Below, piece after piece: positions 1-64,000 of a stretch of DNA of 64,000 bases. How positions within the stretch are numbered: position 1 is the first letter of the stretch; each line of letters starts with the position of its first letter. The stretch is taken from NCBI GenBank assembly GCA_020186115.1, contig WSYJ01000178.1, positions 496,001 through 560,000 of the forward strand. Reading direction: 5' to 3'. Both the position numbers and the translations under genes were made by a program. Below the pieces are notes generated by a model. That model worked only from the letters and a program-made list of their open reading frames with translations, ran no database searches and was not told where the DNA came from. This DNA comes from Histomonas meleagridis. Lineage: Eukaryota; Parabasalia; Tritrichomonadida; Dientamoebidae.

Positions 1-2553
1 TCGTTTTATTAAAGAATCCATTATATTCATTGCGAAGTTTTTGATCAAATTAGTTTTAGTGACATTAACTGAAAGTAAATAAATTAGTTCTGTTATCATT
101 GATGACTTTTGGTTTGAACCATTAAGGATCATAGAATTAATAAATGAAATTTTAGATACAAATGAATCGGAATTTATTAATTCGGTATATCTTTCTAATA
201 TTATAAAGATTGTCTTAATTGAGAAATCTTGAACATAAGGTTTAGTTATTATTAACAATAAAAAGTTAAACACATTTCCTATTAATTGCATATCTTCACT
301 TGCACTAATTAATGTAATAAAAGGAATTTGTATTTCTGCTAATATTTCGCCTAATTCAAAACTTGAAGCATAATCAACTTCATTAATTATTGTTATTATT
401 TTATGTATCAATGAATTTATTATTGTTGGTTTAATGATATCATTTCCAAAATAAAAAATCGAATTCATTATAACTTTTAAATAATAACTTAAACTATCAT
501 AATCATTAGGGATTAAATCTTGATAACATTTTTCGATAAGTGGTTGAATTTGTTCCTTTTGTAAAAAACATAAAATTGTTGATAATGAATTCATTGAAGC
601 TTCAATACATATTGGAAATATAAAATAATTCGACAGATACAAAATTACATTATAAATTTTTAATATTAATTCTTCTTGCTTTAAGTTTTTCGATATTTTA
701 CTTAAAATATTTAATGCAAGTGAGCCTGATTTAATTGATGGTTGAATTGGTATATTTTCTGTTGTATATAATTCTAATTGATTTATTATATTCTTATTAA
801 TGTTAACTAATAGTTCTTTAATAATAGGATCTAGAAAACAAAATAAATTAGTTTTATATGTTTTAAATAATACTATAAAACATTTCATTACTTCAATTGA
901 ACTTTCAGAATCATTTGTATTAATTCCATTTATTATAAATTGTATCACATTAGGTAAATGTGGAATAAGTAAATCACTTGCACATATCGCTAAACTTGAT
1001 ATAGACTCAAATATTATGGAATAAGTTGATTCTAATGAAATTGGATTCGAACAAATACTTTCAATGTATTGATAAATTTGCTCAAAATTTAGATTCACAA
1101 AAGATTTCGAATTCCGAATGATTTGTGTTAGGAATAATTGACCATAAAATACGAATTTTTGATTTTGATTCGAAATTAAATGTTGCAAAAACTTAAAGAC
1201 AATAGGAAATATTTCATCTGTATTATTAATCACAAATAATACATTTAAAAAAAGTTTAAAATCATCTGGACAAAAATTTATAAGATGATTTTGAATAATA
1301 TTAATAACTAATATTGGTTCTTGATTGATAATAGGCTCAAAAAATTGAATAAGTCTTTCATCAAGACATGTGCTTGCAACTTTGTGCACGAAAACTGAGT
1401 TTGATTGGAGAGCGATCAAAAACAATTCAAAAAGTTTCTTCATATGTGGCTGAAAAACTCGTTGAGAAGATGAAATAACTGCAGCACGAATTAAAATAAA
1501 TGAAAAAGAGCTAACTCCTTGATCACTAGAAGATGTCAATTCCTCAACTAACATGAATATGTTTTGTAATAAAATATTTGAATCAATCTGAGAAAATGAA
1601 AGCTTTAAAAATGCAAAAATATCAGTAAATCGATCAAAAGGATCATCAATATCACTACTATCAAACAAAAAACGATAAATCATCTGCTCCATTTTGATAA
1701 CATTTGGAACGTCCGAAAAAATTCGTTTAATATCAATTGTTGCTGTTAGCAAATTCACCAAAAGGAATTCGTGAAGCTGTATTACGTAGCTATGTGAATA
1801 ATTCGTTGACTGAAGAATTTGCATGATATATGGAATAGATTCTTTAAATGGAAATAAAGTTCCTCCTTTGTCAGTGTATTTGCTAACTGCACAAGTTATG
1901 AATGTCAATCTTGTAAAATCATTTGAAGAAATTGATTCAATAAAAAGCTTGAAAAAAGATTGTGAAATACGTGAAACGACTTCAATTTTTCCTTGGAGTA
2001 GTGCCTCTATGTGTGCGAGGAAAAATATTGATTGTTTTTCTTCTTCAATATCAGATGATTCCAATCCTTGAATTTCAAAATTTATAAAAGATTCTATACT
2101 ACTTTGAACAAGCTCACTAGGAATAGTGTCATATAATATGTTTAAAATGGCTAATCGTTGAGAATTATTTGTTATTGATAGTGCATAATTTCCGAGATCG
2201 AGCCAAAACCCATCTGTTTTTTTTAAGAGCTCCTCAATCACCCCTAACATAAGTTTGGTTAAATCAGGATCATTTTCTTGAGATAAAAAACTTAAAATGC
2301 GTTGATGAAACTGCTCAATTAAATTTGGATCTGTTATTGATTTTTGAGATCTTAAAAATATTGTGATTAAAATTAATGCATATTTAATAATAACTTGATC
2401 CTTTTCATTTAAGATTAAAAATAATGATTGAATTGTTGTTTCATTATAAACAATTTTTTGTAACTCCCTATCCGCACTCTGTGCAGTGTCAGGGAATCTA
2501 AGCCTTTGGAAAAGATCAATGAGATACTGGGGTGTGTATTGGTTCGTATTCAT
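1..2553 (-). CDS. Importin-beta-superfamily karyopherin, partial (C-terminus off the left edge)
   Basis: The minus-strand frame is open from an ATG at 2553 to the window edge; I checked it triplet by triplet and found no stop in 851 codons. An in-frame stop lies 18 bases before the ATG, so the start is firm. The product is a long all-helical protein of HEAT/ARM-like pairs. Its N-terminus (MNTNQYTPQYLIDLFQRL, then a stretch like the importin N-terminal repeat) and overall layout resemble importin-4/importin-5 (Kap123/RanBP5) karyopherins, which carry cargo such as ribosomal proteins and histones into the nucleus with Ran. Sequence identity to any named importin is low by eye, so the subfamily is inferred. 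The C-terminal part is missing only because the window ends. Confidence 0.6.
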   Translation of the reverse strand, partial: MNTNQYTPQYLIDLFQRLRFPDTAQSADRELQKIVYNETTIQSLFLILNEKDQVIIKYALILITIFLRSQKSITDPNLIEQFHQRILSFLSQENDPDLTKLMLGVIEELLKKTDGFWLDLGNYALSITNNSQRLAILNILYDTIPSELVQSSIESFINFEIQGLESSDIEEEKQSIFFLAHIEALLQGKIEVVSRISQSFFKLFIESISSNDFTRLTFITCAVSKYTDKGGTLFPFKESIPYIMQILQSTNYSHSYVIQLHEFLLVNLLTATIDIKRIFSDVPNVIKMEQMIYRFLFDSSDIDDPFDRFTDIFAFLKLSFSQIDSNILLQNIFMLVEELTSSSDQGVSSFSFILIRAAVISSSQRVFQPHMKKLFELFLIALQSNSVFVHKVASTCLDERLIQFFEPIINQEPILVINIIQNHLINFCPDDFKLFLNVLFVINNTDEIFPIVFKFLQHLISNQNQKFVFYGQLFLTQIIRNSKSFVNLNFEQIYQYIESICSNPISLESTYSIIFESISSLAICASDLLIPHLPNVIQFIINGINTNDSESSIEVMKCFIVLFKTYKTNLFCFLDPIIKELLVNINKNIINQLELYTTENIPIQPSIKSGSLALNILSKISKNLKQEELILKIYNVILYLSNYFIFPICIEASMNSLSTILCFLQKEQIQPLIEKCYQDLIPNDYDSLSYYLKVIMNSIFYFGNDIIKPTIINSLIHKIITIINEVDYASSFELGEILAEIQIPFITLISASEDMQLIGNVFNFLLLIITKPYVQDFSIKTIFIILERYTELINSDSFVSKISFINSMILNGSNQKSSMITELIYLLSVNVTKTNLIKNFAMNIMDSLIKR

Positions 2554-3189
2554 TGGTTGTTTTCCAATTCAATTAACTGTTCACTTCATTATGTTTTGGA
2601 TTCCATTTTTCCATTTAAATTAAAAACAATCAACAAACCATCGCCAAAAACACTAAAACAACTTTCATTACATAGTATAATAGTTTTAAGATGATTAAAA
2701 AAAAAAGTTCAATTTGTAAATTTAATTTACATTATTGTTCAAAACTACTCATTATCTTTAGACCTAACTATTGTTGATTAAATATAGACATTTCTTGTTG
2801 CAAAAGTAAGTGTATTTGTAATGTTTTTGTTTTTTGATGATATTACTTTTCCTTGTGAATTGATTTAACGTCTTTTTTGCACGTTAATTTTTTTTTCTTC
2901 ATTCAAATGGAAATAATAAGGTATTACCACAGATAAAAGTAGTACTTCTAAGTGTAAACAGAATATACTTATTCAAAATTTTTAATATCTTTCTTTTGAT
3001 TTTTTTTAAATGCATCTCTACCACATCATCCATAAATTTCCAATTTATTCATTAGCTTCTTGTAAGGTGTTTATTATTTGGATAGAACTATTGTAAAGAT
3101 ATCTTATTAAAAACAAAGAAAAAAGCATTTTTTATGAAATCCATCATTTCTCGATAATTTTTTGATGAATTATTTTTTTTTCAACTAAA

Positions 3190-3805
3190 TTGACAAGGTT
3201 TGTCTGTAGCAAAAAACAATTGCACAAAAATCTTGAGAAAACAAAAAGAGTACAAAGTCAGTATGGAGTAGTGGGTAAAACTTCTTTAGCAATAACATAC
3301 AAGCAAGGCGTTTTCCCAAATACCAAATATATTCCAACAAATTTAGATAACTATCAAAAAGATGTTAATTACAAAGAAAAAATAATTAAACTAAGCATTT
3401 GGGATACAGGCAGTGGAAATGATTATTCCAATTAAATATTCAGGTGCTAAAGTTATTCTTCTTTGTTTTTCACTTGTGGATCCAAATTCATTAAAATCTG
3501 TAACAAAACAATGGGTTCCAGAAATAAGACACTACTGTACTGATGTTCCTATTGTTTTAGTAGGTACGAAATCCGATCATCGGGATGAACCAAATCCTGA
3601 TGACATTTGTTTTACCGCCTATTTCTTCTGATAGAGGACAACTAAAAGCAAATGAAATCGGTGCATCTTCTTATATTGAATGTTCTTCTAAAACTGTGTA
3701 TATGTGAATGAAACTTTTCAACTTGCATCAAAAGGAAAAAATCCCGAAAAGGTAAATCACTTAATCACGAAAAAGAAGTTTGTAAAGTTTTTTAAAGTTG
3801 TATAA
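3190..3805 (+). pseudogene. Rho/Rac-type small GTPase pseudogene
   Basis: Pieces of a Rho-family GTPase appear in order but in different frames: a damaged P-loop (GVVGKTSL without the preceding GD), a switch I like Rho proteins (YIPTNLDNYQ), a broken switch II (WDTGSGNDYSN, then a stop), LLCFSLVDPNSLKSV, the G4 motif (VGTKSD) and the G5 motif (IECSSKT). At least three frame breaks separate them and there is no ATG in the right place. Rho-type insert and CAAX regions are not recognisable. Trichomonads carry large Rab/Rho families, so a dead copy is plausible. The gene is not translatable as a GTPase. Confidence 0.8.
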
Positions 3806-4818
3806 TCTACGAAGTATTTTTTGATTTGGTTAATGAACTTTTAGCTAAAAGGTAGCATAAAATAATTTGGATATCCATATCTGGAATCAGAATAACATAA
3901 AAGTCTCCATGCATAGCTTTCAGTTGCTATAAAATTTAATATTATTAAATGATCTTTGGGTAAATCCCTTTTGAGATTTTGACACTGTGCCATCCAAACA
4001 TCACCTAAAGCTGAATTTCAGTTGTGATGTATGTGGAATTGGGATTGATATAATTCCTTGAGTAATTTCATACGGAAGATGCTTTTGCTTTTTATTAATT
4101 CTTTCACTTAATGAAGCCGTACATCATTTATTGTTCTATTTGAACATTTAGGCGAATATTTACAATATGTTGTGCAATGTTTAAACTGCAATGCGATCAA
4201 GTCTAATTTCATTACCAAAAATACATCCAATAACAACATATCCGAGCAATATACTGATCTTTTTTACCATTCAGATTATAATCTCAAAAATATAACATTA
4301 TAATTTCGCATGTCTTCCAATTCATATATTTAAATGTAGGACATCTACGGTATTCAATTTAGAAAAGAGTTTTCAGTTTTCTTATATTTAATATAGATAG
4401 ATAATGTAAAGTTGGTTTCATGATTTCATTCTGTATTATAAAATTATACCCTTTTCAGCATTTGCAACAAAACAATGTATAATTTAATTTTTAAATATTT
4501 TTATTGATGAGAGCTTCAAGAAGCTTGGTCAATAACATAAACAATGAAGTTAACAAAGTTTTGAATACTCAACCAAACCGATCAATTCCAACACAATTTT
4601 AATAACCGCCGGCATTTGACAACGATAAACATACAGCCTGTGATTTCATCCGGACGGTTATATAAGACTGTACAAAAGCTTTATCAATTTCCGGTGAATT
4701 ATATTCAAAAATCTGATCTGACAGAAAAAATGTCAGGAACTTCCACACAATTTTGAGAAGGAGAAAATCGTTTCCGATCAGATCAATTTTTTTCTTCCAA
4801 TTAATAAACTACACAATT
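3806..4818. other. Intergenic, no gene seen
   Basis: There is no coherent reading frame here. Small structures visible are a possible hairpin at 4717-4735 (CTGACA/TGTCAG arms, 7-nt loop) and an ACGGTTA element near 4653. Nothing else is supportable. Confidence 0.5.
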
Positions 4819-4826
4819 AACCGTTA
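4819..4826 (+). promoter_or_regulatory. MYB-type element (AACCGTTA) before the BspA-like pseudogene
   Basis: AACCGTTA lies 26 bases before the ATG at 4852 and is followed by an initiator-like TCGTCATATTT next to the start. The same layout recurs at other genes in the window. Confidence 0.45.
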
Positions 4827-4851
4827 CATCTTTTCGTCATATTTTTTTTTG

Positions 4852-6288
4852 ATGAACTTTGCACTTGCTTTTCTTCTATTACAGCAACACGTGAAGCTCT
4901 TTCGAATGAAACATTAGTCATAAATAGCGACAGCGATTTTACAGACGAATATAAAAGAAATACAAGATTTCTTATCATTGGAAATGTTACAAAAATTCCA
5001 CCTAATGCTTTTTATGAGTGGTCTCTATTGGAAACTGTAAACATTTCAGATTCAGTCGAAGAAATAGGTAAATTTGCATTTTATAATTGCTATAATTTGC
5101 GCAAAGTTAACATGGGCAAATCTATTAAAACGATTGGAAATTCCTCATTTTACAAGTGTAAGAAGTTATTTAATGTAGCACTTCCTGAATCTGTTACAAC
5201 AATTGAAAGTTATGCTTTGCTGAATCTTTAAGTGGTAATATAACAATTCCAAATTCTGTAACTAGAATTTGTGAATCTACTTTTACAAATTGTTTAAAAT
5301 TATTTTATGTTACTTTCGGGGAGAAAATCGAAGTCATTGAGAAACGTGCGTTTGCCTTTTGCTTATTTTTACTCGGAATCAAATTACCAGAATCACTCAA
5401 AACGATTGAAAAAGGCGCCTTTTTTTCATGTTCTCCGGTACTGAATCATTAGCAAAATGTAAAAAACTTAAATATATTAATGTCTCTAAAGAAAATAAAT
5501 ATTATACTAATGATGACAATGGAATATTATATAATAAGAACATGACAACAATCATCTGTATGCCAATGGGAATCACACTTGAGCACTTTAAAATACCAAA
5601 TACAGTAACTGTCATTGGCGATTATGCATTTTTATTTAGTCAAGTCAAAGGATTTACAATTAGTGAAAATGTTGAAATAATTGGCAAATATTCATTTGCT
5701 AAAACTATATTCTTTAACATAACAATTCCTAACTCAGTAACAATTATTGATGATTATGCATTTTGTGAAGGTCAATTAAATATTGTCGATATTGGTAATG
5801 GAACTAAAACAATTAGAAACTTTTCATTCTATGATTGTTATATAATGAGTTTAGTATTACCAAACTCATTACTTAAAATTGGTTCATTCGCTTTCTATTG
5901 TAACAGAATCAAATCATTAATCATCGGCGATAACCTGTATGAAATCGGTGAGGACGCATTCAGATATAATTCGATCGCATGCATTTACTTTAATGGTGAA
6001 AAAGAACCCGAAAATTTGAACGTTGAAAATTCTGGTTTAACATCAAACACAAGATACATAATGGTAACTGAGAAATATCAAAACACAACTTGGGGACCAC
6101 TATATGCAACTGTTGATACTTTGATAGAGTGTAAGGAATCAAACAAAACATTTCCAATCGCCTTGGCAGTGTGCATACCTGTTGCGGTGGTCGTTATCGT
6201 TGTTATCATTGTCGTAGTGGTCATAATGAAGAAGAAGCGTACGAAGGTTGACAACCCCGACCTAAACGACAGCCATTTATTCGAGTAA
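4852..6288 (+). pseudogene. BspA-like leucine-rich-repeat surface protein, frame-broken
   Basis: The sequence encodes LRR_5 (BspA-type) repeats: units of the type IPNSVTxIGxxAFxxC occur throughout. These proteins are a large surface and adhesion-associated family in trichomonads. A short signal-like start (MNFALAFLLL) is in one frame, the first repeats in a second, the middle repeats (after about 5220) in a third, and from 5428 a long frame runs 286 codons to the end. That gives at least three frame breaks. The last frame keeps the full C-terminus: LRRs, a juxtamembrane region, a membrane segment (VAVVVIVVIIVVVVIM), a basic stop-transfer KKKRTK and a short tail with NPDL. Promoter and anchor are preserved, so decay looks recent, or assembly errors could contribute. 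Sequence reads would decide. Confidence 0.8.
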
Positions 6289-6621
6289 ACGACTTTTTCA
6301 TTAACATTTGTATTTAATCAGATTCAGATATACAAAACCGAAATATTTCTTTTTTAATTTGATTATTTATGTTGAAGTAATGGATCAATTACACAACCGC
6401 AGACCAAACCTCCAAATCCTCTCAATCGATTTTTAAAGAACCTTAGGATTAGTACTTTAGAACGATAGGAAACGATCCCACTTTTTTAAAGAAATTATCA
6501 TTCTTTCAATTCGACTTTCAATAAAAATATAAATGACACATATTTTAAATAAAAATAATAAATGAAAAACGGTTTGGCAAAATACAGTCCGATTTAAAAA
6601 TAAATTTATAAAAAAATAACC
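6289..6621. other. Intergenic, AT-rich, nothing recognised
   Basis: This separates the BspA-like gene from a decayed fragment. No reading frame or repeat stands out. Confidence 0.5.
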
Positions 6622-7020
6622 TTAATTTAAAGAATGAATTAAATCAATTGTTGAATTAAATATTTCTTGTAATGTAATTAGAATTTGCGATGCGAATTTA
6701 TTTAAGTTTGGTAAATTTTTTAATTCTTTTTGAAATGATTTAAACTCTTTCTTTTTAAATATTACATTTTCATTAAATAAATCAAATTTTATTCCGATTT
6801 TTTACAATGTTTATGAAAGAAATAAAAATAATTTATGTTTAATTGGATATCTTATTTTGTTAAATTCAATAAAATTGTTTTTATCGATTTAATCGAAAAT
6901 TCGGGTTTTTCATGTATTAAAATTGATAATATATATAAATAGAATTTTAAATATTGTTTATTAGGATATTTTATATATAAATTAATTGCTGATTCGATAA
7001 GTTCTGAATCATTTAATTTC
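6622..7020 (-). pseudogene. Decayed C-terminal gene fragment, unidentified
   Basis: Reading the minus strand gives two coding-like stretches in different frames: a segment around SELIESAINLYIKYPNKQ, then after a break a C-terminus ending TLQEIFNSTIDLIHSLN with a TAA stop at 6622-6624. Composition is like the helical repeat proteins of this genome. No start codon and no family can be assigned. It probably represents the tail of a lost gene. Confidence 0.4.
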
Positions 7021-7123
7021 CCATTTGAATCAATTCTAATGCTTTTTTATGAACGTTTTTCCTTGTTTTTTGTTTGAAGTGAATTTGCAACATCAGCAAT
7101 TTTTCACATAACATTTCGTTGTA

Positions 7124-7135
7124 TTTGGCGCCAAA
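7124..7135. promoter_or_regulatory. E2F-like palindrome TTTGGCGCCAAA
   Basis: This perfect 12-bp palindrome ends 18 bases before the cohesin-gene ATG. It contains the E2F/DP core TTTGGCGC on both strands. In other eukaryotes such sites drive S-phase genes. Function here is inferred. Confidence 0.45.
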
Positions 7136-7153
7136 ACAAAGCCAAATCATCAG

Positions 7154-9712
7154 ATGCCTCCAAAAAGCACAAGAAAGAAGAAGCCAGAAATAAACCCTGA
7201 GCATTTGCCAGAAGAAATGACAAAGGTTGGACCACATGATCCATTAAAGACATATTTTTCAGATGAATGCTCTGACGTATTATTTGAACAATGGGCTGAC
7301 TTCTATGAAAAAAGACCACAAATTGCAATACGTGAATTGATTTCAATGATTCCTTTTATTGGTGGGGTTGACATTGAAATTACAGAAAAGCAAATAAAAA
7401 AATCATTATTCAAAGAAGTAAAAGATCTTTTCCAAGAGCAAAGTGAGGACAGGCAAGTTGATTCTCCTGTCGAATTATACTTCAAAAACCTTGATCAAAA
7501 AGCATTTAAATTTTGGACAGATTTATGTAATTCTTTGATTGTTTGCAAAGGTCTTTTCTTAGATGCATTTGACATTTTTAAAGATTGGGTGTTTGACTTT
7601 TGTGAAGCGCCAAATCGAACATTACGAGAATCAGCGATTGTTTCAATTCTAGCAATCGAAAGTTTTTTAGCAGAATCTATTTCCAAAGCATCTGAGGAGC
7701 TTGATAAACTTAACTCATCCAAAAAACAAACCAATGTTACAAAACGACAAATTGAAGAATTTACAACTGAACTTGAATCATCACGATCCCTTTCGATGGA
7801 ATTCTTCACCACTGTCATCCGCCATCGTTTTCGCGATGTTGATCCCAAGATCAGAGAACTTTGTGTTAAGACAATTGGGGAAGCCGGTATGGTAGCGCCC
7901 AATGATTTTAATGCTAATATTCTTAAATACATAACAAAGTCATTAAATGATGAGAATGCTAAGATTCGTCGATGTTCCTTAAGTCAAATCAAAGAATTAT
8001 TAAATGCTGGTGATGTTAATGCATTAAAATCATATTTCAAAACGATTACACCAGAATTATTAACACTATGTAATGATAAAGACAATTCAATTGTTGTTGC
8101 TACATTAGGATTAATGACTAAATTAAACAAAAAGAAACTTCTTAAAGAAATTGATATTAAACCTTTATTTAAATTAACAATTGATGAAGCGCAAAATGTA
8201 CGAAATGCATCTGCTAAATTTATCACTTCGTATTATTTCTTGAATAAAATACCTAAATCAATGAAAACAAAGAATAAAGAAGAAATAAATGAATCACAAT
8301 TACGTGAATTTTCGAAATTAGTTTCTAAATTTTCGAATGATGAATTACTTGTTTGTATTGAATCATTTATCGATCATCTTGATTGCTTACAAAATTGGGA
8401 GTTAATAATGCAAATTATATTATTAAATGACAACAAAAAAGAAAATCTTTTGTTCGTAAAGATATTATGTGATTCAGCACTTTATTCTTCAAAAACAGAT
8501 CAATTAACAGAAGCAATAATTCGACATTTATCAAAATTACTTAAAATGTATAAAGATAATGATGAAGCATTACTTTCATTAACATCATTATTAACACAAT
8601 TTGATATTAATGCAATCGAAGGAGCAGCAGCAGAAAATCAATTTAAAACACTTTTGGATTCATTTAAAACAATGTTTGATTCAACTCAAAACATTGATAT
8701 ATGTATAAATGTAATTAATGCTTTTGGTAAATGGAAAAAATCAAATGGAAAACAAACTAATAAAGTTAATTCCATATTAAAGAAGTTTGCTAAAAGTTTC
8801 GAGAAAGTTACAGATGATAACTTAATAAAGTTTTCTCTTTTTAGTCGTATCTATGATTTTAGTCAAAATCAAGAAATACGCAATTTTTTACTCGAAGAAG
8901 TTGATAATGAAAATGATGAATTATCATCAACAGCCATTAAAACGTTAAATAACATATTCCAAAATGACATTCAACGTCTAATGAATGCAAGTGATGGTGA
9001 TAAAGCAGGATATATAGAAGAATTCCGATCTCTTCAAACGCTTTTTGGACGGAAAATACATTTTGATTCCGACATCGTTAAGACATCTGCATTTAATGCA
9101 CTTGGCACGATGTATATGTTATGTCAATTCATTAATGCTAAAGAATTAATTGACGATACTATTAGTTATTCATTTTTTAAAGCGTTTCATTCATTAGAAA
9201 ATAAAATCGATTCATTTGACTTCTTAACGAGGCCAATAATCGTACAAGCATTACCTATGAAATTTGCTGTTCATGCGTTTTGGTATATTCAAGACCCTGA
9301 ATTAAAGCCTCGTGTGAAACAGTTCATGAATAATATTTCCGACTATTTGCCCGTCGAAGGTTATGAACTTGGTGAATTAGTTCGAACTTTGGATTATACT
9401 CCATCGAAGCTGAAAAGTGCGATGAAAACTTTGGCCAAGAAAGTCGACGCAAGAAGTGCAATCGATTCTTGGCTGGATAAGCCGGATGATTCATTAATAC
9501 CTTATTACGCTCCTTTCTTGTCAATGCTGACAAGTACTGAAGCGGAATTATTACGGCCAATCGCAAAGGGACAAACTGCAATGATACTGCAGAAAATTGA
9601 AAATGGGAAGAAATTAAAACAGAAAGATTTTGTGTATGTACCACCTAAGGAAAAACAAGTGTCGGAGGAAGAAGAAGAAACAGATGAAGAAGCAGACGAA
9701 GAAGTTGAGTAA
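7154..9712 (+). CDS. Cohesin subunit SA/Scc3 (stromalin)
   Basis: The 852-residue protein has a basic N-terminus, then a STAG-type region (about residues 41-170, LFEQWADFYEKRPQIAIREL) and a clear stromalin conserved domain at about 220-300 (RHRFRDVDPKIRELCV, then KYITKSLNDENAKIRRCSL). The rest is HEAT-like helices, ending in an acidic tail rich in Glu. Scc3/STAG binds the Scc1 kleisin and DNA in cohesin, which holds sister chromatids together. It is somewhat shorter than animal STAG proteins (about 1200 residues), as is common in protists. The ATG is preceded by TCATCAG and an E2F-like palindrome. The stop is TAA followed by A, a trichomonad poly(A) signal. Confidence 0.85.
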   Translation: MPPKSTRKKKPEINPEHLPEEMTKVGPHDPLKTYFSDECSDVLFEQWADFYEKRPQIAIRELISMIPFIGGVDIEITEKQIKKSLFKEVKDLFQEQSEDRQVDSPVELYFKNLDQKAFKFWTDLCNSLIVCKGLFLDAFDIFKDWVFDFCEAPNRTLRESAIVSILAIESFLAESISKASEELDKLNSSKKQTNVTKRQIEEFTTELESSRSLSMEFFTTVIRHRFRDVDPKIRELCVKTIGEAGMVAPNDFNANILKYITKSLNDENAKIRRCSLSQIKELLNAGDVNALKSYFKTITPELLTLCNDKDNSIVVATLGLMTKLNKKKLLKEIDIKPLFKLTIDEAQNVRNASAKFITSYYFLNKIPKSMKTKNKEEINESQLREFSKLVSKFSNDELLVCIESFIDHLDCLQNWELIMQIILLNDNKKENLLFVKILCDSALYSSKTDQLTEAIIRHLSKLLKMYKDNDEALLSLTSLLTQFDINAIEGAAAENQFKTLLDSFKTMFDSTQNIDICINVINAFGKWKKSNGKQTNKVNSILKKFAKSFEKVTDDNLIKFSLFSRIYDFSQNQEIRNFLLEEVDNENDELSSTAIKTLNNIFQNDIQRLMNASDGDKAGYIEEFRSLQTLFGRKIHFDSDIVKTSAFNALGTMYMLCQFINAKELIDDTISYSFFKAFHSLENKIDSFDFLTRPIIVQALPMKFAVHAFWYIQDPELKPRVKQFMNNISDYLPVEGYELGELVRTLDYTPSKLKSAMKTLAKKVDARSAIDSWLDKPDDSLIPYYAPFLSMLTSTEAELLRPIAKGQTAMILQKIENGKKLKQKDFVYVPPKEKQVSEEEEETDEEADEEVE

Positions 9713-10532
9713 AATTTTTAATTTTTTATGATTTATTTTGCTATTAAATATTTCACAAATAATCAAAAAAGAGTTTTAAATATGTATTTTTGGTAAATTT
9801 CTTATAAGTAATAAAGAAAAATATTATGTTTCATTTGATTGAATTTTTTCTGTTTAAATAATTTAATCAAATATAAATTAGATTGATTTTAATATAAAGA
9901 AGAATTTGAACTTTCGTTTTTGCACTTAATTTTTTCGGTTTTAACTAAATTTAATGAATGATTGAATTTATTTAAATTTTTACTAATTTTTCCAGGCTTT
10001 TGGTTACTGTTTACCACAAAATGAATAGAATATGGGAAACACCACCTGTTGATCAGAATTCATATACAACAGAAAAAATCATTAATGGAAAAATTATTAT
10101 AATATATATGGGTTGTTTTCTATTTGATCCCAAAATCTTAGGGAAACAAATTCCTAGACCAATAACGCCATTCTTATTGAACAGTGATTGGATTTTTTCC
10201 AACAATTCAAAGCATGAATATCTAGAAAAATAGATTTATAAATTGATGCTTTTTTATTTTTCAATTAATTCATTTTGAAGATTAAATAATTATAAAATAT
10301 TTAAGTTAATAGATAATGAGTCTTACATAATAATTGCTTTTATCATTTCTATTTAATGAATATTCAAAATATGATCTTTTGCATTTATTTTAAACATAGA
10401 ATGTTTCCGATGGATAAATCATTATTATTATATATATAAGAGTTGATTAATAAACAATTAGAATTAATGTACAAAATTAAAAAAGTTTTTTTATATATTT
10501 TTTAGTATTAAAAAACATGTTTTAATTGGAAG
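9713..10532. other. Intergenic, AT-rich
   Basis: A 70-codon ATG frame at 10021-10233 (MNRIWETPPVDQNSY...) is the only candidate. It has no recognisable domain and no promoter-like context, so I do not call it a gene. The rest shows nothing. Confidence 0.4.
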
Positions 10533-11507
10533 TTATTTTGTTTTCTGCGATTGATTTGAATTAAGTTTTGGTTGTGTTATTGTTGGTTTTTGTTGTTTAT
10601 CTTTTTCCTCTTTCTTTTTCATCTCAATTTTTCCTTCCAATTTTTCAATTTTTCGTTTTGTTTTTTCGGCTTGCTTTTCAAGTTCCAAATCACTATAAAT
10701 GGAATATGCGTTTTGATACAAATCAATTGCACCTTTGAGATTTCCGCTTTGTTCAGTACAATGCGCTGTCTCATACATTAGTGATGCAACTTGTTCATCT
10801 TGTTCCCCTTTGTTTGCTATATCTAATGATTGATACGCTTTTTCATAAAAAGAAATTGATGTTTCATATTCACCAAAATAAAAATTGGTTCGTGCAAATA
10901 TGATATCTCTTTTATACATCAAATATTTGTTTTCGCTCTCATACTCAGAATACCCTTTAAGAGTTCGCTCAGCTCTTTGTATGTTGTTGAATCTTTCGGA
11001 ATCAGAAGAAGTTTCAATTTGAATGGAAGATGTGGCAGATTCGACAGCAATCCTAAATTTGTCTTCATCACTCGCATCAATTTCTTCACTGATTTCTTTG
11101 GCTTTGAGAATAAGCCTTTTTGAACTTTCTGGTCTATTGTTTTGATTATAAAATTCAACAAGATCCATAATTGAATCCATGGCCTCTTTAGACAGTTCAC
11201 CATATTCCATAGAAGTTAGTATTTTTTTATGGACTAAAAGTTTGAATTTTTTGTTAATGGAAATATCTTCTGAATCTAAAAGATCGTTGATGTCTGAAAT
11301 TTTATCCGCAGGTGTCCTAGTATCCATGGCCTCTTCTGGATGCTCCGAAAAATATTTTAAGGCGTATTCTTTTGGTTGAGTTGAAATATCGTTTTTTGTA
11401 ATTTTGTTTTTATTTGGAACACGCGAAAGCCGATTTAAAGATGATTCCATTTCAATGGTTTGCTTTTTGGTTGTATTTTTCTTTTCTCCCCATGGAAGTG
11501 TGTTCAT
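10533..11507 (-). CDS. TPR-containing protein, trichomonad hypothetical
   Basis: This 324-residue protein is hydrophilic and mostly helical. Residues about 205-290 form TPR-like pairs (FYFGEYETSISFYEKAYQSL and AIDLYQNAYSIYSDLEL). A Lys/Glu-rich coiled coil follows, then a Gln/Lys tail. There is no signal peptide or membrane segment. TPRs scaffold protein complexes. I cannot assign a pathway. The ATG at 11507 is followed by a short basic leader (MNTLPWGEKKN), and an ACGTTAA-type element lies just upstream. It could be a cytoskeletal or flagellar scaffold, but nothing in the sequence shows that. Confidence 0.6.
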   Translation of the reverse strand: MNTLPWGEKKNTTKKQTIEMESSLNRLSRVPNKNKITKNDISTQPKEYALKYFSEHPEEAMDTRTPADKISDINDLLDSEDISINKKFKLLVHKKILTSMEYGELSKEAMDSIMDLVEFYNQNNRPESSKRLILKAKEISEEIDASDEDKFRIAVESATSSIQIETSSDSERFNNIQRAERTLKGYSEYESENKYLMYKRDIIFARTNFYFGEYETSISFYEKAYQSLDIANKGEQDEQVASLMYETAHCTEQSGNLKGAIDLYQNAYSIYSDLELEKQAEKTKRKIEKLEGKIEMKKKEEKDKQQKPTITQPKLNSNQSQKTK

Positions 11508-12022
11508 TCCATTCTTATTAAATTAACGTACTTTGTGCGTGAATCCACTTTTCAAACAAAAATGTCTTGGAAGCAAAAAATATTATTCGTTTCGTAACAC
11601 ACGTGAAATTCATACAAATATTTGTTCCCATAATTTCTGCTAATGAAGACCTAAATCAAAATTTTGTTCAATGTGATTTATTTATAATGTACTGAATATA
11701 ATAATATTATCTAACTAATTTTTTTTTTAATTACAGAGTTAGGGGAGATCTGTGAAAAATGCTTTAAAGTTATTGAATTTTTCAAAATTGAAATTACGAG
11801 AAAAGAACATTTTTACTTATATATTTACATTTTAGAGAATAACTGTACAACAAATTTAAGGTATTGATTAAATTCAAATATTATGTATTTTTGTAACCTG
11901 AAATTAAAAAAAAAATTATTTTCGAAAAAAAAATCAAATTGATGCAACTTTCATACTCTCGTTGGTCCAAAAAGCTCAAAAGGTTTAAAGAAAAACAATA
12001 AATTTTTTGAAACAAGTACGCT
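11508..12022. other. Intergenic, nothing recognised
   Basis: AT-rich DNA upstream of the TPR gene. It contains homopolymer A/T runs (for example near 11720 and 11910) and no convincing frame. Confidence 0.5.
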
Positions 12023-12528
12023 TTGATGCTTTATCCCCGTCAAAATCTTGACTTTATAAAATGCTTTTTTGAAATCAATGTTTCTTTAGATCATCTTGAG
12101 CTCAAGCTCTGGCGGTTTCCGAAAAATTTGAGCCAAATCTGTTCGTCACTCCCTGAAGTATTTCTGATTAAATTGCCACAATTATCGTCCCCGAGTGAAT
12201 GGACGATCAAATCGATCCGTATGACTTACCTACACCCATTCGCATTATGGTTGCCTGCTAATACACTTTGGTACTCTTTCCTTTTTTTCCCATAGTAATT
12301 CCCATTCTCCTGATTTTCAAATTTTTTAATACAATTATTCATGGTGAATTAGCTATTACTATTCCACTAGATCAAAAAGATAATAATATAATCCCTTATT
12401 CCAAGGAGGATAGCTCTTATTTCAATGAGGATAACCCTTATTTCAATGAGGAACAAGCATATACTCAAGGAACACAATATTACCCGTGTGTAAATGAAAT
12501 GATGGAGGATGACTTCTTGGTTAATTAA
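12023..12528 (+). pseudogene. Possible degraded gene with acidic, Tyr/Asn-rich C-terminus
   Basis: Two overlapping frames share coding-like composition. The first (ATG at 12026, ending 12295) has WRFPKNLSQICSSLPEVF. The second ends at 12528 with a hydrophilic tail containing a short duplication (SYFNEDNPYFNEEQ) and finishing MEDDFLVN. Together they look like one protein interrupted by a frame break. No family is recognised; an acidic tail of this kind occurs in transcription factors, but that is only a suggestion. Confidence 0.28.
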
Positions 12529-13452
12529 TTCATGAAAAAAATAAATTATTCGTGATGCGTTGTGATGTTGTCAACTTCCAAATGAAAAACTGGTGTATAC
12601 GCCTTCCAACTGAATTTTTATTTTTGAGAAAACGTGCTTCATGAAGCTTATTTGAAAAAGCATAAATTCAATACTTTATATTAAAATTGAATAATTTCGA
12701 GTTTTCTGTCCATAAATGGTTACCCATTTATTTCAATTGAAAAAGTCGACAAACCGTTTCGGGACATAAAGTGCACTTCATATCATTCTATCAAAAAGTT
12801 AATGGCGGTTAATTTGGCGCAAATTGAAATTTTGATAATTGATTAAATGTGAAGCATCAACGAAATTTTAAAAGTATCAAAAAATAAATATTACATTCAT
12901 AATATTTTTTTAAGCAGATTTTTGAAGGTTCATGTATCTATCGAAATCCTTATTTTTTAATAAAAAAAAAAAAAAAAAAAAAAAAAAAACTTTTTATAAA
13001 ATTTTCTTTATCTTAGCTGAATATGTTAGAACTTATGTAGATCATATTTATGCAAAAATAAATTGTAAAAATTAATCTTTAATGGATATACAAAGTAAGT
13101 AATTACAAGAAGATAAAATTACAAATTGGCTATTTTTCTCAAACATACTTTAAGAAAACGCACTTAAAATATGGATATTCGTAACGTATCATTTTTATTT
13201 CAATTCTTGAAAAGTCATGGAGAAAAATGAATTTTGATGATTTTAACGTACAATTTCCGACCGTTTATTTATCATAGAATGCATTCAATCTCCTTTGAGA
13301 TTTATTCATTAATTAATATCTATTATTTTTTATTTAAAGTTCATTTAATATTTTGTGATTTCCATTTTTCCCCTGTTATTAAATCAGCCAAAAGAAAAAA
13401 ATTTTTAAAATATATAATAAAAAATATTTTAAAAAAATATTTATTTGTAAAA
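12529..13452. other. Intergenic with E2F-like sites and a poly(A) tract
   Basis: No gene is visible. Features are an AATGGCGGTT sequence near 12801, an AATTTGGCGCAAATT near-palindrome at 12811-12825 and a run of 28 A at 12962-12989. Confidence 0.5.
12962..12989. repeat. Poly(A) homopolymer, 28 bases
   Basis: An uninterrupted run of 28 A on the plus strand, the longest homopolymer noticed in the window. There is no neighbouring gene end and no flanking duplication that I could see. Confidence 0.8.
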
Positions 13453-14208
13453 TTAATATGAATTGGAATCTTTAAGAGCTAATTCAGTGATAATATTACT
13501 TGCTTTTCTTAGTTCTGATCTAATATAATTTTGGGACTCTTCGATATTTATGAAGTCTGGTTCAAACTCTTGGATTCCTTCTTGCATAGGAAGATGGAGT
13601 GGCTCTGGTGTCTTAGTAAGTTCATCGAAGAGGCTGGGCGTTAGCTGCTCAAGGTGAAATTGAAAATCGATAAGTTCTGGTTTTGGTAATTTTTGATTTT
13701 GTATGAAATTTGTATTTGTTTGACATTTAATTATTTCGGGAGAAATGGGTTCGGTATATTCTGGCTTTGATATTTTTGCAATTTTTGCAAGGTTTTTTTG
13801 GCATTCTGTTATTTCTTGGTTTTTTGGAAATTTGGATTGGAGCTCATAAAACGTCATAACTAACTCAATATCTTCATCCAGTAAATTACCAGATATAACA
13901 CTGTCCCATTTGGCCTCAAGAATACTTTCTTCTAGAATAAATAATGCATTAAAAAATGTGATATCTGATTCATTTAATTTCTCATGATTCATTTTCGAAA
14001 AGTAATAACATATGTCTCTGATTTTTTTGATGGCTTTTTGTATTGTTTCTTTTATTTTATTTTGAAATTCTCCAGAATCAAAAAAAATAAGATTTTGAAA
14101 GAAATTGTTTTGAACTATTTGCTTTACCATTTCGTCCAATTGTGATTTATCGGTAAGATTTATAAAATTTTCAATGATTTCTATCTCTGAACTAGGAGCA
14201 TTATTCAT
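13453..14208 (-). CDS. Hypothetical helical protein
   Basis: The 251-residue protein has an amphipathic helical first half (IIENFINLTDKSQLDEMV, KIKETIQKAIKKIRDICYYF) and a Pro/Glu-rich, disordered-looking second half with repeated PEP/PEL motifs. No membrane segment or known domain is seen. The ATG at 14208 is clear, and an AACGGTTATT MYB-type element (gene strand) sits about 38 bases upstream. The gene is followed immediately upstream by a recently duplicated segment and a transposase remnant, so it lies in a rearranged neighbourhood. Function unknown. Confidence 0.55.
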   Translation of the reverse strand: MNNAPSSEIEIIENFINLTDKSQLDEMVKQIVQNNFFQNLIFFDSGEFQNKIKETIQKAIKKIRDICYYFSKMNHEKLNESDITFFNALFILEESILEAKWDSVISGNLLDEDIELVMTFYELQSKFPKNQEITECQKNLAKIAKISKPEYTEPISPEIIKCQTNTNFIQNQKLPKPELIDFQFHLEQLTPSLFDELTKTPEPLHLPMQEGIQEFEPDFINIEESQNYIRSELRKASNIITELALKDSNSY

Positions 14209-14245
14209 TGGTCTTCAAATAAGCCTATGTAAGGCACTTTTTAAT

Positions 14246-14253
14246 AACCGTTT
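14246..14253 (-). promoter_or_regulatory. MYB-type element (AACGG core) before the 13.4-14.2 kb gene
   Basis: AACCGTTT on the plus strand (AAACGGTT on the gene strand), about 38 bases before the ATG at 14208. It is one of the recurrent AACGG elements in the window. Confidence 0.35.
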
Positions 14254-14375
14254 TTTATAATGAAAGGATGCGCTCGGAGGTTCTCTACAAATTTTTAAAA
14301 ATTAATCAATATACATATCTCCACATAATAATGTAGAATATTAGAATGGGCACATTGAATATTATTCAAAATCAA

Positions 14376-14744
14376 TTTAATTTATTTATATTTAAATCGA
14401 GGTCACAAAACATAAACTTACATAATTGTATCATCTATCACCTCAAACTTTGAAGCTAGTGCAAATAAGAAATTTTTTTGTCGAATTATTTAACAACAGA
14501 GAAGAAAATAAAAACAAAGAAAATAAGATTTAACAAAGATAATAATATGGTAAATGAGACATTCTTCTTGTTAAAAAAGATCTCTATTTTGATATGAAGT
14601 TTTTACCATTTCGATTAAAATTTCATGTGTATTAATTCCATTCTTGGCTGACACTTCTTTGAATTTTGCTCCAAACCTGCGTGCGATGCATTTGCCTTCT
14701 TCTTTTTTAACCACTCGCATGTATTTTAAATCAATTTTATTTCC
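14376..14744 (-). repeat. 369-bp segmental duplicate of 18061-18429, with the 3' end of a pseudo-GTPase gene
   Basis: This segment matches 18061-18429 with the same length and only about four mismatches that I can see. It carries the last 58 codons of the pseudo-GTPase at 18256-18780 (copy at 14571-14744, from the NKIDL motif to the stop) plus 195 bases of its downstream flank. Homology ends abruptly at GGAAATAAAATTGAT, inside a truncated transposase frame. The copy has no start and is a pseudogene fragment. Confidence 0.9.
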
Positions 14745-15136
14745 GAACAATTGAACATCTTAATGTAATCTCCTAGGTGAATATTCAAGTAGTATTCAAT
14801 TGCAATTTCTCTAAAGCCTATATTTGTGGAGAGGTTTCCTTGATCAATAATGTCCGACACATATGATGCAAGGTTATTTTCTTCCTTTTCTGTAAAAATT
14901 CTATTTTTTCTTCCCCAGTTGTTATTTTTTGGTGACCATTTTTTATCTTCTTGGTAGCACTTCCTCCATGTATAAAGAGTTGGTGGAGGAATGCCAGCTC
15001 TCTTGCTTATGGATGGTATAACCTTTTTGTTCTGAAATTCTGCACATATTAGCATCCATATGTCCCTATTTATGTGTTCTTTGTGATCTCTGTGTGATCT
15101 CGGATTGTCATTATAGACACGGTTCAAATGATTCAT
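14726..15136 (-). mobile_element. Truncated transposase: N-terminal helix-turn-helix domains only
   Basis: The 136-residue frame has two DNA-binding helix-turn-helix motifs typical of pogo/Tc1-mariner-like transposases: a first HTH (ISKRAGIPPPTLYTWRKCYQ) and a CENP-B-type second (IFTEKEENNLASYVSDII, then STNIGFREIAIEYY). No DDE/D catalytic domain follows, because the frame runs into the duplicated GTPase segment and stops. The element is therefore 3'-truncated and cannot be autonomous. The ATG at 15136 is plausible. Terminal inverted repeats were not found by eye. Family assignment rests on the HTH pair and is moderately sure. Confidence 0.6.
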
Positions 15137-15284
15137 GAAAAAAAATACCGTCGAAGTTAAATAGAAATAAAAAAAGAAGCAATTTTTATTAAGAAAAATT
15201 CACATATTGTGAAGAAAAATAAAAATTTATCAATAACAGAAGTTAAAAAACATTTTCAATATCTATTTTTTTTTTTGTTCATTT
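15137..15284. other. AT-rich flank of the transposase remnant
   Basis: Short A/T-rich stretch with no reading frame. It may include the 5' end of the mobile element. Confidence 0.3.
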
Positions 15285-15442
15285 GAGATGTTCACTGATG
15301 TTTTGTTGAGATGTTTTGTCGAGATGCAATGCTGAGATCTTCTTCTGAGATGTTCACTGATGTTTTGTTGAAATGCTTTGTTGAGATGTTTTGCTGGAAT
15401 CTCCTTCTGTGATGCAATGCTGAGATGTTCACTGACGTTTTG
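15285..15442. repeat. Degenerate minisatellite with GAGATGTTCACTGAYGTTTTG units
   Basis: The unit GAGATGTTCACTGATGTTTTG occurs at 15285, 15347 and (with one change) 15422, separated by variants of GAGATGYTTTG and GATGCAATGCT. The higher-order spacing is 62 then 75 bases. Both the minus-strand frames and composition allow coding, but no gene boundary can be set. Confidence 0.75.
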
Positions 15443-15460
15443 CTGTATTAATTTGTTATT

Positions 15461-15563
15461 GTTGACCTACCTGACGCTGTAGCGTGAATGTGCCGGCGAT
15501 CCATTATCAACTCTGCCACACTGATCCCCGGGTGGTCCAGGAGTTGCGTAAAGATAGGTCAAC
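15461..15563. ncRNA. Candidate structured RNA or mobile-element end, GC-rich, foldable
   Basis: A 103-base island of about 54% GC sits in DNA of roughly 30% GC. Its ends are complementary over nine bases (GTTGACCTA at 15461-15469, TAGGTCAAC at 15555-15563). Inside are a hairpin ACGC-TGTA-GCGT (15474-15485) and a longer stem CAACTC (15508-15513) with GAGTTG (15541-15546) that encloses CCAC/GTGG. This gives a three-way-junction fold. I do not recognise it as tRNA, 5S, SRP, RNase P or a known ribozyme. Strand is undetermined. It could instead be a short inverted-repeat element. Confidence 0.3.
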
Positions 15564-16202
15564 ATGAGGATAATGTACTGATTTTGCATCAACAACGGTT
15601 ATCACATGAATTTGATATAATCATGAGCAGTTTCAGTTAATTTATCGCTACCATCGATCCCGCCAATACTGGCGCCAAGAATTATAACACAATTTAATTT
15701 TCAATAATATCTCAATGCCATCAATTTTTCTGAAAAAAGAATTACCAATTTGGGCGAGACAAAAATATTTTATTTGAAATTTAGTTTATTCTTCAAATAT
15801 CAGAATAAATATGCATTAAAACATCGTGGGTGACACTCAAAATTTAAATGCTATTTTATTAATTAAATTTATGACTTTCAAAATTCATAAAATATTCGTT
15901 CGTTTTGTGTGGGGGCTGGTCGTTGCATTTGATTTCACCATCTAAGATATGCAAATATTAACATGAAGAGAAGTCTCAGGTATAAAACCGATACCACTTT
16001 TTGAAAAGCGTGTTATGAAAAATAACAGGTAATGTGATGTGAATTATGGGAAACCGTTAAAAAATTATTGTTATTTTTGATTATTTTACGAAAAGTATTA
16101 ATGATCCAAATGAAAAAAAAAAAATCACATGAAAACTTTTTTCTTTTGTATAAGTTAAAGTGTGTTTTTAATGATTCAAAGCATTCGTTATTTATAAATT
16201 TT
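15564..16202. other. Intergenic, with an orphan promoter-like motif
   Basis: AACGGTTA at 15594-15601 is followed by TCAC and an ATG that opens only four codons, so it looks like a promoter without a gene. A GGCGCC-containing stretch is near 15670. Otherwise nothing is seen. Confidence 0.4.
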
Positions 16203-17918
16203 TTATTTACTTAACAAGTGTTTCAGGTTTTGGAGGTATGTATATTTATAAGGTCTTTCATTTCTGTAATTGTCAATTTTCTTTATCAATTGTTTTGCAT
16301 TATTACTTATGAAAGCCTTAAGTTTTTCTTTACTTTTTTCATTTACCACATTTGCTTGTATATTTATTTTTTCATTAATTTTATTTGATATTATTTTTAC
16401 AAATTTGCCGAAATATTTTGTTCCATAATCCGATTTAATCATTTCGATTGTATCATCAAATGATGAAAAAATGAAATTTCTTTGTTGTGCATCATATTTT
16501 GATAAAAAAGGTCGAACAGCTGCTTTCAAAAGAGAAAACAACACTTCGAATGCGATTGTTTTATCATTATATATTATAATTACACTAATTATAATACTTC
16601 TTATCATATATAATGCTTTATTTGGAATTTCATTAAATTCATTAGAAATTATGTTCAAAAAATCCGAATTCGAATCGATTTTCTTTTCAATCATTTCTTT
16701 TATAATTAATGATAACCATTTACTTGAAACAGACACAAACAACGAAATAATTGAAGTTGAATATTGTGTTTTATCAACAAATAATTTCGAAATTTCAGTT
16801 TTAGAAAATTCAGCAAAAAGAATTGTTCGAAGTAAATAATCAATTCTTGAATACATTGAAAAAACATTAAATATAATACTTGCAATTGTAGTTGTTAACT
16901 CAGAACAATTTAATAAAGAAAGCACAAGTGTTAAATCAGGTGAAATAAGTGCAGAACATATTAAATCAGTGGAATCTTCCGCCATTAACTTCATATATGA
17001 TTTAACGATTGAATAACTCGAAAATGAATTAATTTTAGTAATAGCTTCACTAATTTTATTTGGAGATTCAATTGAAAGTATTGTTTTATTATCGCTCTTT
17101 AATATGATTTTGTTATTAGTGTTATGTAATGTTATATTTGTTAATGGATATGTTTTGTTACCAATGTGAATAGTTTTGTCAAGTGTTATTCGCGCTTTAA
17201 GTGATGAATAAAAGTTAAATTTGGATATCCGCTGATCTGAAAGAGGATTAAGAGCTTCGTTGTCAATATAAAATTGTTCTGAAAATTCCAATAGATAATC
17301 ATCAATTTCTTTTTCATCCATTTCACTTGAACTTATTTCATTTTGAAGATCATTGAGTGTGGATTTAATGACATTTGAAGTTTTCCTAAAAGGGAAAAAG
17401 AAACTAGAAAATAGCATTAAAAATGAAAATCCTTCATTACTGAAATTAATGGAATTCATATTTGATGAAATAACAATTTCATCATTGACTAAAACTTGGA
17501 AGTTTTGATTGAAAATTTCATCTAGATCAACTTCATCACTTGAATTTGTTGAACTAAGATCTTGGATTTCGTCAAGATTTGATGTATTTGTTTCACAAAT
17601 TTTCCGTTTTGTGTTACTGCTTTTTCTTGGTGAGATAAAAGTGTGATTAAAATTATTGATAACATTTGATCCTTTGGATGATTTTCGTAAATAACGCTTT
17701 GCATTTCGTATTTTTTGGATTTGAATGAAGTTTTGTATTTCACTGAGACATTCTTCTATGTCAATATGCTCATTATTAATTATATTAGTATTATTACGAC
17801 TTTGTATGAATTCTTGAATTTCCTTACTGCATTCATCAAGGTTTTCAATAAGTTTTACGTCAGGAACTTCTTGAGGATTTTCGTTCTTTGTTGGGATTTC
17901 ACTGTTTTGACCCAACAT
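16203..17918 (-). CDS. RasGAP-like domain protein lacking the arginine finger (tentative)
   Basis: The 571-residue protein has a Ser/Asn-rich N-terminal third with an internal duplication (CSKEIQEFIQS and CLSEIQNFIQI), a short hydrophobic patch (FSFLMLFSSFFFPF, about 164-177), and a helical C-terminal half. Residues about 325-500 follow the pattern of a RasGAP domain: YLLRTILFAEF, then KLFVDKTQYST where RasGAPs have LFRxxS/T, and later VLFSLLKAAVRPFLS where they have FLFLRFxxPAI. The catalytic arginine of the LFR motif is Val here, so GAP catalysis is unlikely. Family resemblance is remote and needs profile comparison. It lies between a transposase remnant and a pseudo-GTPase. The start ATG at 17918 is clear. 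Confidence 0.45.
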   Translation of the reverse strand: MLGQNSEIPTKNENPQEVPDVKLIENLDECSKEIQEFIQSRNNTNIINNEHIDIEECLSEIQNFIQIQKIRNAKRYLRKSSKGSNVINNFNHTFISPRKSSNTKRKICETNTSNLDEIQDLSSTNSSDEVDLDEIFNQNFQVLVNDEIVISSNMNSINFSNEGFSFLMLFSSFFFPFRKTSNVIKSTLNDLQNEISSSEMDEKEIDDYLLEFSEQFYIDNEALNPLSDQRISKFNFYSSLKARITLDKTIHIGNKTYPLTNITLHNTNNKIILKSDNKTILSIESPNKISEAITKINSFSSYSIVKSYMKLMAEDSTDLICSALISPDLTLVLSLLNCSELTTTIASIIFNVFSMYSRIDYLLRTILFAEFSKTEISKLFVDKTQYSTSIISLFVSVSSKWLSLIIKEMIEKKIDSNSDFLNIISNEFNEIPNKALYMIRSIIISVIIIYNDKTIAFEVLFSLLKAAVRPFLSKYDAQQRNFIFSSFDDTIEMIKSDYGTKYFGKFVKIISNKINEKINIQANVVNEKSKEKLKAFISNNAKQLIKKIDNYRNERPYKYTYLQNLKHLLSK

Positions 17919-18060
17919 TATGTATGTACGTTAATAATAGGACTGCAGTCAAAATGGGTACATGAGGAATTTTTTAATGAACACCTTTAAGTATTATTGT
18001 ACTTAGGGGATACTTGTGCATTACCATCCATAATCAAAACAAGATAATGAGTTCAAAAAA

Positions 18061-18429
18061 TTTAATTTATTTATATTTAAATCGAGGTCACAAAACATAA
18101 ATTTACATAATTGTATCATCTATCACCTCAAACTTTGAAGCTAGTGCAAATAAGAAATTTTTTTGTCGAATTATTTAACAACAGAGAAGAAAATAAAAAC
18201 AAAGAAAATAAGATTTAACAAAAATAATAATATGGTAAATGAGACATTCTTCTTGTTAAAAAAGATCTCTATTTTGATATGAAGTTTTTACCATTTCGAT
18301 TAAAATTTCATGTGTATTAATTCCATTCTTGGCTGACACTTCTTTGAATTTTGCTCCAAACCTGCGTGCGATGCATTTGCCTTCTTCTTTTTTAACCACT
18401 CGCATGTATTCCAAATCAATTTTATTTCC
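18061..18429 (-). repeat. Source copy of the 369-bp duplication
   Basis: This is the partner of 14376-14744, in the same orientation. It includes the 3' end of the pseudo-GTPase gene and its downstream flank. Because this copy continues into an intact gene while the other ends at a truncated frame, it is the likely source. Confidence 0.9.
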
Positions 18430-18780
18430 AATTAGAAATAAAGGTGTACCATAGGGAATTTTATCTTTGCATTTGTTCATTGCAACAATGGTGTTTTCAA
18501 AAGATTCACGATTAGAAATATCATAAACAAAAAAAAAGGTATGGACTTTAAACACATTAACACGAATCAGTTCACCTGAATATTCATAAAAAATTTGAAG
18601 CCGAATCTTTGTTTTATCTTCCAGTTCAATTCGTTTAATTTTAAAATTAATCCCAAGAGTAGATGGGGGATCATCTTGGAATTTATCATAAAGTAACCGG
18701 TTGAGAAAATAGATAATACTTCCTGGTGCTTGGTGTCCGCATTGGATTGCATACATCACCAGCTTTACTTCGTCTTCCAT
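18256..18780 (-). CDS. Rab-like pseudo-GTPase
   Basis: The 174-residue protein keeps the Ras-superfamily fold: a switch I like Rab (PPSTLGINFKIK, about 38-49), FFFVYDISNRESFEN, the G4 motif NKID (119-122) and the G5 motif SAK (149-151). The nucleotide-binding and catalytic parts are lost. The P-loop reads GHQAPGSI (15-22) where GxxxxGKS/T is required, so the essential Lys is absent, and switch II reads IFYEYSGE instead of WDTAGQE. There is no C-terminal cysteine for prenylation. It is therefore unlikely to hydrolyse GTP or anchor to membrane, yet the frame is fully open. The ATG at 18780 is clear, with AACGG about 32 bases upstream. Confidence 0.7.
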   Translation of the reverse strand: MEDEVKLVMYAIQCGHQAPGSIIYFLNRLLYDKFQDDPPSTLGINFKIKRIELEDKTKIRLQIFYEYSGELIRVNVFKVHTFFFVYDISNRESFENTIVAMNKCKDKIPYGTPLFLIGNKIDLEYMRVVKKEEGKCIARRFGAKFKEVSAKNGINTHEILIEMVKTSYQNRDLF

Positions 18781-19540
18781 TTTGCCCTTAATCTGAAGGT
18801 TAGTGTAAATAAACGGTCGTTTTACACCTTAAATGCAAATGTAAAAAAACTCTATTTCACAGCACACAAAAATGATAAAAACCCAGTGCCTTTGAACCTG
18901 TGTCAACTAGAGAGTGGATGGATGAGGCTAAACTGGACAGAAAGGAATTTTTTGAAGGCTGCACACGCAAAATTTGATAAATTTACATATTTATTTTGAT
19001 AACTTTATTTATAATGAAAAAGTGGAATTAGGGGCACCTGTTTGTGTCTTCGGACTCATTTTATGAAAAAGGGGATATTTCAATTTTCTGATTTTATTTT
19101 CATCTTTGCCAAAGTATCGAAAAATCGAGAGTATTGAATTTGGAATTGAGCAAACTGTGTATAGTTTCTGGGCAAAATAGAAATAATGGGTTTGAGCTTG
19201 ATAAACAAACTTAGAGCAAGTAAGATCACATTTTGTGATATTATATATACTGAAAATAAATCTTTAAAAAAAAAAAAGAAGTAAATTCATTTTTTTTTAG
19301 GAAATGGATTTCATTTATATCAGCGCCGATATAAAAAAACTAATGACAAAGTTGTTTTTGATTTTTTTATATTTAATGAATGTAATCATAGCAAGAAATC
19401 GAGAAAAAATAAAAAACAACGAACGATATATTTTCTGATATTTACATTCTTCAAATCATTTACAACAATTTATATATTAACGTTCACCGATTATTTGTGG
19501 TGAAAACGCTCGAAAATCTCTGAAAAACCTATCAATAAAA
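18781..19540. other. Intergenic between pseudo-GTPase and HECT genes
   Basis: AACGG at 18812-18816 serves the divergent pseudo-GTPase gene. A TATATC-AGCGCC-GATATA palindrome lies near 19317-19334, and AACGTTCACCG near 19480 precedes the HECT gene. No gene is seen. Confidence 0.5.
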
Positions 19541-22500
19541 ATGGGAGGAGTAGCAACATCACCAATTCCAAACAACAGCTCTAAATCAAAATTAATAGTA
19601 GATGGGAATATCATTGGATTTGCTAACCCACGGTATCGCCAGGAAGAATTTTTAGCAAGATTTTATAAACAAACAAATTCAGAAGAGCCCAAAAAGATTC
19701 ATAGTCCTAAGCAACTTTGTGACTTACTTCTTGGGTGTTATGAACAACTTGATAGAATTGAAGATATTCTTGAGGCAATAATTACAAATAATCAAAAAGA
19801 AGTTAGTCCCAAAATTATTGATTTGGATGAGTTGTTTGGATTTGTTGGTACTCCTGTTAGGGTAAGAAATAACTTTTTTTTACATTTAGGAACTCTTGAT
19901 CCACAAATAATAACTCCTGTTGTTGAATATAACAAGTCTAGCCAACCTGCGTTTCAAGATATTCTTTCTACCTTTAGTTTTTATAAGAATAGTTTGAATT
20001 CTAAAGCTAAGATTCCAACACAAATATCAAATCTTTTCAAATTTTTCCATGATTCATCACCATATTCTTGCCTTCCCCCGCCCAATGAATCATATCAAAT
20101 TGATACAGAAGGAGGAACAGTTTCATTTACAGACAATGTTGTATATACCCATGGAATTTCAAGTAATGGTCAATTTCTTTTTGTATTATGTGGTTCAGGC
20201 ATTTTAGAAATCTTTCCTTTATTTAACATGGGCACATTAATTCCACCAATTCAACGGAAGCTTCAACATGAGTTTGATGAAACGGCATCTCTTATTTCTA
20301 ATTCGAAATCGGTAGTTACATTTTGGAAAGGACTTTCACATCAATATCAAATTGTTGATTTAATCAACAAAATCGATAATCCAATTGTACAAAACTTTAA
20401 TCCAAACACACTCTTAACGGTCAACAGCTCTGTTTCCAATGTTTTAATTGAAAAAGATTATCATTATACAGTATATCATGGTGAAGTCACAAGGAAAGGG
20501 AAATTTACCACTGGTAAGAATCCATTAAATCCCGCATTTAAGACATTATTTCCTAAAGTTGATTATTCAACAATACCAGTCATAACTAATGGGCAATTAA
20601 TCTCATTTCTTCATCAAATAGATAACAAACATTATGTTTATCGAGTGTTTTCATTAGTTACAGGTGAACATATTACGGATGAATTATTAGTATTAGAAAA
20701 TCCGATATATGCAATATGTTGTGATATCTTTAATATGTGTTATTGGGCAATTATGAGGAATAAGGATGGACATATGAGTGTTAAGAAATATTTTTTTAAT
20801 GGATCACTTGATTTTAATTTATTTGATTTTATACCTAATTCGAATAACAAAGAAAATAATACTAAATTTAAGACGTTTTTATATGATTTTAATCAAATTA
20901 TATTACATTATATTGGTTCACATATCATTTCTAATATGTTTTCAACAAATAATATGAATATTGTTATTGAATTATTAGAAACATCTAAAGAAATGATAAA
21001 GAAAGATCGAAATAATCGATTATTAATACAATCATTTATATTTTTAATTGATTTAAACTTAAAACAAATTAAAGTCGATGATAAAATTCGAGATTTATGT
21101 TTAGAAATTTATAATTTAATACCTTCGAATTATGGTGCGTTTTTATTCTTTAATAATTTGGGTACATTTATGTATAATAATACTAATCAAAGCATTGAAA
21201 TATTAATTAATTTCTTTATACATTGTAAAGATCAAAAAATTTTGTTGTATGCATTAAATAAACTTGAAACATCATTGTTCATTAGTAATATATCAATTAA
21301 TGAAAAAAATAAATTTTCCGAATTATTTGATAATAATTCTTATTCACAAGAATTAACTAAATTACCACAATTACAATCGTTATTATTTATCCATCAAAGA
21401 GTTTTAGTAACTTCTGCTACACATTATTTGAAAGAAGATAATTATAATGAATTTGTAGAATCAGAAGATATAAATAATCCTTTAACAAAATTAATTAATT
21501 ATTCGGAATTTATCTTAAAGAAATTTAATGAAATTTTAATGAAATATGATAAAGATAAAATTAATATTGAAAATTCATTTTTATTATATTTATTACAAAA
21601 TAATTTATTTTTATTATCAAGTTTATTAAATTATCATATAATAGCATTTTCATTTACTAAATTATTTTATGATTTATTACTAAAAATTAATAAATATTTA
21701 CATTATAAATTAATTAATTTAGAAGATAATTCAAAAATCTCTATTTTAGTACAACAATTCTTATTTATATATGCTAAAAATGCTTCTACATTATTACAAG
21801 GATCTAAATTAACAAATTTTGAAAAAGATTTTTCAAAATTAATATGTTCTAATTTAAATAATCAAGTAGATTTAACAGATACTGATATAAATTGTTTTAG
21901 TAAGAAATTAAATTTATTTTTAACTAGTAAAGGTGATAAATTTATAATGTCCAATATATATAAGAAATTTAAACCTTTTATGCATAAGAATTTAAATGAT
22001 GACTTAAAATTCTTAGATCGATTAAGTTTAGCATCATTAAGTAAACATTTAGGTATTTGGAATGAAATAGTAAATTGTTCAACACCTATAAAAGAATTAT
22101 CACCTAAATTAAAACAAGCGTTAGATCAAATGATGCGAATTCGTAATCAATATCGAAATCAAAAACAAACAAATACTGAATCTAATATTATCTCTAAATG
22201 TCATATGTTAATCCGATTAGAAAGTGATGGTACATTAACAGCTAAACAATTAGGTGATTTTATATGTTCTAAAGAAAGTGTATTAGAAATAATATCATTA
22301 ATTCAACAACAAATTATACGTACTAAATCGACATTAATAGCATTTTCATTAATCGATAAAGTATTAGCTATAGGGAAAACTCAAATGTATATTGATATCT
22401 TTTCTTATGCTTTATCTAAAATCGAAAATTTCGAATCATTAAATATTGTTTTAGAAATTACTAATACTTCTACAAGTCCAGAATTATCATCTTTATTTAA

Positions 22501-25500
22501 TCGATTATTAAATATTGTCTTAAAAACGCCGGAAAGTAAAATATCAATAGTAATATATCGAATATTTCGAGATATTAAATCATTAACAGGTGTAAAATTT
22601 GCATTTCTAAATCAAATATTAACAGAATTTTCACAAAATAAAACACTTTTTGCATTATCAATTTCATTAATTAAATCAATACAAACATTTCCTATTGGTT
22701 TAGTTAATATTAAGCCTTCACCTATGGGTTATTTATTATTATCGATTGCATTTTCTATTATACCTTGTACACATGAATTTTTTAATGAATTCCAAAAAAT
22801 ATTTTGGAAATCTAAATCAAATTTAAGTCGAATATTATGTCGAGTTATGTATTCATTATTAAATTCACCAAATTTAGAAAAAGAAATCATACAAAATGAA
22901 TTTGAAAAAATTATTAATAAAATTGGTAAAGATTATAATAAATTTGAAGATTTAACTATAGCTAATGAAATGATATATTTATTACGTAAATTCTTAATCG
23001 AGAAATCAAATTCATCACAAATATTATTAAATACATTAAAAAGTATTAATGAAAATAGTGATGAATTAATGCAAATAGGTTTATTTACTATTTTAGGTGG
23101 TAACTTTGAAAATATTCGACCATTTTGTAATGTTAAATGTCAAACAAATAACTTCTTTACACAAGAATTTATAGCAGTACCTACAAAAGATCCAAAACAA
23201 TTATTATGTTTTAATCGTCCATTTAATTTAAATGATTCACCACAATTTGTAGATATCGATTTAAATAAACGAGTATATGCTACATCAATATTAATATTAG
23301 AACAAGATTCATTTAATGATTTTGATTTTATATTATCATTTTTTGATTCTGTCTTTAATGATGTTTCATCAATTAAATCTTCATTATATATTAAATTATT
23401 ATCACATTTTTTAAAGTTTAAATCATTTGTCGATAAATTTACTAATGAAATGATCTTAAAACTTAGTAAAAACCCATTACCATTTAATTCAATACCTTAT
23501 ACATTACTTCGAACTAATTTAATACAAAAATATATTGAAGTACCATTATTTGGTATCTTTAATCAATTATATTATAAAAATATTGATATAATATCTTATA
23601 TATCACCTGAAATTAAACGTAATATTAATTTCGAAGTTACAATTAATATTAATTCTAAAAGTAGTATTTATTTTGGTATTATTAATAATTGTTTAGAAGC
23701 TATAGATACAAGATATATGTTACTTAATTATCCTTCTGGTTATTTATTTCCTATAAATCAAAAACGTATTAAATTCCAATCATTAAATCAAATTAATTTT
23801 ATTGTTAATACACAAAATAATGTTTTTATATATAATAATCAACAATTTAATTTCCCTTTAGGTGAAACATTTCGTATTATTATATCTACAAATCGGTCAA
23901 CACAAATAGAAATTAATGTAAATGAAAATAATTTTAATATTAATTCATCACCACAAATTAATTCGATTGGAGTTAATTGTTCAAATAATATAATGCCATT
24001 ATATAATTTATCAAATGAATTATCAAATATTATATATGAAATGAATCCCGAAAAATTAAAGAATTCAAATATTCCAGATTTAACTAATTTAATTGAACCT
24101 ATCTCAATTGAAGAAAAGATATCAAATAATTTTATTAAACCTGTAAATTATATGTCAATACATCCTAATTTTTCAACACATGTATCTAAAAATATTATTA
24201 ATGATCAATTAAAAGGATTATTTAAGATGTTATCATTACAATTTAGTACAATATGTTTAATGAGGATCTCAATATATAAACCAGAATTAATACAAAACCC
24301 AACAAAATTATTTACATTATTAACTATACCTTTAGAACAATTTAGTACTACTTTATTTACAAAGAATAAATTCCCATTTAATCTTAAAAAACCTTCATGG
24401 GAAAATCCAATAGTATTATATATGTCATTAGAAACAGAAGTTAAAGAAGCAATTAAATCTTTATTAAAAATTCCAAATAATATTGATATCATTTGTAAAG
24501 ATTTATATTCAATATGTGAATGTAAATCAATGCATTTAATTAATTATCCAAATATTTATCATAAGTTTTATCCATTTAATCATTATTCTAAAGATTCATT
24601 ACAAGTAACTAAAAAATATTCAATTGTATCATTTAATAATTTTAATAATGTTAAAAAGAATTGTATTACTATTGAAGGAGTACCAAATAATTTACCAAAT
24701 ATTATATATCAAGGACCATTAAACATCGAAATCATTGAAAATAATCAAAATAATATGGATATATCTATGTATAGTATTACACCAGATGATAATACATTTT
24801 GTTTTAATACTGCTTTTGAAGCTATATTAATCTTAAAGAATTTATTATATACAAATTTAACAGAGAAAAATTTGATATTATTAAAATCATCATTATATGA
24901 TTTATATTTATCACAAAGTTTTTTAGTTATATCATATTTTAATGAATTCTTTGACTTATTAGAATTACGATGTAATTCATTTCCAATTTATGATGAAAAT
25001 AATTTACGGAATTATTTAATAAAATTAAATACATTTGGTATTAAATCCAAAAATTTAAATAATGAAAGAGCTTTATATTATTATAATTATGAATATAATT
25101 CTATTTTAGATCAATTCCCAATTAAAATATGTAAATTCTTTCCTGAATTTCTTGTTACTAAAACTTCACCACCTACAACTAATATCTGTGAAATCCCATT
25201 TGTTAGTTTAGATCCAGGTACATTTAAAGATAAGTTTTTAGAGAAAGTCCAAAACTTACAATATTTAGTTCGTACATATGATAGTTTAGAAGGATTTCCA
25301 TTTTGGAAAGTATTACCTTATTGGTTTAGACTTAAGAATATTTGGGAAGGTAAAAACATTGATAATGATAAAGATTATATTGATCCTTATGTCGATCATA
25401 TTAATAAGAATAATATATTACATATAATTAATCCTTCAATGAAACCTTTTGAAGCAATCTTAAAATTCCCTTTAAAGTTTACATTACCTCAAGGTTCAAT

Positions 25501-27169
25501 GGTAATGATATCTACTACACCCGGATTTGAGAATTCCAAATTTTTAATGAATGATGAAATATCTAAATCATTTACATTAACTTCACGTGATAGTTATATA
25601 TCAATTGTCGGATTTAAAGATCCATGGAAATATGTAAAAGTTAATTTCTTAGGATTACAATCACGTTTATCATTACCACCTATTTCTATTGATATTAATG
25701 AAATTCATGATCAATTTATTAATGACATGAAAGAATTTGCTATTAAATGGCAACCTCAACATACAGAAGAATTATTAATGATCTTACCTAAATATTCATT
25801 AATTGAACCATGTTTCTTATCAGCAGAATCAGTAGCAAAGAATTCATTATTAACACAACAATTTTCTCCAATAGTTATAGTATTACGTACATTATTTTTA
25901 CAACATTTTAATTATATTCGAGAAAGACATATCAAAGAAATACCAATTTATTTGTTATTTAATTTAATATCATTTGTATCTTGTGAAGATGCAATAAATG
26001 AAGTCTTTAAGAAAATCATTTGTGGTAATCCTAAAGATTTCCCTACAGTTAAAATCCGTCGACAAGCAGCACAAAGATTAGTATTAGAAGGTAAAGGTAA
26101 TCCAAGTAATAGTATCATCTTCCAATTAACTAAAGAATTATCGAAAGTCGATAATAACTTATTACAATGTCAATGGAGGCCTTGGAAAGTGAAATTCGAT
26201 GGAGAAAAAGCTATAGATGCAGGAGGACCAACACGTGAATTAATGACCGAAGCATCTAATTCTATATTTAATCCAACAACGAAATTATTTATAATATCAC
26301 CGAATGGCCGACGTAAGAATGGTGAAAATCAAGATTATTATATCCCTTATTGTACTAATGAAGAATATTTAATACATTATGAAACGATTGGTATCTTAAT
26401 TGGTATAATATTACGTTGTGGTTTAGCACAAGATTTACCTTTTGCACCATTCATATGGAAATATTTAGTAAGACAAAAGATAATTGAATCAGATATATTA
26501 TGTTTAGATAATGTCTTAAAAGATCAAATATTTGATATTCGAAATCAAATCCAAAATGATAACTTTAAAGAAAATGAACTTCAATGGAAATGTGAAGATT
26601 GGAATGGTAAAATAATAATATTACCAGGACATAACTCAACACAATATGTAAAGAAGAATGAAGCAATACAATATATTGAAGAAATGATATCATTCCGAAT
26701 ATCTTCATTCACACCAATGTTAAAACGAATGAGAAAAGCTTTCAACAAAAACGTCGGATTTAAGAGTCATCCATTATTAACACCTTCATTGTTGTCAAGA
26801 ATGGCACAAGGAACAAGTATCGTGACAACAAAACATTTAAGTTCTATAACAGTAATCACTGATTATAATGACTTCCAAGACCCAGTGATTGTTCGATTTT
26901 GGAACGCAGTCGATAGATTAACAAATGATGAAAGGAAATTGTTGTTAAAGTTCATTACAACTTCAACAAGATTACCAAACACGTCATTAAGGCCAAACTT
27001 TAAGATACAAATAGATAGGCTAAACACAAAAGGGAACCCGGACCAACTGTTGCCAACTGCAAGCACGTGCTTCAATAAGTTACACTTGCCAAGTTACTCT
27101 AGCGAGGAAATTTGTTACCAAAAATTGTTGTACGCAATTAAGAACTGTCAGACAATGGATAATAGATAA
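19541..27169 (+). CDS. Giant HECT-type E3 ubiquitin ligase
   Basis: The protein has 2542 residues. The C-terminal 370 residues are a HECT domain: KVKFDGEKAIDAGGPTREL opens the N-lobe, PNTSLRPNFKI precedes the C-lobe, and the catalytic cysteine lies in LPTASTCFNKLHLPSY (Cys about 2510). It accepts ubiquitin from an E2 and passes it to substrate. Residues about 150-450 contain beta-rich, propeller-like sequence (YQIDTEGGTVSFTDNV), the middle is helical repeat, and around 1360-1470 there is SPRY-like sequence (FEVTININSKSSIYFGI). This layout is like other very large protist HECT ligases. The ATG follows a TCAATA initiator-like sequence. The stop TAA is followed by A. Codons are strikingly AT-rich in the middle. 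Confidence 0.9.
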   Translation: MGGVATSPIPNNSSKSKLIVDGNIIGFANPRYRQEEFLARFYKQTNSEEPKKIHSPKQLCDLLLGCYEQLDRIEDILEAIITNNQKEVSPKIIDLDELFGFVGTPVRVRNNFFLHLGTLDPQIITPVVEYNKSSQPAFQDILSTFSFYKNSLNSKAKIPTQISNLFKFFHDSSPYSCLPPPNESYQIDTEGGTVSFTDNVVYTHGISSNGQFLFVLCGSGILEIFPLFNMGTLIPPIQRKLQHEFDETASLISNSKSVVTFWKGLSHQYQIVDLINKIDNPIVQNFNPNTLLTVNSSVSNVLIEKDYHYTVYHGEVTRKGKFTTGKNPLNPAFKTLFPKVDYSTIPVITNGQLISFLHQIDNKHYVYRVFSLVTGEHITDELLVLENPIYAICCDIFNMCYWAIMRNKDGHMSVKKYFFNGSLDFNLFDFIPNSNNKENNTKFKTFLYDFNQIILHYIGSHIISNMFSTNNMNIVIELLETSKEMIKKDRNNRLLIQSFIFLIDLNLKQIKVDDKIRDLCLEIYNLIPSNYGAFLFFNNLGTFMYNNTNQSIEILINFFIHCKDQKILLYALNKLETSLFISNISINEKNKFSELFDNNSYSQELTKLPQLQSLLFIHQRVLVTSATHYLKEDNYNEFVESEDINNPLTKLINYSEFILKKFNEILMKYDKDKINIENSFLLYLLQNNLFLLSSLLNYHIIAFSFTKLFYDLLLKINKYLHYKLINLEDNSKISILVQQFLFIYAKNASTLLQGSKLTNFEKDFSKLICSNLNNQVDLTDTDINCFSKKLNLFLTSKGDKFIMSNIYKKFKPFMHKNLNDDLKFLDRLSLASLSKHLGIWNEIVNCSTPIKELSPKLKQALDQMMRIRNQYRNQKQTNTESNIISKCHMLIRLESDGTLTAKQLGDFICSKESVLEIISLIQQQIIRTKSTLIAFSLIDKVLAIGKTQMYIDIFSYALSKIENFESLNIVLEITNTSTSPELSSLFNRLLNIVLKTPESKISIVIYRIFRDIKSLTGVKFAFLNQILTEFSQNKTLFALSISLIKSIQTFPIGLVNIKPSPMGYLLLSIAFSIIPCTHEFFNEFQKIFWKSKSNLSRILCRVMYSLLNSPNLEKEIIQNEFEKIINKIGKDYNKFEDLTIANEMIYLLRKFLIEKSNSSQILLNTLKSINENSDELMQIGLFTILGGNFENIRPFCNVKCQTNNFFTQEFIAVPTKDPKQLLCFNRPFNLNDSPQFVDIDLNKRVYATSILILEQDSFNDFDFILSFFDSVFNDVSSIKSSLYIKLLSHFLKFKSFVDKFTNEMILKLSKNPLPFNSIPYTLLRTNLIQKYIEVPLFGIFNQLYYKNIDIISYISPEIKRNINFEVTININSKSSIYFGIINNCLEAIDTRYMLLNYPSGYLFPINQKRIKFQSLNQINFIVNTQNNVFIYNNQQFNFPLGETFRIIISTNRSTQIEINVNENNFNINSSPQINSIGVNCSNNIMPLYNLSNELSNIIYEMNPEKLKNSNIPDLTNLIEPISIEEKISNNFIKPVNYMSIHPNFSTHVSKNIINDQLKGLFKMLSLQFSTICLMRISIYKPELIQNPTKLFTLLTIPLEQFSTTLFTKNKFPFNLKKPSWENPIVLYMSLETEVKEAIKSLLKIPNNIDIICKDLYSICECKSMHLINYPNIYHKFYPFNHYSKDSLQVTKKYSIVSFNNFNNVKKNCITIEGVPNNLPNIIYQGPLNIEIIENNQNNMDISMYSITPDDNTFCFNTAFEAILILKNLLYTNLTEKNLILLKSSLYDLYLSQSFLVISYFNEFFDLLELRCNSFPIYDENNLRNYLIKLNTFGIKSKNLNNERALYYYNYEYNSILDQFPIKICKFFPEFLVTKTSPPTTNICEIPFVSLDPGTFKDKFLEKVQNLQYLVRTYDSLEGFPFWKVLPYWFRLKNIWEGKNIDNDKDYIDPYVDHINKNNILHIINPSMKPFEAILKFPLKFTLPQGSMVMISTTPGFENSKFLMNDEISKSFTLTSRDSYISIVGFKDPWKYVKVNFLGLQSRLSLPPISIDINEIHDQFINDMKEFAIKWQPQHTEELLMILPKYSLIEPCFLSAESVAKNSLLTQQFSPIVIVLRTLFLQHFNYIRERHIKEIPIYLLFNLISFVSCEDAINEVFKKIICGNPKDFPTVKIRRQAAQRLVLEGKGNPSNSIIFQLTKELSKVDNNLLQCQWRPWKVKFDGEKAIDAGGPTRELMTEASNSIFNPTTKLFIISPNGRRKNGENQDYYIPYCTNEEYLIHYETIGILIGIILRCGLAQDLPFAPFIWKYLVRQKIIESDILCLDNVLKDQIFDIRNQIQNDNFKENELQWKCEDWNGKIIILPGHNSTQYVKKNEAIQYIEEMISFRISSFTPMLKRMRKAFNKNVGFKSHPLLTPSLLSRMAQGTSIVTTKHLSSITVITDYNDFQDPVIVRFWNAVDRLTNDERKLLLKFITTSTRLPNTSLRPNFKIQIDRLNTKGNPDQLLPTASTCFNKLHLPSYSSEEICYQKLLYAIKNCQTMDNR

Positions 27170-28053
27170 ATTGTTTTATTGAATAAACATTAAACATACG
27201 AAATGTGAATTAATTCGCTTCTGAAATTGGAAATTTCATCGAATGTTTTTTGCGGAAATGGAGCAGAAAGTGGCACTGGATTCGGTTGAGGAGGAATTAG
27301 ATGTCGTTTGGATTTGTATAATTTTTTAAAATGGATCTTTTTTATAATGTTTAAAATCTAATGGTTTAAAATCTGTTCCGAAGAGATGGATTTTGTTCCA
27401 TTGAAGACGCCACTGGGAAAAAACTTTACTGAATCATCATTATTTCTAGATTCACTCCTCATAAGATCTTTTCTTTTGCAAACACCAATGCACGTTATGA
27501 ACTTTCTGAGTTAGAAGAACTTGATGTTCAACAAATTTGGATGAAATGTGGTCAATCAGCACCAACAGATCAGCACATTAGGAACTCACTTAATAAGCTC
27601 CAATCTGATAGTGATAGTGATGTAATCCACTGTACGGTAGTTCGAGTTCCTATCCTCTAACATGTCAATTGACATAATGCAAACAACAAGGACAAGAAAA
27701 TCGACCGTTAATAACGGTAAAAGTGACATTTTGGTGTTTAAAAATGCCGCTTTTCCATAAGATGTGATAGGATAGAATTCAGTAGAAAAATGATTTAAAC
27801 CAATTATATCTATATCTAATGGAAAACTAATTCCTGTCTTGTTATTTGGGTGTATAAAAGATCCTACAAATGACAACACATAGTTAAATTTGTGAAATTG
27901 AATTGTAAAAGTTGTTTGATTCTGAATAAATAACATGAATTTCCCAACCTAATAAATATGATGAAGAAAAATGCATTGCAAAACCAATTGATAGAAAGAA
28001 AAAAACTATTGTTTATTGAAAGAATTTTCTCTGTAAAATAATAAACGGGTTAC
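27170..28053. pseudogene. Intergenic DNA with decayed coding fragments
   Basis: A plus-strand stretch at about 27380-27660 reads, across a frame break, FVPLKTPLGKNFTESS then FANTNARYELSELEELDVQQ and QSAPTDQHIRNSLNKLQ, ending at TAA. A minus-strand piece at about 27210-27300 reads LIPPQPNPVPLSAPFPQKT. Neither has a start or a family I recognise. A 116-codon minus frame at 27586-27936 lacks coding character. I read this as remnants of lost genes. Confidence 0.3.
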
Positions 28054-28077
28054 ATATTCGTACGTTAAAAACGGTTA
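28054..28077 (+). promoter_or_regulatory. Paired MYB recognition elements before the MYB gene
   Basis: AACGGGTTA (28054-28062) and AACGGTTA (28070-28077) lie immediately before the ATG at 28083, the second as AACGGTTATTCATATG. AACGG is the core bound by three-repeat MYB proteins, so autoregulation is possible. Confidence 0.5.
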
Positions 28078-28082
28078 TTCAT

Positions 28083-28883
28083 ATGCTTCAGGCGCCACTT
28101 CAAAAAGGGGACGAATTACCTTTAGCACCAACTAGAGTACGTCAAAAGATAAACAGGTGCGTCAAAAACGTGAAGTGGTCAAGGGAAGAAGACGATCTAC
28201 TCACGAAATTGATGTCAAGCAATGAACATCAAAATTATTCAAAGCTAGCAGAATTCTTCCCTGGTAAGACAGGCCAACAAGTTGCTGAACGATGGGATAA
28301 AGTTTTAAACCCAAAGCTCGTGAAAGGAAGTTGGACTCGTCAAGAAGATGAAATTATAATACAATATGTTAAAGAACATGGCGTCAAAAATTGGAGAAAC
28401 CTGTGCAACCTCTTACCAGGTCGCATTGGGAAGCAATGTAGAGAAAGATGGAGAAATCATCTTGATCCACAATATAATCATTCTGCTTGGACTGAAGAAG
28501 AAGACAACAAAATAATTGAATTGCATAAGCAGTTTGGTAATAAATGGGTTCAGATATCGAATTTGATGGTAAATCGAAGTGATAATGCAATCAAAAATAG
28601 ATGGAATTCAACACTTAAGAAACGGATTCAATCAGAACTAGAATTGGTGAAGCCACCAGCTATAGATGAAGTTGAATTTAGCAAGAGTGATGAAAGTCCA
28701 ATGTCTCCACCAAAAATAGTGAACTTGATCTCCAGCCCGTTTTCAATTGGAACAAATGGTCCTTCATCAATTCCTCAGTTCTCAAATCTTAGGCGTCATA
28801 TGCCTGAAACAGCAAAGTCTCTTTCTCTTGAAGAGAATCGAATTGCGTTGCTGAGCTTGATAAAAACTGACACAAAAAACTAA
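28083..28883 (+). CDS. Three-repeat (R1R2R3) MYB transcription factor
   Basis: The 266-residue protein carries three tandem MYB repeats: R1 about 31-77 (KWSREEDDLL), R2 about 82-129 (GSWTRQEDEIIIQYV, GRIGKQCRERWRNHL) and R3 about 134-180 (AWTEEEDNKIIELH, RSDNAIKNRWNSTLKKR). The regularly spaced tryptophans and the R2/R3 recognition helices match c-Myb and plant MYB3R proteins, which bind YAACGG. The C-terminal 85 residues are Ser/Pro-rich and probably regulatory. Trichomonads use MYB proteins as general and iron-responsive transcription factors. Most of those have two repeats, so this three-repeat form is the one closest to cell-cycle MYBs. Two AACGG elements precede its own start. The stop is TAAA. 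Confidence 0.9.
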   Translation: MLQAPLQKGDELPLAPTRVRQKINRCVKNVKWSREEDDLLTKLMSSNEHQNYSKLAEFFPGKTGQQVAERWDKVLNPKLVKGSWTRQEDEIIIQYVKEHGVKNWRNLCNLLPGRIGKQCRERWRNHLDPQYNHSAWTEEEDNKIIELHKQFGNKWVQISNLMVNRSDNAIKNRWNSTLKKRIQSELELVKPPAIDEVEFSKSDESPMSPPKIVNLISSPFSIGTNGPSSIPQFSNLRRHMPETAKSLSLEENRIALLSLIKTDTKN

Positions 28884-28962
28884 ACGTACATTGAAGTAAC
28901 CGTCATTTTTCTATAGTTTATTTCGATTCACATAAGCTGTTAATTTTTTCACTAATTTCAAT

Positions 28963-29664
28963 ATGGTGAAGATCCAAGTTAAAGTCATAGGAAAAAATAA
29001 TATTTACGAACTTGAAATTCCAACAGACATACCTATATCACAAGTGAAATCTATTATACAAGAAAAATGTGGTTTAACAAATAATTCAATCAGATTGATT
29101 TTCCAAGGCTCTTCTTTAAAAGACGAAGAAACTTTAGCAAAATACAATGTTAAAGATGGCCAAAAAATATCAGTTGTTCCTCGTAATTCTAATGTAAGAG
29201 AAGATCCTCCACCACCACAAATAATACCAGAAGTTCCTAATACCACACAACCACAATCTCAATCTCAAACAATTTTTTTGAACGGTTTCCGTAAAGATTT
29301 AATCAACACAGGTAAATCATTAAATAAAATCTCAGCAGTAACTTCCAAACTTCAAATTGCTCTTAATGATAGTTCAGATGTTGTTAATGCAAGCAAAGAA
29401 TTTGAGCAGGTTCACAATTCAATGATTTCACAAATTTCAACATTTCTTAATTCTCTTCAAGGCAAGAAATTTGTTTTGAATGGAAGCGCATTCGAGATCG
29501 AAGATACCAACAAGAGAAAACCTGTCGTTGGAGATATTCTTACAAAGGAAGAAAAGGAAGAGATAATCCAACAATCAGCAGGACTTGAAAGCTACATCAA
29601 CTCCAATACTCTCCATGAATCGTTCCTCACGAGCTCCCTTTCGAAGGCTCTTGACGCAAATTAA
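28963..29664 (+). CDS. Ubiquitin-like domain protein (BAG6/ubiquilin-like Ubl N-terminus)
   Basis: The 233-residue protein begins with a ubiquitin-like fold (about 1-75; ISQVKSIIQEKCGLTNNSIR, IFQGSSLKDEETLAKYNV). There is no C-terminal diglycine, so it is an integral Ubl rather than a conjugated modifier. A Pro/Gln/Ser-rich linker and a helical C-terminal domain follow. Such proteins shuttle clients to the proteasome or to chaperones. The start lies after TCACTAATTTCAAT, the best initiator-like match in the window to the trichomonad Inr. It follows the MYB gene by 79 bases on the same strand with its own promoter. Confidence 0.7.
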   Translation: MVKIQVKVIGKNNIYELEIPTDIPISQVKSIIQEKCGLTNNSIRLIFQGSSLKDEETLAKYNVKDGQKISVVPRNSNVREDPPPPQIIPEVPNTTQPQSQSQTIFLNGFRKDLINTGKSLNKISAVTSKLQIALNDSSDVVNASKEFEQVHNSMISQISTFLNSLQGKKFVLNGSAFEIEDTNKRKPVVGDILTKEEKEEIIQQSAGLESYINSNTLHESFLTSSLSKALDAN

Positions 29665-30467
29665 GTTCATCAAGTGTAATAAAAAGTTCATTTCTTTAAA
29701 ATATATAAATTTTTGTGATATGTGTATTTAATTATAAAATACCCAGCAGTGTTATATATGTATTTATTTAATTGTTGGAAAGTTTAAACAAATTTAATGA
29801 AATAGTATTTCATTTGATATTCAAATATATATGCTACTCACATGAAATAATTTTAATTTACCTTGACAAAAAATTAAAATGTTATAATGAGAAAAATCAA
29901 TAAATGTATTTATTTTATTAATAACCTTACTTTCGTGTCAAGTCAGAAATTTTCATTTTGCAACACATCGAATATAATACTATAAATTTTATGAAATATT
30001 ATTCGATATTCATAATAAAAAAGGCTAGAGTCTAGCCGCTAGACAAAATGTTTTTCAAGTCTTTTTTTGAAAATTATTCCTTTATTTCAAAACGAAATTT
30101 TAATCATTATATTGGGGTTTGTACTTTTGTTAATTTTTCGAATTGTTCAGTATGCCTTGAGAAAATCCATAATTAATTTTTTGCTTATTTGTAAACCGAG
30201 TGGACCGTTAAAAATTATGTTGAAAAAGTGTTTTTATTTCAATACTTTATGTGGATACGATTAAAATATACTGATTTTTCTTCGAAAATAAAACAGAAAT
30301 ACCTTTTTCAAAAATTAATTTATATACTAATATATGCTATTAAAATTATAACTATTTATGCATATTATAATTTATTAAAATAACTAGAAATGATAAGAAA
30401 AAAAAAACGATCCGATCATGTCCTTTCAAAATTAAGTTCACATAGGTTTGATTTTATGAATAAAAGT
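29665..30467. other. Intergenic, AT-rich, with a double palindrome
   Basis: No gene. At 30023-30044 two overlapping inverted repeats share a centre: GGCTAGA-G-TCTAGCC and GTCTAGC-C-GCTAGAC. The remaining DNA is AT-rich spacer. Confidence 0.5.
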
Positions 30468-31213
30468 TTAGTCTGAACAGGATGCTCCAGTAGAATGATC
30501 GTAAAATTGAACTAATTCATGATGTCCTTTTTGTATTGCTTTTTCAAGTAAATCACTAAATATTTTGATTGATCATAAAACATTATTTGGAAACTAAAAT
30601 TCATTAAACTAAACAGAAATATTACGAACATTAAGAATTCCTTCTTTTTCAAGAAGAAATTTAATTATTTTTGAATGACCTTTTTGAGTTGCTCTCATGA
30701 GTGCCGTAAAAATTATTTTAAACAAATTCCAAACATTATTTTGAAATAGAAAATAATTAAAATAAATATTATATGAAACAATTAAATTTCCTTAATATTA
30801 ATATCAATTCCTTCTTGTTCAAGAAGCAATTTAACAATTTCTCGAAAACCATTTGCAGATGCATGTATAAGTGCTGTTTCAAATATTTTTAATAATTTCC
30901 AAATATTATATTAAAATATTAAATTATTAAAATAAACATCATGTGAAACAAATAAATATTTTTAGCATTAATACCAATACCATTTTGTTCAAGAAGTAAT
31001 TTAACTATTTCTGTATGACCATTTTGAGATGCCAATATAAGTGCTGTATTAAATAATTTAAATAATTTCCAAATATTATTTTGAAATATTAAATTATTAA
31101 AATAAATAATAAACAAAACAAATAAATATCCTTAGCATTAATATCAATACCTTCTTGTTCAAGCAAATATTTAAAGAATTTATAATTTGTTAAACGCGCA
31201 GAATATGCCAAAA
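30468..31213 (-). repeat. Ankyrin-module array with 170-bp period (locus 1)
   Basis: Downstream of the DUF3447 gene on the minus strand, ankyrin modules of the type TALIxASxNGHxEIVKLLL are centred at anchor positions 31213 (still in the gene), 31043, 30873 and 30703, exactly 170 bases apart, and a last one at about 30550 (153 bases). Each module is internally open. AT-rich spacers (conserved NIWKLFKLF-like reading before each module) put the next module in another frame. The last module ends with a natural-looking C-terminus (HELVQFYDHSTGASCSD, stop 30468-30470). See the matching array at 51-53 kb. Confidence 0.85.
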
Positions 31214-32341
31214 TATTTTTTGGAATTTGTTTTCCAAAGAGAAATTGAAAAACAAGAAATATGTTTCGAACACTTGCACATACATCAATAATAGATTCAT
31301 TGATTTCCATTCCTTCATGTAATATGAAAGAAAGTAGTTCATAATTACTAAACTTAATACATTTAATACCTACTTCGGTTAAATTCTCAATTACGATGAA
31401 TTTATTTTCATAAAGATATTTAAAGATATCATTACGATGAAATTGGATTGCTACTTCGTATGCATCTTCAAATGATACATGATTTTGTTCACATAAATGA
31501 ATTATTTCTTCATTTCCACCTGCAACTGCATATCTACCTGTATATTCTACATTTGCACCATTCATAAGTAAATATTTAAAACATTTTACTGCAGAAAAAA
31601 ATGCTGCATAATCAATTAATGTAACATAATAAAGTTGACCATCAATAAATGAACATCTTTCATAAAGTGATGATTCAATAAATTGATAAAAATCAAAATT
31701 TGTTTGTGATGATATTTCTTGGAGTTTTTCTATTTTATCATTTCGAATTATTTTTGCAATTTCATTAGGATTAACACCTTCTTGGATTAATTTCTTATGA
31801 AGTTCCGGATCATTTTTGAGAAGTTCATATTCATTCTCATTGTAAAAATGATAAACACAGTAATATTTTATGATTTTTTTATCTATTTCAGCTTCGTATT
31901 CCGTTTGTATCCATTTATATGATTGTTCTAATTTATAACTGTCTTTAAAACTTTTTATAGTAATTAAATTTTGTTGAACAAGTTTTTGAAGAATATAATA
32001 AGATTCTTGTGACTTTAATGAAATGAGAAACAAAAAGAATACTTTAACAAATTTTTCATTATTTGGAAAATTTGTTTTTTCTTCTTCTTTTAATTCAAGT
32101 AATTTTATAAAGTTAATATATAAATCTGTATTTTGATATTTGCTATGAAACATGAGAATAATAATTTACTTATTATAACCAAATTAAATGAATATGGAAA
32201 ATCTTCGAAAAAATCCAATATTGATTCAACTGATTTAATAATGTTATTTTCACTTAAATTGAATAATATTTTTTCTATGTTTTGTAATATGTCGAGATTG
32301 TTTTTACTTTCATCTATTTTTAGACTTAATTTCTTCTCCAT
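31089..32341 (-). pseudogene. DUF3447/ankyrin protein with a 1-bp frameshift
   Basis: The gene starts at ATG 32341 (MEKKLSLKIDESKNN), runs to about 32150, and there loses frame: SKLLFSC is followed by FHSKYQNTDLYINF only if one T is restored. From there 354 codons are open to 31089. The product has the trichomonad layout: a helical N-terminal domain, then DUF3447 (about the region SLYERCSFIDGQ to YLYENKF, with YAVAGGNEEIIHLCEQN), then one ankyrin repeat (KYLLEQEGIDINAKDIY). DUF3447 proteins are a lineage-expanded family of unknown role. It is closely related to the intact gene at 49.9 kb. The break may be real decay or a sequencing error in a T run. Confidence 0.75.
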
Positions 32342-33054
32342 GTAAATAAAAAAGTGTATAAAAAGTTGTCACTTTTCTATCCTTTCTAAATATTAAAATC
32401 AAAGTCAATGAAGATAAAATAAATTATTTGGTAAATTTTTTTATTAAAAAAAACAATTATGAAATTCTGGTGGGAAAAATTTAAAATTAATAGAGAGGCT
32501 TATATGAACAATTTTTGTACCATTCATAACATTATATAACAATAAATTTAAAATTAAGTTATAGGGCGTTATTGAAGAACTAAACACTTTTATATGATTT
32601 TTGCAATATAATCGATTAAATTTCACATTTTTTTAATTTTATTATGTCATAATAATAATTAATTATATATTTTTAGAATAACATAAGATATTTAAATATA
32701 ACAAGATTAGTTAATTAACTTTTTGTTTTGAATTTGATCGTTTTCAAATGAATAGATGAAAATGAAAATATTTCATCGAAATAAAATTTGCATATTAAAC
32801 AGAACACTAAACAATTTCCTATAATATAACAGAGCGTTTATATATCTATATTATAAAATTGATAAATTATTATTCACCAATTCAGAAAATAAGCATATAT
32901 TCCAAAAAAGTATAATACTTATGCATGCTTGAATAATTAAATTACAATGATGTTTAATAAGTAAGTGAAATATATATGAATTGATGAAGATATTTTCATC
33001 AATAATTATTCTTAAATACAATAAACAACAGAATAAATTCCACAAAACAAATAT
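32342..33054. other. Intergenic, AT-rich
   Basis: Spacer between the ankyrin locus and the TRAPPC9-like gene. No reading frame starting at ATG with coding character was seen. Confidence 0.5.
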
Positions 33055-35838
33055 TTACTCTAACGCAAATTTTCCAAGTCGTGTAAATGTTATATTTCCA
33101 ATATTGAAGTGACCCACAATATTTAGTTCTTTGCCATCTATGGAATGTATAATTTGCTTAAATTCCTCAGGTGCCACAACTCTTTTAGTTTCTTCACCTG
33201 CTGTCATTATTCGAACTTTTTCACCCTTTTCATTTAATACATTATAAATAATTGATGCATTCAATTCGACCTTTTCCTTACATTTTATCTTGCAAATCAC
33301 AATCCACACATTAATTCTTTTAGCCTTTTCGACTCTAAACTTCACCTTAAAAGGAGGAGCTTGTAAGAACATTAAAGTCTCTCTTTTGATTTCCACATGA
33401 GTGAACGGTAACGGTCCCCTTGTATCGGCCTGTGTAAACCATTGTAATTTGATGTGTTTTTGCAAGTCGAATTTTAATGCTAAAGCAAGCCACAAATCAT
33501 GTAATTCAGCATTAGTTAAAGGCGAACCCTTTTCAGAAGTAGCTAAAGCTTCACATCTTCTAACATGTTCTCTACCAATATCTTCATATTGGAACTTTTC
33601 CATATTTTTATCGATTTTAATCATAGATCTTTTAACTTGTAATATGAAACTTCCTAAGTTTAAAGGTTCTACAATAATTTTTTCGTTATTTAACATATTT
33701 TCGACGTAAATTGGGACATTTAATGGGTTTGAAATGATGATCAATAAATTCATTAAATTATTTTCAAAGTCATCGAAATCGTCGAGAGAAATTCCACGAA
33801 TTTCTTTAATAAAAGGACCATTTAATATATTAAATTCTTGATTAAATTCGAACCTTCGAATGTATTCATCATTACCATATTCAATAGCGAATGACAATAC
33901 ATTAAATGAAAAATCGGCAATGAACCTTAATGAAAATTTAAATGAATTTCCAGGCAATAAATTCTCAGGTAAATCATTTGATATTAAAGGTGGATAAGTT
34001 ATTGGTAATGATGTTTTAGTATATAATGGAGGTCTTGAAGCGAATTTAATTCTTTTTATATTTATCATAACATCCGAAGTATTAATAATTTCGAAATTCA
34101 TATTAATGTTTGAATTATATATAATTTCATTATTAATTTTGTTTAATTGTTTTATTGAAAGTTTCGGTAATTTTTTAACAACTTGGATTTTAATTGGATT
34201 TGGTAATACATATTCTCCTGAGATTTGTTTCGAAACAAATGTAAATCCTTTAACTATAATTTCGTCGATTTTATTAGCTTTTAATATAAGTGGGAAAGTT
34301 ACAATTTTTTGATAAGGTAAAGTTTTAACTATTGGATAAGTTATAGAGTTTGTAGCATTTAAACATATTATATCGAACTTTAAAGGTGTTAAAAGTTTAT
34401 TTCGTAATGTGACAACAAAAGATAAATAATCATCCAAAGCGCAAATGTTATTAATATTTTCTTTTTTAAGTGGTGAATATATAAATATATTTGATGATTC
34501 ATTATTCGATTTAATAATTGGCTCATTAAATGTTTGTAATTTGATTTCTTTAATTTCGATAAGTTGTGATGCTTCTATTATCATATTCGATGGAATAATA
34601 GACAAAATTGTAATTTGTTGTTCACGATTTTTGATTTTATTAATATGTGCAATGATATATTTAAATAATTGATTCTTAACATCACGTGGTATATAATTAG
34701 AGATTAATAGTTTAGATGCTGGTAATATACGTAATTCACACCAATCGATTCCATCGATGATACAATTAATATATTCTTTGACAACAAATATCGGTAATAT
34801 TGTTCCTTCTTCAATCTTTCGATCACATTGAAACATAAATGTGCGTAAGTTTTGCCCTAACTTGAGGATTAATAATGAAATGTTAATATAAAATGAACTC
34901 TTCTTAATGTTGCCGCCTTTTAAGTTTTGTAACGCTAATAAGATTAATGGACGTGAACTATGTAAATAAAAATATGATGTACGTAATAATTGGATTATGA
35001 AAAGTTGTTTGTCATTACTTTTATGTGCATATGAAAGTGCAGATATTTGTTCCGTGGGAAGTTTAGAAAGATCTTCTTTGCTTAAGTTAATGTCTTTCTC
35101 ATGAAATGATTTGTCAATGTCTATCTTAAGGCCATTGCTCATGGTTAAATCAAAGACCATTGATAGAATCGAATTATTCGCTTTGGATTTAAAACATTGC
35201 GAAAAACATTTGGATGCTTCTTCAAGTCGACCAAAGAGATAATTATAACTCCCGAGAAGTAAAAGTGATTGTTCTTTTGTCTCATTAAGTGAATCACGTG
35301 TAGTGCGAAACTTAAGATAGAAATCCATAATGACCCGAAAAAAACTTTCCCGAAATCGGCGTGAAATTATATGGGATGGCCATTTGGTGACTATCTGAGT
35401 GACTGAAGCTGATAATTTGGTTTCATCATAATTGGTGTTTGTAAATGCAAATAAACATGTGGAACATTGGGGTAAAGTTTCACACATAAGCTTATCAAAA
35501 TATTGGGAATATTGTTTTAGCTCTTCTTCGGAATGAATAAGAACAATTCCAATAACAACATGAAAAGATAAATGTGGTAATAATGGATGTGATAAATTGA
35601 GAAGAAAATGAAGACTATCATCTGAATCAGCAACTACAAGAGATATAGTCACTTTGTCGTTACCATCAAGCATACTAGGTGCAATTGAATGAAAATCTTT
35701 TTCATATTGTTTACATAAATCTGAAATAATTTGATATGAAAAATCAAACTCTGATTGAGAATTTGAATTTATTGGCGTTATTAAAACTTTTATTCCTCCA
35801 GTATGACTTAGAAAAGGTACATCTTTGACTTTATTCAT
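33055..35838 (-). CDS. TRAPP II subunit TRAPPC9/Trs120-like
   Basis: The 927-residue protein has an N-terminal alpha/beta region (about 1-170) and helical repeats to about 400, followed by a long series of beta-sandwich, immunoglobulin-like modules. In these, phrases such as VVTLRNKLLTPLKFDIICL and PLNVPIYVENML match the ASPM/Trs120-type repeats of TRAPPC9. TRAPP II is a tether and Rab11/Ypt31 exchange complex at the late Golgi. Length is shorter than human TRAPPC9 (about 1150) and near that of protist forms. The start ATG at 35838 is clear. The stop is TAAAT. No MYB element is near. Assignment rests on architecture plus local resemblance. Confidence 0.6.
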   Translation of the reverse strand: MNKVKDVPFLSHTGGIKVLITPINSNSQSEFDFSYQIISDLCKQYEKDFHSIAPSMLDGNDKVTISLVVADSDDSLHFLLNLSHPLLPHLSFHVVIGIVLIHSEEELKQYSQYFDKLMCETLPQCSTCLFAFTNTNYDETKLSASVTQIVTKWPSHIISRRFRESFFRVIMDFYLKFRTTRDSLNETKEQSLLLLGSYNYLFGRLEEASKCFSQCFKSKANNSILSMVFDLTMSNGLKIDIDKSFHEKDINLSKEDLSKLPTEQISALSYAHKSNDKQLFIIQLLRTSYFYLHSSRPLILLALQNLKGGNIKKSSFYINISLLILKLGQNLRTFMFQCDRKIEEGTILPIFVVKEYINCIIDGIDWCELRILPASKLLISNYIPRDVKNQLFKYIIAHINKIKNREQQITILSIIPSNMIIEASQLIEIKEIKLQTFNEPIIKSNNESSNIFIYSPLKKENINNICALDDYLSFVVTLRNKLLTPLKFDIICLNATNSITYPIVKTLPYQKIVTFPLILKANKIDEIIVKGFTFVSKQISGEYVLPNPIKIQVVKKLPKLSIKQLNKINNEIIYNSNINMNFEIINTSDVMINIKRIKFASRPPLYTKTSLPITYPPLISNDLPENLLPGNSFKFSLRFIADFSFNVLSFAIEYGNDEYIRRFEFNQEFNILNGPFIKEIRGISLDDFDDFENNLMNLLIIISNPLNVPIYVENMLNNEKIIVEPLNLGSFILQVKRSMIKIDKNMEKFQYEDIGREHVRRCEALATSEKGSPLTNAELHDLWLALALKFDLQKHIKLQWFTQADTRGPLPFTHVEIKRETLMFLQAPPFKVKFRVEKAKRINVWIVICKIKCKEKVELNASIIYNVLNEKGEKVRIMTAGEETKRVVAPEEFKQIIHSIDGKELNIVGHFNIGNITFTRLGKFALE

Positions 35839-36166
35839 TTGATAGTTTAGTGTAAACTAATCAAAAATGAAAGAATTGATTGTATTTTGATCGTTTGAAA
35901 AAAAATTAAAAAATGTTTTTTTTCTTTATTCTGGTAAAAATTTCGTTAACATTAATATCAAAATATATTACTAAAAGTAGATATTATATTTGAGCAAAAA
36001 AAGATCGCATTATAAAAAAAATGGTTTGATCGGATTTATAATCATTTTTATTTACAAGATATGATTCATAACGCATCGACTTTTCCCACATTTTCAGAGA
36101 TATATTTTTGATTTTATTCAGTTTTATGTTGAATGAAAATCTGTAAATAAATAAGACAAAAGATAC
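35839..36166. other. Intergenic
   Basis: Promoter side of the TRAPPC9-like gene and 3' side of the kelch gene. Only AT-rich spacer is seen. Confidence 0.4.
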
Positions 36167-37321
36167 TTACTTATAGCATCTTAACATGGAGAGCATATCT
36201 TCTTGTAAATGGATGACACTTAAAGCGTCACCAACATAAACCAAAAATAATGGTGGAGGATCTTTTGTGGGGTGCCCCAAAAATGCGACAATTTGTCTTT
36301 TCTCAGGAACATAACAAACACCAAATGAATGTATCCTTGGGACCATAAAGATTCCAATATCTGCAACTTTTCCATCATTAACGGTGACAGAATGTCCATC
36401 TGGTAATATGTAAAAAACAAACCACCATAGTCTTCTTGTATCACATCCATAGATTAATGTATAATTGTTCTTTGCTTTCCCACCAAAGAAAAACAAATAG
36501 TTCTCAATTCTGACCATTCCAGATCCCATGACATTACAAGGAGGTTCTGATCCTATTGTTTGTTTGACGTCAACTGTATAATTATCCAAGTTCATTTCGA
36601 TCATTCCGCCGCTTTTTGTTCCGCCATAACTATATAACTTATTACCAATAATTGCATATGGAACTGCTGTTCTCCCGCTAACGCCCTGCGAGTATTGGCT
36701 CCATGTCATGTTCGAAAAATCAAGCACATTCAGCTCGTTAGGCCAGCTCCCATTAAAACCGCCCCACACATAGAATTTGTTGTTGTATATGGCGGTTATT
36801 GGGGTGGACCGCGGTGATGGCGGTTGTCCTTGTGTTGCAACAAGTTTAACTTCTCCCGTGTTAACATCTATTGTGTGTAGATCTCCGAAATATTTGGGGT
36901 CAGAGTAGCCACCAAATATAAGCAAATGTGTTCCAATAAGACATGACCGTGCTCCAATTCTTCCACATAATTTGGTGCCACACAATTTTATTTGGCGCCA
37001 TTCATGTGTGAAAGTATCTAATGCCCATAGGTCGAAAAGAGGTTTGTGCTTCGCAGATAAACCATATCCAATATAAGCTGTATGATTATATTCATCATAA
37101 ACATAAAAATGTCCAGTACGAGGACATGGACTTATGGTGTTTGACGCAGATATTGACCATATTCCAACAAATGTCGTTTTTACTATGTTTTTGTTGAATA
37201 CATTTTTACATTTAGAAACTGGAGAAGCACCATTTGTTGCTTTATCAAATTCGCCTTCTAACATTACATAATCTGGGTTTTGAGAAAAATTCATTTGCGG
37301 TGTACTTGGTTGAGGACCCAT
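36167..37321 (-). CDS. Kelch-repeat beta-propeller protein
   Basis: The 384-residue protein contains about five or six kelch repeats from residue 60 onward: each has the paired glycines and the spaced Tyr/Trp, for example LLIFGGYSDPKYFGDLHTID, KFYVWGGFNGSWPNELNVLD, KLYSYGGTKSGGMIEMNLD and YLFFFGGKAKNNYTLIYGCD. No BTB, F-box or membrane segment accompanies them. Kelch propellers are protein-interaction platforms, often with actin or as ligase adaptors; the partner cannot be told. Upstream are AACGGTTA (37391-37398) and a further CCGTTTT, about 40-75 bases before the ATG, consistent with MYB control. Confidence 0.85.
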   Translation of the reverse strand: MGPQPSTPQMNFSQNPDYVMLEGEFDKATNGASPVSKCKNVFNKNIVKTTFVGIWSISASNTISPCPRTGHFYVYDEYNHTAYIGYGLSAKHKPLFDLWALDTFTHEWRQIKLCGTKLCGRIGARSCLIGTHLLIFGGYSDPKYFGDLHTIDVNTGEVKLVATQGQPPSPRSTPITAIYNNKFYVWGGFNGSWPNELNVLDFSNMTWSQYSQGVSGRTAVPYAIIGNKLYSYGGTKSGGMIEMNLDNYTVDVKQTIGSEPPCNVMGSGMVRIENYLFFFGGKAKNNYTLIYGCDTRRLWWFVFYILPDGHSVTVNDGKVADIGIFMVPRIHSFGVCYVPEKRQIVAFLGHPTKDPPPLFLVYVGDALSVIHLQEDMLSMLRCYK

Positions 37322-38069
37322 ACTGCCAAATTAAATGTCAAAAACGTCAATTTAAAAAGCCGTTTTTTATCAATCAGTGTTGACGATTCCAACGGTTAAT
37401 AACTGCGATGGTTTCTGTTAAATTTGACCATCAAAACGCTCAATTCCTTCCGAAAAAGTTGGTTTCTGAGAAATATTTTCAGGGGTTTATATCTACTTCC
37501 TCTCATTTTTGAATGATGGGGAGTACTTTTTCTGAAAACACACTGAATTTTATTTGGCAGAAACAGTTTTATTCAATGTTGTGCACAAAAAAGGCCATAA
37601 TTGACCAGAAAATGTTTAATGATCTCAAAACATCAATTTAATAACTTACATTACAGTTGTCTTTATTGTGTAGACATTATGCAAATGTTCTGATGAGATT
37701 AATAATCGGGATATCATTTGTATAAAAATTAAGATTCTTATTTTTCTTGGATAGTTTGCTCAAGAGTAAAATGGAGATGAAGAACAAAACTAAGAATTTA
37801 ATTTAAAACCAAATTTAAAAAGATCTAAATTAGGCATTTAAATTTTTTTCGAGCTTATATATGAATACCCAATTAAGTAAACATTTTTGTCATTTTATCT
37901 TTGCTAGCGAGATATTTTTTAGCAAGCCAAAAGATAAAAACAATAATTACTCTTCAAAAGTTATCGTAAAAAATTAAATTATAAAACCGTAATAATATAT
38001 TGAAATCCCGACCGTTTGTCAAAATATTTTAAAAGTTTTTTTTTCCAAAAAACATTTATGTTTACTTTG
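37322..38069. other. Intergenic; kelch promoter region
   Basis: Holds AACGGTTA at 37391-37398 and CCGTTTT at about 37360. The remainder is AT-rich without a gene. Confidence 0.5.
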
Positions 38070-39062
38070 TTAATCTGGTTCGAATAGATAAGATTCCAAG
38101 TCAATGTCGGAATTATCTGAATCTGTTTTGCTTATTTCATTTTCTTCTTGTTTCGAAGAATCTTCTTCCTCTTCTTCATCGCTTGAAAACATTTCGTAAT
38201 TTTGATATAGGTCTTCATTTGTCTCTTTGCCTTCGTTTTCACTTTCATCGTCACTTTGCATAAAAAATGGACTCGGTTTTGATTCTTTCTTTTTTGTAGG
38301 CCAAAAACAAGTCAGCACGGCTTTAACAAGTTGCGTTAGTGCTTTCCCTTCAGGGCTTTCATCAGTTTGTTGCAAAATTTGAAAGAAATCGTGTGGAAAT
38401 GGATAATGAAGTTGAAGTGGTTCAGTACTTGGTGATGTGGCTTTCTCTTTGGGGATAACTGTGGGGTATTCATCTTTTGTTTGGAAATCTAGTGATATTT
38501 CGCTGTACATTTCATTAAATAATTCATGGAAATTTATGAGCTTTTGATACGAACCAGCACGCATCTCAATGGCATTCATCATACGATCAGCAGATTTCAT
38601 AAATTCGGCATGTAATTGAGGATTTTGTAATATTTCAAATTCTTCGCGGATAACATCTGGATCTTTTAACGCATGTGAATATTTAGGATGCTTATTTTTA
38701 ATCTTCTCAACAAGAGTATTTATAAACTTATCAGTACTGGATCTTCTAATAGCACTGAAAAACAAATCAGATAAATCTTCAGAATCTTTTTTGACGCATT
38801 TTGTGGATAAGTAGATGCTTGCCATATCCTTAAGCTTAAGTTTCATGATCAAAAGGGAATCAGGCAGAATTTTTCCGCGAAAAATTAATTTTTGATCTTT
38901 AGGATGAATACCAATTACTTCCTCTATCACTTTTTTGACACCTAAGATTGTTGCTTGTTGAGAAACTTCGATAAGAAAAGAATCATCATTTATGTTTTTT
39001 ACTATTAAGTGGATACAAGTATCCATTTGAATTGAAAGTTGGATATTTTTTTCACATGACAT
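38070..39062 (-). CDS. Ubiquilin/Dsk2-family protein (Ubl + STI1)
   Basis: The 330-residue protein starts with a Ubl domain (about 12-85, IHPKDQKLIFRGKILPD) and then has an STI1-type helical module at about 125-185. Its wording (LQNPQLHAEFMKSADRMMNAIE, then AGSYQKLI) follows ubiquilin's [20 protein letters not shown]-type segment closely. The C-terminus is highly acidic with a run of Glu, and the expected UBA domain is not recognisable. Ubiquilins escort ubiquitinated or membrane-protein clients to the proteasome. Loss of UBA suggests altered substrate capture. The ATG at 39062 gives MSCEKN. Confidence 0.75.
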   Translation of the reverse strand: MSCEKNIQLSIQMDTCIHLIVKNINDDSFLIEVSQQATILGVKKVIEEVIGIHPKDQKLIFRGKILPDSLLIMKLKLKDMASIYLSTKCVKKDSEDLSDLFFSAIRRSSTDKFINTLVEKIKNKHPKYSHALKDPDVIREEFEILQNPQLHAEFMKSADRMMNAIEMRAGSYQKLINFHELFNEMYSEISLDFQTKDEYPTVIPKEKATSPSTEPLQLHYPFPHDFFQILQQTDESPEGKALTQLVKAVLTCFWPTKKKESKPSPFFMQSDDESENEGKETNEDLYQNYEMFSSDEEEEEDSSKQEENEISKTDSDNSDIDLESYLFEPD

Positions 39063-40061
39063 TTCTCATTATCAAAATCTTCCCATGGCAACAATTTACG
39101 TTATAATCCACTTTTTGACGTAAAATTACAATGACATATACCGTGCAACTTTTTTATAAAAAACATTTTCTGCCAAATGAGTCGGCCAACTTTCAGAGCT
39201 AAAGCCAAAAAAATTATACAATAATTTAATTTCTTTCATTTAAGTCGTGTAATCATTTGTGTGTACTAGAGTAACCATTATTATTTTTAAAACCTAAAAT
39301 CTTAATTAAATTGTGCTAACGGTCGTTTTTTCAACACCTTATCATAACGTAAGACACTTACAACACCACCATGCTGATTTCTTATATTCCCCATAATTTT
39401 ATTAAAATTTTCGGGCTTTGTGCAGAAATATTATCGTATAGTATATATGTATGTGATGAAAGTTAAATAAAGCAAAGTGGAGTTGAAACTTAACATTTAA
39501 ATGCATTAAGTGAAAGAAATTAAAACTTATTAAAATATTAATAAAACGCTTCCTTGAAATCTGCAGCAAATGAATCCTCGTCGGTGTTTGATATATTTGT
39601 ACCTATAGAAAATGTATCAACACCTTTGTCTTGGTAATGTATTCATTACTTTCGGCAGTCGTGAAGAAATCTGTGTCATAACTAAAATATGTTGAAGGAG
39701 TGTGAGCACATACGCCAGTAACATATACGTTTTCGATAAAATTCTTAATGATTTATATATACCTTTATATATACCCATATTATTAATATTTCTATTCAGT
39801 ATCTGGTTATACTTTTATTCTTCGGATCCCGTGTGGCTGTTGATAAAAATTCAAACAACGAATAGTTATTTTTTCTTAAAACTTAATATTTTGGGTATGA
39901 CCGAAATTGAGTCATGAATCTTCCAACAATTCTCTTGCTGCTATCTGTTACAACAATTTATGTTTATTCGACCAGATAAATTTACTTATCAGAATATTCA
40001 CGAGCTCTTTCTGGTAAAAAACAAATTATTTATCATATTTAATTTTTATTCAAACAGTTTT
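39063..40061. pseudogene. Intergenic with a C-terminal coding remnant
   Basis: On the minus strand at about 39538-39760, a coding-like stretch (YVTGVCAHTPSTYFSYDTDF, a frame break, then GVDTFSIGTNISNTDEDSF and AADFKEAFY before TAA) looks like the tail of a decayed gene of unknown family. Small ORFs at 39702-39917 and 39960-40307 start at non-ATG codons or oppose the next gene. A TAACGG element is near 39318. Confidence 0.3.
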
Positions 40062-42977
40062 TTATTTAAATGCATAAGCGACCGAACTCAAACACATTCT
40101 CATATGCATCATAAGGTTATCGATCACTTCCACGAATTTCGTCGTGTTGTTACTATCGAACATTTCCTTACACGCTGCGACGAAACCATTAAATTCGTTC
40201 CAAAACATTTCTCTTTTTTCCACTATCACTGCGTTTTCGATTTTATTTTTAATTTCCTGTACACAAATTGGGAAATACCTCAAAATTTCCATCAGACAAA
40301 ACTTTAGTTCAGTTGTATTTCCATTTAAGTTTAGAATCAAGTCGAACAAAGTGAATGTAATAGTGAACAACATTTTATTTTCAGCCGAAATTTTTTTATT
40401 TCTAATTTGATACATTAATGTATTTATTGCTTTTTCTTGTGTTTTATTATTTAATGATTTCAATCCTACATCGATTATTATGAAACTTAACTCATTACAA
40501 TTAACTTTACAAACAGTATTAAAGTGTCTTATACAGAAACATAAATTTAAGTTTTGAAGAATTAATTCAACTTTCGGATAAAACTTAATTTCATTTATCG
40601 GAATGACAGTAGTAATACATTTAACAAATGATACAATTAATCTTTCTAATGAATCGTCGTTAAATATTTCGATTGCATTAAATGGTACATAATTCGATGC
40701 AACAATGTAATATATAATGTTCAAACAATAATTAATGAATTTTATGTTTTGTTGATTATCCAATCGAATTTGATCACTTAAATTATCCAAAAGTTTTGTG
40801 ATCAAATCAACGGAATAATGGAATAACATTAATCCATTAATCGAATGATGATCAAAACATTTATTAATTAATTCATTCTTTAACATTACAATCCACATCT
40901 TTAATAATGAATTAACTACAAATGAAATTTGTATAATATGTGGAATAACTTCAATAAGTTTTGCTAAATGGTTATTAAAGACATAATTAAAAATCGTTTT
41001 ATATTCATCAATAGTTTTACATGCTTCAAAAAAGCCAGTAAAGTCTCGAAGAAAACACCATAAATTAGTGTGATTCTCAATGATGTTATCATACGTATGT
41101 AAATATTGCTTACATAATACTTTCATGTCCCTAAATAAGATTGAACTTAATGACTTATGAAAGATTACACGACTTCGTGAATGCTCAAAACTTTGTAAAA
41201 ATGGAAATGGCTTTTCAACTCGTATTTGAATAAGTTGTTGTACTGTCGGAAGCTTAATAACATATGTAAAAAATGTGGATTTAGGATCAAATAATGTGGT
41301 TAATGCTTTTGATGATTCATATATTAAATTAGGTTGTGTAATATTATAAAATAAATTCCATAATGAATTAAATAAAAAATTTAATAGTTCCATAATCGAT
41401 GGAATACCTGTTGTTTCACTTAATTGATAATATACTTTGTTAGAAATGGTCGAACTCTCTGATAAATATTTACATTTAGAAAAATGTCGTAAAAATAATA
41501 TAAATGAATTAATAATATATTCTTCTGATAAATGATCTTTATATACATTGATAACCGTCGTGTAAAGCTGTGAAATTGAATTGACTATTTTATTCGCATC
41601 GGCTTCATTTGATGTTTTAATTGGAATATTTGTAGAAATGATGATGCTTAATAATAAGTTACATAGAAATGATACTTGTAATGATGCATAATGTTCTGAG
41701 ATACGTTCAAAATATGGTAGAATAGATGTGTTGAGGATTTCAGGTAACATTGTTTTTGATATTCCTCGAATTGGTATAAAAACTTGAGGAATACTTGATG
41801 AAAGTAAACCAAAATTTTCAATAGCAGTTTCTTGATCATCGATTAATGCGTTAAATGAAGCATCAACAAATGCTTGAATTATTGTTAATTGATAAAAACA
41901 GATATCAACATCACCAATATCAGAATAAGTTTCCCAAAATAATAATAAGTTATAGATACCGTTTAAATCCGTTAATATGTGTTCACTTTTTAAATAATTC
42001 ATTGTAAAATCAAAAGCTCCTTTAGCAAATTGTTGGAATGGAAATGGAATTCCATTCCCTACAAAATTAATATCAATATTTTTTTTTAAGCAATATAAAA
42101 AACCTGTGAATTGATGAAATGAACTTGTATTAACAAAATTAAAAAATGTAAAATTTACAAGTGTTTGTAAATATTTAATATATATTTCAGTTGGAACAAC
42201 TTGATTATTTGCTGTAAGAGTTAACGTTAATATTTCAATACATTTTTCTGGATAATGTTGTTGTGAAACATTTATGATTAAATTTGCTGTCTCCTCACAA
42301 AGTATCATTTTTGCATAAGAAGGATGAATTTCTGTACTTAAACGAGTAATATCTTCGTTTTTTTCATTTTTTTTGGGATTAAATTCAAGCATTGTTTCAA
42401 TCGCTTGAAGAGCAAAAAAAACGGTTTTCTGATCGTTCATGGAATTGGAAAGTGAAGTGAACGAGTAATGAAAAAGTGGCGAAAGATAATTTTCTTGGAA
42501 AGAAGCAATTTTATTTTTGTTCATTGAATCTGTTATTTCTGTAATGCATGCTAATAATGCATGGCTAGGTGGAATACTTTTTACCTTTTCAATAAAACCA
42601 TCAAATATAAATTGGAATCTTGAATCTAAATTCCAACCTTTGGAAAAAACAATACCAAATAATTTTGAATATAAAGAAAGAAGAGTGTCATTGGAAATAA
42701 TAAGTAGATTTTGATTAAAAACTAAATCTGAATACCATTGAACAAATTCGATTTGAGAGTCGAATGCCCATGCATCAAAAGACCTGCCAACATGGAACTG
42801 AAGAACTTGAATTGCATAAAAACCTGCATAAAATGGGACATTCGGATAATCTAAAAGAAATTTTGAATGGTCAATATATGAAGGTTCTTCCATCCATTTT
42901 TCGAGTTCGTTATGTTGACCATTGAAGACATCTTTTGCCAAGATATTGATTTTATCAATTTCTTCTTGGTTCAACAT
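40062..42977 (-). CDS. Exportin-7 (RanBP16)-like karyopherin
   Basis: Starting at ATG 42977 (MLNQEEIDKINILAKDVF) the protein has 971 residues. The ten-codon extension upstream begins with TTG and is excluded. Successive helices of HEAT/ARM type include YSKLFGIVFSKGWNLDSRF and ACITEITDSMN, which resemble the N-terminal third of exportin-7 and exportin-4. These bind RanGTP and export or shuttle proteins. Length agrees with exportin-7 (about 1090). The Ran-binding residues cannot be placed by eye. The TCACATTTCGTCACAATG upstream fits the initiator pattern. The stop is TAAA. Confidence 0.55.
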   Translation of the reverse strand: MLNQEEIDKINILAKDVFNGQHNELEKWMEEPSYIDHSKFLLDYPNVPFYAGFYAIQVLQFHVGRSFDAWAFDSQIEFVQWYSDLVFNQNLLIISNDTLLSLYSKLFGIVFSKGWNLDSRFQFIFDGFIEKVKSIPPSHALLACITEITDSMNKNKIASFQENYLSPLFHYSFTSLSNSMNDQKTVFFALQAIETMLEFNPKKNEKNEDITRLSTEIHPSYAKMILCEETANLIINVSQQHYPEKCIEILTLTLTANNQVVPTEIYIKYLQTLVNFTFFNFVNTSSFHQFTGFLYCLKKNIDINFVGNGIPFPFQQFAKGAFDFTMNYLKSEHILTDLNGIYNLLLFWETYSDIGDVDICFYQLTIIQAFVDASFNALIDDQETAIENFGLLSSSIPQVFIPIRGISKTMLPEILNTSILPYFERISEHYASLQVSFLCNLLLSIIISTNIPIKTSNEADANKIVNSISQLYTTVINVYKDHLSEEYIINSFILFLRHFSKCKYLSESSTISNKVYYQLSETTGIPSIMELLNFLFNSLWNLFYNITQPNLIYESSKALTTLFDPKSTFFTYVIKLPTVQQLIQIRVEKPFPFLQSFEHSRSRVIFHKSLSSILFRDMKVLCKQYLHTYDNIIENHTNLWCFLRDFTGFFEACKTIDEYKTIFNYVFNNHLAKLIEVIPHIIQISFVVNSLLKMWIVMLKNELINKCFDHHSINGLMLFHYSVDLITKLLDNLSDQIRLDNQQNIKFINYCLNIIYYIVASNYVPFNAIEIFNDDSLERLIVSFVKCITTVIPINEIKFYPKVELILQNLNLCFCIRHFNTVCKVNCNELSFIIIDVGLKSLNNKTQEKAINTLMYQIRNKKISAENKMLFTITFTLFDLILNLNGNTTELKFCLMEILRYFPICVQEIKNKIENAVIVEKREMFWNEFNGFVAACKEMFDSNNTTKFVEVIDNLMMHMRMCLSSVAYAFK

Positions 42978-43411
42978 TGTGACGAAATGTGATGTGAAAA
43001 TCAACAAGAAAAGTTTCTTTAAACAGAGTTTTTCCCATAGTACTTATATTTTATCTTGTTAAAGCCGAACCAATTTTATTTTTCTTTCGTCACTTTCTTA
43101 TCTATTGAGCAATTTTAGTAGGAAAATATGTGGATATTTGCTCCCAATTTTATATTTTTTTTTTATTTAATTGCCAAGACGAAATAGCATATTGATTCCT
43201 TCCTGGGTCCTTTTTAATGCGAATACAGTTGTAGCAAGTGTTTTATTTTTTAACATGATGCCACGTGGCAGTTGGAAAAATGCAAACGGCATTCACAGAA
43301 AAATCAATACTTTATCCAAATCTGAGCAACCGAAAAATGAACACCCAATTCAGATATTTACAATAAATTTCAAATGTTTATTTTATTATATGCCATATTT
43401 CAAAAAAATTC
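42978..43411. other. Intergenic, divergent promoter region
   Basis: Between the exportin-like gene and the Ubl-UBA gene, which point away from each other. AACGG occurs at 43285-43289, more than 120 bases before the nearest start. The 85-codon frame at 43171 begins with TTG and is not called. Confidence 0.4.
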
Positions 43412-44476
43412 ATGAAAATCAGAATTGATGATCTTCAAGGATTTACCATAACACTAGAACTTGTAAAACCTACAACCATCCAATATATTAGACGTATGCT
43501 TTTAGAAAAAAACTTTGAATCCCAAGGATTTGATTTTTTTCATAATAAAGTTCGACTAAACGAAAACGAAAGCATATGGAGTAACTATGGAGAAAATCCT
43601 TTGTTTGTTTTGCTTCAAAAAAATATCACTCAATCTTATCTTCAATTCCCACTTAGACCATCAAAGTATCATTTTATCGATTCAAAGTATCAAATTTTCT
43701 ACAGACACATAAGCGAACCTGTAAGTCCTCAACAAAGAGGCCTCCATGCTTTACATGAACTTCTTCAAAGAAACCCAATCCAACCCAATCCTCGTACGTT
43801 TATGGGTATCTTTCACCATCTCATTGCTGATGCTAGTGATGATGATAATGATGAATCATATTCAAGCCAATCTGTTTCATTGTCGGATTCTGATGAAGAT
43901 TTTTCAGAAGATGATGATAGCCGCATTCGCTTGCCAGTCGGGAACTTTGGCTTTTTGGTTAACAGGCCTGACCCATTTTTACGTCCAACAACAAGTTTCA
44001 CATTTCCTACAAACAATAATTTCACAGGAAGTACATTCATTACTTTTACGCCCAGGAGCGATCAAAATCAATTGGGTATTGGCTCTAGTACATTTATCCC
44101 AAGGAGACTTCCAAGTAGCTATGATCATCATGCCTTTGGGGTGCCCCGTTTTGACGATCAAGAACCACCACAACGGTTTAATTGGGGTGCCCGACCTGAT
44201 AGCAACATTGGTTCTATTTTAATACCTCCAAATCCTCATATCAATTTCTCCACTCCTGAAAGTGAACAGCGCAATGAAGAAAACCATCATACGAGTGACT
44301 TTATTCCTCATGATGAAAGTAGTATAAGCTTAAGCGAAGAAGAAAATCGAATTATTGAACGACTTATGACGCTTCATCCAAACTTGGATAGATTTTATAT
44401 CATACAAGTGTTTGAAGCATGTGATAGGGATGAAGCCCAGACTAATAATTGTTTAATATCAATGCACGGCCAATAA
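43412..44476 (+). CDS. Ubl-UBA shuttle-like protein
   Basis: The 354-residue protein has a divergent ubiquitin-like N-terminus (about 1-75, IRIDDLQGFTITLELVKPTT), an acidic Asp/Glu/Ser-rich middle (about 142-170) and a Pro/Phe/Asn-rich stretch. At about 313-354 it has a UBA-type three-helix end (SLSEEENRIIERLMTLHP then FYIIQVFEACDRDEAQTNNCL). Such architecture belongs to Rad23/Dsk2-like ubiquitin receptors or ubiquitin ligase cofactors. The central part matches no family that I know. Promoter is short (TTCATGAAA). It is one of three Ubl proteins in the window. Confidence 0.6.
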   Translation: MKIRIDDLQGFTITLELVKPTTIQYIRRMLLEKNFESQGFDFFHNKVRLNENESIWSNYGENPLFVLLQKNITQSYLQFPLRPSKYHFIDSKYQIFYRHISEPVSPQQRGLHALHELLQRNPIQPNPRTFMGIFHHLIADASDDDNDESYSSQSVSLSDSDEDFSEDDDSRIRLPVGNFGFLVNRPDPFLRPTTSFTFPTNNNFTGSTFITFTPRSDQNQLGIGSSTFIPRRLPSSYDHHAFGVPRFDDQEPPQRFNWGARPDSNIGSILIPPNPHINFSTPESEQRNEENHHTSDFIPHDESSISLSEEENRIIERLMTLHPNLDRFYIIQVFEACDRDEAQTNNCLISMHGQ

Positions 44477-44961
44477 TAATAATAATAAATTATATATATA
44501 ATATTATTATTTTGGAATTTAATTATTGAAAAATAAGGGAAATTCAGATTTAAGTTATTCATTTTATTATAAAATATTAATAGAGTTAATCAAATTTTCT
44601 TATAATCAATTACTAAACTTTTGCTTTCAAAAGTATTTAAAAAGATATCATCTCTATAAAACTTATATTCTTTAAAATGATTTCATTGTAATATTCCTGA
44701 ATTATTCATATTTGATTATCATGATCCAAAAGTTACTATGCGTTTGCAATTTAATATATTAAGTGAACTCCCAATTATTTTGATATGATATGTTGTTGTG
44801 AAAAAGAAATAAGATTATAACTTATAAAAAACAAAAATCATCATTTAGTTAAAAGAAAAAAAAAATTGCAAAATTGGAAAATTATTTAGAACATAATTAT
44901 GAAAACATAACAATAAATTTCAACAATATATATTTACACACAAAATTTTTTAAAATTGGAA
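44477..44961. other. Intergenic, convergent 3' ends
   Basis: The Ubl-UBA and ZNHIT2 genes converge here. The DNA is AT-rich with a TAATAATAATAAA run just after the Ubl-UBA stop. No gene. Confidence 0.5.
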
Positions 44962-45804
44962 TTATGAAGCAAATATTTCTTTGTTACGCACGTCAAACAG
45001 AAGAGCGTTGAGAGATGTATAAAACTGGTGAACATCATTTCGAAGTTTTTCGAGTTGAACTGAATTTAGAGATTGTGACCATGCAAAGAAAAATTGCAAT
45101 TTCCGCATCGCTTGTACCTCATTGGCTTCTCTGGTGATTGCTATGCTCTCGGAGAGCGCACGAAACACGTGGGACTGCGTTGTGAGACACATTTCTACAT
45201 CATGAACAACTTCAACTTGCCATTGGTACGCAACGAATATATCCGGACGCCTTGTCTGCTCAATGCAATTTTTGAGCGCGGATTTAACTGATTCGAGATG
45301 AACGGTCGTGGTTGATAATACTGTCGAGATTGTTAAAATAACATCACAAGCACCATCAAAGTCAAAAGAAACATCGCCATTGTAAAGGCGCATAGTATAA
45401 CAATAGCTATATAGAATATCAACAAGATGAAATGGCAAAAGTGGTGATACACGTGGTGGTGGTGGACTTTCTGGTTTTGGAGCATTCACTATTACATTGT
45501 CTTCCCACCATGCAGTCCATGGTTCAACTTCTGTATTAATTGGTATATGATCAGGATCATTATTTTCAGCATTTTCTAATGTGCGTACCATCCTAATCCT
45601 TGACTCAGGAGAAACTTTGGGTGCAGGGATTGACTTAAGAGTATCTTGTGAAAAATTATTGACACAAATAGAATTGTGCTTTCGAAAACATTGAATCGTA
45701 CAATACACAACACCACATCGCGGGCATCTATAGTTTGCTTTTGCATTGTTGCATATTTCGCAATTACCTGTAATTTCGCTTGCCCAAACTTCCTTTTCTC
45801 CCAT
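44962..45804 (-). CDS. ZNHIT2: HIT-zinc-finger protein, ZNHIT2-like
   Basis: The 280-residue protein begins with a zf-HIT motif: CEIC, CPRC, YCTIQCFRKH and a final Cys (residues about 15-48) provide seven Cys and one His ligand. After a linker comes EPWTAWWE, the short WxxWW signature of ZNHIT2, then a helical C-terminal domain. ZNHIT2 works with the R2TP chaperone in assembling U5 snRNP and other complexes; that role is inferred from the family. The ATG at 45804 gives MGEKEVWASE. The Inr is weak. The symbol is given by family resemblance only. Confidence 0.65.
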   Translation of the reverse strand: MGEKEVWASEITGNCEICNNAKANYRCPRCGVVYCTIQCFRKHNSICVNNFSQDTLKSIPAPKVSPESRIRMVRTLENAENNDPDHIPINTEVEPWTAWWEDNVIVNAPKPESPPPPRVSPLLPFHLVDILYSYCYTMRLYNGDVSFDFDGACDVILTISTVLSTTTVHLESVKSALKNCIEQTRRPDIFVAYQWQVEVVHDVEMCLTTQSHVFRALSESIAITREANEVQAMRKLQFFFAWSQSLNSVQLEKLRNDVHQFYTSLNALLFDVRNKEIFAS

Positions 45805-45948
45805 TGTCTTATTTATTTTAATATAATTATTAAATTTTTGAGAATAAATAATTTGACATTTTTAAAATTAATAATTTATAATTATGGTGAATTTTTTATT
45901 TGATTTTTTCGAATAAAAAAAATCATTTCCTTATAAGGTCACTTTATT

Positions 45949-46971
45949 TTATTTAAATGAAGGAACATACTTTGGAACCGAACAGCCACGCTCTTGGATA
46001 TTACAAGATGCACAATAATTTCCAGCTTCAATACATTTTTGAAGAGGAGCTCCTTTAACGAAATATGCCAAGAAGCCTCCTGCAAATGAATCGCCAGCAC
46101 CATTCGTATCAACAATTTTATCAGATGGGATTGAAACAGTTTCAACTTCAATAGGCTTTGAGCCACTTTCGCAGCCAATAGTAGGCAATTTACCCATTGT
46201 TGCGATGATAATTCTCTTGGTTTTTGGATTGCCTAAGTTCGATAATTGTTCAATAACTTCTTTGATATCAACAGAATCGGATGTGATTAGCTTTAACTTC
46301 TTAGCAAGACAAATGATTTCAGTATTATTTCCAAAAACAATACTTGAAACCCTAAATAACTCACGAAGTGATGGCCATGCTTCCGAATCAATAGCTGTTG
46401 GTGACGAAAGGCTGATAGCAAGTGGAATATTCCGGCTACGACACTCCGATGCAACAGCTAAGCCTGTGCGATCTGAAGAACGTAAGAAAAATGTACTTAG
46501 TAAAACAACTTTTGCCTTATCAAAAGCTGCCATTACATCTGGATTATCCCAGCGTTCAAAGTCAAATTGGCCTGCTGCAGCAACAGATGCAACAATTGAA
46601 CGATTTCCATTGCATACTAAAATTGCACTACAACCTGTAAATTGTCCTTCAATGATTTGGTAAAGACATTGTACACCATGTTTTTCCATGATTTTTCGAA
46701 GAACTTCTTGATTGGAATCATTTCCAACACCTCCTACTATTGCTGTTTCTCCTTCATTTTGCATCATCCATTGACTCATGACGAGGGTGTTTTGGCAAGC
46801 ACCACCACATGTCATGAAAGAATCCTTGTTATTAACAATTTCATCAATTAATGGCTGATAACGTGAATCAGCCAAAATAGCATCATCGTTCTTTAAACCC
46901 CATTTCTTTAAATAAGGTTCTTCAACTTCTACTGTGGCATCAATTAGAGGATTACAGAATGCTAAGATCAT
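45949..46971 (-). CDS. Adenosine kinase (PfkB family)
   Basis: The 340-residue protein shows both PfkB signatures: a glycine-rich GGACQNTLVMSQWMM with VGGVGND, and the C-terminal catalytic NGAGDSFAGGFLAYF at about 290 with the base Asp of GAGD. The N-terminus FCNPLIDA and the length match eukaryotic adenosine kinases. It phosphorylates adenosine to AMP. Trichomonads cannot make purines and depend on salvage, which makes this a core step. TTTCATATTT precedes the ATG at 46971, and the stop is TAAAA. Confidence 0.9.
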   Translation of the reverse strand: MILAFCNPLIDATVEVEEPYLKKWGLKNDDAILADSRYQPLIDEIVNNKDSFMTCGGACQNTLVMSQWMMQNEGETAIVGGVGNDSNQEVLRKIMEKHGVQCLYQIIEGQFTGCSAILVCNGNRSIVASVAAAGQFDFERWDNPDVMAAFDKAKVVLLSTFFLRSSDRTGLAVASECRSRNIPLAISLSSPTAIDSEAWPSLRELFRVSSIVFGNNTEIICLAKKLKLITSDSVDIKEVIEQLSNLGNPKTKRIIIATMGKLPTIGCESGSKPIEVETVSIPSDKIVDTNGAGDSFAGGFLAYFVKGAPLQKCIEAGNYCASCNIQERGCSVPKYVPSFK

Positions 46972-47552
46972 TTGAAAAAAATATGAAATTTAATTTCAAA
47001 GTCAGTTTGGCCGACCTTTTGATTATCGGTTTTATTTGAAAATTGAATCAAATCGGTTGCCAAAAATCACGACTTTTCCACAAAGTTAAAAATTTTGTCA
47101 TGAATCTCATTCTTGTGGGATAATTACAAGCAATAAAATTCAAGGGACATTTCATCTTTCCCTTTTGCATTTTTGTTATTTGATATAGGGTGAAATATAT
47201 CAGGAATTCTTCATTAAATTTTTTTATTTAAAATAAGAAATATCGTTTTAAATCATTAAAATATCCTTTAAAAACGCACGAAAGGTGTTCTTTATTAGTG
47301 TGTAAAAAAAATAGATTTTTTTAAATTGAATATGTTCCTTTTTTTATGATAGCTTTCATAACAAAAATGTAAATGAACAGGTTAAAATAGTCATTACATA
47401 TCCTATTATGTTATTTTAGATTCTTCGATGATCAAAACTTTTGTTGGTTTTTGTTGGCATAAACGAACGAAATTTTTGTAAATATTTCTTCAGAATTTCT
47501 CTCAAATTTTGCGTACCAAAAACGTTAAATTGACTACAAATTGGTCTCATTG
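46972..47552. other. Divergent intergenic region, ADK and PIAS genes
   Basis: AACGTTAAATT at 47521-47531 lies near the PIAS start, and ATCGGTT-type elements at about 47025 and 47050. No gene seen. Confidence 0.45.
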
Positions 47553-48932
47553 ATGTTTCGTGTTTCCTCACCTCAACAAGTTAATCAAGGAGGAACACCT
47601 TTTTTAGCTCCAGGACAAGGTATGACCTTTCGACCATCAACACCGAATTCCGATGTTGCAACTCCAACTAATTTAAATAATTTCCCACCACAATTAACAG
47701 TACAAGACATTCAGCGGAAACGTCGAGCAGCTCAGTTTGAAGTGGAACCAACAGGTTCTCCATTTTTAAAACCAAACCAAAATATTTCACAAAAAAAATC
47801 TTTCTTCAGACTTCATGACATTAATGGTCCTGATTCTCGGAACATGAGTAATATATTTACAAAAATATCAACTTATCCACCAAATGTCCATGCACAAATA
47901 GCCAAAATTTTCAATGTCAATCCACCAACTTTAGAAGGCCTTTATCGATTTCTCAGCTCTGTTCCACCCAATGACCAGAACGCCATTGCTAGTATTTCTA
48001 TTGCAATAGATTCAGTTTTGAAACAACAACAATTTAACAGTATGTACCCACAGCCGCCACCACCTCCTAATTCTGCTCCAGGGTGGACACCTCCAGCTCC
48101 TCGACTTGGTCCAGTTTTTTCATATGATTTTGTTGATGTTCGTTATTGTCATTGTGAAGAAGAAAACATGATTTTCAAGAAGCCCATTGCCATTGGTCTA
48201 GCTGATTTTAACTTAAGCTTTCAAGTTCCTCCACTTTCACCAGATTTCCATGTTGTTATTCAATCATTCATTGTTGGCGTTGCACCAGCAATAGTTCGTT
48301 GGCCACCTTCTTTCTCCATCTACGTCAATGGTCAACAAGTCAAAGCGCCCGGACTTTTCAACTTTCCGTTGATTGACACTTTTGAATTTGGCGCCAATTC
48401 TATCGTTCACATCAACTGCCAGAAAGAAAGCGAGCCATTTGCACTCCTAATTAGGGTTGCCAAGTATCAATCCTTCAATAGTATTGTTGCACAAATACAG
48501 ATGAACAATACTGACCAAAGTGTATTCAATCCTCGAAATGTCAGTTTAATATGTCCACTCACAGGGAAACTTATGAAGTATCCAGGGAAAGGTATAAACT
48601 GTGCACATCCGCAATGCTTCGATTTAAAGGAATATATGAAGCGAGCAACAATTATAAGAAATTGGGTTTGTCCTATTTGTCGACACGCAACTACATTACA
48701 ACAATTGGTGTTCTCACAACAGACGTACGAAATGATTAAGGCAGCACAGTCACCAAACGTGCAAATGATGGTCCAACAACAGCCACCGCAACCGGAAACT
48801 GAGGTAAAAGAAGAAAACCAGCAGCAACAGGAGGAATTCGACTTTGGGCAGAATATGGACGCTTTTGCGGGTACAGAAGTGATGGGAGATGGCGGAAAAT
48901 TCGATGTGTTCGAAGACTATTTGGATATGTGA
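47553..48932 (+). CDS. PIAS/Siz-type SUMO E3 ligase (SP-RING)
   Basis: The start is set to ATG 47553 (MFRVSSPQQ), because the four codons before it begin with TTG; this gives 459 residues. The SP-RING is plain at about 335-385: CPLTGKLMKYPGKGINC, HPQCFDL and NWVCPICRH give the C-x-H-x2-C and C-x2-C zinc ligands. A PINIT-like beta domain precedes it (about 195-320), and a Gln/Glu-rich tail follows. The family attaches SUMO to nuclear proteins with Ubc9. No SAP domain is seen at the N-terminus. TCTCATTG precedes the ATG. Confidence 0.85.
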   Translation: MFRVSSPQQVNQGGTPFLAPGQGMTFRPSTPNSDVATPTNLNNFPPQLTVQDIQRKRRAAQFEVEPTGSPFLKPNQNISQKKSFFRLHDINGPDSRNMSNIFTKISTYPPNVHAQIAKIFNVNPPTLEGLYRFLSSVPPNDQNAIASISIAIDSVLKQQQFNSMYPQPPPPPNSAPGWTPPAPRLGPVFSYDFVDVRYCHCEEENMIFKKPIAIGLADFNLSFQVPPLSPDFHVVIQSFIVGVAPAIVRWPPSFSIYVNGQQVKAPGLFNFPLIDTFEFGANSIVHINCQKESEPFALLIRVAKYQSFNSIVAQIQMNNTDQSVFNPRNVSLICPLTGKLMKYPGKGINCAHPQCFDLKEYMKRATIIRNWVCPICRHATTLQQLVFSQQTYEMIKAAQSPNVQMMVQQQPPQPETEVKEENQQQQEEFDFGQNMDAFAGTEVMGDGGKFDVFEDYLDM

Positions 48933-49002
48933 TTAAATGTTTTTTGTTCTTATTTGTTACTTACTATGGAAATGCGATTGAGTTCAACTTTTGTGTTATA
49001 AA

Positions 49003-49230
49003 ATGGATTTTTTGGATCAATTATCAAATTTCATTTTATCTTTTTCTTTAATTTCATTGATTTTAGTAAAGTTATTGTTCGGCTCAAAAATTTGTTCAAA
49101 AATAAATTTTTTTAGCTTTGGTGCAAATATTGATTTGCAACCAAAATTTAATGACGCCGATTTCAAAGCCATCGAACCACCCTCTTCAAGTGTCTCATTT
49201 TCCGCAAATGTTCCCTGGAAAAGATTTTAA
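49003..49230 (+). CDS. Small single-pass membrane protein, unidentified
   Basis: From ATG 49003 there are 75 residues: a short acidic start, a membrane helix (NFILSFSLISLILVKLLFG, about 8-26), then a hydrophilic segment rich in Ser, Pro and Phe. The frame fills most of a tight gap after the PIAS gene and before uL5, with TTTTGTGTTATAAAATG upstream. No family recognised. It could be an ER or Golgi subunit. Confidence is limited because 75 codons can arise by chance. Confidence 0.45.
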   Translation: MDFLDQLSNFILSFSLISLILVKLLFGSKICSKINFFSFGANIDLQPKFNDADFKAIEPPSSSVSFSANVPWKRF

Positions 49231-49311
49231 GAAACTTCGGAATTATTAAAAGTATCAACACCAATAACACAAATTTTGAGCTAAAAAAATATTCGAAATC
49301 ATTTTTGTGCT

Positions 49312-49830
49312 TTATTTAAGGAGTGTGCCTTGGAATTTTTGAATGTACCATTCCTTAGCTTCTTCCTTAGTAACCCTCTGTTTTGGACCAATCCTTGAGC
49401 GGCAGTGCTTCCTTTTGGCAACACGTGCTCCAGGGCGTTCAAGAACAACATAGAGATCCATACCATGGATACCAATATCACGATCGTACTTAAGACCAAG
49501 ATCAATATGTTCCTTGATACCGAAGCCAAAGTTACCTGTGCTTGAAAAGCAATGTGAGCTGATTTCAAAATCATGAACTTGAAGAGCATCATTCAAGATC
49601 TTAAGTGCATTTTGACCACGAACTGTAACATAAGCAGCAATCTTATCATTACGACGAACACCAAACTTTGGAATTGTACGGTGTGAGCGTGCAAGCATTG
49701 CCTTTTGTTTTGTTAATTGTTCGATAACGCGTGATGCACGTGTAACTTGATCACCAACTGAACCTGGGTTAATGTTGATGCAAAGTTTTGAAACGCGGAT
49801 TTCATTAAGCTTATTTTGTTTCTGGGCCAT
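49312..49830 (-). CDS. RPL11: 60S ribosomal protein uL5 (L11)
   Basis: Taking ATG 49830 (MAQKQNKLNEIRVSKLCIN), the protein has 172 residues. The seven upstream codons begin with TTG and are excluded. The sequence is plainly uL5: NINPGSVGDQVTRASRVIE, KFGVRRNDKIAAYVTVRG and GIHGMDLYVVLERPGARVA are diagnostic. It joins 5S rRNA and uL18 in the central protuberance of the large subunit. The stop is TAA followed by A. The gene shares a 76-base divergent promoter with the DUF3447/ankyrin gene, containing AACGGG. Confidence 0.97.
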   Translation of the reverse strand: MAQKQNKLNEIRVSKLCININPGSVGDQVTRASRVIEQLTKQKAMLARSHRTIPKFGVRRNDKIAAYVTVRGQNALKILNDALQVHDFEISSHCFSSTGNFGFGIKEHIDLGLKYDRDIGIHGMDLYVVLERPGARVAKRKHCRSRIGPKQRVTKEEAKEWYIQKFQGTLLK

Positions 49831-49886
49831 TTTGTTAAAAGGCCAACACAAACCGAAAAAGTGTCAAGTATAAAGTTTGCAAAATA

Positions 49887-49892
49887 AACGGG
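49887..49892. promoter_or_regulatory. AACGGG element in a shared divergent promoter
   Basis: Lies between the uL5 start (49830) and the DUF3447/ankyrin start (49907). Only 76 bases separate the two ATGs. It could serve either gene. Confidence 0.4.
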
Positions 49893-49906
49893 TTTCTTAA
49901 TGTCTG

Positions 49907-51166
49907 ATGGAATCTAAAAATGTCAATCAAAAATTTCAAGATAAATGGGAAACACTTTTATCAATCAAGCACGTAATCTTTTGTATTAATAAAGAAAATA
50001 TCACTCAGTCAATAAATTTAATAATCCAAAATTTTGATGAAAATTATCCAATTTCCTTTAATATCTATATTGTTCAAATTGTATTTATTTCATTTATGCT
50101 AAATATAAATGATTATGAAATATGTTTTCTTATATTAAAAGAAATTGAAAAATTCGAAAATTCCAACAAAATCAAATTCAAAATATTTGATACATTTGCG
50201 AATTTTCTTCTTAGTAATTATAAACAAGAAGCATTTTTTCTTATTGAGAAAATGATTAAACAAAATTTAATAGATTCAAAAAGTAAAATAACTGAACCAT
50301 ATTTTATACATCGCTTAACAAATGATGAAATTAAAAAGATTAAATATGAATATTTTATGGGAGAAATTCAAGACAATTATGAACAACTTTCGAAGAACAA
50401 TTGGGAACTTCATAAGAAGTTAATTGAAGAAGGAACCAATCAGAATGAAATTGCAAAAATTATTCGAAATGATGAAATAGAAAAACTTCAAGAAATATCA
50501 TCACAAAATAATTTTGATTTTAATCAAAAAATTAAACCATCACTTTATGAAAGATGCTCATTTGTTAACAAAGATAATGTTTCATTAATTGATTATGCAG
50601 CATTTTTTTCTTCAGTTAAATGTTTTAAATATTTACTTATAAATAATGTAAATGTAAATAATACAGGCAAACATGCAGTTGCAGGTGGAAATGAAGAAAT
50701 AATTCATTTATGTGAACAAAATCATTCATCATTTAAAGGTGCATATGAAGCAGCAATTATTTTTCATCAAAATGATATCTTTAAATATATATATGAAAAG
50801 AAATTAGAAAATATTAATAATTTAGAAGAAATAGGAAAGTTTTGTGTTTTATATTATAACTTTGAAATTTTCTCATTCTTACTTAAAGAAGGAATGAAAA
50901 TTAACGATGAACTTATAAATGAAGTAGCAGAAATTGGAAATATATTTCTTATTAAACATTTTCTTAATTTTAATCCCATTCCAAAATATATTATGATTTA
51001 TGCTACAAAATCAGGAAATATTGAACTTGTAAATTACATTTTGGAGCAAAATGTAATTGATATCAATGTAAAAGATATTCATTTGTGTTGTTTAAAATTT
51101 ATTTCATTAATTTTGGGTATTAAAATAAGATTTATTAATTATTTGAATTATTTGGAACTCCACTAA
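49907..51166 (+). CDS. DUF3447/ankyrin protein, intact N-terminal part of the second array locus
   Basis: The 419-residue frame has an N-terminal helical domain, DUF3447 (GKHAVAGGNEEIIHLCEQNH, AIIFHQNDIFKYIYEKK) and ankyrin-like helices ending in one full repeat (LVNYILEQNVIDINVKDI). It then reads into the first spacer and stops three codons into the next module. It is a close relative of the frameshifted gene at 31-32 kb, and here the N-terminus is intact. Function of DUF3447 is unknown. Whether translation continues into the following modules depends on how the spacers are treated (see findings). The ATG gives MESKNVNQKFQDKW. Confidence 0.8.
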   Translation: MESKNVNQKFQDKWETLLSIKHVIFCINKENITQSINLIIQNFDENYPISFNIYIVQIVFISFMLNINDYEICFLILKEIEKFENSNKIKFKIFDTFANFLLSNYKQEAFFLIEKMIKQNLIDSKSKITEPYFIHRLTNDEIKKIKYEYFMGEIQDNYEQLSKNNWELHKKLIEEGTNQNEIAKIIRNDEIEKLQEISSQNNFDFNQKIKPSLYERCSFVNKDNVSLIDYAAFFSSVKCFKYLLINNVNVNNTGKHAVAGGNEEIIHLCEQNHSSFKGAYEAAIIFHQNDIFKYIYEKKLENINNLEEIGKFCVLYYNFEIFSFLLKEGMKINDELINEVAEIGNIFLIKHFLNFNPIPKYIMIYATKSGNIELVNYILEQNVIDINVKDIHLCCLKFISLILGIKIRFINYLNYLELH

Positions 51167-53106
51167 TAATTGCATCTAAAAATGGTTATACAGAAATAGT
51201 TAAATTACTTCTTGAACAAGAAGGAATTGATATTAATGGTAAAGATATTTATTTGTTTTATTTTATATTTATTTTAATTATTTTATATTTCAAAATAATA
51301 TTTGAAAATTATTTAAATTATTTTATACAGCACTTATTTTAGCATCAGAAAAAGGTCATATAGAAATCGTTAAATTACTTTTAGAACAAGAAGGAATTGA
51401 TATTAATGCTAAAGATATTTGTTTGTTTTATTTTATATTTATTTTAATAATTTAATATTGATTTTAATAAAATTATGTTTCAATATTAAAATTGGTATTT
51501 ATTCAAAATAATTGAAACAGCACTTATTTGTGCATCTGCGTGTGGTAAAATAGATATAGTTAAACTTCTACTGACACAAGAAAATATTGACATTAATATT
51601 GTTAGTTTTTATTTGTTTTATATAAAATTTACCCCAATAATATTATATTTTAAATCAATATTTGGAAATTATTTAAATTGTTTTATACAGCTCTTTTAAG
51701 TGCGGTTTTAAGTGGTAACGCAAAATTGGTTAAATTACTTCTTGAACAAGAAGGAATTTATATTAATGCTAAAAATATTTAAATATTATATACAATATAC
51801 TCTACAATAATTTAAAATTTCAATATTATATTTAAAAATTATTTAAATTATTTGAAACAGAACTCATTTATGCATCTAAATTTGGTTATGCAGATATAGT
51901 CGAATTACTTCTTAAACAAGAAGAAATTTTTATAAATGCTCGAGATATTTATATATATTAATTCTTGTTTATTTTAAAATTATTTTTTATCAAAATAATA
52001 TTTGGAAATTGATATAATTATTTAAAACCGCACTTATTTGTGCATCTAAATATGGACATGAAAAGGTAGTTAAATTGCTTCTTCAACAAAAAGGATCTAA
52101 TATTAATGATAAAAATATTTTTATGAGTTGCTTGATCTTTGTTTTTATAATTTAAAATTTCATGATAATGTTTGGAAATTATTTAAATTATTTTACACAG
52201 CACTTATATGTGCATCAAAAAATGGTCATACAGAAATAGTTAAATTACTTCTTGAACAAGAAGGAATTGATATTAATGCTAAAGATATTTATTTATTTTA
52301 CTTAGAATTTATTTTAATAATTTTATATTTCAAAATAATATTTGGAAATTATTTAAATTATTTTATACAGCACTTATATTTGCATCTTTAAATGGTCGTA
52401 CAGAAATAGTTAAATTACTTCTTGAACAAGAAGGAATTGATATTAATGCTAAAGATATTTATTTGTTTTATTCGAAATTAATGTTAATAATTTTATATTT
52501 CAAAATAATATTTGGAAATTATATAAATTATTTAATACAGCACTTATGTATGCATCTAAAAATGTTCATATAGAAATAGTTAAATTACTTCTTAATCAAG
52601 AAGGAATTGATATTAATGTGAGAGATATTTGATTGCTTTATTTGAAATTTATTTTGATAATATAAAATTTCAAAATAATATTCGGAGATTAATTAAATTA
52701 TTTGATACAGCACTTATTTGGGCATCTTCAAATGGTTCTACAGAAATAGTTAAATTACTTCTTGAACAAGAAGGAATTGATATTAATGCTAAAGATATTT
52801 ATTTGTTTTATTCGAAATTAATGTTAATAATTTTATATTTCAAAATAATATTTGGAAATTATATAAATTATTTAATACAGCACTTATGTATGCATCTAAA
52901 AATGTTCATATAGAAATAGTTAAATTACTTCTTAATCAAGAAGGAATTGATATTAATGTGAGAGATATTTGATTGCTTTATTTGAAATTTATTTTGATAA
53001 TATAAAATTTCAAAATAATATTTGGAAATTATTTAAATTATTTGAAACAGCACTTATTTGGGCATTATCAGAAGGTCATACAGAAATAATCGAAATGCTT
53101 ACTTGA
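51161..53106 (+). repeat. Twelve-unit ankyrin-module array with 170-bp period (locus 2)
   Basis: Modules begin at anchors 51161, 51331, 51521, 51691, 51861, 52031, 52201, 52371, 52541, 52711, 52881 and 53051. All steps are 170 bases except one of 190. Each module encodes about 31 residues (TALIxASxNGHxEIVKLLLE through INAKDI), and modules 1-11 have no stop or frameshift inside. The last is cut by TGA at 53104. Spacers of 77-79 bases carry stops in several frames but keep their length. Because 170 is not divisible by three, successive modules rotate through the three frames. Confidence 0.95.
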
Positions 53107-53536
53107 CAAAAGAAAGTTATTATTTCTATCTGATTTTTATATAAGCAATAGAACATATTAAAATCTATTTTATTTTTTTTATGATATATATATATATATA
53201 ATCCTAACATTTTAATAAACAATAAAATTCTTTAAAATTTTGAAACATGAATATTTAAACAAAAAAAAAAAAAAAGATTTCATAAATTAATTTTGTGGTC
53301 ATTACCGTGATCACCAATATACATTTTTTTAAGAACGGAAACTTCAAAGCTGAATATTATAATGTTGAACTTTATATACAATTCTTCATACATTTTTTCC
53401 TTCATAAAAAATGAAATAAAACAGTCAACGAAGAAACCAACAGAATGTTTAACATTTGAGAGAATTACATATGTAAAAGAAAAAGGTTTTTCATATTTTA
53501 TTACATTTTATAAATCATAAAAAAGCATTTTTAAAA
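53107..53536. other. Intergenic, with AT dinucleotide and poly(A) tracts
   Basis: A (TA)-type run near 53185-53200 and 15 A at 53261-53275. No gene. AACGG at 53334 is 200 bases from the PIG-A start. Confidence 0.5.
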
Positions 53537-54781
53537 ATGAGTAGAAAAAAGCTGAAAATTTGTTTTTGCTCAGACTTTTTTTACCCAAGCGTTGGTGGAA
53601 TTGAAACACATATTTTAGAACTATCGAATCATTTAATTTCATTTGGTCACAAAGTGATTGTGATTACGAGAAACAGAGGAAAAAAATATAAAAATGAAAT
53701 AATTTTGTTCAATAAATTGAAAGTATATTTTTTAAAAAGGTGTACACTTGGAGTTGGAAGTAGTGTTACAACATTTTGGTTCTCTGTTCCTCAATTATAT
53801 AACATTTTCGTTAAAGAAAAAATTACGCATGTACACTGTCATCAAGCTACTTCTTCTATTGGCTTTGAAGCTGGCGTTATTGCACAAATTATGGGACTTA
53901 AGGTATTTTTCACGGAACATTCATTGCTTAGTTTAAGTGTTGTTGGAGCGCTTCATCTTAATTTATCAATATCGCCATTTTTACATTGTTGTGACCAGAT
54001 TATTGCTGTTACAAACCTTCAGAAGCAAAACTTGCAAGCAAGAGTTGGAGTTTCTGCAAATATAACCGTCATTCCTAACGGAGTCGATACAACGGTTTTT
54101 AAACCCAGAAACGAGGCCGCCCCAAACTATCCAACGATAATAGCCGTCACACGTTTTGAAAAAAGAAGAGGGAGCGATATGATAAAAATTATTGTGCAAA
54201 ATGTTTGTTCTGGTAATAATGAATCAAGATGGGTTATAGCAGGTGATGGTTCTATGTTTAGTGAGATGAAAAATTATGTGGAATCTTCACCTTATAAATC
54301 AAGAATAGAGTTACTTGGTAATGTTTCACATGATAAAATAGCTTCTGTTTTACAACGTGGTCATTTTTTCATGAATTGCTCTTTAACAGATGCTTTTTGT
54401 ATTTCTAATGTTGAGGCTGCTGCTTGTGGTTTGTATGTAATTTCAACTGACACTGGAGGAATTCCTGAAGTTCTTCCAGACCAATTAAGAACATTGGTAC
54501 CACCTTGTCCAAAAATGATTTCGGATGCAATTTTAAGAGCTATTGCTGAAAAGAAATCAACAGGTGAAAATTCTCATAAAATTATATCAAAAATGTTTTC
54601 GTGGGAAAGTGTAGCAGAAAGAGTTCAAGAAGCATACTATATGGAGGAAAGGAAAGAAAATGTGTTTAAGACAATTTCAAAGACACCAGGTCCTTATGTT
54701 GCAACTCTTGGATTAATATATTATTCACTTGTCTTTATGTTTATGAAACTTGTTGAACTCATAAATCATTTTTTGTGTTGA
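53537..54781 (+). CDS. PIGA: PIG-A, GPI N-acetylglucosaminyltransferase catalytic subunit
   Basis: The 414-residue protein is a GT4 glycosyltransferase: FYPSVGGIETHILEL at the N-terminus, HVHCHQATSS, VIPNGVDTTVFKP, and at about 283-315 MNCSLTDAFCISNVEAAACG followed by STDTGGIPEVLP. These are the PIG-A signatures. It transfers GlcNAc from UDP-GlcNAc to phosphatidylinositol at the ER, the first step of GPI synthesis. A C-terminal membrane anchor (YVATLGLIYYSLVFMFMKLV) is present. It is shorter than human PIG-A (484) but all core motifs remain. The ATG at 53537 gives MSRKKLKIC. TCATAAAA lies upstream. Confidence 0.92.
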   Translation: MSRKKLKICFCSDFFYPSVGGIETHILELSNHLISFGHKVIVITRNRGKKYKNEIILFNKLKVYFLKRCTLGVGSSVTTFWFSVPQLYNIFVKEKITHVHCHQATSSIGFEAGVIAQIMGLKVFFTEHSLLSLSVVGALHLNLSISPFLHCCDQIIAVTNLQKQNLQARVGVSANITVIPNGVDTTVFKPRNEAAPNYPTIIAVTRFEKRRGSDMIKIIVQNVCSGNNESRWVIAGDGSMFSEMKNYVESSPYKSRIELLGNVSHDKIASVLQRGHFFMNCSLTDAFCISNVEAAACGLYVISTDTGGIPEVLPDQLRTLVPPCPKMISDAILRAIAEKKSTGENSHKIISKMFSWESVAERVQEAYYMEERKENVFKTISKTPGPYVATLGLIYYSLVFMFMKLVELINHFLC

Positions 54782-54856
54782 AAAATGGATGATACATTGC
54801 AAAGAAAAACTAAACAATTCTAAAAAAGGTTTGTTGAGCGGAGTAAGAAATGAATT

Positions 54857-55279
54857 TTAGAAAACTGCAGGTGCAACAGATGCAATCTTTGGCCAAAGTT
54901 CGGCACATTCTTTGGCAACTGGCCCGGTGATAGCTGATCCTTTCATTTCACCTTTGTCATTAATAACAACTCCAGCGTTATCTTCGAACCCAATGACAAC
55001 ACCATCCTTTCTACGCCATAAGCGCTTTTGACGAACAATAACTGCGCACATAACTTTCTTACGGAGTGTTGGCTTACCTTTTTTGATTGTAACAACGATC
55101 AAATCAGAAACTGTAGCAGCTGGAAGTCTGTTAAGTCTTCCTTTGTGACCACGCTTTGAAATAACAAACATTGTTTTTGCTCCTGAATTATCAGCGCATT
55201 GAACAACTGCGCCTACTGGAAGAGCAAGAGTCATTGCAAACTTTGTACCTTGTTGTCCTGTACGTCCTCTCTTTGACAT
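54857..55279 (-). CDS. RPL23: 60S ribosomal protein uL14 (L23)
   Basis: The true start is ATG 55279 ([17 protein letters not shown]), giving 140 residues. The open frame continues upstream through the tRNA gene but has no ribosomal character there. uL14 signatures are plain: [36 protein letters not shown] and [20 protein letters not shown]. It sits at the subunit interface. Two AACGGTT elements lie 13 and 35 bases before the ATG. The stop is TAAA. Confidence 0.97.
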
Positions 55280-55291
55280 CCTCGAAAAAGG

Positions 55292-55320
55292 AACGGTTTT
55301 GGCCCAGCATATCAACGGTT
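55292..55320 (-). promoter_or_regulatory. Two MYB-type elements before uL14
   Basis: AACGGTTTT at 55292-55300 and AACGGTT at 55314-55320 (plus-strand reading; AACCGTT on the gene strand). They are separated by about 22 bases and lie next to the start. Confidence 0.5.
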
Positions 55321-55502
55321 GCGGCCGTTTATACATGAAGTTTTCAAATTCATAGCTCCAACTTTCTTTAAATATCCTTCTCCACTCCAACTCCGAAAGA
55401 AAAAGCAAGTTTTCCAAAATTTTTAAACTTGTTTTCAGTATGGAAACAAAAAAAGTGGAAAAAATTATTGAATTCATATCTAAAAAAAAAACTTTTGAAA
55501 GC

Positions 55503-55508
55503 AAAAAA
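55503..55508 (-). terminator. RNA polymerase III terminator, T6
   Basis: Six T (A on the plus strand) directly follow the tRNA-Lys 3' end, partly covering the discriminator base. Confidence 0.7.
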
Positions 55509-55581
55509 GCCACCGGCGGGACTCGAACCCGCAACCCCAAGATTAAGAGTCTTATGCTCTAGCCGATTGAGCTACGATGGC
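55508..55581 (-). tRNA. tRNA-Lys (anticodon CUU)
   Basis: The cloverleaf is complete. The acceptor stem is GCCATCG with CGGTGGC (one T-G wobble), the D-arm contains TAGCTCAATCGG (A box), the anticodon arm has GACTCTTAATC with CTT in the loop, and the T-arm is GCGGGTTCGAGTCCCGC (B box GGTTCGAGTCC). CCA is not encoded, as in eukaryotes. The length is about 74 including the discriminator, no intron. It lies between uL14 and the exonuclease gene. Confidence 0.95.
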
Positions 55582-55653
55582 ACCGATTTCATAAAAAAGA
55601 ATATATTTTAATTCTTATAATTAGTCAATTGTACATAACGTTCTAAAAGACTT

Positions 55654-55661
55654 TTTGGCGG
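55654..55661 (+). promoter_or_regulatory. E2F-like TTTGGCGG before the exonuclease gene
   Basis: TTTGGCGG lies 18 bases before the ATG at 55680 and matches the E2F core TTTSSCGS. The spacing is similar to the cohesin palindrome. Confidence 0.3.
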
Positions 55662-55679
55662 TTTTTCAATTCCAATTAA

Positions 55680-57425
55680 ATGAGGGTTTGCTTTCCTGAA
55701 ATACATTTTGGAGAAAAATATCTTCCTTTACAGTACTACTCAAAATACAAATGGAGTTCTGGGGAAACACGAAAAGTTGAATTTTATCCAAATAAAATTA
55801 TTCCTGTGACTGTAATTGATGCATCTGATCCTCATCTTTCACAAATACTTCAAAACCTTATTGATGGAAAATGGATTAGTGCTGACTTTGAGTGGGCCCA
55901 AAAATTTATGCACTCAAAAAATGATCTTGATACATTTCAATATGCTTCAAGCAAAGGTGTTCTTGTTGTAACAGCAAACGGTAAGGATGGTGTTGAAGCT
56001 ATTACAAAATTTCATCAATCAGCTAAATTTGTTGGCAAAGGAGTTTCTGAAGATAAGAAACATTTCTTAAATTTTTCTGGTGTTAGGCTTGAAATCGAAG
56101 ATATTCACACGCGCCTTAATGCATTTGGTTTAACACTCAATTTTGGTGCATTAACTCATGAATTTATTGGTGAGCCATGTGCACAATTTAAAGATAAAAA
56201 AGTCCAATGTTCTAACTGGAGCCTTCGCCCACTAAGCATTCTTCAAGTCCTTTATGCGTCACATGATGCCTATGCTATTCTTCAAATATATAACTCCTTC
56301 ATTGAGAAATATGGCACAGAAATACCAAAACCGCCGCCATCAGATAAACCGTCATCGAAATCTCAGAAATCCATTGAATCCCATAATATCATCAATGAAG
56401 ATCCACTTTTTGCAATTGAAAGCAATACGTCGCCCAGCAAATACGAGATCATACCAAATCTACCCATCAAAGAATTAGTTTTACGTAAGACACGTGAATT
56501 AAATATTGAAGTTAATGATGAAGATGATTTTTATCTTAATCGAAGTAATGATTTAATCTTTTATTATATGTTGCCAAATAAAACCTCTGAAGAGAAAAAG
56601 ATCTTTATAGCACAAATGAATCTTGCCTCTGAGTTTTTATTACGCGGATATTGTATCCAAAAGCCATTAGGAATTGGATGTTTACATTGTTTCAAATATA
56701 AAATGTCATTTAATGGCTCTATGTTACATTGTTATGATGTTCATATTGACAAAAATGATATTAATAATTACGAATTTAACGTACGTGATACATTTATGAA
56801 ATATTTAGCTTCTAATTTATATGTCAATTGTCCATTCACACTTTCATTTTTAGAGAAAGACTTAAAGAGACTTAATTTTGATACTGGAAAAACATTTCAA
56901 CCAATTAATTATGATGAAGGAAAAGGAAATTATTGTAACATATGTAACAAATCGTTTGAGAATTATCAAAAACTTTCTGATCATTGTTGGATACAACATT
57001 CGGATTTATTTGAAGAATTTTATGGCCGAAAATCACATTCAGATCGTTATGAAGAAAATGGTTTCTTTATAATTAACAAGTTAAACTTAGTAACAATTGA
57101 TAATGATAATTTAATACATTGTAATTTATGCGATAAAAAATTGTTTACACCTTCGAAATTGTTCGTGCATATGTTATATAGTCATCCACATTTTTCTATT
57201 GTGAGTAAAAGTATTTGCGAGAAATACGAATTCGCAGTTAAGAATTTGCCAAAAGATTTGCATAAAAAAATATTTTCGTTGATGAGAAGTAAATTGTTGA
57301 AAATGAAATTGAATTTGTTCGATGAAAATGAAAAGAAATGTACAGAATGTAATGTGCCGCTGTTAAATGATAGCGAGAAAGTAAAGCATTTCATTATGGA
57401 ACATGCTGTGTTTTCTCCATTATAA
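55680..57425 (+). CDS. DEDDy 3'-5' exonuclease fused to C2H2 zinc fingers
   Basis: Residues about 40-210 form a WRN/RNase D-type 3'-5' exonuclease. The DxE motif is D69-F-E71, the second motif includes SEDKKHFL (D125) and D141, and the third is YASHDAYAIL (Y192, D196), with WSLRPLSILQV before it. All DEDDy residues are present. The C-terminal half has three C2H2-like fingers: CNICNKSFENYQKLSDHCW (about 420), CNLCDKKLFTPSKLFVH (about 480) and CTECNVPLLN (about 556). The arrangement suggests a nuclease directed to RNA or DNA by fingers; no such fusion is familiar to me. The helical middle region is unassigned. The ATG at 55680 has no upstream alternative. Confidence 0.75.
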   Translation: MRVCFPEIHFGEKYLPLQYYSKYKWSSGETRKVEFYPNKIIPVTVIDASDPHLSQILQNLIDGKWISADFEWAQKFMHSKNDLDTFQYASSKGVLVVTANGKDGVEAITKFHQSAKFVGKGVSEDKKHFLNFSGVRLEIEDIHTRLNAFGLTLNFGALTHEFIGEPCAQFKDKKVQCSNWSLRPLSILQVLYASHDAYAILQIYNSFIEKYGTEIPKPPPSDKPSSKSQKSIESHNIINEDPLFAIESNTSPSKYEIIPNLPIKELVLRKTRELNIEVNDEDDFYLNRSNDLIFYYMLPNKTSEEKKIFIAQMNLASEFLLRGYCIQKPLGIGCLHCFKYKMSFNGSMLHCYDVHIDKNDINNYEFNVRDTFMKYLASNLYVNCPFTLSFLEKDLKRLNFDTGKTFQPINYDEGKGNYCNICNKSFENYQKLSDHCWIQHSDLFEEFYGRKSHSDRYEENGFFIINKLNLVTIDNDNLIHCNLCDKKLFTPSKLFVHMLYSHPHFSIVSKSICEKYEFAVKNLPKDLHKKIFSLMRSKLLKMKLNLFDENEKKCTECNVPLLNDSEKVKHFIMEHAVFSPL

Positions 57426-57806
57426 TTTATAGTAAAATATTATCGTCTATAAATTTTATCTCTTTCGTATATGTGTTACACTAAGTTAATATAAAAAACA
57501 TGTCTGCATGAGTCATTGTTTATTATAAAGATGAAAAAATTGTCAAAAAAAATTATTTATGTTTATCACTTGGAAAAAAAAATATTAAATATTGATAAGT
57601 GGATTTCTGTTTCTCTTTTATTTGCATTGACTTTATAGTGTATAGATTTGATTTTTAATAATATGTTTCTTATAGAAAAATCTTAATGAAAGGATAATAA
57701 TAATACAAATCGCCATAACAATTATTAATTTACTCAAAACATTTTTTAAATCATATTTTAAAATCGATATAAATCTAAGAAAAACAAAAAAGGAGAATTA
57801 AAAATT
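57426..57806. other. Intergenic, convergent 3' ends
   Basis: The exonuclease and ARM-type genes converge here. AT-rich only; nothing else is visible. Confidence 0.5.
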
Positions 57807-59336
57807 TTATTCAGAATAACTGATTCCCATTGTCCCAGCAATCGTTATTAGACAAGAGACAGTTGATTGTTCCAAATCCGGCTCGCTCATTAACTCATCC
57901 ATTATTTGATATCCATCAACATCATCTAATATTTTTTGAGTATTTTCATCATCAATAAATTTTGCGCATGAAATTAAATTATCGAAAGCAACAAACGCAT
58001 CTTTATCAAACATATTAACATCACTTTCAAGTATGCCGAAGAAAATTTGGAAAATTTTTATATCGAAAAACAAATCTTTAATTTGATCTTCATTTGCATG
58101 TAATATCATACGTGACAACAAGATGAAAGAATTATATTTGATATTAAATTTTTCATTTTCACATAAAACACATAAATAATTTATTACATCTCTTGTATAA
58201 AATGGAACCATTGATTCCGGTGGACGAGATAATGATATATAAATAAGTTCTTCAAGAAGTTTGTGCTTGTATCTAAATGGAAAATTTTGATCGCAAAGAA
58301 GATTAAAGAAAATTCCAATGTAATTATGTTGAAGTGGTATAAATAATTGGAAAAAAGTTGTTATAATACGACAACATGCAAGCTTTTCACGATAAATACC
58401 AAGGACTTCGAAATAACTTTTTAATAAAATCTGTATATGATTTCGTTCTATAATTTCGCGCTTTTCATCGTCGCTTAAATCGTCATTCTCTTTTTGGAGT
58501 ATGTCCCATATTCCATTTAAGGCATAGAGATGTGAGTTATCTGAACATGCTTCAGCTGATATTTTCTTTTTGAGCTTTTCTTGAAAGATTTCGGCAAATG
58601 GAAAATAGTATTGAGGATCAAATCTAACTTTATTTACGATTTGGAAAATACAATAAAAAACAGCTGTAATAGGTTCATTGACTTGTGTACCATGTTCTAT
58701 GACCTTAAACGAGATTTCGATAAGTTTATCTGGAGATATTTTTTGAAACAAAATTTGTCGGAATTGTTCGCTATAATATAAAAGATTACCAATTAGTCTG
58801 AAAATCGGTGGGAAAATACAGAGTGGAGTATTAGGATCATCAAAGCATTGGAAAATAAGATTTAAATCAATAATTTTGGTAATTAAATTTGGAAATGCAC
58901 ACACACAAGTAGCAATACATTCAAACGCATATTTCTTGACTTCTGGTGATTTTTCATTTGACGTATAAAATCTTAAATTTGAAAGGAAATGAAATTTTTC
59001 AAGTTCACCAAAATTAGGTCGATGACCAATAAGGAATTCTCTAATTTTTTTCATTAAAGAAATACAGTGTTCATCAGATTGGATATTTAATGAATTTTCA
59101 AACTTTTGAAGATCATCAAAAAAAAGTAATTTCTCACACTCAGAACTATCAGTAGTAGTTATTGGAAAGCAAACGTTTTCATCAAGAAAAGAAAAATCTT
59201 TTCCTAAGGAACTTTGCTTATATTCCATTAAAGCATATTTGGGCTGCCCCGAAGTTGGTAAAGTTGAATGGTCAGGCATCCCGCAATTTTTCAACGAACG
59301 ATGTGATAGCATCCCGTTAAAATAATCTGAAAACAT
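57807..59336 (-). CDS. Armadillo-like helical protein, trichomonad hypothetical
   Basis: The 509-residue protein is almost entirely helical from about residue 80 onward, with repeat phrases of ARM type (KYAFECIATCVCAFPNLITK, YNSFILLSRMILHANEDQIK, DAFVAFDNLISCAKFI). The N-terminal 80 residues are polar. There is no membrane segment or catalytic motif. Trichomonads have many such scaffold proteins. Function is not assigned. ATG at 59336 gives MFSDYFNGML. The stop TAA is followed by the short A/T spacer. Confidence 0.6.
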   Translation of the reverse strand: MFSDYFNGMLSHRSLKNCGMPDHSTLPTSGQPKYALMEYKQSSLGKDFSFLDENVCFPITTTDSSECEKLLFFDDLQKFENSLNIQSDEHCISLMKKIREFLIGHRPNFGELEKFHFLSNLRFYTSNEKSPEVKKYAFECIATCVCAFPNLITKIIDLNLIFQCFDDPNTPLCIFPPIFRLIGNLLYYSEQFRQILFQKISPDKLIEISFKVIEHGTQVNEPITAVFYCIFQIVNKVRFDPQYYFPFAEIFQEKLKKKISAEACSDNSHLYALNGIWDILQKENDDLSDDEKREIIERNHIQILLKSYFEVLGIYREKLACCRIITTFFQLFIPLQHNYIGIFFNLLCDQNFPFRYKHKLLEELIYISLSRPPESMVPFYTRDVINYLCVLCENEKFNIKYNSFILLSRMILHANEDQIKDLFFDIKIFQIFFGILESDVNMFDKDAFVAFDNLISCAKFIDDENTQKILDDVDGYQIMDELMSEPDLEQSTVSCLITIAGTMGISYSE

Positions 59337-59645
59337 TATCTAACCAATATTGAGGAAAATGTTTATAATCGGATAATTTAACTTTTTTTACCAATTTTCT
59401 TGTCGTGTTTGCCTTAAGGCAACGATATGTATTCAATCTGCTGGTCGGGAGCCTTAAAAACCGACGGGGGGTTGGTCGACAATTTACAACGCTTTTTGGT
59501 TGTATCATTTTCATTCAAATATTGAATCCGCGTGGATGTTTCACCTTTTGAGAATGATAATGTTATCAAAAAGTCGCAACGCTTTTGTGATAACACACAA
59601 AAGCATTTTGAAAAATTCATGTCAAATGTTATGTGATATGAAGAA
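59337..59645. other. Divergent intergenic region with a GC-rich patch
   Basis: Between the ARM-type and nitroreductase genes. Around 59443-59482, GGTCGGGAGCC, ACCGACGGGG and GTTGGTCGAC form a GC-rich patch in AT-rich DNA; GTCGG and CCGAC could pair. Minus-strand ORFs here are judged spurious. Confidence 0.4.
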
Positions 59646-60218
59646 ATGACACACTTTTTAATGGACGTGATTGAAGCATTCAACTCAAGAAGAAGCTACC
59701 GTAACTTTGATCCAAACTTTGAAATTCCAGAAGCAGATCTCAATAAGCTTGTTGACATGGTTTTAGATTGTCCATCTTTTTGCAATTTCCAAGGAAATGA
59801 TTTGCTTGTTGTTACAGATCGTAAGAAAATTGATGAAGCAACAAAAATCATTTTTGACTCATGGAGCAAGGAACAACAAGATACTTTCAATAAGAGAAAA
59901 GAAGAATATGGCTGCAAGAATGTAATTACAGGTGATGCTTCAGCAATTATTTTCATTGTGTCTAACGAAAGAGCTGATAAAGACCTCAAGAAAGTTGATG
60001 CTGGTGTTATAAGTATGGCAATCATGATGTTAGCCCGTAGTTTTGGATTGGATACTTTAGGACTTGGATGCCTGTACTGGGGTAATACTAAAGGAATGGA
60101 AGAATATTTAGGAATTGGTGAAGGCAATTATAACATGGCCGTTGCAATTGGTAAACCATTAGACAGAACAAAAATAACACCAAAAGAAAGACTTTGCAAG
60201 GCAACATACCTTAAGTAA
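59646..60218 (+). CDS. Nitroreductase-family flavoprotein
   Basis: The 190-residue protein has the nitroreductase pattern: an N-terminal RRSYRNF for FMN phosphate binding, CPSFCNFQGND, DAGVISMAIMMLARSFGLD-type helix, GLGCLYW and AVAIGKP. The 185-residue form starting at the second ATG (59661, MDVIEAFNSRRS) is equally possible. These FMN enzymes reduce quinones and nitro-compounds with NAD(P)H. In trichomonads some members activate nitroimidazole drugs, and many were acquired from bacteria; whether this one does either is inference. The stop is TAAA. Confidence 0.85.
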   Translation: MTHFLMDVIEAFNSRRSYRNFDPNFEIPEADLNKLVDMVLDCPSFCNFQGNDLLVVTDRKKIDEATKIIFDSWSKEQQDTFNKRKEEYGCKNVITGDASAIIFIVSNERADKDLKKVDAGVISMAIMMLARSFGLDTLGLGCLYWGNTKGMEEYLGIGEGNYNMAVAIGKPLDRTKITPKERLCKATYLK

Positions 60219-60327
60219 ATGATAATCTAATCCATCATTTTTTTTATTTACCGTAACTGTAATATAACTTCACAAATAGTGGGAGCACCCCAAAATTGAT
60301 TTGAGAGTCTTTGTCTGATTAGGACAT

Positions 60328-62208
60328 ATGTCTGAAGTTTTAAACATTTCTGTAACTTCAGATGCTCGAGATCTTTTCGTTGAATATGACGTAGAAACTA
60401 TCAAAAAAATCAAAAAGACAGCTCTTGATGAAATTGAAAATAAGCAAACAATTCTCAGAAAGTTTATTGGTGATAATTACAGACCTCTTCTCAATACTCC
60501 ACCAGTATTAAAGCAGATACAAGGAATTTTTGAAGGATGTGAACAAATTCTTAAAAAGGTTGATCATCTTCGAAAAGATTATTCAGATTCATCAATATTT
60601 CAAACGCAACAATCAATTCAACCTCTCTCTCAAGTTTCAAGTTTTTACATTCAAACAATTCAAAAGATTAATATGAAGCAGTTTTTTGAAGCAGTCAAAC
60701 TAATATCAGAAGCCAACAAAATATTCACTAAAACTAAGGACAATGGTACAACTGTTTATGGCTCTTTACAATTCAGCTTCAATTTATTACCACAACGAGT
60801 TTTTTCATCAATTAATAATTTTATTTCCAATAATCTTGATACTAATTTATCTTATGAATCCATTACAGATTGTTTTATTGCAATAAGTAAATTAGTTACG
60901 GACTTTCCTGATCTTGTAACAGTGTCTAAAACTGCGTCATCAATTTTATCAGAATATCTCAATAATCGGGTTATCAAACTTATACAATCTAAAGACAATA
61001 TATTGGAAATTTGTAAGTCGTTTATATCTATTCTTGAGTCCACGACGGAATTTATTGCCAAAAATAAATCAGCAAATCAAATTTTAACTGATATGATGAC
61101 CACATTTGTCAACACATTTGAATCCAATGTTTCCAAATTTAAGTCTCATTCACTTCAATGCATTCTTCAATATTCTAAAGAAATTAATGAAATCATTCAA
61201 ACCCAACTTACAACATTTCGTTTTAATATTACAGAGATAGGAATTCACAAAGACATCTGGAATGAAATATTTCTTAAGATTTTTCATTTGTTATCACAGC
61301 AATCCATCGACTTTTCCATATCGGAGCTAAATATTTTGACACAAACAAAGAAACTTTTGAATAACAAACGTATCGAATCATTCAATTCGATTGAATTTGT
61401 TTTTTTAGAATCACAAAGTCTCAAACTTCGCTCAAATGGAATACCAATTGAGATCTCGATGATATATGATCACTTTGAGAAACTTATAGACACACTTATC
61501 ACACAATTAGGAAATCAAACACATGGAATCGTTTCTATTCAAATGCTTGAAACTCCAATTTTAACGCAAATCAAATTAATTTCTAATTTATTTGATAAAT
61601 ATATTGAAACGAATCCATTATGTATATGTTTATTAACAGGATCATTAAGTTCCATCAAATCGTTAAATATTATTTTAAAGGATAATATAAATATTCTTAA
61701 AGAAATACAAATGAAATCAGCAACGAAATGGGCAAAGAACATATCGAAGAAATATCAAATGGAATTAATGAATTTACCGAATAGTAATATAACATTTAAA
61801 TTTCTTTGTAATTTGGAAGAAGAAATATTAAAAGCAGGTGGTAGTAATTATCATTATCCTTTAGATGAATGCTTAAGAAATGAAACTAAAAAAATTATTA
61901 TTAATTCATTCGAAAATTTGTTGAATGATAATAACAAAAATATCGTCGATTTATATAATGACTTCGAATTGTTGTCTTGTGTTTTGGCGGATAATGAGAA
62001 AAATAAAATGAAAGAAATGTTTGTGGATAAAATGAAAGATAAAAACTTCGAAACAATTGTGGAAAACGCTGCGAATAGAGCAAACGAAATAATTAACCAA
62101 AGCGGAGAATTGTTTAAGTTGTTGATGGGAAAAAACAGAAAAAGAGAAAAAACTTCTGCAACAATTAACGTGACTGAACATTTAAACAAATTATTCAAAG
62201 ATAAATGA
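60328..62208 (+). CDS. COG1: COG complex subunit 1 (Cog1) homologue
   Basis: The 626-residue protein matches Cog1 best at its N-terminus: DARDLFVEYDVETIKKIKK, EIENKQTILRKFIGDNYRPL correspond to the conserved LF...IR..E..V..EI..KK..LR..VG..YRDL segment of the COG1/Vps51 family. The remainder is helical, as in tethering complexes. COG tethers intra-Golgi retrograde vesicles, so this pairs with the TRAPPC9-like gene as a Golgi-trafficking component. Length is shorter than human COG1 (980). The ATG follows AGGACAT. Confidence 0.65.
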   Translation: MSEVLNISVTSDARDLFVEYDVETIKKIKKTALDEIENKQTILRKFIGDNYRPLLNTPPVLKQIQGIFEGCEQILKKVDHLRKDYSDSSIFQTQQSIQPLSQVSSFYIQTIQKINMKQFFEAVKLISEANKIFTKTKDNGTTVYGSLQFSFNLLPQRVFSSINNFISNNLDTNLSYESITDCFIAISKLVTDFPDLVTVSKTASSILSEYLNNRVIKLIQSKDNILEICKSFISILESTTEFIAKNKSANQILTDMMTTFVNTFESNVSKFKSHSLQCILQYSKEINEIIQTQLTTFRFNITEIGIHKDIWNEIFLKIFHLLSQQSIDFSISELNILTQTKKLLNNKRIESFNSIEFVFLESQSLKLRSNGIPIEISMIYDHFEKLIDTLITQLGNQTHGIVSIQMLETPILTQIKLISNLFDKYIETNPLCICLLTGSLSSIKSLNIILKDNINILKEIQMKSATKWAKNISKKYQMELMNLPNSNITFKFLCNLEEEILKAGGSNYHYPLDECLRNETKKIIINSFENLLNDNNKNIVDLYNDFELLSCVLADNEKNKMKEMFVDKMKDKNFETIVENAANRANEIINQSGELFKLLMGKNRKREKTSATINVTEHLNKLFKDK

Positions 62209-62934
62209 AATGTTATGAATAAATAAAACTATTGCATTAGTACTTGTGGGCTTTTGTCGTTTTGGTTTGTTCCAGGGATGGATTGAATGGTTGTAAAATA
62301 ACATATGAAAGGTATAAACCAGATTTATGAAAATTTCTAGGATTGATACCTTCTTTAATAAGTTGTTTATGTAGTTTCCAGTTATCTTTTTTGAGATCTT
62401 CAATATCTATAAAGAAATTTAAATATGTTTTTTCAGAATTTCTTAATTGATTAATTTTTGTTTCAGTAAAATGGTGTGCAAAATATAATGTGTTTTTCGT
62501 TTGAACTATATTGATATAATTTCTTCAATCATATGATTCTTGTGTTTAATTGAAGAAGAAAATGTGTAAAAATTTCAATTATGTTATAATCTTCTTTAAT
62601 TGATTCTACTCTTGACTTAATTATATATATGAAAAAAAATATATTTTAATATATTATAGAGAAAGATTTTATATAAGATTTATATATGAAACGTGAAATG
62701 ATAAGATTAGATGTATATGGAAATTAATATCAAATAAATTCATAATATATTTTAACCAATAAGTATCTATTTTAATCTGTTTACATATATCATAAAAATT
62801 CTTCTGATAGTTTTTGAGAAAATAGTGGTGATTTCAATCGACACTTTTTATTTACATAGATTCAGAAATTCTATCGTTGTGCCGAAGAAAACGTTTAATG
62901 CATTTATGGCGCCCGTTTAAACTGAAATTAGCTA
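62209..62934. other. Intergenic; holds a DUF3447 fragment and an E2F/MYB-like patch
   Basis: Apart from the DUF3447 fragment described separately, the DNA is AT-rich. Just before the next gene, GGCGCCCGTTTAA (62908-62920) combines E2F-like GGCGCC with an AAACGGG MYB-type core on the other strand. Confidence 0.4.
62269..62540 (-). pseudogene. DUF3447-protein N-terminal fragment
   Basis: On the minus strand, LYFAHHFTETKINQLRNSE, then DIEDLKKDNWKLHKQLIKEG and INPRNF align with the segment of the two DUF3447 proteins around YEYFMGEIQDNY and WELHKKLIEEGTNQNE. No start, end or ankyrin part is present. It is an isolated remnant, showing that this family has been copied at a third site in the window. 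Confidence 0.7.
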
Positions 62935-64000
62935 ATGCTTGATTTAATATACTTATTTCCAGAAAGTTATGAGACTAATCCATACTCTTTTTTAAAATCG
63001 GCTATTAGGGTTAGTGATAAACCAATTCAAATTTCAGGATACAAACTTTATGCATTTTTAGATAGACTTGATAATGCAAATTTTCCATTTTTCTCAGCCC
63101 CAGTTATTGACCAATCCTCAACCACTTATTTTCATCAATTCAAGTTTCCTGATCAAATACCAGATTTTAGTAAATTGGGACTTCAAATAAAACGCCTTGA
63201 TTCAGAACAAATTATCATCTATTATCCTTCAAATTCACTTAATGGCAATGAGGTTACTATAAGCTCAGGTAATTGGTCTGAAGTTTCAGATCTCTATCAA
63301 AAGCTTGCTGCGTTTTCTCATATTGATGTTATTCCACAACTTACCGAAAGCATTCTTCATAACCCTGATATTTATTCCACATGTTTACACCGATTCCATC
63401 AACTTTATGGTAATTCCATGACATTATCTAATTTATATTTACAAGTTCATTCACTTCTACATTTCTTTTGTTTTCTTACTACAACTCCTCCGCCAACAAA
63501 TTTCCAATATTTTGGCACGCTTAAAGAACCAATCTATCGCTTTAAAGAAAAATGTTTTCCCAATTTATTATTAGGAAACTTTTGTTTAACTCCATTTATT
63601 CTTCATCAGCTTCTCTCATTGAAGCGATATATAATGTTTTCATTGCATCGCTTGAATTATGGCTGTAGTGATGACATGACGAGTATTCGCTCATCATTGC
63701 AGCAATATCAAAAAGATCATTTTCTACCTATAAACGAATGTAATAAAGAAACGTTTAATTCGATAATAAAGAACTTAATACCAATTTCTAATGATCCTTT
63801 AAAGACATTAAACGAGCTTGGTGTTATAGTACCATTTAATTTATATAATGTAAATGATAAAATCGGCGAATTAAATGTTAATAATATAAATGATGAAAAC
63901 GCACAAAAAATTACAAAAAATTTGTCAAAAATTATTTCGGGATTAAAAAGCCCAATAAGTTCTATAGCTTCTGCTCAAAAGCATTTTATCGAAGCAATTA
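62935..64000 (+). CDS. Hypothetical protein, partial (C-terminus off the right edge)
   Basis: The frame is open from ATG 62935 through 355 codons to the window end with no stop. The N-terminus is a mixed alpha/beta domain (IQISGYKLYAFLDRL, FPDQIPDFSKLGLQIKRLD, IIIYYPSNSL, then GNWSEVSDLYQKLAAFS). A helical middle (LLHFFCFLTTTPPPTNFQYF) follows. I do not recognise the family. An E2F-like GGCGCC and an AAACGGG element lie 15-30 bases upstream. Confidence 0.65.
   Translation, partial: MLDLIYLFPESYETNPYSFLKSAIRVSDKPIQISGYKLYAFLDRLDNANFPFFSAPVIDQSSTTYFHQFKFPDQIPDFSKLGLQIKRLDSEQIIIYYPSNSLNGNEVTISSGNWSEVSDLYQKLAAFSHIDVIPQLTESILHNPDIYSTCLHRFHQLYGNSMTLSNLYLQVHSLLHFFCFLTTTPPPTNFQYFGTLKEPIYRFKEKCFPNLLLGNFCLTPFILHQLLSLKRYIMFSLHRLNYGCSDDMTSIRSSLQQYQKDHFLPINECNKETFNSIIKNLIPISNDPLKTLNELGVIVPFNLYNVNDKIGELNVNNINDENAQKITKNLSKIISGLKSPISSIASAQKHFIEAI

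Follow-up and report, generated by a model that had tools for sequence, protein, structure and literature searches.

A family of diversifying ankyrin-solenoid genes in the parabasalid poultry parasite Histomonas meleagridis appears to carry linker codons that are set apart by 17-nt inserts, and these inserts are probably removed as ultra-short intron-like RNA elements. The probability of this reading as a whole is put at about 0.6. The codon-insert architecture itself is close to certain, and the mechanism of insert removal is one that we infer. The evidence comes from the window, which is the whole 64,000-nt stretch of DNA analyzed here (positions 496001-560000 of its contig, with a G+C content of ~28%), and from searches of a genome of 43.28 Mb in 121 contigs. 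The excerpted text on the published H. meleagridis genome gives 43.4 Mb, 28.7% G+C, and 573 introns with at most one per gene (PMC8529796).

Organization of the Arrays

The plus-strand gene of the window begins with exon 1 (49907-51076, defined by its open reading frame and Pfam), whose 390 codons contain DUF3447 and weak ankyrin repeats and end in ...INVKD. Alternating gaps and ankyrin modules follow, the gaps read by insert-codon decoding and the modules placed by profile and decoding. Each gap comprises 4 × 17 nt plus the codons given here, except gap 3, which has 5 × 17 nt. The order is gap 1 (51077-51156, K-W-I-G, with T-P-L next), module 1 (51157-51246), gap 2 (51247-51326, Y-Y-E-Y), module 2 (51327-51416), gap 3 (51417-51516, Y-N-Y-G-E), module 3 (51517-51606), gap 4 (51607-51686, K-Y-G-Y), the diverged module 4 (51687-51776), gap 5 (51777-51856, N-K-K-E), module 5 (51857-51946), gap 6 (51947-52026, L-F-G-K), module 6 (52027-52116), gap 7 (52117-52196, D-K-G-Y), module 7 (52197-52286), gap 8 (52287-52366, R-Y-G-Y), module 8 (52367-52456), gap 9 (52457-52536, E-Y-G-N), module 9 (52537-52626), gap 10 (52627-52706, E-K-G-D), module 10 (52707-52796), gap 11 (52797-52876, E-Y-G-N), module 11 (52877-52966), and gap 12 (52967-53046, E-K-G-E). 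Modules 1-11 are all open. Module 12 is a terminal half module with an in-frame stop at its end (53047-53106, TALIWALSEGHTEIIEMLT followed by the stop) and looks like a natural C-terminus. With 11 gaps of four inserts and one of five, the gene contains 49 inserts, and each repeat amounts to 34 codons (102 nt) plus 4 × 17 nt, i.e. 170.

An earlier note on this DNA had described twelve uninterrupted modules at 170-base steps with a single step of 190. The positions are borne out by the sequence, by Tandem Repeats Finder (period 170, 11.8 copies, 51055-53088), and by nhmmer with a profile built from the window, which places 13 units on the plus strand, namely the end of exon 1 and the 12 modules, at intervals that are nearly all 170. 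The Thr codons begin with that at 51157-51159, and the module starts of that note lie 4 nt downstream of their first bases. The 190 step is real, gap 3 being 100 nt long, and corresponds to one additional insert-plus-codon unit. Units 8+9 and 10+11 are near-identical (97%), so the regular spacing is in part a product of recent duplication. The array is not a chance arrangement, since at least 224 DNA matches occur in the genome (40 of 1,939 candidates scored) and exact anchors identify 1,071 spacer-bearing junctions genome-wide, as opposed to 0 for a reversed-pattern control.

Another such array, absent from the earlier note, lies on the minus strand at ~30.47-31.13 kb. Its exon 1 (31128-32153; DUF3447 by open reading frame and Pfam) does not, as judged by eye, share a reading frame with the ATG found upstream at ~32340. 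Insert-codon decoding gives three gaps of 4 × 17 nt (gap 1, 31048-31127, I-N-G-N; gap 2, 30878-30957, D-N-G-E; gap 3, 30708-30787, N-S-G-F) and a fourth of 63 nt with 3 × 17 nt and the codons S, L, Y, and S (30555-30617), followed by a terminal module with an in-frame stop, judged by eye (30468-30554).

Linker Codons Within the Spacers

The 80 nt between the last codon of a module (Asp/Asn) and the Thr codon of the next can be written as D, 17 nt, x, 17 nt, x, 17 nt, G, 17 nt, x-T. The inserts are AT-rich, and the four codons between them complete the usual ankyrin linker D-x-x-G-x-T. Consecutive modules were placed by the module profile in 222 pairs from the window and regions L031-L053, and the gap is exactly 80 nt in 169/222 (136 of the 169 being distinct), counts that are not fully independent in that regions L033 and L034 overlap by 2,000 bases and the L031 and L032 arrays are related. 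This agrees with the suggestion of the earlier note that spacing is constrained. In the 80-nt gaps, the most variable columns are triplets spaced 20 nt apart, and the linker codons are K/N/E/D, Y/D/N/K, Gly, and N/K/D/Y/E/W, then Thr. The third is Gly in 145/169 (GGA 135, GGG 5, GGT 4, GGC 1); because its third base varies, this slot behaves as code rather than as a fixed motif. Among the 148 distinct gaps divisible by 20, GGN occupies the Gly slot in 125 and any other offset in no more than 5.

Stop codons are avoided at the predicted linker positions. None is found at any of the four in 169 gaps, where column composition predicts 5.6, 8.5, 1.8, and 14.1 (about 30 together), and column shuffles within arrays predict 3.1, 7.6, 1.4, and 13.5 (P 0.004, <0.0005, 0.08, and <0.0005). 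Plain reading of the same 80 nt in three frames encounters stops in 92, 169, and 47 of the 169 gaps. The spacers, described in the earlier note as unreadable in phase with both neighbors, are not code-free, as four linker codons lie inside. The value of 170 is not itself the constrained quantity; the repeating unit is the 17-nt insert, usually four to a linker with codons between.

The remaining gaps measure 12 (five cases), 29, 31, 60 (six), 63 (12), 64, 66 (three), 77 (two), 79, 81 (eight), 82 (two), 83 (four), 100 (two), 121, 140, and 160 nt (three). Their decoding relied on a profile trained on the 80-nt gaps and allowed no stop codons. Those of 60, 63, 66, 83, 100, 140, and 160 nt make up 31/222, and all but one consist of 17-nt inserts and whole codons. 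Over the full set, the 169 included, every insert is 17 nt in 199/222 gaps, no insert is present in five, one insert of 16, 18, or 19 nt is needed in 14, one gap is ambiguous, and three (one of 29 nt and two of 77 nt) resist clean decoding by the script. Both 77-nt gaps make good sense by eye once the module end is shifted by one codon. A profile-free check, restricted to gaps that are multiples of 20 nt and are either diverged or of a length other than 80 nt (32 gaps, 30 distinct, 131 inserts), finds one stop codon in the slots and Gly in the penultimate slot of 20 of the 30 distinct gaps. Among the 100 junctions listed out of the 1,071, 87 gaps are 80 nt, eight are 83 nt, two are 81 nt, and 66, 71, and 77 nt occur once each, those of 71, 77, and 81 nt requiring an insert of a length other than 17.

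Sequence and Distribution of the Inserts

The 131 inserts of the profile-free set have recognizable ends. Position 1 is a purine in 125 (A 90, G 35, T 6), positions 2-4 are T in 82, 86, and 76%, and positions 15, 16, and 17 are T in 114, 110, and 116 (87, 84, and 89%). Positions 10-11 are A-rich, and position 14 is A in 75%. GT..AG ends were not found in this set. No structure joining the ends was seen in the sequences folded, with four single inserts at 0 kcal/mol and one 80-nt gap at a z of -0.44.

Regions L031-L050 were picked by their match to the units of the window and are for that reason uninformative on other families; L051-L053 were picked from Pfam Ank_2 matches. The modules of the diverged arrays in L045 and L050 resemble those of the main family only weakly, and their gaps of 60-160 nt consist almost entirely of 17-nt inserts with one codon each, three to eight inserts per linker. 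One 17-nt insert lies outside a linker, in an ankyrin loop of L045, and its omission restores the ankyrin frame (seen by eye, then checked). A profile scan for split modules gave eight candidates, none with 17 extra nt. In L051-L053, three 300-bp pieces of other ankyrin genes, some linkers are free of inserts and neighboring ones carry a single insert of 17-19 nt that follows the Gly codon, as judged by eye. In a tblastn comparison, N-terminal exons show small frame changes, found in several of them, and no 17-nt insert. Relatives were found neither in phages nor in IMG/VR, where 63 pattern matches included no relative and a further search gave none.

Indels mostly affect the spacers (25/167 units, compared with 5/167 in modules). 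Spacer deletions are of 17 nt (8), 14 nt (4), 16 nt (3), 20 nt (1), and 1 nt (2), and insertions are of 1 nt (5) and 3 nt (4). As we read the alignments, a 17-nt deletion removes an insert and keeps its codon, and a 20-nt deletion removes both. Frequent spacer indels had been proposed as a sign of neutrality. Indels do occur, yet the deletions of more than 1 nt, 16 in all, are of 14, 17, or 20 nt in 13 cases and of 16 nt in three.

Gene Family and Gene Model

Both arrays of the window follow an open frame with DUF3447 and ankyrin repeats that ends in ...INVKD or ...INAKD, and exon 1 matches both DUF3447 and Ank in Pfam. At least 150 N-terminal DUF3447 loci are present in the genome (150 of 4,749 candidates scored). 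Of the best 14 (of 28) relatives, eight align at 43-51% identity and 12 end near the same site as exon 1, although contig ends may account for some; relative P0008 extends one module further, and P0015 differs. We propose a gene model in which exon 1 is followed by module-linker repeats and a last module with an in-frame stop. Among the arrays judged by eye, 12 have such a last module (both window arrays, L033, L035, L036, L037, L038, L043, L044, L046, L048, and L049) and five do not: L031+, L032-, and L047 run out in spacer or foreign DNA, and L039 and the second L050 array have broken last modules.

With Pfam Ank (cut-off 21.1), the reading with decoded linkers scores 139.2 bits against 121.6-127.1 for four controls, the modules alone already reaching 121.6. 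Decoded linkers outscore all four controls with Ank, Ank_3, Ank_4, and Ank_5, while with Ank_2 one shifted control scores higher (148.9 vs. 134.1). The decoded repeats are ankyrin repeats by their score, which exceeds the Pfam cut-off, and by the D-x-x-G-x-T linker with its prevalent Gly. The genes resemble ankyrin repeat proteins with DUF3447 in that exon 1 matches DUF3447 and Ank and the decoded repeats match Ank, and differ from them in that the linker codons are interrupted in the DNA.

Selection and Variation

From 238 profile hits in the window and 20 fetched regions, 167 full-length units were used, and their modules contain few stops or indels. At the hypervariable module codons 5 and 8, no stop is found in the 167 units, where base frequencies predict 25.9 and 35.2 and a column shuffle within arrays predicts 21.0 and 26.2. 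Because stops are absent at two codons this variable, it appears that the modules are, or until recently were, translated, in line with the earlier proposal of protein-level selection on them. Diversity was calculated from 143 of 156 distinct units, after 13 with a module stop had been dropped; two of the 13 are internal, so that 2/134 internal modules carry a stop. It is 0.56 at hypervariable module codons, 0.44 at linker codons x2, x3, and x5, 0.137 in inserts, and 0.136 in the remainder of the module. Among 131 distinct recent units, modules outside the hypervariable codons have a diversity of 0.062, compared with a spacer mean of 0.086 (linker codons included; median 0.048). With the hypervariable codons set aside, module diversity is barely below that of spacers and inserts.

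Within the repeat, variation peaks at positions 2, 3, 5, 10, and 13, followed by 16 and 14. Positions 2, 3, 5, 13, and 14 are among those randomized in engineered ankyrin libraries, with which the most variable codons largely agree. This suggests that the variable codons form a recognition surface under diversifying selection. The dN/dS of modules, which the earlier note had put forward as a check, is below 1 but not strongly so. As a ratio of medians it is 0.62 in L045 (14 pairs, six modules) and 0.91 in L032 (15 pairs, six modules), and a single L050 pair gives 0.30. Among diverged modules, dN/dS is thus only mildly below 1.

How the Inserts May Be Bridged

Stop avoidance and the hypervariable codons indicate that the protein is made now or was made recently; if so, the inserts must be removed or skipped. 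In the mechanism proposed, the genes would encode long ankyrin-solenoid proteins with a diversifying surface. Their linker codons, set apart in the DNA by inserts that are nearly always 17 nt, would act singly as 3-nt exons once the inserts had been removed or skipped. The likeliest route would be excision from RNA as ultra-short intron-like elements, with the fixed length and the AT-rich ends (purine-TTT ... ATTT) perhaps serving for recognition. Judging from the copies, both 170-bp repeats and 20-nt units of insert plus codon may be duplicated as arrays grow. Selection keeps codons open and diversifies those of the putative binding surface, as stop avoidance and site diversity show. Removal from RNA is favored because the fixed length of ~17 nt resembles that of mikrocytid and Stentor introns and because the loss of single inserts looks like intron loss. 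Unusual introns fare best among the options raised in the earlier note. Serial 3-nt exons between 17-nt introns would be mechanically hard for a spliceosome. U2 snRNA exceeds the threshold at two loci in the genome, and U6 has one match at 43.7 bits, below the cut-off of 44. The odds are slightly in favor of the genome holding what are probably thousands of nuclear 17-nt elements between single codons, removed or skipped outside GT-AG and known bypass rules so as to give runs of one-codon exons.

The inserts could alternatively stay in the mRNA, with the ribosome hopping 17 nt after each linker codon. Such bypass is known in T4 gene 60. Consistent with bypass, the insert borders coincide with codon borders and the length of 17 nt is not divisible by three; mitochondria of Magnusiomyces hop in several cases without perfectly matched codons, according to the excerpted text (PMC5009743). 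However, the codon preceding the hop is free to vary (D/N, K/N/E/D, Y/D/N, G) whereas almost every insert has TTT at its end, which leaves take-off and landing codons unmatched; neither the four inserts nor the 80-nt gap that were folded show a notable fold, and at least four hops per repeat would be required over many repeats. Bypass is thus unlikely, and the recoding option of the earlier note retains a small probability with its usual signals, matched hop codons and a notable fold, lacking. An even smaller one attaches to a -1 type frameshift where the spacer begins, after which the remainder would be a 26-residue linker in the frame of the next module. This is the most open of the three plain frames (stops in 47/169), yet stops remain in 28% of gaps, and by eye in some gaps of diverged arrays, and the ankyrin linker pattern is seen only under the insert-codon reading.

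It is about as improbable that each repeat holds one ordinary spliceosomal intron of ~68-80 nt, even with an AT-rich spacer in a group of organisms (the trichomonads) that splice and with U2 present and a U6 match below threshold. By inspection, the sole GT of the spacer consensus, with its G at 82%, has no in-frame AG partner, and the motif ACTAACACACAG, the Trichomonas splice acceptor, occurs three times in the genome, as opposed to twice for its reversed control. Such an intron would also leave unexplained the Gly slot, the stop avoidance at four isolated codons, and the 17- and 20-nt steps in gap length. A GT-AG intron across the spacer was rejected by inspection, having neither a conserved donor nor a frame-compatible acceptor. 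An AT-AC reading has ends incompatible with the frame, and deletion between direct repeats at the spacer ends gives the wrong frame (both by hand). The arrays might instead be untranslated, either as pseudogenes or as a silent donor store for gene conversion, and frameshifts or stops in some copies and the recent, homogenized state of the units point in that direction. Against this, stops are avoided at codons isolated between inserts, and terminal modules with an in-frame stop outnumber arrays without one (12 to 5, by eye). It is unlikely that a store supplies a contiguous copy, because exact anchors, which do not cover diverged recipients, find 0 insert-free junctions in the genome against the 1,071 with a spacer, and no contiguous recipient copy was found with them. 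Lone codons flanked by inserts would moreover be poor homologous donors, and the silent cassette store entertained in the earlier note is hence not upheld. Overall, we regard untranslated arrays as a doubtful explanation, on a par with bypass.

Comparison With Known Systems

Excision of intron-like elements can be compared with several systems, for which excerpts of the cited papers were the source. Mikrocytids have ultra-short introns of 16 or 17 nt, with 224 predicted in 179 genes, about half of these genes annotated and mostly related to gene expression and the cell cycle, and their splicing is supported by transcripts (PMC10245619). The present inserts are likewise numerous, conserved, and confined to a very narrow length range (PMC10245619). 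Unlike mikrocytid introns, they number about four per linker with 3-nt exons between, and among the loci examined they occur almost only in ankyrin linkers. Stentor introns are 15-16 nt long, start with GU, end with AG, and have a branch A at position 10-11 (PMC9505925). The inserts share their tiny, fixed, AU-rich form and are A-rich at positions 10-11, whereas they start with a purine plus T and end in TTT (PMC9505925). In Trichomonas, type B introns are 23-28 nt with consensus motifs, and no more than two introns per gene are reported in the excerpts (PMC12316389). The host here is also a parabasalid, and type B introns are short and T-rich; in contrast to types A and B, the inserts are 17 nt, lack the type B motif, and reach 49 in one gene (PMC12316389).

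Bypass elements of Magnusiomyces, which are mitochondrial and occupy 81 positions, are similar as many short, frame-interrupting inserts that must be skipped (PMC5009743). Those described here differ in lying on nuclear contigs, being 17 nt, and occurring in 1,071 spacers by exact anchors, typically with four inserts each where measured. As in the nonconventional introns of euglenids, as far as the excerpts describe them, conserved borders are absent and the removal route is not established; in euglenids, however, structure joins the intron ends, and the four inserts folded here gave 0 kcal/mol.

No description of this insert-codon arrangement was found in the titles, abstract openings, and passages of the open-licence literature, and runs of 3-nt exons had no parallel in the literature examined. 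The statement of the earlier note that no system of this form has been described accordingly agrees with our search. If the inserts are excised, 3-nt exons would stand between 17-nt introns that lack GT-AG, far beyond the presumed abilities of the spliceosome, and gene predictors expecting ordinary introns would truncate the members of an extensive ankyrin family with at least 150 DUF3447 loci. If ribosomes skip them instead, bypass in a nuclear genome would reach an extent that is not described in the excerpts examined. The insert counts per linker (0, 1, 3, 4, and up to 8) provide a countable record of how an intron-like element multiplies.

Variable codons and array structure

Across the aligned arrays, amino-acid variation is concentrated at module codons 5 and 8 (and 9) and at the linker codons x2, x3 and x5 that lie between the inserts, where entropy reaches as much as 3.35 bits, while the remainder of the repeats is homogeneous. 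In L038, a related ankyrin array, adjacent variable codons appear by eye to be shuffled among units. This pattern suggests diversifying selection accompanied by short-tract exchange or targeted variation. Within the main array, units 8 and 9 are near-identical to units 10 and 11 (window positions 52367-53046), the product of a recent 340-bp tandem duplication.

A second array on the minus strand (30468-32153) carries the same insert-codon linkers as the main array and ends in a terminal module with a stop. By eye, the N-terminal exon of this array does not share a reading frame with an ATG that lies upstream of it near 32340, so the copy is possibly damaged. In the diverged array L045, a 17-nt insert (about 6715-6731, minus strand) is located not in a linker but inside a loop of an ankyrin repeat, suggesting that inserts are able to land outside linkers.

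In P0008, a relative on an ENA contig, the junction directly after exon 1 apparently lacks an insert, judged from the protein (NSKNVMFESALM), and the next junction breaks again past the Asp.

Matches to spliceosomal snRNAs in the assembly comprise two to U2 above threshold (G000:C40:1173955-1174137 and G000:C120:2033147-2033329) and a single one to U6, slightly under the cut-off (C36:377228-377335).
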